Shown here in pieces: positions 1 through 32,310 of a DNA stretch of 32,310 bases. The stretch spans positions 1-32,310 of the forward strand of contig JAEOTP010000003.1 of NCBI GenBank assembly GCA_016839765.1, in the 5' to 3' direction. Made by a program: the position numbers and the translations under genes. Below the pieces are notes generated by a model. The model was not told where the DNA came from. It worked only from the letters and a program-made list of their open reading frames with translations, and ran no database searches. This DNA is from Promethearchaeota archaeon (lineage in GTDB: Archaea; Asgardarchaeota; Lokiarchaeia; Sigyniarchaeales; SOKP01). The stretch's first letter is position 1; each line of letters begins with the position of its first letter.

Positions 1-70
1 AAAATAATGTTCTTCGTTAATTTTTTAATATTATTCTTATAATTTATTTATGGTCATTATTTGTCTAGAA

Positions 71-118
71 ACCGAAATATTTAAATATGAACATATCGAC
101 ATATCTATTATTATAGAT
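71..118 (+). promoter_or_regulatory. Promoter and palindrome of the Lrp-like gene
   Basis: A purine-rich BRE-like stretch (71-77) leads into TTTAAATA at 80-87, a good archaeal TATA box. The initiation region expected about 25 bases downstream carries the palindrome ATCTAT-TATT-ATAGAT (103-118). An operator overlapping the start site of an Lrp-family gene suggests autoregulation, which is common in that family. That role is inferred; the elements are seen directly. Confidence 0.6.
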
Positions 119-141
119 AGTGAATTCGATAGTGATATTAA

Positions 142-669
142 ATGGCCAGTGAATTATTTAGTATTGATGAGATTGATAGAAATATTATTCAATTAATCCA
201 AAAAGAACCAACTCTTACTCATACAGAAATAGCAAAACAAGTTAATAGAAGTCAACCAACAATTGGCATGCGTATAAGAAAGTTAGAAGAACTTGGAATT
301 TTAAAATTTCAAGCGGGCATTAATGTTAAGACAACTGATTTAATTCTTGCGAGAGTTGAGATTCAAACTTTAAATCCTTCTGAAATTATAAAATTAGTTA
401 AAAAATGCCCTTATATGCTAAATGTGTTTAGATTAAGTGGATCTTCCAATCTGAGTGTATTAATGGCTAGTCCAAAGCTAAAACACTTAGATCAAATAGT
501 TAATCGACATTTTAGAAGAAATTCTGATGTATTATCTGTGTACATAGATGTGATTACTGAGATAATTGAAGATTTTGTGCTAAATTTTAACTTTAATTTT
601 GATAAATGTGGTGCCACCAAAGATGGCCGCTGCTGTGGTAAATGTACAAATCAGAACGAAGAAGCATGA
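142..669 (+). CDS. Lrp/AsnC-family transcriptional regulator with Cys-rich tail
   Basis: This 175-residue protein begins with a winged helix-turn-helix (about residues 8-60: IDEIDRNIIQLI, then EIAKQVNRSQPTIGMRIRKLEELGIL), the arrangement of Lrp/AsnC regulators. The remainder fits the RAM ligand-binding and oligomerisation domain (about 65-150). The C-terminus adds a short tail with Cys156, Cys164, Cys165 and Cys168 (DGRCCGKC), which could bind a metal or sense redox state. The ATG at 142 lies about 55 bases after a clear TATA box and downstream of a palindrome that may be its own operator. The gene is monocistronic and ends in TGA, one of several real TGA stops in the window. The effector is unknown. 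Confidence 0.85.
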   Translation: MASELFSIDEIDRNIIQLIQKEPTLTHTEIAKQVNRSQPTIGMRIRKLEELGILKFQAGINVKTTDLILARVEIQTLNPSEIIKLVKKCPYMLNVFRLSGSSNLSVLMASPKLKHLDQIVNRHFRRNSDVLSVYIDVITEIIEDFVLNFNFNFDKCGATKDGRCCGKCTNQNEEA

Positions 670-824
670 ATTTATACTAAATTATAAATTTAATAAATAA
701 GTCTTTTCATATTATAAACCATAAATTTTTAGATTAATTGAAATATTAATTAATATAATTCTCTAATATTGAGAAATTATTGAAATTAAATTATCAAAAA
801 CATATGTAAAATTATGTGTAATTA

Positions 825-897
825 GCCAACGTATCCGAGCAGTTAAGGAGGTGGCCTGCAGAGCCATTATTCATGGGTGCAATTCCCATCGTTGGCT
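825..897 (+). tRNA. tRNA-Cys (GCA), unusual D- and T-loops
   Basis: A 73-nt cloverleaf can be drawn by eye. The acceptor stem GCCAACG/CGTTGGC is perfect (825-831 with 890-896) and is followed by U73 (897), the Cys identity discriminator. The anticodon stem GTGGC/GCCAT holds the loop CTGCAGA with anticodon GCA at 858-860. The T-stem is ATGGG/CCCAT (873-877 with 885-889). Oddities: the T-loop is TGCAATT, with G where T55 is nearly universal, and the D-loop shows a single G where G18G19 is expected. No CCA is encoded and a T-run follows. It lies 43 nt upstream of cysS. It may be a functional but deviant tRNA-Cys or a tRNA-like regulatory element. Confidence 0.85.
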
Positions 898-902
898 TTT
901 TT
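897..902 (+). terminator. T-run after tRNA-Cys
   Basis: Six T residues directly follow the acceptor stem of the tRNA. Oligo-T on the coding strand is enough to terminate archaeal transcription, so it may separate the tRNA from cysS or allow partial read-through. Confidence 0.45.
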
Positions 903-940
903 CTCCCCCAATTAACCATATACTCTTTTTGGTGAAGGAT

Positions 941-2392
941 ATGAAAATTTATAACAGTCTGTCTTTTAAAAAAGAAGAATTTAAGCCTATTGAAGAAAAT
1001 AAAGTAAAAATGTATGTTTGTGGCCCTACTGTATACGATAGTCCACATCTTGGGCATGCCAAATCAGCTATTGCTTTTGATATAATCCACAGATATCTTA
1101 AATTTAAAAATTACAATGTTAATCTAATCAAAAATTATACTGATATTGATGACAAGATAATTAAGCGGGCGAATGACCTGAATGTCGACGTTAGGGAATT
1201 GAGTGAGAAATACATTCAAGAATATGAAGAAATTATGAAGGCTTTAAATGTTGAGGAGGTTACAAAAAACCCTCGTGCTACTGAAGTTATTCCTTTTATG
1301 ATTGATTTTATCAAGGAATTAATTAAAAAAGGATATGCATATGAAAAGAAGGGGTCTGTATATTTTTCAGTTAAAACTTTTCCAAAATATGATACAATTT
1401 TACAAAATGTCAAAGAAGATATAGTTCAAGAAGAGGATGAGGATTATTTAGTAGATCAGGATACTATATATGGAGAAGATAAGCTTGATCCGAGAGATTT
1501 TGCATTATGGAAAAAAATGAAAGAAGGAGAACCTTTTTGGGAAAGTCCATGGAGTAAAGGGAGACCTGGTTGGCATATTGAGTGCTCTTCGATGGCTTTA
1601 AACTTCTTAGGTGAAACTATTGATATTCATGGAGGGGGTCAAGATTTAAAGTTTCCACATCATCGAAATGAAATCGCTCAATCAGAATCATATACAGGAA
1701 AACCCTTTGCAAACTACTTTATACATAATGGATTTGTTAATATTAACGATGAGAAAATGTCAAAAAGTCTTGGAAATTATTTTTTAGTTGCTGAACTCTT
1801 AAAAAAGTATGATCCAATGGTGATTCGTTTATTTCTTATATCTAGCCACTACCGAAGTTCAATAAATTATACACTGGAAACTATGGACCAAGCAAGAAAA
1901 AACTATACCAGATTAATAAATACCATTAAAAAAGTGAATATGGTTGATGCAATTGATAAAAAAAGTAAGATAATCGAAGATTTAATATACAAAGTAAACG
2001 CAACAGAAAGTAGGATAATTAAAGCCATGGATGATGATTTTGATACTCCTATCGCATTAGCAGAAATATTTTCATTATTTAGAGAAATAAATAAGATCAT
2101 ACTTGAAGAAGGGACAAAAATTAATACAACATTCAAGGAAAGATTTTTCCAATTCATAAACTTTGTCGATCAAATCTTTGGAATATTTCCTGAATTGGAA
2201 AAAAGAATTAGTAAGATACCAATTGAGGATACCGATGAAAAAGATATCCTCATCAAAAACCTTATTGATATTCTTAGTGAAACAAGAACAAAACTGAGGG
2301 AAAAAAAAATTTATGATATTAGTGATTATATTCGAAAAAAGTTAATAGAATTGGGAATAGATGTAGAAGATAAAAAAATAAAAAAGATGTAA
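941..2392 (+). CDS. cysS: Cysteinyl-tRNA synthetase
   Basis: This class I aminoacyl-tRNA synthetase charges tRNA-Cys. The 483-residue product has the HIGH-type motif HLGH at 36-39, preceded by Cys27 (MYVCGPTVYD), which together with the WHIECS segment and downstream HGGGQDLKFPHHRNE supplies the family's zinc site. KMSKS is at 272-276. The frame is open upstream through the tRNA gene, but the ATG at 941 is chosen because the family's MKIYNSLS-type N-terminus starts there and a purine-rich GGTGAAGG lies just upstream. Length is normal. The gene follows a tRNA-Cys of unusual structure, so enzyme and substrate are encoded side by side. Confidence 0.97.
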   Translation: MKIYNSLSFKKEEFKPIEENKVKMYVCGPTVYDSPHLGHAKSAIAFDIIHRYLKFKNYNVNLIKNYTDIDDKIIKRANDLNVDVRELSEKYIQEYEEIMKALNVEEVTKNPRATEVIPFMIDFIKELIKKGYAYEKKGSVYFSVKTFPKYDTILQNVKEDIVQEEDEDYLVDQDTIYGEDKLDPRDFALWKKMKEGEPFWESPWSKGRPGWHIECSSMALNFLGETIDIHGGGQDLKFPHHRNEIAQSESYTGKPFANYFIHNGFVNINDEKMSKSLGNYFLVAELLKKYDPMVIRLFLISSHYRSSINYTLETMDQARKNYTRLINTIKKVNMVDAIDKKSKIIEDLIYKVNATESRIIKAMDDDFDTPIALAEIFSLFREINKIILEEGTKINTTFKERFFQFINFVDQIFGIFPELEKRISKIPIEDTDEKDILIKNLIDILSETRTKLREKKIYDISDYIRKKLIELGIDVEDKKIKKM

Positions 2393-2521
2393 AGAAGTTC
2401 TAAAAAAGAATCAGAGAAACAAATATCAATTTTCTAGATAATCATTTTAACTTCTTTTTAATTTTATAATTTTTTTGAAAATTCTCAATAGAATTTTAAA
2501 TAATATTTTTTATTAAATCAT

Positions 2522-2818
2522 ATGGTAAATGAAATCAGGGATAATATAATTGAAGCTTTTCATATGAAAGAGTTTTTAATTACATTAGATTCTAATCCAA
2601 CAACAGGATATTCTTGGGTTCCTTTATTTGACAAGAACTTTCTAGAGTTAAAAGAGCGATCTATTAAAATGAATACTGAAAAATTTGGGAGCTCGTCTAA
2701 AGAGATATTTAAATTTAATCCCATAAAATGTGGAACTACAACTCTTACAATGATTTATAAAAGAGTATGGGAAGAAAACGGAATAAAAAAAGTAAATTTC
2801 GAAATAAAGATAAAGTGA
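2522..2818 (+). CDS. Chagasin-family (I42) cysteine protease inhibitor
   Basis: The 98-residue protein has the hallmarks of chagasin-like inhibitors of papain-type proteases: the loop NPTTGYSW (25-32), a central glycine/serine segment (KFGSSSKEIFKF) and the YKRVWE segment corresponding to the family's third inhibitory loop, followed by a final beta strand. These loops insert into the active-site cleft of the target protease. No signal peptide or lipobox is visible, so it appears cytoplasmic, whereas many prokaryotic members are exported. It is small and isolated, and converges with fwdA on the opposite strand. No C1-family protease is seen in the window, so the target is unknown. Confidence 0.8.
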   Translation: MVNEIRDNIIEAFHMKEFLITLDSNPTTGYSWVPLFDKNFLELKERSIKMNTEKFGSSSKEIFKFNPIKCGTTTLTMIYKRVWEENGIKKVNFEIKIK

Positions 2819-2858
2819 CGGAACTAGAAAATAATAGATTATTCAATTTCAAAAAAAA

Positions 2859-4607
2859 TTAACTTCTCACAACCTTTTCTTTGGGAGCGTATACATCTTG
2901 AACAGCATAATTGTTGAAATTAATGCTATAATGGTCTCTCCAACTGTGTTTTACATCCTCTAGCATATCTTCCATAAGACTTTCTTTCACTTTTCCCTCT
3001 GCCCGTATTAACGCTCCCATAGGCACTGCCATAATTTCTCCATCCTTTACTACGATTTGCCCATCCTTAATAGTATACGCCGCAGCACTAAACGCTTTTT
3101 CAAGGTCACGGCCAGTGTATCTCTCAGGATTTATTTTGTAAACTGCCACATCTCCAATAGCTCCAACTCCTAAATGACCTCTATCCTTCATACCTAACGT
3201 CTTTGCGTTTCCAGCTCGAGTCACAATTGCTAATTCATACAAAGAATATTCCCGATCAATATCTGATAATGTAGTCGCAGTCGTTGCTTTCTGATGGACA
3301 CCATTCTTTAACATTTCCTCTCTACTCTTCTTATCCATTAACCACTTAAATGCAATAGGATAAGTGGTAAATGGTGCTCCATTAGGATGGTCAGTTGTAA
3401 AGCCAATTTGAAATGGATCCTTGACTAATAACATTAATTCCAGCCCTATCGCCCATTGAACCGCATTGACACTGTTTTTTGGAGCAAAGAAATAAGGTAC
3501 TACTCCTGAACCTGATTCCCCTTCGACTTGTCCGTTGACCCACTTAATTCCAGGTTTAGATCCCCAGCTCGATACGCCACCTAAATGATGAAGTGCGAAC
3601 TTTCATGCAGAGATGAGAAAATCATCTATGCCCCATGGTCCGTCTCCAGTCATTGTAGTTGTGGCGTATTTAGTGAATACTACTTGACCATTATCAATAG
3701 AGAGATGCTTATGTGCATTAACATACTCAGCAATTTCAGCAGCACCTGAGCTAAAATCACCCCAATTTGTACCTCCATAGGCGTTAAATTGACAATGCGT
3801 TACATGTAAGCTTCGTTCTCTTTCATTTCCTGCCTTTATATCCTCACATACTTTAAATGTTTCAAGAGAGTGCTTAAAATTTCCTGGATGTCCCAAATTA
3901 TTGCAGTGAACATGAATAGAATGTGGTAATTTTAGAATTTCGTTAACTTTAGCTAGGCTCTCTATAATTTGCCGAGGAGTAACATTCCAATGAAAAACTG
4001 GGTCGTCTAAAGATTCACAATTTTTGCCCCAAGCCCAATTTTCTACACCACCAGGGTTTACAATCTTAATTGCATAACCTTTTGTAGCTTTTAATATCCA
4101 ATTGACATAGGCAGTCAATTTATCGATATCATGATCTCGTATATATTTTAGGACAAACCAATTATTCCCATAAATTGGCATCGCAGCTTTATCAATAATG
4201 GGTATGTCAAGAAACTCTTCATGCGTATGTCGCGCTTCTAGAAGGGGCATAGCTGGTTCAACTGCTGTTGTATATCCCATTTGAGCATATCTATACCCAG
4301 TGAGCCACGTACTAAGTACGCTAAATCCTGTTCCGGAACGTGTTAATTTAGTTTTTTTCATAATAGATTCAGGAACCTTATCTTCTGGTCTTAATGCTCT
4401 ACCAGTATTCACTTTAGCTCCTGCGATGTGGGTGTGAATATCAACGCCACCAGGCATTATAATCATTCCTGATGCATCGATTACTTTAGCCTCTCCATTG
4501 ACTTTGTCGACAATGATTCCATCTTTAATATGAATTTCTTTCTTTTCACCATCAATATTATTCAGTGGATCATAAACAATTCCATTCTTTATGATTAAAT
4601 CGCTCAT
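2859..4607 (-). CDS. fwdA: Formylmethanofuran dehydrogenase subunit A homologue, interrupted by a putative 30-nt BHB intron
   Basis: This is a metal-dependent amidohydrolase of the FwdA/FmdA/FhcA type, which transfers formyl/formate units to or from a C1 carrier in the Wood-Ljungdahl route. Motifs seen: DIHTH (His58, His60), the likely carboxylated Lys181 in AIKIVNPGG, HVHCNN (His232/234), HVTHCQF (His268/271), MTGDGP and TTDHPNGAPF. Read straight through, codon 335 is TGA (3605-3603), yet strong family similarity continues in the same frame. Removing 3602-3631, which folds as a bulge-helix-bulge intron, joins GDGPW to E and FALHHLGG. It yields 572 residues, a normal FwdA length. The ATG at 4607 starts MSDLIIKNG. 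No other Fwd subunit is in the window, so it may act with subunits encoded elsewhere. Confidence 0.9.
3602..3631 (-). other. Putative 30-nt bulge-helix-bulge intron in fwdA
   Basis: On the minus strand, outer helix CGGAC (3642-3638) pairs with GTTCG (3600-3596) with one G-U. The central helix CATG (3637-3634) pairs with CATG (3607-3604). The two 3-nt bulges are GGG (3633-3631) and AAA (3603-3601), each 3' of the central helix. The inner hairpin is CA/TG, a T-C mismatch, AGATGA/TCATCT and the 5-nt loop TTTTC. Cleavage after the second base of each bulge, the standard rule for the archaeal splicing endonuclease, excises 3631-3602. This removes the in-frame TGA and leaves codons CCA TGG GAG TTC GCA (PWEFA). 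Pairing and frame are seen directly; splicing is inferred. Confidence 0.85.
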
Positions 4608-4875
4608 TGTTAATTTCCTATTTTATGGCTATATTTTTATTTCATTCAAAAATTAAGGTTTGATGTTGACTTAGTTCTATTATTGTAAAAAATCAATGAT
4701 TTTTATAAAGATTTATTATTATTTTAAGGTTAATTTAGAGAATGGATTTTAGATTTTAAAAGATTGTTTTAATAAAAAATAAAATCAATTAAATTTTTAT
4801 AATTATCAAGTTAAATTATTCTTATTAATAATATCTTAATTCAAAAAAGATCTTTTTACAAAAGGTTGAATATAA

Positions 4876-5373
4876 ATGAAATCAGGACAAGTTTTAGCTT
4901 TATTAAGTGGTATTATAACTCTCCTGGGTACTTTTGTCTTTGCTATTTATGGAGTGGCTGGATTATTTGCAGGCTCTGGGATAGGATTCATTACGAATTT
5001 AGGTGATTTATTTACTAACGCCGAAGGAATTGCTCTCTTTTTAGGACTCGATGTATGGATAATATATTTACTCACAATCTTGTTTCTAATCTTTCTAGCT
5101 TCAGGTATATTACAAATGCTTGGCGTAAAATCTAAGGTATTAGGTTTTATCTTCTCTCTTTTTCCATTAGTGGTTGGTTTTATGATTATTATTTTCTTTT
5201 ACACAGATATTTTAGGTCCTACTACCGCTGTTTTCACATTATATTTCATTGGGGAACATTTCGGTGACTTTTTTCCAATTATAGTAAGTCTTGGGGACGT
5301 AGGTTTAGGAGCATATTTGTTAGTTGGCGGAGGAGTTTTAGGGATTATTGGAACATTTTTACCACGAGATTAA
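4876..5373 (+). CDS. Four-helix membrane protein, copy 1 of a tandem pair
   Basis: The 165-residue product is very hydrophobic, with four likely transmembrane segments at about 8-30, 55-78, 85-108 and 143-162. It begins MKSGQVLALLSGIITLLGTF and ends with a glycine-rich helix GGGVLGIIGTFLPRD. Both ends are nearly repeated in the next gene, so the two are diverged tandem duplicates. There are no cysteines, histidine clusters or charged pores suggesting a catalytic role, and the family is not recognised. It has its own upstream region (268 bases), so it is probably transcribed separately from the divergent fwdA gene. Confidence 0.8.
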   Translation: MKSGQVLALLSGIITLLGTFVFAIYGVAGLFAGSGIGFITNLGDLFTNAEGIALFLGLDVWIIYLLTILFLIFLASGILQMLGVKSKVLGFIFSLFPLVVGFMIIIFFYTDILGPTTAVFTLYFIGEHFGDFFPIIVSLGDVGLGAYLLVGGGVLGIIGTFLPRD

Positions 5374-5467
5374 AAGAGCTTAGCAATAATTCATTATTAA
5401 ATTAACTTTTTTTTCTTTTTTTATATTACACGTTCTTGATATTATTTATATTCATAAAAAATTCTAA

Positions 5468-5488
5468 TTTTGGCGGGAAAAACCAAAA
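5468..5488 (+). promoter_or_regulatory. Hairpin between the paired membrane-protein genes
   Basis: TTTTGG (5468-5473) pairs with CCAAAA (5483-5488) around a 9-nt loop, in a short G-rich island within otherwise AT-rich DNA. It could be a terminator of the first membrane-protein gene or a control element of the second. The role is unresolved. Confidence 0.3.
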
Positions 5489-5647
5489 GAACGGTGGGCT
5501 GTTTTTGAAGTATGTATATATCATTTAGTTATAAATAAATATATAATATCCAATAATAATAATTAAATAACAATTTTTCATTAAAAAGTAAATATTGATT
5601 TAGATATAATAATAACAATAATAAAAAATAAAGAAGTGAAATAGAGA

Positions 5648-6142
5648 ATGAAAACTGGTCAGATATTAGCCCTCCTTGGAGGAATTATAAGTCTTGTCGG
5701 TACGTTTGTTTTAACATTTTTCGAAGTTTTTGGTGCTAAAGGATCTGGAATTGGGTTATTAGTTAGCGCTGGTAATATTTTCCAAGCCGCTGCAGTATAT
5801 GGAGAACCGCTCATATATGTCTTTGAAATACTTTGGTTGATTTTAATATGGGGAGGAGTATTATCAATAGTTGGAGTAAAAGTGAGAGCATTAGCGATTA
5901 TTGGAGGAATTTTTGCAATTTTCTTAGCGGTTTATCAGATGGTGGTAGCATTTGCGGGGTATAGTTTACCTGTAGAATTTATGCAAGCTGCCATCTTTTT
6001 TGGGGCGGATACAGGAGCCTTTCCGTTACATGTTGCAGTAGGGGATTATATAGTGCCCTTTTTTACAGCAGGTCTTGGAATATACGTTTTACTTGGTGGT
6101 GGAGTTTTAGCTTTTGTTGGTGGCGTAATGCCAAGGGATTAA
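5648..6142 (+). CDS. Four-helix membrane protein, copy 2 of a tandem pair
   Basis: This 164-residue paralogue of the preceding gene begins MKTGQILALLGGIISLVGTF and ends GGGVLAFVGGVMPRD. Four hydrophobic segments are visible at about 8-28, 53-73, 80-105 and 138-160. Similarity is strongest in the first and last helices, while the middle has diverged and includes more aromatic residues. It is separated from copy 1 by 274 bases containing a G-rich hairpin and AT-rich promoter-like sequence, so the copies may be regulated independently. The function is unknown; the conserved K-S/T-G-Q N-terminus and PRD C-terminus are the marks to search with. Confidence 0.8.
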   Translation: MKTGQILALLGGIISLVGTFVLTFFEVFGAKGSGIGLLVSAGNIFQAAAVYGEPLIYVFEILWLILIWGGVLSIVGVKVRALAIIGGIFAIFLAVYQMVVAFAGYSLPVEFMQAAIFFGADTGAFPLHVAVGDYIVPFFTAGLGIYVLLGGGVLAFVGGVMPRD

Positions 6143-6172
6143 TTATTTTCAAATCATTTTTTTTTTATTATT

Positions 6173-6853
6173 TTAATCTTGAATAAAACTTGTTTTATAA
6201 ATCTCTTTTAAGTCTTCAATATCTTCAGCTTTATTAAGGTTAACAAACGTAAGTAAATTATTATCAATTGGTTTTATCTCATTTTCTATGGAAATATACT
6301 TAGTTTTCCATTTCCTATCAAGAAGTTTATTTAATTTAAATTGTTTATTTTCTAAGTTTTTTTTACTTAAATAATAAGCTTTTCTAGTTGGATAAATCGC
6401 GAATAATGGTTCAACAAAACTATTTTCCCATTGAGGAATGCAACATTCATAATTAATCGAATTAAATATTAGGAGTTCAATTACTTTAAATTGAATGAAA
6501 GGATTATCACAAGCTAAGATAAATGTTTTTTCATAGTGTAAACTTAAAAGCTCTTTAAAAGTGGAATATAAGCCAATTAAAGGACTCCGGGTCTTTTTGT
6601 CTCCAATTACAGAATTATCATCTACAATAAAACCTGTAACCATTCGATAATCAATAAGATTTATATAATTCTGAATCTGTTGCACCGAGTTAGCGGCTAA
6701 AAAAATATCTTTTTTAAATCTTTTTATTGTTTCAAGTTGATAAGATATGAGAGGTCTTCCTTGAAGTTCAAATAGCCCTTTATCAGTGCCAAATCTTTTA
6801 CTTTTTCCACCTATGAGGATGACAAAAGCAAGATATTTTTTTTTATCGCTAAT
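6173..6853 (-). CDS. mobA: Molybdenum cofactor guanylyltransferase (MobA-like), start codon unclear
   Basis: The minus-strand frame encodes the nucleotidyltransferase signature LIGGKSKRFGTDKG followed by RPLISYQLETI, FLAANS and ILACDNPF, the order found in MobA. MobA attaches GMP to molybdopterin to make the guanine dinucleotide cofactor used by W/Mo enzymes such as formate and formylmethanofuran dehydrogenases. The signature lies upstream of the first canonical start in frame (a GTG at 6685), which would delete the GTP-binding loop. Upstream the frame stays open past 6853 but offers no ATG, GTG or TTG. An ATT at 6853 would give (M)SDKKKYLAFVILIGGKS. The real start may be this non-standard codon, or a mutation or error may have removed an ATG. 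Confidence 0.8.
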   Translation of the reverse strand: MSDKKKYLAFVILIGGKSKRFGTDKGLFELQGRPLISYQLETIKRFKKDIFLAANSVQQIQNYINLIDYRMVTGFIVDDNSVIGDKKTRSPLIGLYSTFKELLSLHYEKTFILACDNPFIQFKVIELLIFNSINYECCIPQWENSFVEPLFAIYPTRKAYYLSKKNLENKQFKLNKLLDRKWKTKYISIENEIKPIDNNLLTFVNLNKAEDIEDLKEIYKTSFIQD

Positions 6854-6979
6854 TTTTGAACAGCTTATTTTATAATTTAATAATATTCTATTAAACTAAT
6901 AATTAAAAATTATAACTCATTTAAATTAATTGTATCTAAAGATAAATTTGTAAATCTCCTTCTCAAAATACTAAAAATT

Positions 6980-8509
6980 ATGACATTTAAAAGTAAAAAA
7001 ATTCTCATTAAAGAAAAACCAAAAGAAAATTGCGCTGTTTTTGGAGTTACTTGCAATGATTTAGGATATTCTGTATCAAATATCATATATACTGGTCTTA
7101 TTGCACAGCAACACAGAGGTCAAGAATCAGCCGGTATTTCTATACTTAAAACCGGAGGACAGATATACACTTATAAGAAAAAGGGATTAGTATCAACAGT
7201 GCTTAATAATAAAATATTATCAACATTCTGGGGGAACATTGGAATTGGACACAATAGATATGCTACTACTGGTTCAGAGGAATATACTACTCTTGATTAT
7301 ATACAACCATATCATATTAAGAATAATGAAATCGAATTTTCTATGGCTTTCAATGGAACCATCCCAAATTATTTAGATCTCAAAAAAAATATGGAAGAAA
7401 TGGGCAAAGTTTTTATTACTAATACAGATACGGAAATTGCTGCACAATTTATTGCTTCAATCGCTTTAGGAACTGAGGATTGGCCAGAAATCTTAAAAAT
7501 TGCCAGTAAATTTTTTGATGGGTCCTATTCTTTGATTCTTCTAACTCCAGAGGGTGATATTTATGCAATGCGAGATCCTTTAGGTTTTAAACCTTTATGC
7601 ATAGGTGAATTAAAAGCAGAAAAAAGGAATATCTATTTAGTCTCATCTGAATCTTGTGGTATTGACGCCGTGGGAGGTAAATTCTTAAGGGATGTGGAAC
7701 CAGGAGAGATTGTCCACTTAAGCCATCAAAAAGATATTAAATCTAAAGCGGTATTGAAGAGAGATAGATCCGCTTTATGTCAATTTGAATTTGTATACTT
7801 TGCTCGTCCTGATTCTATTATAGATGGCGTATCTGTCGCAGAAGCAAGATTAAGACTGGGAATAAATCTAGCTAAAAAAGATCCACTCTTAAAAGATCCA
7901 GAGTTTAGAAAAAATGCAATTATAGTTCCAGTTCCCGATTCTGGGCGAAGTGTGGCTGTTGGCTATGCACAGGAAGCAAAATTACCTTATGCTGAAGGAT
8001 TAATGAAAAATAGGTATGTGCATAGGACTTTTATCATGCCTGGTCAAGCGAAACGCAAAATAGCCGTAAAAGAAAAACTCAATCCAATTAAAAGTGTAGT
8101 TCAAGGTAAAGATATCATAATTCTAGATGATTCTATTGTACGGGGAACAACAACTCAACAAATAGTTTCATTGTTAAGAGAGAAAGGAGGCGCAAAAACC
8201 GTTAATGTTCGAATTAGTTGCCCTCCCATTGTATCTGCTTGTTATATGGGTATAGATTTCCCTACTAGAGAAGAATTAATCGCAGGAAGATATCAAATAT
8301 TATATGGAAATGAAAATTACATTGAGAAGGTTCGAAAAACGATTGGTGCAGATACATTAAGATATCAGACTATTGATGACTTAATTGAAGCTATTGGAAA
8401 AACTAGAAACCAGTTATGCTTAGCTTGTCTTACAGGAGATTATCCTTTGAAATCAGTCAAAGAAATAGCCGAATTAGAAAACTCAATTGCAATGAGTAGA
8501 ATAAAATAA
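6980..8509 (+). CDS. purF: Amidophosphoribosyltransferase
   Basis: PurF catalyses the first committed step of purine synthesis, making phosphoribosylamine from PRPP and glutamine. The 509-residue protein has an N-terminal glutaminase with the nucleophile probably Cys18 (ENCAVFGV), exposed after removal of a propeptide of about 17 residues, then QQHRGQESAGIS and HNRYATTG. The C-terminal phosphoribosyltransferase domain carries the PRPP loop IILDDSIVRGTTT. Cysteines in ALCQFEF, SCPPIVSACYMG and LCLACLTG match those of the Fe-S-containing PurF class. It starts at ATG 6980, divergent from mobA, and ends tail-to-tail with a paralogue that lacks the nucleophile. Confidence 0.96.
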   Translation: MTFKSKKILIKEKPKENCAVFGVTCNDLGYSVSNIIYTGLIAQQHRGQESAGISILKTGGQIYTYKKKGLVSTVLNNKILSTFWGNIGIGHNRYATTGSEEYTTLDYIQPYHIKNNEIEFSMAFNGTIPNYLDLKKNMEEMGKVFITNTDTEIAAQFIASIALGTEDWPEILKIASKFFDGSYSLILLTPEGDIYAMRDPLGFKPLCIGELKAEKRNIYLVSSESCGIDAVGGKFLRDVEPGEIVHLSHQKDIKSKAVLKRDRSALCQFEFVYFARPDSIIDGVSVAEARLRLGINLAKKDPLLKDPEFRKNAIIVPVPDSGRSVAVGYAQEAKLPYAEGLMKNRYVHRTFIMPGQAKRKIAVKEKLNPIKSVVQGKDIIILDDSIVRGTTTQQIVSLLREKGGAKTVNVRISCPPIVSACYMGIDFPTREELIAGRYQILYGNENYIEKVRKTIGADTLRYQTIDDLIEAIGKTRNQLCLACLTGDYPLKSVKEIAELENSIAMSRIK

Positions 8510-8546
8510 AATCTCTCCATCCTAGTTATATTAAATTTTAATATTG

Positions 8547-9995
8547 TTATATTTTATTAATAATTGGTTCTTCTTCCTCTGTCTCTAAGGATATTGTTAA
8601 TCCTTTACCATCCCAACAATAAGTACAAAGCTTCTCTTTAGGTAATCCTATTGCTTTGATTAAATCTTCAAGTTTTTGATATTTCAAGCTTGTTAACTTC
8701 AATTTCTTACATATAATTTCTACCATTTCTTTATATTTTTCTGATTCTGGATTTGTATATTCAATGGGATTATCTAAATCCTTGCCAATTAATTCTTTTA
8801 TAGCCCAACGTCCTGCTAAATCTAACTCAGAACGAGATCGTGAGAAATTAAGGAATTTGCAACTAAAAACTAATGGAGGACAGGCTGGTCGCATATGAAT
8901 TTCTTTAGCTCCATAATCATATAACCTTTGAATTGTTTTTTTTAATTGTGTCCCTCTTACAATTGAATCTTCACAGAAGAGCAAGCGTTTATCATTAATG
9001 AGATCCATGATTGGGATGAGTTTCATTCTTGCAACTTTATCTCTAACAGACTGATGCTGAGGTGTAAAACTACGAGGCCATGTAGGCGTGAACTTTACAA
9101 ATGGACGCGAAAAAGGAATTTTTGCTTCGTTTGCATAACCCAAACCATGGGCTGTTCCCGAATCTGGAATGCCTGAGACAAGATCAATATCTACATCATC
9201 ATTTTTTGCCAAATAAGCACCACACCTATAGCGAACAGTCTCTACATTAATACCCTCATAACTAGATGCGGGATATCCATAATAAACCCATAAGAAAGAA
9301 CATATCTGTAAGCACTCTCCAGGCTCAATTTTTTGTTCAAAACCATTTTTACTTACTAAAATAACTTCACCCGGTCCAAGATATTTTGTTGTTTTAAATC
9401 CAAGATTAGGAAATGCACAAGTTTCCATTGTAATGGCATAAGAGCCTGGTTTTTCTCCTATAATGAGAGGAGTACGACCGTATTTATCTCTTACTGCATA
9501 TATTCCTTCGTCCGTCATCAAAAGCATGGTACATGAACCATCAATCATATCTTGGACTTTTTGAATTCCCTCCTCAAATGTGGATCCTTGACTAATAAGG
9601 GTTGCTACTAATTCAGTTGGATTAATTTCTCCGCCATGCATTTCTGAGAAATGGATTCCATTTTTAAGTGCCCTTGTTGTAAGATTTTCTATGTTATTAA
9701 TTTTTGCGACAGTGACTATCGCGAAAACACCTAAATGGGAGTTAATTATCAAAGGTTGATCATCAGTATCACTAATAACTCCAATACCCTTATTTCCATG
9801 CATTTTCTTAATTTCTCTTTCAAATTTTGACCTAAATTGAGCATTTGTAATATCCTTAATGTATCTTTGAAAACCACCCTTATTTTTTACTGCTAAACCT
9901 CCTCTTACAGTCCCTAAATGTGAATGATAATCTGTCCCATAAAAAAGATCATTAACACAATCAGTATCTGAAAAAACTCCGAATAACCCACCCAT
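8547..9995 (-). CDS. PurF paralogue lacking the catalytic N-terminal cysteine
   Basis: The 482-residue protein has the same two-domain plan as PurF. Its phosphoribosyltransferase half is intact, with the PRPP loop FCEDSIVRGTQLKK and PCCysteine-like landmarks ACPPLVFSC and LCTYCWDG. The N-terminus, however, reads MGGLFGVF, so the residue that should be the glutaminase nucleophile is glycine. As I recall the family, paralogues of this MGGxFG type with the following YHSHLGT-RGGLAV segment occur in many anaerobes, often annotated as amidophosphoribosyltransferase without a proven function. It may use free ammonia, regulate PurF, or do another ribosylation. It converges with purF, leaving 37 bases between the two stop codons. 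Confidence 0.88.
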   Translation of the reverse strand: MGGLFGVFSDTDCVNDLFYGTDYHSHLGTVRGGLAVKNKGGFQRYIKDITNAQFRSKFEREIKKMHGNKGIGVISDTDDQPLIINSHLGVFAIVTVAKINNIENLTTRALKNGIHFSEMHGGEINPTELVATLISQGSTFEEGIQKVQDMIDGSCTMLLMTDEGIYAVRDKYGRTPLIIGEKPGSYAITMETCAFPNLGFKTTKYLGPGEVILVSKNGFEQKIEPGECLQICSFLWVYYGYPASSYEGINVETVRYRCGAYLAKNDDVDIDLVSGIPDSGTAHGLGYANEAKIPFSRPFVKFTPTWPRSFTPQHQSVRDKVARMKLIPIMDLINDKRLLFCEDSIVRGTQLKKTIQRLYDYGAKEIHMRPACPPLVFSCKFLNFSRSRSELDLAGRWAIKELIGKDLDNPIEYTNPESEKYKEMVEIICKKLKLTSLKYQKLEDLIKAIGLPKEKLCTYCWDGKGLTISLETEEEEPIINKI

Positions 9996-10102
9996 AAAAT
10001 AATATCTACTGAGATCAATTTTAAATGAAATTATTAATCTGGTAAGATTTTAAAAAGCTAAAAATACAGCATTAAAGCAAACCTAAAAAATCTTACAATC
10101 CT

Positions 10103-12484
10103 TTATTTTAAATACTCAAATAATCCACCAATTAATTGTCCAGTACTGATTCCAGCATCTCCAGGAGGTATAAGATTATGTTCTATAAAAGAAAACCCAT
10201 TTTCAGTTATGCTTTTTTTAATAGCGTTTGAAAAAGCATAATTATATGCAACTCCACCACTTAATCCTATTATATTAATATCATGATATTTAGCAATTTT
10301 TATTGCTACCTCAGCAAAGATATCTCCCAATTTTGTCTGAAAAGCAGCAGCAATATCAGCTTTGTTATTCTTGAATGTTTGGTTCAAATCTATAATTTTC
10401 AAAATTAAATCTGATGTGTTAATAACATAAATTCCATTTTTTAAGGAATATTTTATATCAAGATCTATATTTTCCGGATTACCTTTAGCTGCTAAACCTT
10501 CCAACCTCATGGCAGGCTCTCCCCTATAGGTTTTAATGCTTGAAGCACCTAAAATATAAGATACACTATCAAAAATTCTTCCCGTCGAGCTTGATAGGGG
10601 AATGTTTTGATTTACAAAAGTGTTATTGGCGATTCTAAATTGAGATATAAGCGTTTCTAACTCTTTATCTTTATATTCTAAATCATTTATCAAATTAAGA
10701 GCCTTAAAAATTTCATCTGCTTTTTCGAACTCAAGGGAATTTAATAAAATTGAAGCAACCATTCTTGCAGGATATTTAGTACAACGATCTCCCCCTATCA
10801 TAGGTTGATATTGTAAGTGCCCTAATCTTGTATAATCATTATAAGAACACAATAATATCTCACCACCCCAAATATTACCATCATTTCCGTATCCTACACC
10901 ATCAACACTAATCCCAACAATTTTTTCATCGTTCTGTATATTATTTTCAGCCATTAAACTTAAAATATGGGCGTAATGATGTTGTATTGGATAAAGCTGT
11001 GCATCAAATAAGGAGGCTAACTCTTTACCTAATTTCGTAGAAATAAAAACTGGATGAGCATCACAGGCAATAAATTCAATCTCAGAATCTTTAATCTGCA
11101 ATAGTTTTTTCATATGAAAAATAGCATCTTTTAAAAATTCATAAGTTTCTAAATGAGTTGTATTTCCAATATGCTGAGTGGGAAAAATTCGATTTTTTCG
11201 TAGAACTGCTCCAGTAACTGATAATTCGGGTCCTGTTGCTATAGCTCCTTGTATATTGACCTCAAATGATAATGGAAAATATTCTGGAATATACCCTCTC
11301 GATCTCCTTATTAGCTTTATTTTTTTATTATGTATTCTTAAAACACTATCATCAGCTCTCTGATAAATTTCTCTATTATGCAATAAAAATACATCAGCTA
11401 AATTCTTCAGTTGATCAAATATCTTATCATTTTCAATTTCCATCGGGATGTTGGATCTATTTCCGCTCGTATAGACTAATGGTTTCTCTCCAATAAAATC
11501 GAATAATAAATAATGAATTCCAGAATATGGAAGCATAAATCCAACGTTATTAAGTCCAGGAGCTACCCAATCACTTATAATACTGCTAGAACCTTTTTTT
11601 CTCTCCAATAAGACAATAGGTCTACGATAAGATGTGATTATTTCTTGCTCTTTCTTGAAAATTTTGAATTCTTCTTCAATTAGCTCTAGATTTGGAATCA
11701 TTAATGCAAAAGGCTTATATTTCCTTCCACCTTTTCTAGATCGAAGTTCTAAAATCGTAGCATCGTTGTCAGCAAGACAAACTAGATGAACACCACCTAT
11801 TCCTTTAATTGCAATCACTTCGCCTCTATTAATTCTATCTGAAACTTCTTGAAGCATCTCACTTATCGATGATTTCAGAATAAGCTGTTTATCTCTGTCA
11901 AATAATTGGTAGTTAGGACCACAAATAGAACAAGCAAAAGTCTGAGCATGAAATCTTCGATTATTAAAATCAGAATATTCTTTTTGGCAAGAACTACAAA
12001 ATGGGAACTTAATCATAGTAGATCTTTCTCTATCATAAGGTAATTCAGTCACAGTTGTAAAACGAGGTCCACATGCCGCACATGCAATAAATGGATAGTT
12101 AAAATATTTATTAATGCTATGATTTTTCATTTCATCTAAACAGTCATCACAAATAGCAATGTCTGAAGGTAAAGTAAGACTTGTACCTCTTCCTTGTTCA
12201 CTTGGTTTGATCTCTAAATAACTATATTCAATATTATTATCTAATTTTTTAATCTTTATACTCTCAATATAGGAGATTTTTGGGCATTTAATTGTAATGT
12301 TTTTAATAAATTTATCTATTTGTTTTGTATTACCCTGTAATACCAAACGAACTCCAGCGTTTCCTCTATTTAAAACAAATCCTTTTAATTCATGCCGTTT
12401 AGCTAAATTGAATAAATATGGACGGAATCCAACTCCCTGAACAATTCCAGTAATATTAATTTCTACAGTTCTTATTTCATTCAC
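10103..12484 (-). CDS. hypF: Hydrogenase maturation carbamoyltransferase HypF
   Basis: HypF uses carbamoyl phosphate and ATP to carbamoylate HypE, the first step in making the cyanide ligands of the [NiFe] centre. The 793-residue protein shows the full domain order: acylphosphatase domain (GIVQGVGFRPYLFNLA, residues about 1-90), a double zinc-finger region (CDDC, CAACGPR, CSSCQKEY, CSICGP), a YrdC-like domain (IKGIGGVHLVCLA) and a Kae1-like C-terminal domain (HHYAHI, GVSVDGVGYG-like metal site, LSGGVAYN). The start is GTG at 12484, giving MNEIRTVEIN; the overlapping ATG at 12480 is out of frame. It shares a neighbourhood with hypD, hypE and hypC, though a phospholipase-like gene separates it from hypD. 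Confidence 0.97.
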   Translation of the reverse strand: MNEIRTVEINITGIVQGVGFRPYLFNLAKRHELKGFVLNRGNAGVRLVLQGNTKQIDKFIKNITIKCPKISYIESIKIKKLDNNIEYSYLEIKPSEQGRGTSLTLPSDIAICDDCLDEMKNHSINKYFNYPFIACAACGPRFTTVTELPYDRERSTMIKFPFCSSCQKEYSDFNNRRFHAQTFACSICGPNYQLFDRDKQLILKSSISEMLQEVSDRINRGEVIAIKGIGGVHLVCLADNDATILELRSRKGGRKYKPFALMIPNLELIEEEFKIFKKEQEIITSYRRPIVLLERKKGSSSIISDWVAPGLNNVGFMLPYSGIHYLLFDFIGEKPLVYTSGNRSNIPMEIENDKIFDQLKNLADVFLLHNREIYQRADDSVLRIHNKKIKLIRRSRGYIPEYFPLSFEVNIQGAIATGPELSVTGAVLRKNRIFPTQHIGNTTHLETYEFLKDAIFHMKKLLQIKDSEIEFIACDAHPVFISTKLGKELASLFDAQLYPIQHHYAHILSLMAENNIQNDEKIVGISVDGVGYGNDGNIWGGEILLCSYNDYTRLGHLQYQPMIGGDRCTKYPARMVASILLNSLEFEKADEIFKALNLINDLEYKDKELETLISQFRIANNTFVNQNIPLSSSTGRIFDSVSYILGASSIKTYRGEPAMRLEGLAAKGNPENIDLDIKYSLKNGIYVINTSDLILKIIDLNQTFKNNKADIAAAFQTKLGDIFAEVAIKIAKYHDINIIGLSGGVAYNYAFSNAIKKSITENGFSFIEHNLIPPGDAGISTGQLIGGLFEYLK

Positions 12485-12618
12485 AAAAATATCTCAAAAA
12501 TAATTAAAATCTAAAATTAATTAATTATTCATTTAAAAAAAATATAATATTTTATTTGGAAAAGTATTAAATGCCTTAGAATTAATCTTAATAAATAAAA
12601 AATGGTAAAGGAAATGAA

Positions 12619-13491
12619 ATGAAATTACAAGAAAACATATGGGAAATTCCATATCATAAAGCCTTTTTTAAAACAAGCCATAATTCTTATGAACATTCTA
12701 TAAGAGAACAATTAAATAAAGGTGTACGAGGTCTTGAATACGATATTCATGATGATAAAATTCAAGAACTCAATGACTTTGAAGTTTACCTTTTTAAAAA
12801 TTATTATAATGTTATGCTCAATATTGATGGAAATCCAAGTGATTACTTATTTTCTAATTGGCTTAGAATTTTAAGAGAATGGTCTAATAAACATAATAGC
12901 GAACATGCACCAATAACTCTTTTTATAGAACTAAAAGATAGTATTATTGATTCGAATAATAAATCAGATGAATTATATGGAATTGTCAAATTAAATGAAA
13001 TTATAATAAATTCTATTACCTTAAATAAATTATACACTTATAAAAACTTCAGGGAAAGCAATTATAATTGGCCTACTGTTAGTGATTTAAAAGGAAAATT
13101 TATAATCGTTCTTACTAGCTATTGGGGTAGTTCTTGGGTTTCAAATGAGGGGGGTTTTGAATCTAGATTAGAATATTTATCAAGAAGTTTAGAAGGTAAA
13201 GATGATATATGCTTTGTCTCGTGGGTTGAAGAAGATAAAGGGGATCAAGCCTTATTTTTAAAAAAAAATACTCATTTTTGGAAATGTAGAATCGATTATA
13301 GTAAAAAAAGATATAATGAAATAAATTCAAAACAAAGATTAACCAGAGTAGATTATGATAAAATCGTAGGGGGTAAGCACGTAAAAACATACTATAAAAA
13401 AAATTATAAAACTGGATACCAATGTAATTTTCCATCTACAGATTTATGGAATAGTGAACTATATGATGAATCTTTCCCATGGTCGATTTAA
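12619..13491 (+). CDS. PI-PLC-like phosphodiesterase domain protein
   Basis: The 290-residue protein resembles the phosphatidylinositol-specific phospholipase C TIM-barrel fold. TSHNSYEHSIREQLNKGVRG followed by LEYDIHDD corresponds to the first catalytic strand, with the general-base His in SHNSY and the acidic E-x-D. ITLFIELKD fits a later barrel strand. The second catalytic histidine of PI-PLCs is not seen where expected: the segment reads VMLNIDGNPSDY. It might therefore be inactive, or use another residue. There is no signal peptide or membrane helix. It lies on the plus strand between hypF and hypD, which are both on the minus strand, and is an intruder in the hydrogenase maturation cluster. 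Its substrate is unknown. Confidence 0.65.
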   Translation: MKLQENIWEIPYHKAFFKTSHNSYEHSIREQLNKGVRGLEYDIHDDKIQELNDFEVYLFKNYYNVMLNIDGNPSDYLFSNWLRILREWSNKHNSEHAPITLFIELKDSIIDSNNKSDELYGIVKLNEIIINSITLNKLYTYKNFRESNYNWPTVSDLKGKFIIVLTSYWGSSWVSNEGGFESRLEYLSRSLEGKDDICFVSWVEEDKGDQALFLKKNTHFWKCRIDYSKKRYNEINSKQRLTRVDYDKIVGGKHVKTYYKKNYKTGYQCNFPSTDLWNSELYDESFPWSI

Positions 13492-13571
13492 TACTTTTGT
13501 TTATGACCAAATTACAACAGATCCAGGACGGGTTGCTTGTACCATTATTTATTTCCTAAAAAGGAAAGCTA

Positions 13572-14678
13572 TCATTTATGATATTTATAATAAATAGAGC
13601 AAGTTCCCTCTTGGGAAACCATACAAGGCCCTATAGGATTAATTGGAGTGCATTTATCCCGAAAAAGTTTACATTCATAAGGATATAGTTTTCCAACCAT
13701 GACTAAATGGCAAGAACATCCGGGGGGTATATCTTGAGATTTTTCAATCTTTATATTAAACTTTTTATCGGCATTATATTCTTTAAATTTATCCCTAATA
13801 ATTAACCCTCCGTCAAGAATTCTTCCTATACCTCTCCATGGAGATGAGACAGGTTCAAAAACTTCTTCAATTATTTTTTGAGCTATAAGGTTTCCTTCAG
13901 GTTTGACTACCCGTGAATATTCATTTAGAGTTTCATATTTATTTTCTTTTATTTGTTTTAAAAGCATGAAAATTGCTAATAGCACATCATTTGGTTCAAA
14001 GCCCGCTATGATATTCGGTACCTTATAAGCATCCGAGAATATTTTAAATGGTTTTAAGCCTATAATCGTAGAAACATGTCCAGGAGATATAAATCCATCA
14101 ATTTTGAGTTGTGATTGGCTTATTAAAAGTTCTAAAGCTGCAGGTATTAATTTATGAGCACAGATAATCGAAAAATTAGATGGAGGATTGGCTTTTATTT
14201 CATATCCAGTTAACGGAACTGTGGTTTCAAACCCTATTGAAAAAAAAATTACTTCCTTATTTGGATTATCTGATGCTATTTTGACAGCATCATGTGGTCC
14301 ATAGACTATTCGAACATCAGCCCCTTTAGCTTTTAACTCTGCTAATGAAATATTTGTTGCAGGAACTCGGATCATATCTCCAAAAGTAGTAATAATAACA
14401 TCATCTCTTTTACCTAATTCAATCGCTTTATCAATATCCGCAGCGGGGCACACACATACAGGACATCCAGGACCAGAGACAACTTCAATTTCTTTAGGTA
14501 AAAGAGTTCTTAAACCATATTTTGAAATAGTATGCTCGTGGGTTCCACATACATGCATAAATTTTATAGGTTTATTGATTTCCTTTAATAATTTTTTAAT
14601 TATTTTAATAACTTTATTTGTAAAGTCTTTATTTCTTAAATGTTGTGTTCCAGGAAATTCCATTTGAGTCATACTCAA
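13572..14678 (-). CDS. hypD: Hydrogenase maturation protein HypD
   Basis: HypD is the Fe-S scaffold on which, with HypC, the Fe(CN)2CO group is assembled. The 368-residue product has the family's redox cysteines: Cys44 in HVCGTHEHTI and Cys72/Cys75/Cys77 in SGPGCPVCVCP. Its C-terminal cysteine cluster (PPGCSCHLVMVGKLYPYECKLF, then CTPINPIGPCMVSQEGTC) binds the [4Fe-4S] centre. It follows hypE on the minus strand with a 24-base gap, so hypE and hypD are probably co-transcribed. Length is normal. Confidence 0.97.
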   Translation of the reverse strand: MSMTQMEFPGTQHLRNKDFTNKVIKIIKKLLKEINKPIKFMHVCGTHEHTISKYGLRTLLPKEIEVVSGPGCPVCVCPAADIDKAIELGKRDDVIITTFGDMIRVPATNISLAELKAKGADVRIVYGPHDAVKIASDNPNKEVIFFSIGFETTVPLTGYEIKANPPSNFSIICAHKLIPAALELLISQSQLKIDGFISPGHVSTIIGLKPFKIFSDAYKVPNIIAGFEPNDVLLAIFMLLKQIKENKYETLNEYSRVVKPEGNLIAQKIIEEVFEPVSSPWRGIGRILDGGLIIRDKFKEYNADKKFNIKIEKSQDIPPGCSCHLVMVGKLYPYECKLFRDKCTPINPIGPCMVSQEGTCSIYYKYHK

Positions 14679-14702
14679 TTTAATTTTATTTTAATCATTA
14701 CT

Positions 14703-15755
14703 TTAGCATATTCTCGGGATTGGTTCCCCTAAAGGCATATCAATAAACCTTGTTCCACCCACTATAGTCTTAAGCAAAACTTTTTTGCTATTTTCTGCTT
14801 TTACTTGTCCTATAATTTCTGCGTCGCTTCCAATATTAGTTGATTTTATTTTTTCGAGAATACTTTCTACATGATTTGGATCGACAGATAATAAAGCTCT
14901 TCCTTCACATGCAATAGTATATGGATCTAATCCCAGCATTTCACATACTGCATTCACTTGTTTTTTAATAGGTATTTTATCTTCTTCCACCATAATGCCA
15001 ACATTAGATTTCATTGCCCAATCATTTAAAGCCGAGGCAATTCCTCCCCTTGTAGGATCCTTCATTGCATGAATATAGTTATTATTAATATCTGATTTTA
15101 AAATATTATATATATCCAATAGTAATGCGAGATCTGATTCTAAATCTGAAGAAATATTGAGACCCTCACGGCTAGATATTAATGCGGTTCCATGATCTCC
15201 AATTGAGCCAGTCACAATAATTTTATCATCTGGTTGTAGATTGTTGTCTAAAATTTTAATTTTCTTATCTTTGATCCCAATACCAGTAGTTGCCATAATG
15301 ATTTCATTTAATGTACCACGAGGCATTACTTTTGTATCTCCTGCAATTATAGCTATATTTGCTTCACGTGCTTTATAATTAAATGAATTAATTATCTTTT
15401 CTAAAATATCGAATTTTAATCCTTCCTCAATAATTATCATAGATGTTAATGCTAATGGTTCAGCCCCCATCATTAATAAATCATTAACAGTCCCACAAAC
15501 ACTTAATATTCCTAGATTTCCTCCAGGAAAGAATAAAGGGTACACGGTATGAGCATCGGCGGTAATAACAATTTCCTTTTCATAATCTTCTAATGGAATT
15601 GTCGCTCCATCATCTAATTCTTCAACACCTATTCCTTTGCCAACCTTTTTATAGGTGATGTTTTTAGTGATAAAATCAATAAGTTCTTCTTGTAATTGCC
15701 CACCAGCCCCATGAGCTAAACTAATAACACTTGAACTCACTTTTTTCCTACTCAT
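14703..15755 (-). CDS. hypE: Hydrogenase maturation protein HypE
   Basis: HypE dehydrates the carbamoyl group received from HypF to a thiocyanate on its C-terminal cysteine, which then donates cyanide to iron on HypCD. The 350-residue protein has the AIRS/PurM-like fold signatures SLAHGAGG near the N-terminus, DGATIPL, ITADAHTVYPLFFPGG and DPTRGG. It ends in the diagnostic PRIC, with the acceptor Cys as the final residue. It is the first gene of a hypE-hypD pair on the minus strand. No internal damage is seen. Confidence 0.97.
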   Translation of the reverse strand: MSRKKVSSSVISLAHGAGGQLQEELIDFITKNITYKKVGKGIGVEELDDGATIPLEDYEKEIVITADAHTVYPLFFPGGNLGILSVCGTVNDLLMMGAEPLALTSMIIIEEGLKFDILEKIINSFNYKAREANIAIIAGDTKVMPRGTLNEIIMATTGIGIKDKKIKILDNNLQPDDKIIVTGSIGDHGTALISSREGLNISSDLESDLALLLDIYNILKSDINNNYIHAMKDPTRGGIASALNDWAMKSNVGIMVEEDKIPIKKQVNAVCEMLGLDPYTIACEGRALLSVDPNHVESILEKIKSTNIGSDAEIIGQVKAENSKKVLLKTIVGGTRFIDMPLGEPIPRIC

Positions 15756-15871
15756 AATTGAAATTAAGAAGCAAAAATTATAAGAATTTAGGTTTTATCT
15801 AATAAAGTTAAAAGAGTCTATATTATTAATTAAAAAAAAAAGAAATTAATTAAAATCCCTAATTTCCTCAA

Positions 15872-16180
15872 TTACATATTTATTATTGTATCATTCTCAA
15901 AGATTAAATCAACAACATCCACTGATGCAACTAATTTAATCTTATCAGAAATGAAATTGGATAACCCTCGGGTATCAATATGTTCTTTGCATGCAGCAAC
16001 AGTCTTGTTTTGATTAAGAACTTGTGAAACTGCTTTATTTGATTTATTTGCGAAATAGACTGCATTTTGAAGTAAAAGAATTGTCACCTCATCTTCATCA
16101 GAATGTTCTATAGCAAGTTCTACTCCTGTAATATCTTCACTTGTTATAAAATATAATACCTTTTTGCCCACTTTCATCAA
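15872..16180 (-). CDS. dsrH: DsrH/TusB-like sulfur-relay protein
   Basis: This 102-residue protein is the last gene of the sulfur-relay operon. It starts MMKVGKKVLYFIT and has alternating beta strands and helices typical of the small DsrE/F/H fold (VTILLLQNAVYF is the second core strand plus helix). A single cysteine, Cys64 (VAACKEHIDTRGL), could carry sulfur. Assignment rests mainly on length, fold pattern and its place directly after DsrE- and DsrF-like genes, 5 bases from the latter. In sulfur-oxidising bacteria and in tRNA 2-thiolation, DsrEFH/TusBCD form a hexameric sulfurtransferase; this set probably does likewise, but the final acceptor is unknown. Confidence 0.7.
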   Translation of the reverse strand: MMKVGKKVLYFITSEDITGVELAIEHSDEDEVTILLLQNAVYFANKSNKAVSQVLNQNKTVAACKEHIDTRGLSNFISDKIKLVASVDVVDLIFENDTIINM

Positions 16181-16185
16181 TCCTC

Positions 16186-16530
16186 CTAAAATGGTATTGT
16201 AACGGTTGAATTTTCAATTATTTTTAATATTTCAGCATGTTCTTTAACTTCTACTTGTTCAATTAAATCATTCTTCGTAAGAGCGCGTTCAATTAGAGAC
16301 TTTTCATCAATAAAAATATCAAGATCAATATCTTTTAAAAAGTCAATATGCATAGAATACATAGTTTTATCTACATTTTTAAGAAAGGCATAGACACCAT
16401 CATTAATAGCAATAGTAATTGGATCAAAATCAGCGCTTACAGCAACTGACATTCTTAATCCTTCAACGGGATATAGAGTCCCATGAGGAGGTTGCCGTAA
16501 AAGTATAACAATGTTTTTTTCTTCCGTCAT
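16186..16530 (-). CDS. dsrF: DsrF/TusC-like sulfur-relay protein
   Basis: The 114-residue protein begins with a core strand (KNIVILLRQPPHGTLYPVEGLRMSVA) followed by the DPITIAINDGVYAFL helix-strand unit characteristic of the DsrE-like fold and of the TusC/DsrF branch. No cysteine is present, so it cannot carry sulfur itself and is probably a structural subunit of a DsrE-F-H complex. It is tightly packed between the DsrE-like gene (11 bases upstream) and the DsrH-like gene (5 bases downstream) on the minus strand. Confidence 0.72.
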   Translation of the reverse strand: MTEEKNIVILLRQPPHGTLYPVEGLRMSVAVSADFDPITIAINDGVYAFLKNVDKTMYSMHIDFLKDIDLDIFIDEKSLIERALTKNDLIEQVEVKEHAEILKIIENSTVTIPF

Positions 16531-16541
16531 TTTTTATCACC

Positions 16542-16904
16542 TTAACAAATTACTACAAGTCTATCAGTTTCTTCTATAATTTTAGCAAGATCTGGAGTTC
16601 CTGCTCGTTTTACATCGCCACATTCTTTTTTTAAGCAGTTTTTCATAGTTCCTCTAACTAAGAGACAAAGATTGCATAACCTTATAGTGGCTCCTTTATT
16701 TAGTATCTCTCGAAAACCTTCTTCGATGTTAAAAATTCCTTCGATTTGTTTTTGATTCTCTAAAAGAGCGTTTACAGCATCCATATAGCAAAAGATACGT
16801 ACTTCATGTCCTTTATCCAATGCTGCTTCAGCGAGTTTAATTACAGTTTCAGAGGCTTGTGCCTGGTAAGGTCCGTTAAAGAAAAGAATTCCTAATCGAG
16901 CCAA
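16542..16904 (-). CDS. dsrE: DsrE/TusD-like sulfurtransferase subunit
   Basis: The 120-residue protein opens with a core strand and helix (RLGILFFNGPYQAQASETVIKLAEAAL), then HEVRIFCYMDAVNALL. It carries Cys77 and Cys80 in IRLCNLCLLVRG, the position of the persulfide-carrying cysteine in DsrE/TusD. More cysteines follow (CLKKEC) and the chain ends in Cys120. It is the likely active subunit of a DsrEFH-type heterohexamer that passes sulfane sulfur from TusA onward. The gene sits 22 bases after the YeeE-type transporter gene in the same direction. Confidence 0.82.
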   Translation of the reverse strand: MARLGILFFNGPYQAQASETVIKLAEAALDKGHEVRIFCYMDAVNALLENQKQIEGIFNIEEGFREILNKGATIRLCNLCLLVRGTMKNCLKKECGDVKRAGTPDLAKIIEETDRLVVIC

Positions 16905-16926
16905 TTTTTCTTGTCAACTCCATCCC

Positions 16927-17964
16927 TTATTTGTCTTTTTTCCACATAGAAAATAGAAAAAAAGCAGCTATCCAAGCTCCGAACATTATGCAAGCACCAG
17001 TTATAATACTATGTATTGATAGTTGGGGTACACCACCTAAAATGTTGGTTATATTACATCCCATTGCTGTGACTGCCCCGAATCCCATTAAGAGACCACC
17101 AAGAAATTGTTTAACTAGTGTAAAACCTTCTTTAGGAACTCTAAATTTAAATTCGCCACTTATTAAAGCGCTAATGAAAGATCCAAAGATAAGCCCAATA
17201 ATTATAAAACCAGCCCACATAACACTATCCGTTGACGTAAACCATAAGCTGATGTCCATCCAGCCACCGGTAATCCCAACTACTCCTTTACTGACAATAT
17301 AACCAGCAGTTAAAATTAGACCAATAAGAATACCAGTAACCCACCATGGATATCCTTTCTTAAATGTGGATTCTTTAAAGTTTTCAAATTTTATCAAAGG
17401 TTCTTTCGCTTTTACCTTTCTTCTAATTGTTGGCAATGACCAGAATACTAACATTAGGACTATTCCTACAATGCCCACAATAAGCATAAACCATGGTGTT
17501 AATGCTGAAAGCTCTCCAAAAAGAGTAAGTTTCGTCCCAACCGTTACGGATTGTAAAATATCTTTCGCTGTATCCAAAATTCCAAAACCTGTCCATAAAG
17601 CACCAGCTGTTAATCCAAGAGCAGCCACAAAAGATCCCATCATGCCTTCTCCAACCCTATATGTAGTGCCACTAGCACACCCTGCCGCAAGAACCATTCC
17701 AACTCCAAAAACTAAGCCACCAACTATAGCACTCCATGGTTTAAAAGGTTTCGGAGTTAAACCAATAACTCCTGATAACGCAAAAATTGCGAAACCTACC
17801 ATTAAAACAACCAATGAAACAGCTACTGCTTTTGCTAGTTTAAATTCTTTCAATAGAATTATATCTCTGAAGGCTGAATTCATACAGAATCTTCCACGTT
17901 GTAATATAAAACCAAATATGGCTCCAATTATGAGCCCTGCCACTAAAGCATACCAAAAATCCAT
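16927..17964 (-). CDS. YeeE/YedE (TsuA)-family sulfur-compound transporter
   Basis: The 345-residue integral membrane protein has about nine to ten hydrophobic segments in two repeat halves. It has the family's functional cysteines: Cys27 in QRGRFCMNSAFRD, Cys96 in AAGCASGTTYRVGEG and Cys303 in AMGCNITNILGG. In characterised TsuA such cysteines relay thiosulfate through the membrane. Here the gene follows a TusA gene, the arrangement of the known YeeE-YeeD (TsuA-TsuB) pair, and is followed by DsrE, DsrF and DsrH homologues. The operon therefore probably imports thiosulfate or another sulfur species and hands its sulfur to a relay. The exact substrate is inferred. Confidence 0.9.
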   Translation of the reverse strand: MDFWYALVAGLIIGAIFGFILQRGRFCMNSAFRDIILLKEFKLAKAVAVSLVVLMVGFAIFALSGVIGLTPKPFKPWSAIVGGLVFGVGMVLAAGCASGTTYRVGEGMMGSFVAALGLTAGALWTGFGILDTAKDILQSVTVGTKLTLFGELSALTPWFMLIVGIVGIVLMLVFWSLPTIRRKVKAKEPLIKFENFKESTFKKGYPWWVTGILIGLILTAGYIVSKGVVGITGGWMDISLWFTSTDSVMWAGFIIIGLIFGSFISALISGEFKFRVPKEGFTLVKQFLGGLLMGFGAVTAMGCNITNILGGVPQLSIHSIITGACIMFGAWIAAFFLFSMWKKDK

Positions 17965-17977
17965 CTTTTTTTTCCAC

Positions 17978-18211
17978 CTATTTTATTTTTACCAGGATCG
18001 TCCAAGCAGATGTCCCCTTTTTTTCTACAGAGATAACTTCATGACCTAATGATTCCATTGTTTCTGGAATTCTCTCTGCAGAGAGGGGATAATCTACTAA
18101 AATCTCTAGGACCTCTCCTGAATTCATTTTTTTTACTTTTCTTTTACTTTTCACATCTGGATAGGGGCAAACTTCGCCCGTGCAATCCAAAGTTTCTGTT
18201 ATATCAACCAT
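17978..18211 (-). CDS. tusA: TusA-family sulfur carrier protein
   Basis: This 77-residue protein contains the TusA/SirA motif, with Cys15 in GEVCPYPDVKSKRKVKKM forming CPxP. It keeps the two-strand, two-helix pattern, including EVLEILVDYPLSAERIPETMESLGHEVI. The cysteine carries a persulfide between sulfur donors and acceptors. It is the first gene of the minus-strand sulfur operon and is separated from the YeeE-type transporter by 13 bases. The operon is divergent from the hydrogenase operon, with 435 bases between them. Confidence 0.92.
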   Translation of the reverse strand: MVDITETLDCTGEVCPYPDVKSKRKVKKMNSGEVLEILVDYPLSAERIPETMESLGHEVISVEKKGTSAWTILVKIK

Positions 18212-18646
18212 TTTATAAACCTAGTTATATTTTTTTGAATAGAGATTCAATTAAAAATTGATAATACTAATTATTTAATAATATATTTAAAATTAATTAA
18301 TAATCATTCAATTTTTATTATATAGCTTATCTTAATTGTCTATTATAAATATGAAAATTTTGTAAAATCATATTATGGAAAATTAAATTAAGGTGATTCA
18401 ATTTTATATCTACTATTGCATATTTTAAAAAAAGATTCTGAAAAATCTTTATGGAAGTTATCCTAATTCAACAAAAAACGAGTTATGAATAATAATTCAT
18501 AATAAATAGGTGAAATCTTGACCCTCAAATAAAGAAAAGCAGAAGCTTTTTTATTAAATTAAAATTAAATAAATACAATTAGTTTCTTTAAAATAAATTA
18601 GCTAATTTAAAAAACAAATATAAAAAATAAAAATAGGTAAAAGAAA
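18212..18646. promoter_or_regulatory. Divergent intergenic region between sulfur and hydrogenase operons
   Basis: This 435-base gap holds no convincing gene. It must contain the promoters of both operons. Three perfect inverted repeats are visible: AAAGATT/AATCTTT (18431-18450, 6-nt loop), TTATGAAT/ATTCATAA (18483-18502, 4-nt loop) and AAAAGC/GCTTTT (18535-18550, followed by a short T-run). The last resembles an attenuator or terminator, and the second could be an operator. AGGT at 18635-18638 is the likely ribosome binding site for mvhG. Confidence 0.5.
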
Positions 18647-19997
18647 ATGGCAGTCAAAGTTGCTTTTATGCAATGCTCCGATATGGCAAAAACAATTGGT
18701 TTTTCCACGGAATTGCTGGGGCTGTCACCAAAGCCTACTTAATGCACATTTAGGCTTATTACCGATACTTCCAGCATTGGATATTGTATATTGGCCAGCT
18801 GTGGTAGATTTTAAATATGATTCGTTGAAAGCAAGGCCTGACGGAGATATTTTAGTCGGATTTGTAGAAGGAAGCTTAAGAACTAATGAAGACGTAGAGA
18901 GCGCTAAATTAATGAGACAAAAATGCCAATTAATTATTTCCTTTGGTAGCTGTTCATGTTATGGAAATGTACATGGTTTAGCTAATATTTGGGATGTTCA
19001 AGAAGCTATTAATAGAAAGTTTAAGGAAGCAGAATCAATTACTAATAAAGATACTGCTGGTGAACCTAGAGCACATATGCCTGGTTTTGCTAGTAAAATC
19101 GTACCATTGGATGAAGTCATAAAAGTGGATGCATATATTGCTGGATGTCCGCCGAAGCCAGAAGCAATTATTAGTGCAGTAGCATTCTTACTTGGACAAA
19201 AACCACAACCAAAAGCAGATTTAGCATTTTGTAATGATTGTGTCTTAAGAGAAAGTGGATGCTTATTAGAAAAAGGTACTCTATGTTTTGGACCGATCAC
19301 CAGTATAGGATGTTCATTAAAATGTACAAGTGATGGTAAACCTTGTGTTGGATGTTTAGGACCAAGTACTACCGTAGACATTAGAGTAAATAAACTTGGA
19401 GAAATGGTTAAAAATATTGATAGTCTTAGCTCTGGAGATAAGAAGAACTTATATGAATTTCTTGCTCTATTCTTAAATGTACCATTAATGGCAGGATTTG
19501 ATCTAGCTGGAGATATCTTAAAACAAATAAAACATAGTGGTGCTCCCCAAACTCCTTTAGCAGATATGCCTTCTGACACAATTAATATCGCTTCGAGCAT
19601 AATGACTTATTTGAGAGATCATCGAGAATTCTTAGAAATTTCAAATGTATGTGATACTTGTCCGAGAATAATTAACAGTAAATCCCAAATGACTAGAGTA
19701 AAAAGAGATTATGAGGGTTTACCAAATATGGAAGATTGTTTTATTGAACAAGGGTATCTCTGTGCGGGACCAATTACGAAAGCTGGCTGTGGTGGTATGT
19801 GTATACGGGTCAATTCTCCGTGTTCTGGATGCTTTGGTCAGACAGAATGGAATGTTGATCAAGCAGAGAGATTTGCTGAAATAGCAACAAAAGGCTTTAA
19901 TGTGGCTTTATCAAAAGATGAACTTCTTTCCCAAATTAAGGATAAGATTGGTTTTGCTGAAAAATTCACATTAGCAGCTAATAAAAACTATAGGTAG
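18647..19997 (+). CDS. mvhG: Group 3c [NiFe] hydrogenase small subunit, interrupted by a putative 31-nt BHB intron, with duplicated cluster module
   Basis: This is the electron-transfer subunit of an F420-non-reducing (Mvh/Vhu-type) hydrogenase. From ATG 18647 the first 12 codons read MAVKVAFMQCSD, then the frame fails. One frame over, the family sequence resumes as CWGCHQSLLNAHLG. Excising the bulge-helix-bulge segment 18683-18713 joins the two exactly in frame, with Cys13 and Cys16 forming the proximal-cluster CxxC. The 439-residue product continues with SFGSCSCYG, AGCPPKPE and two successive ferredoxin-like cysteine regions (CNDC to CVGC, and CDTC to CSGC), of which the second looks canonical and the first an extra copy. 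It is followed immediately by mvhA. A TTG start at 18660 would give an unrelated N-terminus. Confidence 0.92.
18683..18713 (+). other. Putative 31-nt bulge-helix-bulge intron in mvhG
   Basis: The central helix TCCG (18677-18680) pairs with CGGA (18708-18711). Bulges ATA (18681-18683) and ATT (18712-18714) lie 3' of it on each strand. The inner helix is TGG/CCA, one bulged C (18687), AAAAAC/GTTTTT and the 5-nt loop AATTG (18694-18698). The outer helix is short (GC/GC at 18675-18676 with 18715-18716). Cutting after the second bulge base on each side removes 18683-18713 and joins GAT to TGC, in frame. Pairing and frame restoration are seen directly; splicing is inferred. Its layout closely matches the fwdA intron. 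Confidence 0.85.
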
Positions 19998-20009
19998 GTG
20001 AAATTAAAA

Positions 20010-21314
20010 GTGGTAAAAGAAATTGAAGTAGAACCTGTCACTCGTTTAGAAGGACATGGCGGCTTAAGAATTGTTATTGATGATAATGGTAAGGTTAAGG
20101 ATGCTCAATTTAATATTACCTCAACAAGATTCTTTGAGAAATTTTGCGAGGGACGATATTGCGAACATGTTCCTAGAATTACTCCAAGAATTTGTGGTAT
20201 ATGCCCTATTCCGCATCATTTAACCCCAACTAAAGCAGTTGAAGATGCCTGGGGTATTAAAATTCCTGAGCCAGCGTATAAATTACGCCAATTATTGCAG
20301 AATGCAAAACAATATTCCTCACATGTACTTCACTTTTATGCTTTAGCAGCACCAGACTTCTTACTAGGACCTTTTGCGGATCCTGCATTGAGAAATGTAG
20401 TACATGTTATAAGCAAGATGCCTGATGTCGGTGCTATGGCATTAAAGATGATGGACTTTGGACAAAAATTATGCGCTGAAATCGGTGGAAAGAGCGTTCA
20501 CCCAATATCCGCAATTGTTGGTGGTATGAAGAAGCCTATGGATGAAGATGCTCGAGATAGATTCCTCAAACAAGTAGACGAACAAATTGAATTTACTAAA
20601 AAAACAGTAGAGATTGGCTTAAAAGTCGTAGAAGATTATTGGGATGTAGTTGCTAATGTAGGAGTAGTTCCAACCTACTATGTAGGTATGACTAAAAATG
20701 GAGTCCATGATATTTATGATGGAGATATTCGAATAGTTACCCCTGATGGGAAAAAAATTGATTATGACGTGCATGATTATTTAGATGCTTTAGGTGAACA
20801 CATTCCTGAACATTCATACGCGACTCATATGTATTATAAACCAGCAGGATATCCGGAAGGAATATATCGTGCTAATTGCTTAGCAATGACGAATGCGGCT
20901 GATAAAATGGCAACTCCATTAGCTGATGAAGCCTTAAAAGCAATGAAAGCTAAAATTGGAGAAGTATCTCATCATACATTTGCATATCATTGGGCGCGCA
21001 TAATTGAAACTGTAGAAGCAATTGAGTTAATTAAGAAATATCTTGAAGATCCAGATATCGTAAATCCAGATTGTAAGACTTTAGATGTAGAACCAAGAGA
21101 AGGAGTTGGTGTTGGCGTCACAGAAGCACCAAGAGGACTTTTATTATATAATATCTGGTCAGATGCTGAGGGAATTTGTAAGAAGCTAAACTTACTTGTT
21201 GCAACGAACCATAATATTGCTGGAATTGAAAAGACATTGATGCATGTAGCAAAACAAGTATTTGAAGACAAAGCATTAGACGGATTAAAATTACCAGACC
21301 CCTGGATTAAATAA
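20010..21314 (+). CDS. mvhA: Group 3c [NiFe] hydrogenase large subunit, lacking its C-terminal Ni motif
   Basis: This catalytic subunit holds half of the Ni-Fe site. The N-terminal motif EPVTRLEGHG and the first cysteine pair in RICGICPIPHH (Cys62, Cys65 from this start) are present. The usual C-terminal DPCxxCxxH is missing: the frame ends LPDPWIK at a true TAA, and the missing motif is encoded by the next small gene, as in methanococcal VhuA/VhuU. Two GTG starts are possible, 19998 (abutting the mvhG stop) and 20010. The latter is preferred because GGTGA at 19997-20001 is ideally spaced. Histidine- and glycine-rich central segments such as SHHTFAYHWARI match the family. Confidence 0.95.
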   Translation: MVKEIEVEPVTRLEGHGGLRIVIDDNGKVKDAQFNITSTRFFEKFCEGRYCEHVPRITPRICGICPIPHHLTPTKAVEDAWGIKIPEPAYKLRQLLQNAKQYSSHVLHFYALAAPDFLLGPFADPALRNVVHVISKMPDVGAMALKMMDFGQKLCAEIGGKSVHPISAIVGGMKKPMDEDARDRFLKQVDEQIEFTKKTVEIGLKVVEDYWDVVANVGVVPTYYVGMTKNGVHDIYDGDIRIVTPDGKKIDYDVHDYLDALGEHIPEHSYATHMYYKPAGYPEGIYRANCLAMTNAADKMATPLADEALKAMKAKIGEVSHHTFAYHWARIIETVEAIELIKKYLEDPDIVNPDCKTLDVEPREGVGVGVTEAPRGLLLYNIWSDAEGICKKLNLLVATNHNIAGIEKTLMHVAKQVFEDKALDGLKLPDPWIK

Positions 21315-21338
21315 AATAAGGAGGAAGTGAAAGATAAA

Positions 21339-21491
21339 ATGAGTGAAGATGTACCTGAAGGAGTAGTAAACCTTCTTGAAATGGTAGTTAGATGTTTTGA
21401 TTGCTGACTATCGTGTGCCGCTCACATCACAGTAGTGAAAGAAGATGGCGAGGAAGTTTACTCTCGTAAGTTGAATGTTGGCTTAGGATGA
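21339..21491 (+). CDS. vhuU: Selenocysteine-containing hydrogenase C-terminal subunit (VhuU-like)
   Basis: This 50-codon gene supplies the C-terminal nickel-binding motif missing from mvhA. From ATG 21339 it reads VVNLLEMVVRCFDC, then TGA (21405-21407), then LSCAAH. Aligned to the canonical DPCxxCxxH, TGA falls exactly at the first cysteine, the position of selenocysteine in [NiFeSe] hydrogenases and methanococcal VhuU. Reading continues in frame to TGA at 21489-21491. His29 would be the maturation-protease cut site, leaving a removable tail of 21 residues. A Shine-Dalgarno AAGGAGG lies at 21318-21324. The proline of DPC is replaced by Cys22. A stem-loop directly after the stop may be the SECIS. 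Confidence 0.88.
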
Positions 21492-21524
21492 ATATCCAAT
21501 AAAAATAATAGATTGGATATAACT
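21488..21524 (+). promoter_or_regulatory. Candidate SECIS element of vhuU
   Basis: A perfect 9-bp stem ATATCCAAT/ATTGGATAT (21492-21500 with 21512-21520) encloses an A-rich 11-nt loop that begins AAAAA. ATGA (21488-21491), overlapping the stop codon, abuts the 5' foot. A 3'-UTR place, ATGA at the base and A's at the start of the apical loop recall eukaryote-like SECIS elements described for Lokiarchaeota. The expected GA on the 3' side is not obvious (AACT instead), so the assignment is tentative. Confidence 0.5.
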
Positions 21525-21593
21525 GCCCTTGCTCGGGTTAAAGCCAATTAATATATGAAATGAATTGAAAAATAGAGAAAAAAGTGAAAAAAA

Positions 21594-22100
21594 ATGATAA
21601 CGGATTTCGAATTTAGGAAACAGATTATGGATTTTCATGTGGGGTCTGATTTAATTAAATATTGTTATCAATGTAGCCGCTGTGCTGATAACTGTCCTGT
21701 TACAAAAGTGACAACAGATTTTTATGGCACTACAGGTTATAATCCCAGAGGTAATATCTTACAGGCATTATTAGGCTATAAAGATATGATCTTTTCAGCA
21801 GATGATCTAGTGATTTGGGGATGTACTGTTTGTGATACATGTGATGAAGTATGTCCACAAAACATTGAGTTAACTGAAATATTTACTCTCTTAAAGAATA
21901 TGTCTATTGAACAAGGAAGGGGGCCTGAATTTATTTATTCTCAAGCAAAAGCAATATTTGAGAATGCGAAAGCTATTCCATCACAACCAGCAATTGAAAG
22001 AAGAAGAGAACAACTGGGGTTACCAGCTGTAGCTGCACCTGACGTAAATGAACTTCAAACCTTACTGAAAAATATTGGAGCTGATAAAAAGCTCAAATAA
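21594..22100 (+). CDS. hdrC: Heterodisulfide reductase subunit C-like
   Basis: This 168-residue Fe-S electron carrier has two [4Fe-4S] motifs: Cys24-Cys27-Cys30-Cys34 (CYQCSRCADNCP) and Cys77-Cys80-Cys83-Cys87 (CTVCDTCDEVCP). YNPRGNILQALLGYKDMIF lies between them, as in HdrC. It transfers electrons between HdrA-type flavoproteins and HdrB. It follows vhuU in the hydrogenase operon and precedes hdrB by 8 bases. HdrA and MvhD, the usual link between Mvh and HdrBC, are absent from this window, so they are encoded elsewhere or replaced. Confidence 0.95.
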   Translation: MITDFEFRKQIMDFHVGSDLIKYCYQCSRCADNCPVTKVTTDFYGTTGYNPRGNILQALLGYKDMIFSADDLVIWGCTVCDTCDEVCPQNIELTEIFTLLKNMSIEQGRGPEFIYSQAKAIFENAKAIPSQPAIERRREQLGLPAVAAPDVNELQTLLKNIGADKKLK

Positions 22101-22108
22101 AAGGAGGG

Positions 22109-22987
22109 ATGAAAATGACAGAATACAAATTATTTGAAGGTTGTACAATAGGAAACCGAATTCCTTTTATTGAAGCGGCTTCAAGGAAGGTTTTTGAAAA
22201 AGTTGGGATTGAAACATCTCAAGCTCCATTTACATGCTGTCCAGATCCAACAGGCATGAAAAGCTTTGATAATAATTCTTGGTTGGCGATAGGTGCTAGA
22301 AATCTATGTTTAGCTGAAGCTGAAGGTAAAGATATTTTATCGTTATGTAATGGATGTGCTAACACACTAAGAGGAGTACAGCACCAATTAAAGCATGATT
22401 CACTGAAAAAACAGAAAATTAATGAACAATTAGCCAAAATTGGTAAAGAATTTAAGGGGACAATTAATGTAAAACATTTTGTTGATGAATTAAAAGATAA
22501 TCTTGATAAAGTAAGAGGTGCAATTACCAAACCTTTGAGTGGGTTAAAAGTTGCTGTTCATCCAGGATGCCATTATATGAGGCCTGCTGAGTGGATGGAA
22601 GCAGACGATCCAATGCGCCCTGAGAATTTAAAGAAAATTGTGGCTGAAAGTGGAGCAACAGTCGTAGATTATGAAGAAATGGTTTTATGCTGTGGATCTG
22701 CAGTTACCAATGCCTACGAAGAACACGGTTTAGCAAACTTTAAAATCAAAATGGATAGCATAAAGAACTCTGGAGCTGATGTAATATGTGTAAATTGCCC
22801 AGCTTGCTTTCAACAGTTTGATACACGGCAACGGGATTTAGGTAAAAAGTATGAGACAGATTATGATATCCCAGTGCTATATTTAACTGAACTGTTATCT
22901 TTAGCAATGGGAGTTAGCCCTGATGAAATAGGACTAAAATTTCATAGAACTCGCATGAAGTCCCAATTAGAAAAACTAGGTTTGTAA
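22109..22987 (+). CDS. hdrB: Heterodisulfide reductase subunit B-like
   Basis: HdrB carries the noncubane [4Fe-4S] clusters that reduce disulfides such as CoM-S-S-CoB. Both CCG-type motifs are visible. The first is Cys12, Cys43-Cys44, Cys80 and Cys83 (LCNGC), with the family's spacing. The second is Cys154 (HPGCHY), Cys194-Cys195 (LCCGSA), Cys230 and Cys233 (NCPAC). The 292-residue length is typical. A strong AAGGAGGGATG ribosome binding site precedes it; ATG 22115 is an equally good start. It is the last gene of the hydrogenase operon. The organism's substrate need not be the methanogen heterodisulfide. Confidence 0.95.
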   Translation: MKMTEYKLFEGCTIGNRIPFIEAASRKVFEKVGIETSQAPFTCCPDPTGMKSFDNNSWLAIGARNLCLAEAEGKDILSLCNGCANTLRGVQHQLKHDSLKKQKINEQLAKIGKEFKGTINVKHFVDELKDNLDKVRGAITKPLSGLKVAVHPGCHYMRPAEWMEADDPMRPENLKKIVAESGATVVDYEEMVLCCGSAVTNAYEEHGLANFKIKMDSIKNSGADVICVNCPACFQQFDTRQRDLGKKYETDYDIPVLYLTELLSLAMGVSPDEIGLKFHRTRMKSQLEKLGL

Positions 22988-23056
22988 AATAGGTTAATAA
23001 CCTATACAAAATTTTTTTATTTTAATTTTTTTTTAATTTTTTTTTGTTTTAATTTT
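22988..23056 (+). terminator. T-rich terminator region after hdrB
   Basis: Several runs of seven to nine T residues follow hdrB between 23010 and 23050. Such tracts are efficient archaeal termination signals and mark the probable end of the mvh-hdr operon. Confidence 0.6.
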
Positions 23057-23152
23057 TATTCTGTAAAATTTAAATACCAATGAATAAAAAATATCATTAT
23101 TATTGGGTATATTAGAATACTTTAATTAATTAAATAAAATTAGGTAAAAATA

Positions 23153-23941
23153 ATGGTTCCTATTAAATTGGAGCGTCAACCACCATGGTTTTTTCAATAT
23201 TTAGAAAGCTATTCTCATGTTTTACTCGATATCAAGTTTCATAAATGTGAGAATATTAAAGAAAGATTAGATTTTGCGATAGAGTTAGATCTCAGGGGAT
23301 TTGAAGGATTATTATTTTATATTTATAGACCAAGTCATAATTTAATAAATTTTGACATCATAAGTCATAAGGAAGACTTCATCCATAAACTGGAAGATTT
23401 ATATTTAAAAATTAATAATAAGGCATCAATTCAAGCATTAGATATTATTTTTATTCCTTTTGGGCATTTTTCAGAAAGTAATAAATTTATACCCAAGATT
23501 AAATCTAGATATACAGAGCCTACTTATCAAATATTTACTTGGTCTCCTTCTTTATTATTCAAGAAAGTTAAATCTATAATTAAAATTGACAATAAATATA
23601 CAGAATTGATACCTTTAGATGATGTTTATGGGTATTACTATAATTTTGATATCTCATTTAAAGGAAATAAAACAGAATATCTTTTTAATTTAATTAATGT
23701 TTTATGTACTTTCGACAATTCACCTCGTTATGAACCAATAGTTTCAGAAATTAAATCACTTATTTCAAAATCCAATGAATATTTATTTGAACTTTACCAA
23801 ACAGAACTTCCTATTGAGATGCAAAATTTATTAAGAGAATTAGAGCGTTTAAAATTTAATATAGATAGTTTAACGAAAGAAGAAATATTCAATTGGTTAG
23901 ATGATTTAATCGATTTTTACTCCAGAAGGACTCAAGAATAA
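23153..23941 (+). CDS. Protein of unknown function, 262 residues
   Basis: I do not recognise this family. The protein is rich in aromatic residues (PPWFFQYLESYSHVLLDIKF near the start, VYGYYYNFDISF centrally) and seems soluble, with no signal peptide or membrane helix. The C-terminal third (about 195-255) looks helical and charged (IKSLISKSNEYLFELYQ, LLRELERLKF, EEIFNWLDDLIDFY) and may mediate association. It is a single gene between the hydrogenase operon and hypC, with its own upstream AT-rich region. A reasonable ATG at 23153 follows TTAGGTAAAAAT. Codon use resembles its neighbours. Confidence 0.75.
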   Translation: MVPIKLERQPPWFFQYLESYSHVLLDIKFHKCENIKERLDFAIELDLRGFEGLLFYIYRPSHNLINFDIISHKEDFIHKLEDLYLKINNKASIQALDIIFIPFGHFSESNKFIPKIKSRYTEPTYQIFTWSPSLLFKKVKSIIKIDNKYTELIPLDDVYGYYYNFDISFKGNKTEYLFNLINVLCTFDNSPRYEPIVSEIKSLISKSNEYLFELYQTELPIEMQNLLRELERLKFNIDSLTKEEIFNWLDDLIDFYSRRTQE

Positions 23942-24149
23942 ACAAAAGCATTCAATTCTTTATAGTCTTGAAGTGTCCTTTTTTTAAATTTTATTTGAAA
24001 TTTAAAAGAAATATAAAATAATAGCTTGATAAATAAATAATCAACAAGTAGAGTAGTGTAAATTTTTCAAGAATAAATTATAATCACAATTCTTTTTTAT
24101 GCGACAACATTTACAAATTTAAATCTAAATTACTTAATTTGAAAACCTT

Positions 24150-24398
24150 ATGTGTCTTGCTATACCCGGAAAAATACTAAAATTAAATGATGATGGGACT
24201 ACTGCTCTTGTTGATTTTGATGGAATACAACAAAATGTAATAATTGCATTACTTATGAATCCAGAGATCGGAAAATATGTTATTGTCCATGCAGGCTATG
24301 CAATAGAACAAATGAATGAGAAGGAAGCAATGGAAGCATTAGAACAGTGGAAAGAGATCGTAGAGGATCAGGATTTAGATCTTTCAGATATGTTATAA
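24150..24398 (+). CDS. hypC: Hydrogenase assembly chaperone HypC
   Basis: This 82-residue protein starts MCLAIPGKI, the HypC signature in which Cys2 binds iron and the large subunit precursor. It continues with ALVDFDGIQQNV and GKYVIVHAGYAIEQM, matching the OB-fold and C-terminal helix of the family. It works with HypD to assemble Fe(CN)2CO and deliver it to the hydrogenase. It lies about 1.2 kb downstream of the hydrogenase operon and is separate from hypF and hypDE, so the hyp genes are scattered in at least three transcription units. Confidence 0.95.
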   Translation: MCLAIPGKILKLNDDGTTALVDFDGIQQNVIIALLMNPEIGKYVIVHAGYAIEQMNEKEAMEALEQWKEIVEDQDLDLSDML

Positions 24399-24440
24399 GT
24401 ACAATTTCTTTTTAAATTAATATCAAAATCTAAAAAAAAA

Positions 24441-24629
24441 CTATTTGGATTTTTTCTTTTTATTATCTAAAGAATTCATTATGATATATTGAGCACCAGA
24501 GAAAATTGAAATTCCTATAAACACAAGAACGATCAAATTAACTATTAAATCATTATTTCCTACAGTTTCTAAAGTTAGAGCGATACATAATGAAATCATA
24601 CCTAATACCAATAGATTCTCTTTTTTCAA
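24441..24629 (-). CDS. Small two-helix membrane protein
   Basis: This 62-residue product has two hydrophobic segments (about 5-20 and 28-50) and a lysine-rich C-terminus (NKKKKSK). It would start with TTG at 24629, preceded by GAGGAAGATTG, a plausible ribosome binding site. No family is recognised. It converges with hypC and leaves 42 bases between them. The hydrophobic pattern and ribosome binding site favour a real gene, but the TTG start and short length keep confidence moderate. Confidence 0.5.
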   Translation of the reverse strand: MKKENLLVLGMISLCIALTLETVGNNDLIVNLIVLVFIGISIFSGAQYIIMNSLDNKKKKSK

Positions 24630-24749
24630 ATCAATCTTCCTCTTTTTTTAATTTGTTTTTTGGATTTCTCCAATAAATGCAAGTAAAAATTAAGTATAAA
24701 AAGCTACTCTATATATATCTATATAGATTTTGTGATAATTATATATTTA

Positions 24750-25553
24750 TTATAAATCGAATAATTCTTCTTTCAATTTTTTCAGTTTAATGTAAAGATT
24801 CTTCAAGGAATTCATCGCTTCCGAATTTGAATTAAAATCAATGGGAGAAATTCCATTCAAATCTGCCTTCCCGACATCTGAATCGAAAGGAACTGTATGG
24901 TAAAGGGGTACTTCCCATTCACTGATTCGTTTATGAATAGCGTCAATCTGAGAATCATCTATAATTTTATTAGCAATTAAGAATATATTTATTACTCCTA
25001 GCTTTTTTGATAAATTTATTATTTTAGAACATAGATCTAGAGATTTTTGGGAAGGTTCTGTTATTACAAGCATTATATCAATTCCTTTAGCGGTACCTCT
25101 ACCCAAATGTTCCAAACCAGCTTCGAAATCAACTACAATAACTTCATTCCTTTTAACAAATAAGTTATATAGTAGAGTTCTAATTAGGGCATTCTCAGGA
25201 CAAAGACAGCCTGTTGCTGGTTCTTCTATGCTCCCTAAAACTAAAAGTTGTAATCCATCAGGACCAGAAACTTTGAATCTGTCGGGTATATCAGACACTT
25301 CTGGATTAATATTATAAACTCCAAGACCGGCACCAGAAACATTTGTACGTTCTTCAATCATTTTTTTCATTTCAGATATAGGTACGATTTTCTCTTTTAT
25401 ATCTGTATCGATTCCTAATGTATAGCTTAAATTCATAGCTGAGTCATTATCAATTGCTAAAACGTTAAAACCATCCTTGGCAAACATTCTTGCTAATGTT
25501 CCAGCTATTAACGTTTTTCCAACTCCACCCTTACCAGCAACTGCAATCTTCAT
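24750..25553 (-). CDS. cooC: CooC-like nickel-insertion ATPase
   Basis: The 267-residue MinD/NifH-type P-loop ATPase has the deviant Walker A GKGGVGKT (7-14), AIDNDSAMNLSYTLG, and the Cys116-x-Cys118 pair (TGCLCPENA) by which CooC binds metal at a dimer interface. VVDFEAGLEHLGRG is the Walker B/switch region. CooC proteins insert nickel into carbon monoxide dehydrogenase. With an FwdA homologue nearby, a CODH/acetyl-CoA synthase elsewhere in the genome is likely. It is monocistronic on the minus strand. A role for another nickel enzyme cannot be excluded. Confidence 0.9.
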   Translation of the reverse strand: MKIAVAGKGGVGKTLIAGTLARMFAKDGFNVLAIDNDSAMNLSYTLGIDTDIKEKIVPISEMKKMIEERTNVSGAGLGVYNINPEVSDIPDRFKVSGPDGLQLLVLGSIEEPATGCLCPENALIRTLLYNLFVKRNEVIVVDFEAGLEHLGRGTAKGIDIMLVITEPSQKSLDLCSKIINLSKKLGVINIFLIANKIIDDSQIDAIHKRISEWEVPLYHTVPFDSDVGKADLNGISPIDFNSNSEAMNSLKNLYIKLKKLKEELFDL

Positions 25554-25708
25554 TTGAGTTAATTATTGAATAAGAAATAATAAATATTTAGTTTGCAAGG
25601 TGTAAATTAAAAGACAAAATTTAATTAAATTTAATAAGAAATTTGTTAGTTCTTTTATATAATATTATTATAATTTCTGACTAATTATAACCATTACAAA
25701 ATAATTTT

Positions 25709-25972
25709 TTAAAAGTAATCGTTTTTATCCATAGACTGCATGCGCTTAGAGATTTTCACCATTTCGCTGAAAATCTTATCATTTTCTATTGGATCCTTAC
25801 ATGTTATTAATTTATCATTTAGTACTTTAATCTTAAATGTTAGGTCTAAGAATTCTTTAGGAGGTTCTAATTGATAATAATATTTTTTTTCACCATTTAT
25901 TAATTCAATATAAACCCATTTTCCATCCTTCTGAGACCAGTTCCACCTATTTAGAGTTAATTGCCTAACCAT
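25709..25972 (-). CDS. Small conserved-looking protein of unknown function
   Basis: This 87-residue protein begins MVRQLTLNRWNWSQKDGKWVYIEL and has an aromatic, strand-rich first half (a likely beta hairpin ending KKYYYQL), then a helical, charged C-terminus. It has one cysteine and no recognisable motif. The start ATG at 25972 is the first in frame. It stands alone between cooC and the coiled-coil gene on the same strand. The regular amphipathic pattern suggests a real protein, but no function can be given. Confidence 0.6.
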   Translation of the reverse strand: MVRQLTLNRWNWSQKDGKWVYIELINGEKKYYYQLEPPKEFLDLTFKIKVLNDKLITCKDPIENDKIFSEMVKISKRMQSMDKNDYF

Positions 25973-26105
25973 ATATACTCATGCTTGAATAATTAATCTA
26001 AATTAATTATAAAAATCCTAAAGCATAATTTACCTGTTATTGTTTATTCGTAAATTAAAATCAGTATTTATTATTTTTTTAATATTATATTAACAGGTTA
26101 TTATA

Positions 26106-27566
26106 TTATAAACTAAGCTCTCTAAGTGCTTTTTCAGCAGCTTCTCGAACATCAACATCAGAATCCTTGTATAGTTCCTGTAATACTTCTTTAACTTCTA
26201 AACTGTTAAATCTAGTCAATGCTTTTATTAAGTACAATTTTATTATCCAATCATTATCCCTAATCATTTCTTTAAAAGTGTTAAAAATTTTGGGAGTTCT
26301 AATCATACTCAGTAGTTTGATTGCTGTGATTCTTCTCATTCTCAGGTTATCATTTAAATTTTTAAATAATAATTCTAAAATTTGATTTTGAGCTTGTTCT
26401 TCCAATAAATTGAACATTTTCATAAATAAAGAGGGACTTATTGTTCCTGAATCTATAGTTTTTGCAGAAATCCTGGTTTCACTCTTGAGTGGGACACCTT
26501 TTTCTTGTTCTTTTAGTTTTAGTAATAATTTATTTAGTTGATTATTTGCATTTTCTATTTTATTTAATTTAACATTAGTGGCTTCTAGTTCTTCTTCCTT
26601 AAGGGCAATTTTCTTTCTATATTCAGCCTCTCTATTTATCTCTAAATTTCTTATTTCATTTAATTCATTTACTAATTCATTGTTATGATTTCTTAACTCA
26701 TCTGTGATAATAACATTTTCATTTAAAGCATTTTTTATATTTTCATTTTCTTTTTCTAATTCTTGTAATCTCCTATTTGACTCTTCAATTTTTACGTTGG
26801 AATCAATTTTTTGTTCTTCAAGATATGACTTGAGTGTATTTTCTATTTTTTGCTGTAAGTAATTCACCTTTTCTTTGTATTCATTGCTTTCAATGACTAA
26901 ATCCTCACGTTCTTTTCTGAGATTATTCAGTTCTTCTGATACTTCATTTTTTGTCGCTATAACGCTTTCTAACTTAGCAGTAATTTCTTGAATTTCGGCT
27001 TTTAAGGATTCAATTTTTACTCTACTAATTCCATTTTCTTCGGTTAGTTGGAAGATCAGCTTTTTTGCATCAATAAGTTGTTGATCTTTGTCTTCAAAGT
27101 CAATTGACTGAGTGAAAATAGATTCCTGTTGTAGTTTTTCTATTTTTTCTTGTAATTCGTTAATTTTTACATTTTTTAATTCGTTTTCTTCGGTTAATTG
27201 TACAATTACTTTATTTGAATAAATTATTTCTTCACTTTCCTCATTGAAATTTTTAGAATTTTCTAATTCATTACTAATATCTTCTAATGTCTGTTTTAAG
27301 ATCTCAATATCTTTATTTTTTTTAATAATATCTTCCCTTTGATTAGCAACCATTTCTTTTAATATTTGGACATCTCCAGGTAGGTCACTTTCTTCTATAT
27401 CAGAAAGCTGAGCACGCTGACTCTGAATTAATTGTTTTTGCTCATTAATCGTGAAAGTTAATCTTAGAACCTCTTCTCTTAAATACCTTATCATTCTCTC
27501 TAAATCCGAATGGGCGCGATTGGTAGAATCTATTGAATCAATTAAGTCTTTTAATTCTTTACTCAT
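26106..27566 (-). CDS. Long coiled-coil protein with C-terminal HEAT-like repeats
   Basis: Residues about 1-365 are nearly unbroken heptad-like sequence rich in Glu, Lys, Asn and Leu, with recurring units such as IVQLTEENELKNVKINELQEKI and LIFQLTEENGISRVKIESLKAEI that look like internal repeats. The last 105 residues form helical pairs (LRMRRITAIKLLSMIRTPKIFNTFKEM, NDWIIKLYLIKALTRF, SDVDVREAAEKALREL) typical of HEAT-like repeats. There is no membrane helix or ATPase motif. Such a rod plus protein-binding module suggests a scaffold or cytoskeleton-associated role, which is inferred only. Length is 486 residues. Confidence 0.8.
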   Translation of the reverse strand: MSKELKDLIDSIDSTNRAHSDLERMIRYLREEVLRLTFTINEQKQLIQSQRAQLSDIEESDLPGDVQILKEMVANQREDIIKKNKDIEILKQTLEDISNELENSKNFNEESEEIIYSNKVIVQLTEENELKNVKINELQEKIEKLQQESIFTQSIDFEDKDQQLIDAKKLIFQLTEENGISRVKIESLKAEIQEITAKLESVIATKNEVSEELNNLRKEREDLVIESNEYKEKVNYLQQKIENTLKSYLEEQKIDSNVKIEESNRRLQELEKENENIKNALNENVIITDELRNHNNELVNELNEIRNLEINREAEYRKKIALKEEELEATNVKLNKIENANNQLNKLLLKLKEQEKGVPLKSETRISAKTIDSGTISPSLFMKMFNLLEEQAQNQILELLFKNLNDNLRMRRITAIKLLSMIRTPKIFNTFKEMIRDNDWIIKLYLIKALTRFNSLEVKEVLQELYKDSDVDVREAAEKALRELSL

Positions 27567-27816
27567 TTTTTAACCGTTTGGTTTTAATAATGTTAAAAAA
27601 ATTTGATTTAAAAAATATTCACATTTATTGTCATTTTATCATTTATTTTATAACATTGTGATAGTAGTAAATATGAAAGAAATTTTCTAAAATAGCCATC
27701 AAATGATATTATTGATATCGTAAATAGTAATATTTAAAAATATTTTTAAAATTTATTTCCATAGAAAATATAATTAAAATATAAAAATTCTACTGTATAG
27801 TACGGGATTATTGATA

Positions 27817-28017
27817 ATGACAAATGAGGAATTAGATGGTTTAAAGCAGAGAGATAAGGATGATTGGGATGAAGATGACTGGGATGATGAAAATGACGAA
27901 GATGAGGAAGATGAATTGGATGATTATAACGATGGAGAATGGGATGATGATCTCGAGTATGATGATGACGATGACTGGGAAAATGATGACATTGAAGAAG
28001 ATGAAGACAATTTTTAA
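27817..28017 (+). CDS. Highly acidic low-complexity small protein
   Basis: From ATG 27817 this encodes 66 residues, mostly Asp and Glu in runs punctuated by Trp, Tyr, Leu and Gly (DDWDEDDWDDENDEDEED and similar). A TTG six bases upstream is less likely. The repeats at DNA level (GATGA, GAAGA) could inflate by slippage. Such acidic tails and proteins often shield basic partners or bind cations, but no function can be assigned. The preceding 250 bases are AT-rich and can hold its promoter. Confidence 0.6.
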   Translation: MTNEELDGLKQRDKDDWDEDDWDDENDEDEEDELDDYNDGEWDDDLEYDDDDDWENDDIEEDEDNF

Positions 28018-28097
28018 GGCATATAATACAGATTAGACATTTTAGAATTTCATAAAAAAAGGGAATAAATTAATTATATTTTTTTAAATTTTTAATT

Positions 28098-28574
28098 TTA
28101 TAGAATTTTTATTTCTCGAATAAAATCTCCTTGTACAATTAAATTCACAACCTTTTGATCTTCTGGACCTTCAACTTGACCGAATATTGTGTGACTGTTA
28201 TTCAAATGGGGCGTCTCTATATGAGTTATAAAGAATTGAGAGCCGTTAGTATTTGAACCTGCATTAGCCATTGCAAGTATACCAGGGCTATCAAATTTTC
28301 TACCTGATTGAAACTCATCTGCAAAAGGATATGAGATTTGTCTTCCCTGGTAAGGAAAAGAGTTAATTCCCATAGATGTAGGCCCTCCAGTACCATTTCC
28401 AAGAGGGTCTCCACCTTGTATCATAAAGTTTTTAATAACACGATGAAATTTAAGACTGTTAAAAAATCCTCGTTTAGCTAAAAAAAGAAAGCTAGATACG
28501 GTTAGAGGTGCTTCACTATCAAATAAACTAATATTAATATTTCCTTTATCTGTTATTAGAATTACCTTTGTCAT
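28098..28574 (-). CDS. Cyclophilin-type peptidyl-prolyl isomerase
   Basis: The 158-residue protein catalyses proline cis-trans isomerisation. It has the cyclophilin core: FHRVIKNFMIQGGDP with the catalytic Arg, FADEF, GILAMANAGSNTNGSQFFIT and HTIFGQV. It has no signal peptide, so it is cytoplasmic. Length is that of a minimal single-domain cyclophilin. It starts at ATG 28574 and is a single gene, divergent from the acyl-CoA synthetase gene. Confidence 0.96.
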   Translation of the reverse strand: MTKVILITDKGNINISLFDSEAPLTVSSFLFLAKRGFFNSLKFHRVIKNFMIQGGDPLGNGTGGPTSMGINSFPYQGRQISYPFADEFQSGRKFDSPGILAMANAGSNTNGSQFFITHIETPHLNNSHTIFGQVEGPEDQKVVNLIVQGDFIREIKIL

Positions 28575-28713
28575 AATTATTCTAAATTTTGTTTGTATTA
28601 AAATTATGTTTAAAATGCTCTACTGACTTTTTTTAAATTTATAAAAGATTTAAAATTAATAGCAATAAATCATTTTTATAGTTATATTAAATTCATTCAA
28701 AGCAAGTAATAAT

Positions 28714-30885
28714 ATGATAGTTGATCACGATTTCTCTTTCTTTTTTAATCCAAACAGTATAGCAATAGTTGGAGCAAGTTCTACACCTGGAAAAGTCGGA
28801 TATAATGTTTTAAAAAATGTAATCGAATCAGGATATAGCGGAAAAATCTTCCCTATTAATCCAAAAGCTAAAACTATTCTTGGGTATAAAGCTTATAAAA
28901 GTGTTCTAGACGTTCCAGAAAATATCGATATCGCGATTTTTGTTATTCCGAGTACAAGTGTTATTCCTGTTGCTGAAGAATGTGGAAAAAAAGAGATTAA
29001 GGGAATCGTTGTTATTTCTGCAGGTTTTAAAGAAATAGGCGGAGAAGGTATAAAGCGTGAACAAGCGTTAGTTCAAATAGCTAAGAAATTTAATATGAGA
29101 ATAATTGGCCCAAATTGCTTAGGATTTATAGGATTACACTATAATGGATCTTTTGCGGCTAATACACCTAAAAAAGGACATATCGCGATGATTTCTCAAT
29201 CTGGAGCTATGTTAACAGGGATGATGGATTATTCTATGGAACAAGCTTTTGGTTTTTCTTGTAATATAAGTTTAGGAAATAAAGCTGATTTAGATGAGGT
29301 TGATTTTATTAAATTTCTATCCGAAGATAATGATACAAAAGTTATACTTTGTTATTTAGAATCTATAGAAAATGGAGAAAAATTCTTAGAAGTCGTATCT
29401 AAAGCCGCTAAAAAAAAGCCAATAATAATTCTAAAAGCAGGCGTTAGTGAAGCAGGAGCTAGGGCTGCATCAAGTCATACTGGTGCGTTAGCAGGTTCTG
29501 ATATTGCATATGAGCTAGCTTTTGCAAAGTGTGGAGTTATAAGAGCAAAAACTATAGCAGATCTTTTTGATTATGGTGAAATATTCCTCTTTCAACCTAT
29601 TCCCCAAAAAAACTCTTTTGCAATAATAACAAACGCAGGTGGCCCAGGAATTGTAGCAACTGATGCTTTTGAACGAGAAGATTTGAAATTTGCTAAATTT
29701 TCTGAGCCAATCCTCCATCAATTAAGAGATAAACTACCTATGGAGGCCGCAATATTCAATCCCATTGACATTATTGGAGATGCATCCCCAAAACGATATG
29801 AATTTGTTATTAAAACTATTTTTGGGTTAAATTCTGATGAATCAACAATAAAAATTAATGAAGAAGATATAACAACATATGGAGCATTAATTATAATGTC
29901 CCCACAAGCACAAACGCATCCTAATGATGTAGCTAAATCAATTCATACCATATCAAAAAAATTTTTATTAGAAAAACCTATATTATGCTCTTTCATAGGA
30001 GGAGTATCTATTAATGAAGCAACAAAATATTTAAAGCAACATTTTATTCCGTGTTATCCCTTTCCAGAACGGGCGGCTCAGTCTCTCAAAGCGATGGTTG
30101 ATTATAATGAATATTTAAAAGTAACACCATTAGAGCAATTAGCTATCCCTCAATTTACGGTAAATAGAGACAGAGTAAAACAAATTTTTCAAAATGCTAA
30201 AAAAGATGATAGAACTGTTCTTTTAAGCCATGAAACAAGTGAAATATTTGAATGCTATGGGATTAAATCTCCAAAATCAAGATTGGCAAGAACACCTCGC
30301 GAAGCGATGAAATTTCAAGAAGATTTAGGTAGAGTTGTAATGAAAATAGTAAGTCCACAAATAATCCACAAAACTGATGTTGGAGGTATAATATTAGATA
30401 TTTCATCGCCAGAACAAGCATTTGAAGCGTATATTCAAATTGTTGATAATTCAAAGAGATTTGGCCCTCAAAATGCCAAAGTATATGGTGTGGAAGTTCA
30501 AAAGATGATTGATTTTAAAAAAGAAAAGAAAGTAAATGAACTAATTATTGGAATGTCGAAAGACCCCCAGTTTGGACCGATATTAATGATTGGTTCAGGA
30601 GGAATTTACGCAAACTTTCTAAAAGATGTGTCATTCGCTCTCTCATATCAATTTACAAAAGAAGATGCAAAAGAAATGCTTCATAAAACCAAGATCTTCA
30701 GTTTATTGCAAGGGGTTAGAGGTGAAAGCCCTTCAGACGTAGATTCTATAATTGAAGTATTATTACGTCTCTCTCAATTAGTTAATGATTTTCCAGAAAT
30801 TATGGAATTAGACATTAATCCTCTGCTAAGTTTTATAAAAGGTTATTCTGCTGTTGATATAAAAATTACAATCTCACGTGAATGA
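28714..30885 (+). CDS. ADP-forming acyl-CoA (acetyl-CoA) synthetase, fused alpha-beta
   Basis: This enzyme converts acyl-CoA, ADP and phosphate to acid, CoA and ATP, the usual archaeal route to ATP from acetyl-CoA. The 723-residue chain fuses the alpha part, with a CoA-binding Rossmann fold (SIAIVGASSTPGKVGYNV, GPNCLGF) and the phospho-His segment ASSHTGALAGSD, to the beta ATP-grasp part (RVVMKIVSPQIIHKTDVGG, ending ELDINPLL). The fused order alpha-beta is common in archaea and bacteria. It is followed after 63 bases by a DRTGG-domain gene, probably co-transcribed. The acyl substrate is not determined by sequence alone. Confidence 0.95.
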   Translation: MIVDHDFSFFFNPNSIAIVGASSTPGKVGYNVLKNVIESGYSGKIFPINPKAKTILGYKAYKSVLDVPENIDIAIFVIPSTSVIPVAEECGKKEIKGIVVISAGFKEIGGEGIKREQALVQIAKKFNMRIIGPNCLGFIGLHYNGSFAANTPKKGHIAMISQSGAMLTGMMDYSMEQAFGFSCNISLGNKADLDEVDFIKFLSEDNDTKVILCYLESIENGEKFLEVVSKAAKKKPIIILKAGVSEAGARAASSHTGALAGSDIAYELAFAKCGVIRAKTIADLFDYGEIFLFQPIPQKNSFAIITNAGGPGIVATDAFEREDLKFAKFSEPILHQLRDKLPMEAAIFNPIDIIGDASPKRYEFVIKTIFGLNSDESTIKINEEDITTYGALIIMSPQAQTHPNDVAKSIHTISKKFLLEKPILCSFIGGVSINEATKYLKQHFIPCYPFPERAAQSLKAMVDYNEYLKVTPLEQLAIPQFTVNRDRVKQIFQNAKKDDRTVLLSHETSEIFECYGIKSPKSRLARTPREAMKFQEDLGRVVMKIVSPQIIHKTDVGGIILDISSPEQAFEAYIQIVDNSKRFGPQNAKVYGVEVQKMIDFKKEKKVNELIIGMSKDPQFGPILMIGSGGIYANFLKDVSFALSYQFTKEDAKEMLHKTKIFSLLQGVRGESPSDVDSIIEVLLRLSQLVNDFPEIMELDINPLLSFIKGYSAVDIKITISRE

Positions 30886-30948
30886 ATGAATCAGAAAATA
30901 TAAAAAATGTAATAAATTTAAAATGATAGAAAAAAAGAAGGTATAGTT

Positions 30949-32013
30949 ATGACAAAAGCAATTTATTTATGTTCTTTATCTGAACGTGTCGGTAAAAGTT
31001 TACTTTCAATTGGTATTATGCTTAAATTACAAGAGGAAGGCAAGAAGGTAGCATATTTCAAGCCTATTGGGATACCTAAAGGAGCTTTTTCTGATAAAGC
31101 AGATAGAGATGTTGGTTTTATCCAAAGTACTGTATTTAAAACAACATTACCATATGATATTATTAGTCCTGTTTCAATTCCAGATTGTTATTACGTTGAT
31201 TTAATTGATTCAGCGAAAAAAGAAGAACATCTCAGTTCCATAAAAAGATCCTATGATGAATTAGAAAAAGATTTTGATTATATTATTATTGAAGGTGCAC
31301 CAAGTATCAAAAAATATATTCGGGTTGGGTTAGACGATATTACCATTGCTCAAAAATTAGGTTTAAACGAGTTGGTTTTTATACAAACAGAATCTTCTGA
31401 TAAGTGTATTGATACTTTATTTTTTACTAAAAAATATTTCGAATTTAGAAATATTAAGTTCAAGGGAATTATATTTAACAAAATTGACTACGAATATAAA
31501 GCTAGAATCGAAGAATTACAAGAAAATCATATTATTCGTTATGAAATTCCCATTATAGGACTTATAGAAAAAAGCCTTGAATTGTTAAGTCCCAGAGTGT
31601 CTGAAATTCAGTTTGCAATTGGAGGTGAACTAATCAACGAACCAGCAAGAGAAAATTTGAATAAGATGGTTGAAACTTATATAATTGCCGCGATGAATGT
31701 TCAAGCCGCTTTGAAATATTTAAGATCTGTTAAAAAAGCAGCTGTCATTACTGGTGGAGATAGAACTGATGTTGCTCTTGCAGCTTTAAACGAAGATGTA
31801 TCAGTGTTAGTATTAACCGGATTTATTCAACCAGATGTTGCAGTAATTAGTGCTGCTAATGAGAAGAGGATTCCAATAATTTTAAGCCCGAGTGATACCT
31901 ATACTACCATCAGAAATATGGAGCGTGTAAAACCTGGAATTCAAGAAGAAGAAATTCATTTAGTTTTAGAACTTGTGAAAAAACACTTAAATTGGGATTT
32001 ATTGCTAAAATAA
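30949..32013 (+). CDS. Phosphotransacetylase N-terminal-like protein (P-loop plus DRTGG domain)
   Basis: The 354-residue protein has an N-terminal BioD/CobB-like P-loop domain (SLSERVGKSLLSIGIMLKLQ, about 8-27, then KVAYFKPIG), followed by a DRTGG domain (about 215-330, including SEIQFAIGGELI and AVITGGDRTDVALAAL). This is the regulatory N-terminal half of long bacterial Pta proteins without the catalytic domain. Adjacent to acyl-CoA synthetase, it may sense nucleotides or regulate acyl-CoA metabolism. The P-loop is slightly unusual (ERVGKS), so ATPase activity is uncertain. ATG 30949 follows AAGGTATAG. Confidence 0.88.
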   Translation: MTKAIYLCSLSERVGKSLLSIGIMLKLQEEGKKVAYFKPIGIPKGAFSDKADRDVGFIQSTVFKTTLPYDIISPVSIPDCYYVDLIDSAKKEEHLSSIKRSYDELEKDFDYIIIEGAPSIKKYIRVGLDDITIAQKLGLNELVFIQTESSDKCIDTLFFTKKYFEFRNIKFKGIIFNKIDYEYKARIEELQENHIIRYEIPIIGLIEKSLELLSPRVSEIQFAIGGELINEPARENLNKMVETYIIAAMNVQAALKYLRSVKKAAVITGGDRTDVALAALNEDVSVLVLTGFIQPDVAVISAANEKRIPIILSPSDTYTTIRNMERVKPGIQEEEIHLVLELVKKHLNWDLLLK

Positions 32014-32263
32014 AATATACTTTTTAAAACCTATTTTCTTTTAAAATTATTATTCAAGTTAAATCCAATTAATAATAAGATTATTTTGTCGAATTTTGTC
32101 ATCTAAAAGATACCTCCTTTGATCAATACTATCTAATTAAGTAGAAATATTACTAATCTGCTAATCAGAAACCTTTAAATATAATAGATAAAAAATTATA
32201 CCTAACACCTTTAGAAATCTAAAAAAAAACCAAAAAAATTAAAAAATTAAAAGGTTAATAATT

Positions 32264-32310
32264 ATGGGTTTTAAAGATAAAGCATGGATATTTTGTTTGA
32301 TTGGAGCGAT
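32264..32310 (+). CDS. Start of a gene cut by the window edge
   Basis: After 250 AT-rich bases without a gene, ATG at 32264 follows AAAAGGTTAATAATT and opens a frame MGFKDKAWIFCLIGA that runs to the edge. The hydrophobic stretch suggests a first transmembrane helix. Its family cannot be judged from 15 codons; it may be another small membrane protein like those at 4876 and 5648. Confidence 0.5.
   Translation, partial: MGFKDKAWIFCLIGA

Follow-up and report, generated by a model that had tools for sequence, protein, structure and literature searches.

The pre-mRNA of cbf5 in the Crenarchaeota carries a bulge-helix-bulge (BHB) intron, which occurs in the Desulfurococcales and Sulfolobales and for which spliced cDNA has been reported (PMC2738675). 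A study of 2020 mentions, besides its own case in a 5′ untranslated region, no BHB intron of archaeal mRNA other than that of cbf5 (PMC7714728), and both papers agree with the initial annotation of the DNA analysed here, which had taken BHB introns of protein genes to be known chiefly from cbf5. Among the coding sequences of archaea, crenarchaeal cbf5 was also the only one for which we found a confirmed BHB intron in the open-access literature. That literature yielded no BHB intron for any protein gene of Asgard archaea, nor for a gene encoding a hydrogenase or a formylmethanofuran dehydrogenase; the Asgard studies found in it deal with tRNA introns (PMC11291895). A crenarchaeal XPB-type helicase gene is a further possible intron carrier; the open-access literature yielded nothing on it.

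The locus compared here with these systems lies in a window of 32,310 nucleotides, the whole stretch of DNA that was analysed, from a Lokiarchaeal (Asgard) archaeon that, judging from its genes, probably splices ordinary protein-coding messages. The host genome (G000) is most likely a metagenome assembly, of 3.32 Mb in 96 contigs, 96% complete with 3.5% contamination, and the window corresponds to its contig C46, for which the nearest homologues with a name come from Candidatus Lokiarchaeota.

The insertion in mvhG

Positions 18647-19997 on the forward strand encode the small subunit of a [NiFe] hydrogenase of the Mvh type, and mvhA starts directly afterwards at 19998. The frame of the first 12 mvhG codons is broken from the rest of the gene by bases 18683-18713, excision of which restores a single frame running from MAVKVAFMQCSD into CWGCHQ. 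The features of the gene are as follows.

18647..18682, forward strand: mvhG exon 1, 12 codons (MAVKVAFMQCSD), aligned codon for codon with relatives and continuous with the solved MvhG 5odc_E
18683..18713, forward strand: putative mvhG intron, 31 nt, phase 0, missing in relatives, with a BHB at the junction
18714..19997, forward strand: mvhG exon 2, from CWGCHQ to the stop codon TAG, dN/dS 0.05-0.11 where estimable
18675..18716, forward strand: mvhG BHB motif, with outer helix 18675-76/18715-16, central helix 18677-80/18708-11 and bulges 18681-83 and 18712-14
18684..18707, forward strand: inner hairpin of the BHB fold, with stems 18684-86/18705-07 and 18688-93/18699-704

The DNA directly upstream of the CWGCHQ codons was compared with that of mvhG orthologues from the same genus and the same family, in which exactly the 31 bases of 18683-18713 are missing, the very check that the initial annotation had proposed. 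The orthologues of the genus read VAFxQxSD directly into CWGCHQ, codon for codon and with no extra bases at the junction, and the mvhG of genome G018 also lacks extra bases here, carrying instead an insertion 36 nt further on. On these alignments, the 31 nt are therefore a species-specific insertion among the species sampled. When the DNA of the genus was searched for the intron region, both exons were matched and the insert was not. Once spliced in silico, the protein aligns without a gap across the junction with 5odc_E. The insert sits at a conserved site adjoining the CxxC of the proximal cluster.

Apart from the inserts, neither mvhG nor fwdA, the second gene considered below, has any other lesion, and both encode complete conserved proteins. 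Comparisons of mvhG with its relatives give dN/dS values of 0.05-0.11 in the estimable pairs, synonymous sites being near saturation, and the branch leading to the gene has accumulated 25 amino-acid substitutions versus 28 for the nearest relative, counted against an outgroup. These low ratios and equal branch rates thus point to purifying selection, with no sign of decay or relaxed selection in mvhG.

The BHB is composed of a central helix of four Watson-Crick pairs (UCCG, 18677-80, with CGGA, 18708-11), two bulges of 3 nt each (AUA, 18681-83, and AUU, 18712-14) and an inner hairpin of 9 bp with one bulged C. The coordinates, the frame break and the structure, including the 4-bp helix, the 3-nt bulges and the inner hairpin, were thus recovered as the initial annotation had described them. 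By homology alone, the insertion can be placed in three equivalent ways (0, -1 and -2 nt), of which only placement 0 carries the BHB; the BHB cleavage rule, with cuts between the second and third bulge bases, selects 18683-18713 among them. The cut sites proposed in that annotation coincide with this homology-defined junction and restore the frame. Its further claim, that the structure exceeds chance, was borne out by shuffling, since at most one in 20,000 shuffled inserts scores as well (0/20,000 with mononucleotide and 1/20,000 with dinucleotide shuffles). Across 0.8 Mb of the host genome, a comparable BHB was found in 49 of 4.8 million combinations of position and length, or about 1 in 100,000. 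The outer helix is short, at 2 bp, and structure prediction in sequence contexts of 60-81 nt favours a rival hairpin, GCAAU/AUUGC, over the BHB; with 91 nt of mvhG context the predicted minimum free energy structure is the BHB itself.

A second insertion in fwdA

The window harbours a further interrupted gene, which the initial annotation had overlooked while its case for an mvhG intron gained support. This is a minus-strand homologue of fwdA, encoding subunit A of formylmethanofuran dehydrogenase, that an in-frame TGA splits in the list of open reading frames. The two inserts lie about 14 kb apart, and the fwdA features are as follows.

3632..4607, reverse strand: exon 1 of the fwdA homologue
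3602..3631, reverse strand: putative fwdA intron, 30 nt, phase 1, with an in-frame TGA inside, extra relative to 14 same-genus orthologues, with a BHB
2859..3601, reverse strand: fwdA exon 2
3596..3642, reverse strand: fwdA BHB motif, with outer helix CGGAC/GUUCG (3642-38/3600-3596) and central helix CAUG/CAUG (3637-34/3607-04)

Relative to the 14 same-genus orthologues that cover the site, the gene carries 30 extra nucleotides, which split a Glu codon after its first base. Excision at the BHB restores this Glu, the residue found in 14/14 of these orthologues and in the solved FwdA chain, and the spliced product aligns with the relatives and with the solved FwdA without a gap at the junction. 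By alignment the insert occupies a conserved site, beside the motif GDGPWE. Its BHB is more canonical than that of mvhG: it is canonical throughout, with a 5-bp outer helix, and both the 5′ bulge GGG and the 3′ bulge AAA are cut after their second base. None of 20,000 shuffles of the insert matched it.

Insertions in other genomes of the class

MvhG and FwdA proteins were used to search 83 genomes of the class, and truncated, split or stop-containing matches were inspected. This recovered four further insertions of 30-32 nt, three in mvhG (G062, G018 and G085) and one in fwdA (G070), so that insertions are present in 4 of about 48 mvhG and 2 of about 59 fwdA orthologues. The case of G062, which belongs to another genus, is strong: its 32-nt insertion lies in the same codon 12 as that of the window, is missing from the congener G063, has a canonical BHB unequalled in 20,000 shuffles, and can only be placed inside the codon, after the G or the GA of GAT. 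That of G018 is good, being a 30-nt insertion at codon 24 with an in-frame TAA (0/20,000 shuffles), whose relaxed BHB, with a central helix of 3 bp plus a mismatch, is found at one of three placements allowed by homology. The remaining two are uncertain. In G070 fwdA, a 31-nt insertion near codon 194 forms a strong hairpin with a four-pair central helix, two of the pairs being G-U (2/20,000 shuffles), and the BHB cut falls one base off, producing Glu where the siblings have a conserved Lys. In G085 mvhG, removal of 31 nt at codons 9-10 yields MQLSD as in a sibling, and the BHB is weak, with 1,354 of 20,000 shuffles scoring as well.

Judged in this way, mvhA and an acyl-CoA-synthetase-like gene showed no insertion, although an intron near the N-terminus would escape such an inspection. 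An enrichment in mvhG and fwdA versus other genes is suggestive only, these two genes having been searched because they are interrupted in the window.

Several other irregular genes came to light. G070 has two fwdA copies (L294 and L295), one with the 31-nt insertion and the other breaking off after residue ~191, close to the site of that insertion. The fwdA of G058 (L296, C164:320-2017) has an in-frame TAG and TAA with no extra bases; it is not of this intron kind and is possibly a decaying copy or the product of assembly errors. In G027, mvhA (L028:2390-3691) has an in-frame TAA near its C-terminus (HVAK*IIEDK), again with no extra bases, and in G017 (L013:494-709) the alignment of a YeeE-like permease is broken by two adjacent stops. 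A seemingly truncated mvhG paralogue in G005 was traced to a scaffold gap.

Scans of the host genome

A motif-only BHB scan, covering the window and 0.4-0.8 Mb of the host genome, gave no further convincing case; a decoy pairing rule produced about as many frame rescues as the true rule did, and the best-looking candidates were gene starts or noise. Likewise, a scan of coding potential across stops and frame changes in the same 0.8 Mb recognised no new intron, its candidates being a selenocysteine codon, gene boundaries and antisense frames. When 0.8 Mb of the host genome was compared with 1.2 Mb of a family member, about 52 genes were covered and an insertion was seen in fwdA only.

An HdrA-like gene (contig C33, L204:15254-17158) has two in-frame TGAs opposite Cys residues of a relative, which suggest the use of selenocysteine, and a candidate tRNA-Sec is located on contig C34 (L167). 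Elsewhere (L245:3068-3271), the host has C*VC where a relative has the motif CWVC, a stop replacing Trp.

Splicing machinery and tRNA insertions

The host genome encodes two EndA-family proteins, on contigs C72 and C82, and one RtcB. The first EndA most resembles the catalytic subunit from Aeropyrum pernix (3p1z_B). It retains all three triad residues (Tyr, His and Lys), and one of its lysines aligns with A. pernix K44, which lies in a loop specific to Crenarchaea and is required for broad substrate specificity (PMC6379350). The second protein lacks the catalytic His, and the host enzyme is, on sequence grounds, probably an (αβ)2 heterotetramer. By analogy, with the substrate range taken from PMC6379350, we infer that this endonuclease could act outside tRNA.

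Insertions of ~17-32 nt are also found in the D, anticodon and T loops of host tRNA genes (L153, L157, L162 and L163), some of which carry two, and in one tRNA gene an insertion of 30 nt in the T loop has a central helix of four pairs. These insertions may be related to the protein-gene introns. A weak match to tmRNA (L165:1490-1593; 104 nt, 47.6 bits against a gathering threshold of 47) is more likely a disrupted tRNA gene.

Proposed origin and processing of the insertions

The 31-nt mvhG and 30-nt fwdA pieces are, on the sequence evidence, very probably BHB-type pre-mRNA introns. A 4-bp helix with two 3-nt bulges is present at the junctions of both window genes and of G062 mvhG; excision between bulge positions 2 and 3 is predicted to give a functional product for both window genes; and the host genome encodes both a splicing endonuclease and the RtcB ligase. 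In the proposed pathway, the insert would fold in the transcript into a short hairpin and pair with the exon directly upstream to form the BHB, both bulges of which would be cut by the EndA endonuclease, probably an (αβ)2 enzyme. RtcB would then ligate the exons, and the mature mRNA would encode intact MvhG or FwdA. Of this scheme, the anatomy, the phylogenetic distribution and the enzymes are observed; that the transcripts are cut and joined, and translated in their spliced form, is inferred.

Could the interruptions instead be strain-specific frameshifts or pseudogenes, with or without an alternative start? The unspliced mvhG frame is open from TTG 18660, so that a different N-terminus is conceivable, but such a protein would be without the conserved first strand, and no choice of start codon explains the internal TGA of fwdA. 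Neither gene is otherwise damaged, mvhG evolves under purifying selection at equal branch rates, and the same kind of insert recurs at a BHB in two genes so far apart and in other species; this reading is accordingly very unlikely. Slightly less likely again is translational bypassing, in which ribosomes would hop over the hairpin, a mechanism known from phage T4 gene 60 and the mitochondrial byp elements of Magnusiomyces. Each insert forms a short hairpin (30-32 nt), a length also seen in byp elements, and the phase 0 insert of mvhG does not separate hopping from splicing. A bypass element, however, lies between whole codons and leaves the residue unchanged, whereas the Glu codon of fwdA is split after its first base, which argues against hopping: a whole-codon hop would give Lys, splicing the Glu of every relative aligned. 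The G062 insert is likewise confined to the inside of a codon, bypassing gives no reason to expect a 4-bp helix with a 3-nt bulge on either side precisely at the junction, and the presence of EndA and RtcB also speaks for splicing.

An assembly or sequencing artefact is conceivable in a metagenome assembly, yet a 30-31-nt artefact would not be expected to place a BHB right at the junction in each of two genes, or to recur in genomes assembled independently. The second putative intron of the window, together with the related insertions in other species, makes an isolated indel or an assembly error unlikely, the latter extremely so. Hardly credible at all is a reading of the fwdA TGA as selenocysteine with translation of the ten extra codons. 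Selenocysteine use by this organism is suggested by its candidate tRNA-Sec and by the HdrA-like gene, in which TGAs align with Cys, but the fwdA TGA lies within an insertion that has no counterpart in relatives rather than opposite a Cys, and the mvhG frameshift and the TAA stops of the G018 and G062 inserts would be left unexplained. Self-splicing group I or II introns were rejected, their ribozyme cores requiring hundreds of nucleotides against the 30-32 nt of the inserts.

The BHB introns, as we read them, appear to be recent and repeated gains, because the nearest sequenced relatives are without them and the insertions found in other species have different sequences and, for the most part, different positions. 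Their location at conserved sites would be expected either of a targeted element or of sites that tolerate only precise removal. A tentative and rather doubtful extension is that BHB mini-introns of ~30 nt insert repeatedly at conserved sites of mvhG and fwdA, two genes of H2/CO2 metabolism, as part of a continuing gain of introns in Lokiarchaea in which splicing may control the genes, and that they are perhaps related to tRNA introns.

If these messages are spliced, then Asgard archaea, of all known archaea the nearest to eukaryotes, clear introns from ordinary metabolic mRNAs with the enzymes of tRNA splicing and acquire them on a species-level time scale. Gains confined to single species would also allow direct tests of how BHB introns are inserted. 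In Lokiarchaeal genomes, genes such as mvhG and fwdA would then be split or truncated by automatic annotation, and calls that score hydrogenases or CO2-fixation enzymes as absent may therefore be wrong.

Comparison with known systems

Small inserts in protein genes are also represented by putative 12-bp introns of an archaeal virus genome (Peng et al., via PMC2738675), which differ in length from those described here and whose splicing was not demonstrated there. The HVO_1309 intron of Haloferax volcanii, like the mvhG and fwdA inserts as we read them, makes an mRNA a substrate of EndA, but lies in the untranslated leader and leaves the reading frame uninterrupted (PMC7714728). Introns at non-canonical tRNA positions, abundant in Atabeyarchaeia and Freyarchaeia, share the Asgard setting, and tRNA introns of similar length occur in the host genome too; their hosts, however, are tRNAs and not mRNAs (PMC11291895). 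The cbf5 intron occupies one old position in one RNA-modification gene of Crenarchaeota and is documented by spliced cDNA (PMC2738675), whereas the mvhG and fwdA inserts take several positions in two Asgard energy-metabolism genes, each in one sampled species. In common with mvhG and fwdA as we interpret them, cbf5 has a BHB-like motif inside the coding sequence, its intron is short (36 bp in Staphylothermus) and sits in the codon of a functional residue, and it is cut between the second and third bulge residues by a hetero-oligomeric EndA (PMC2738675).
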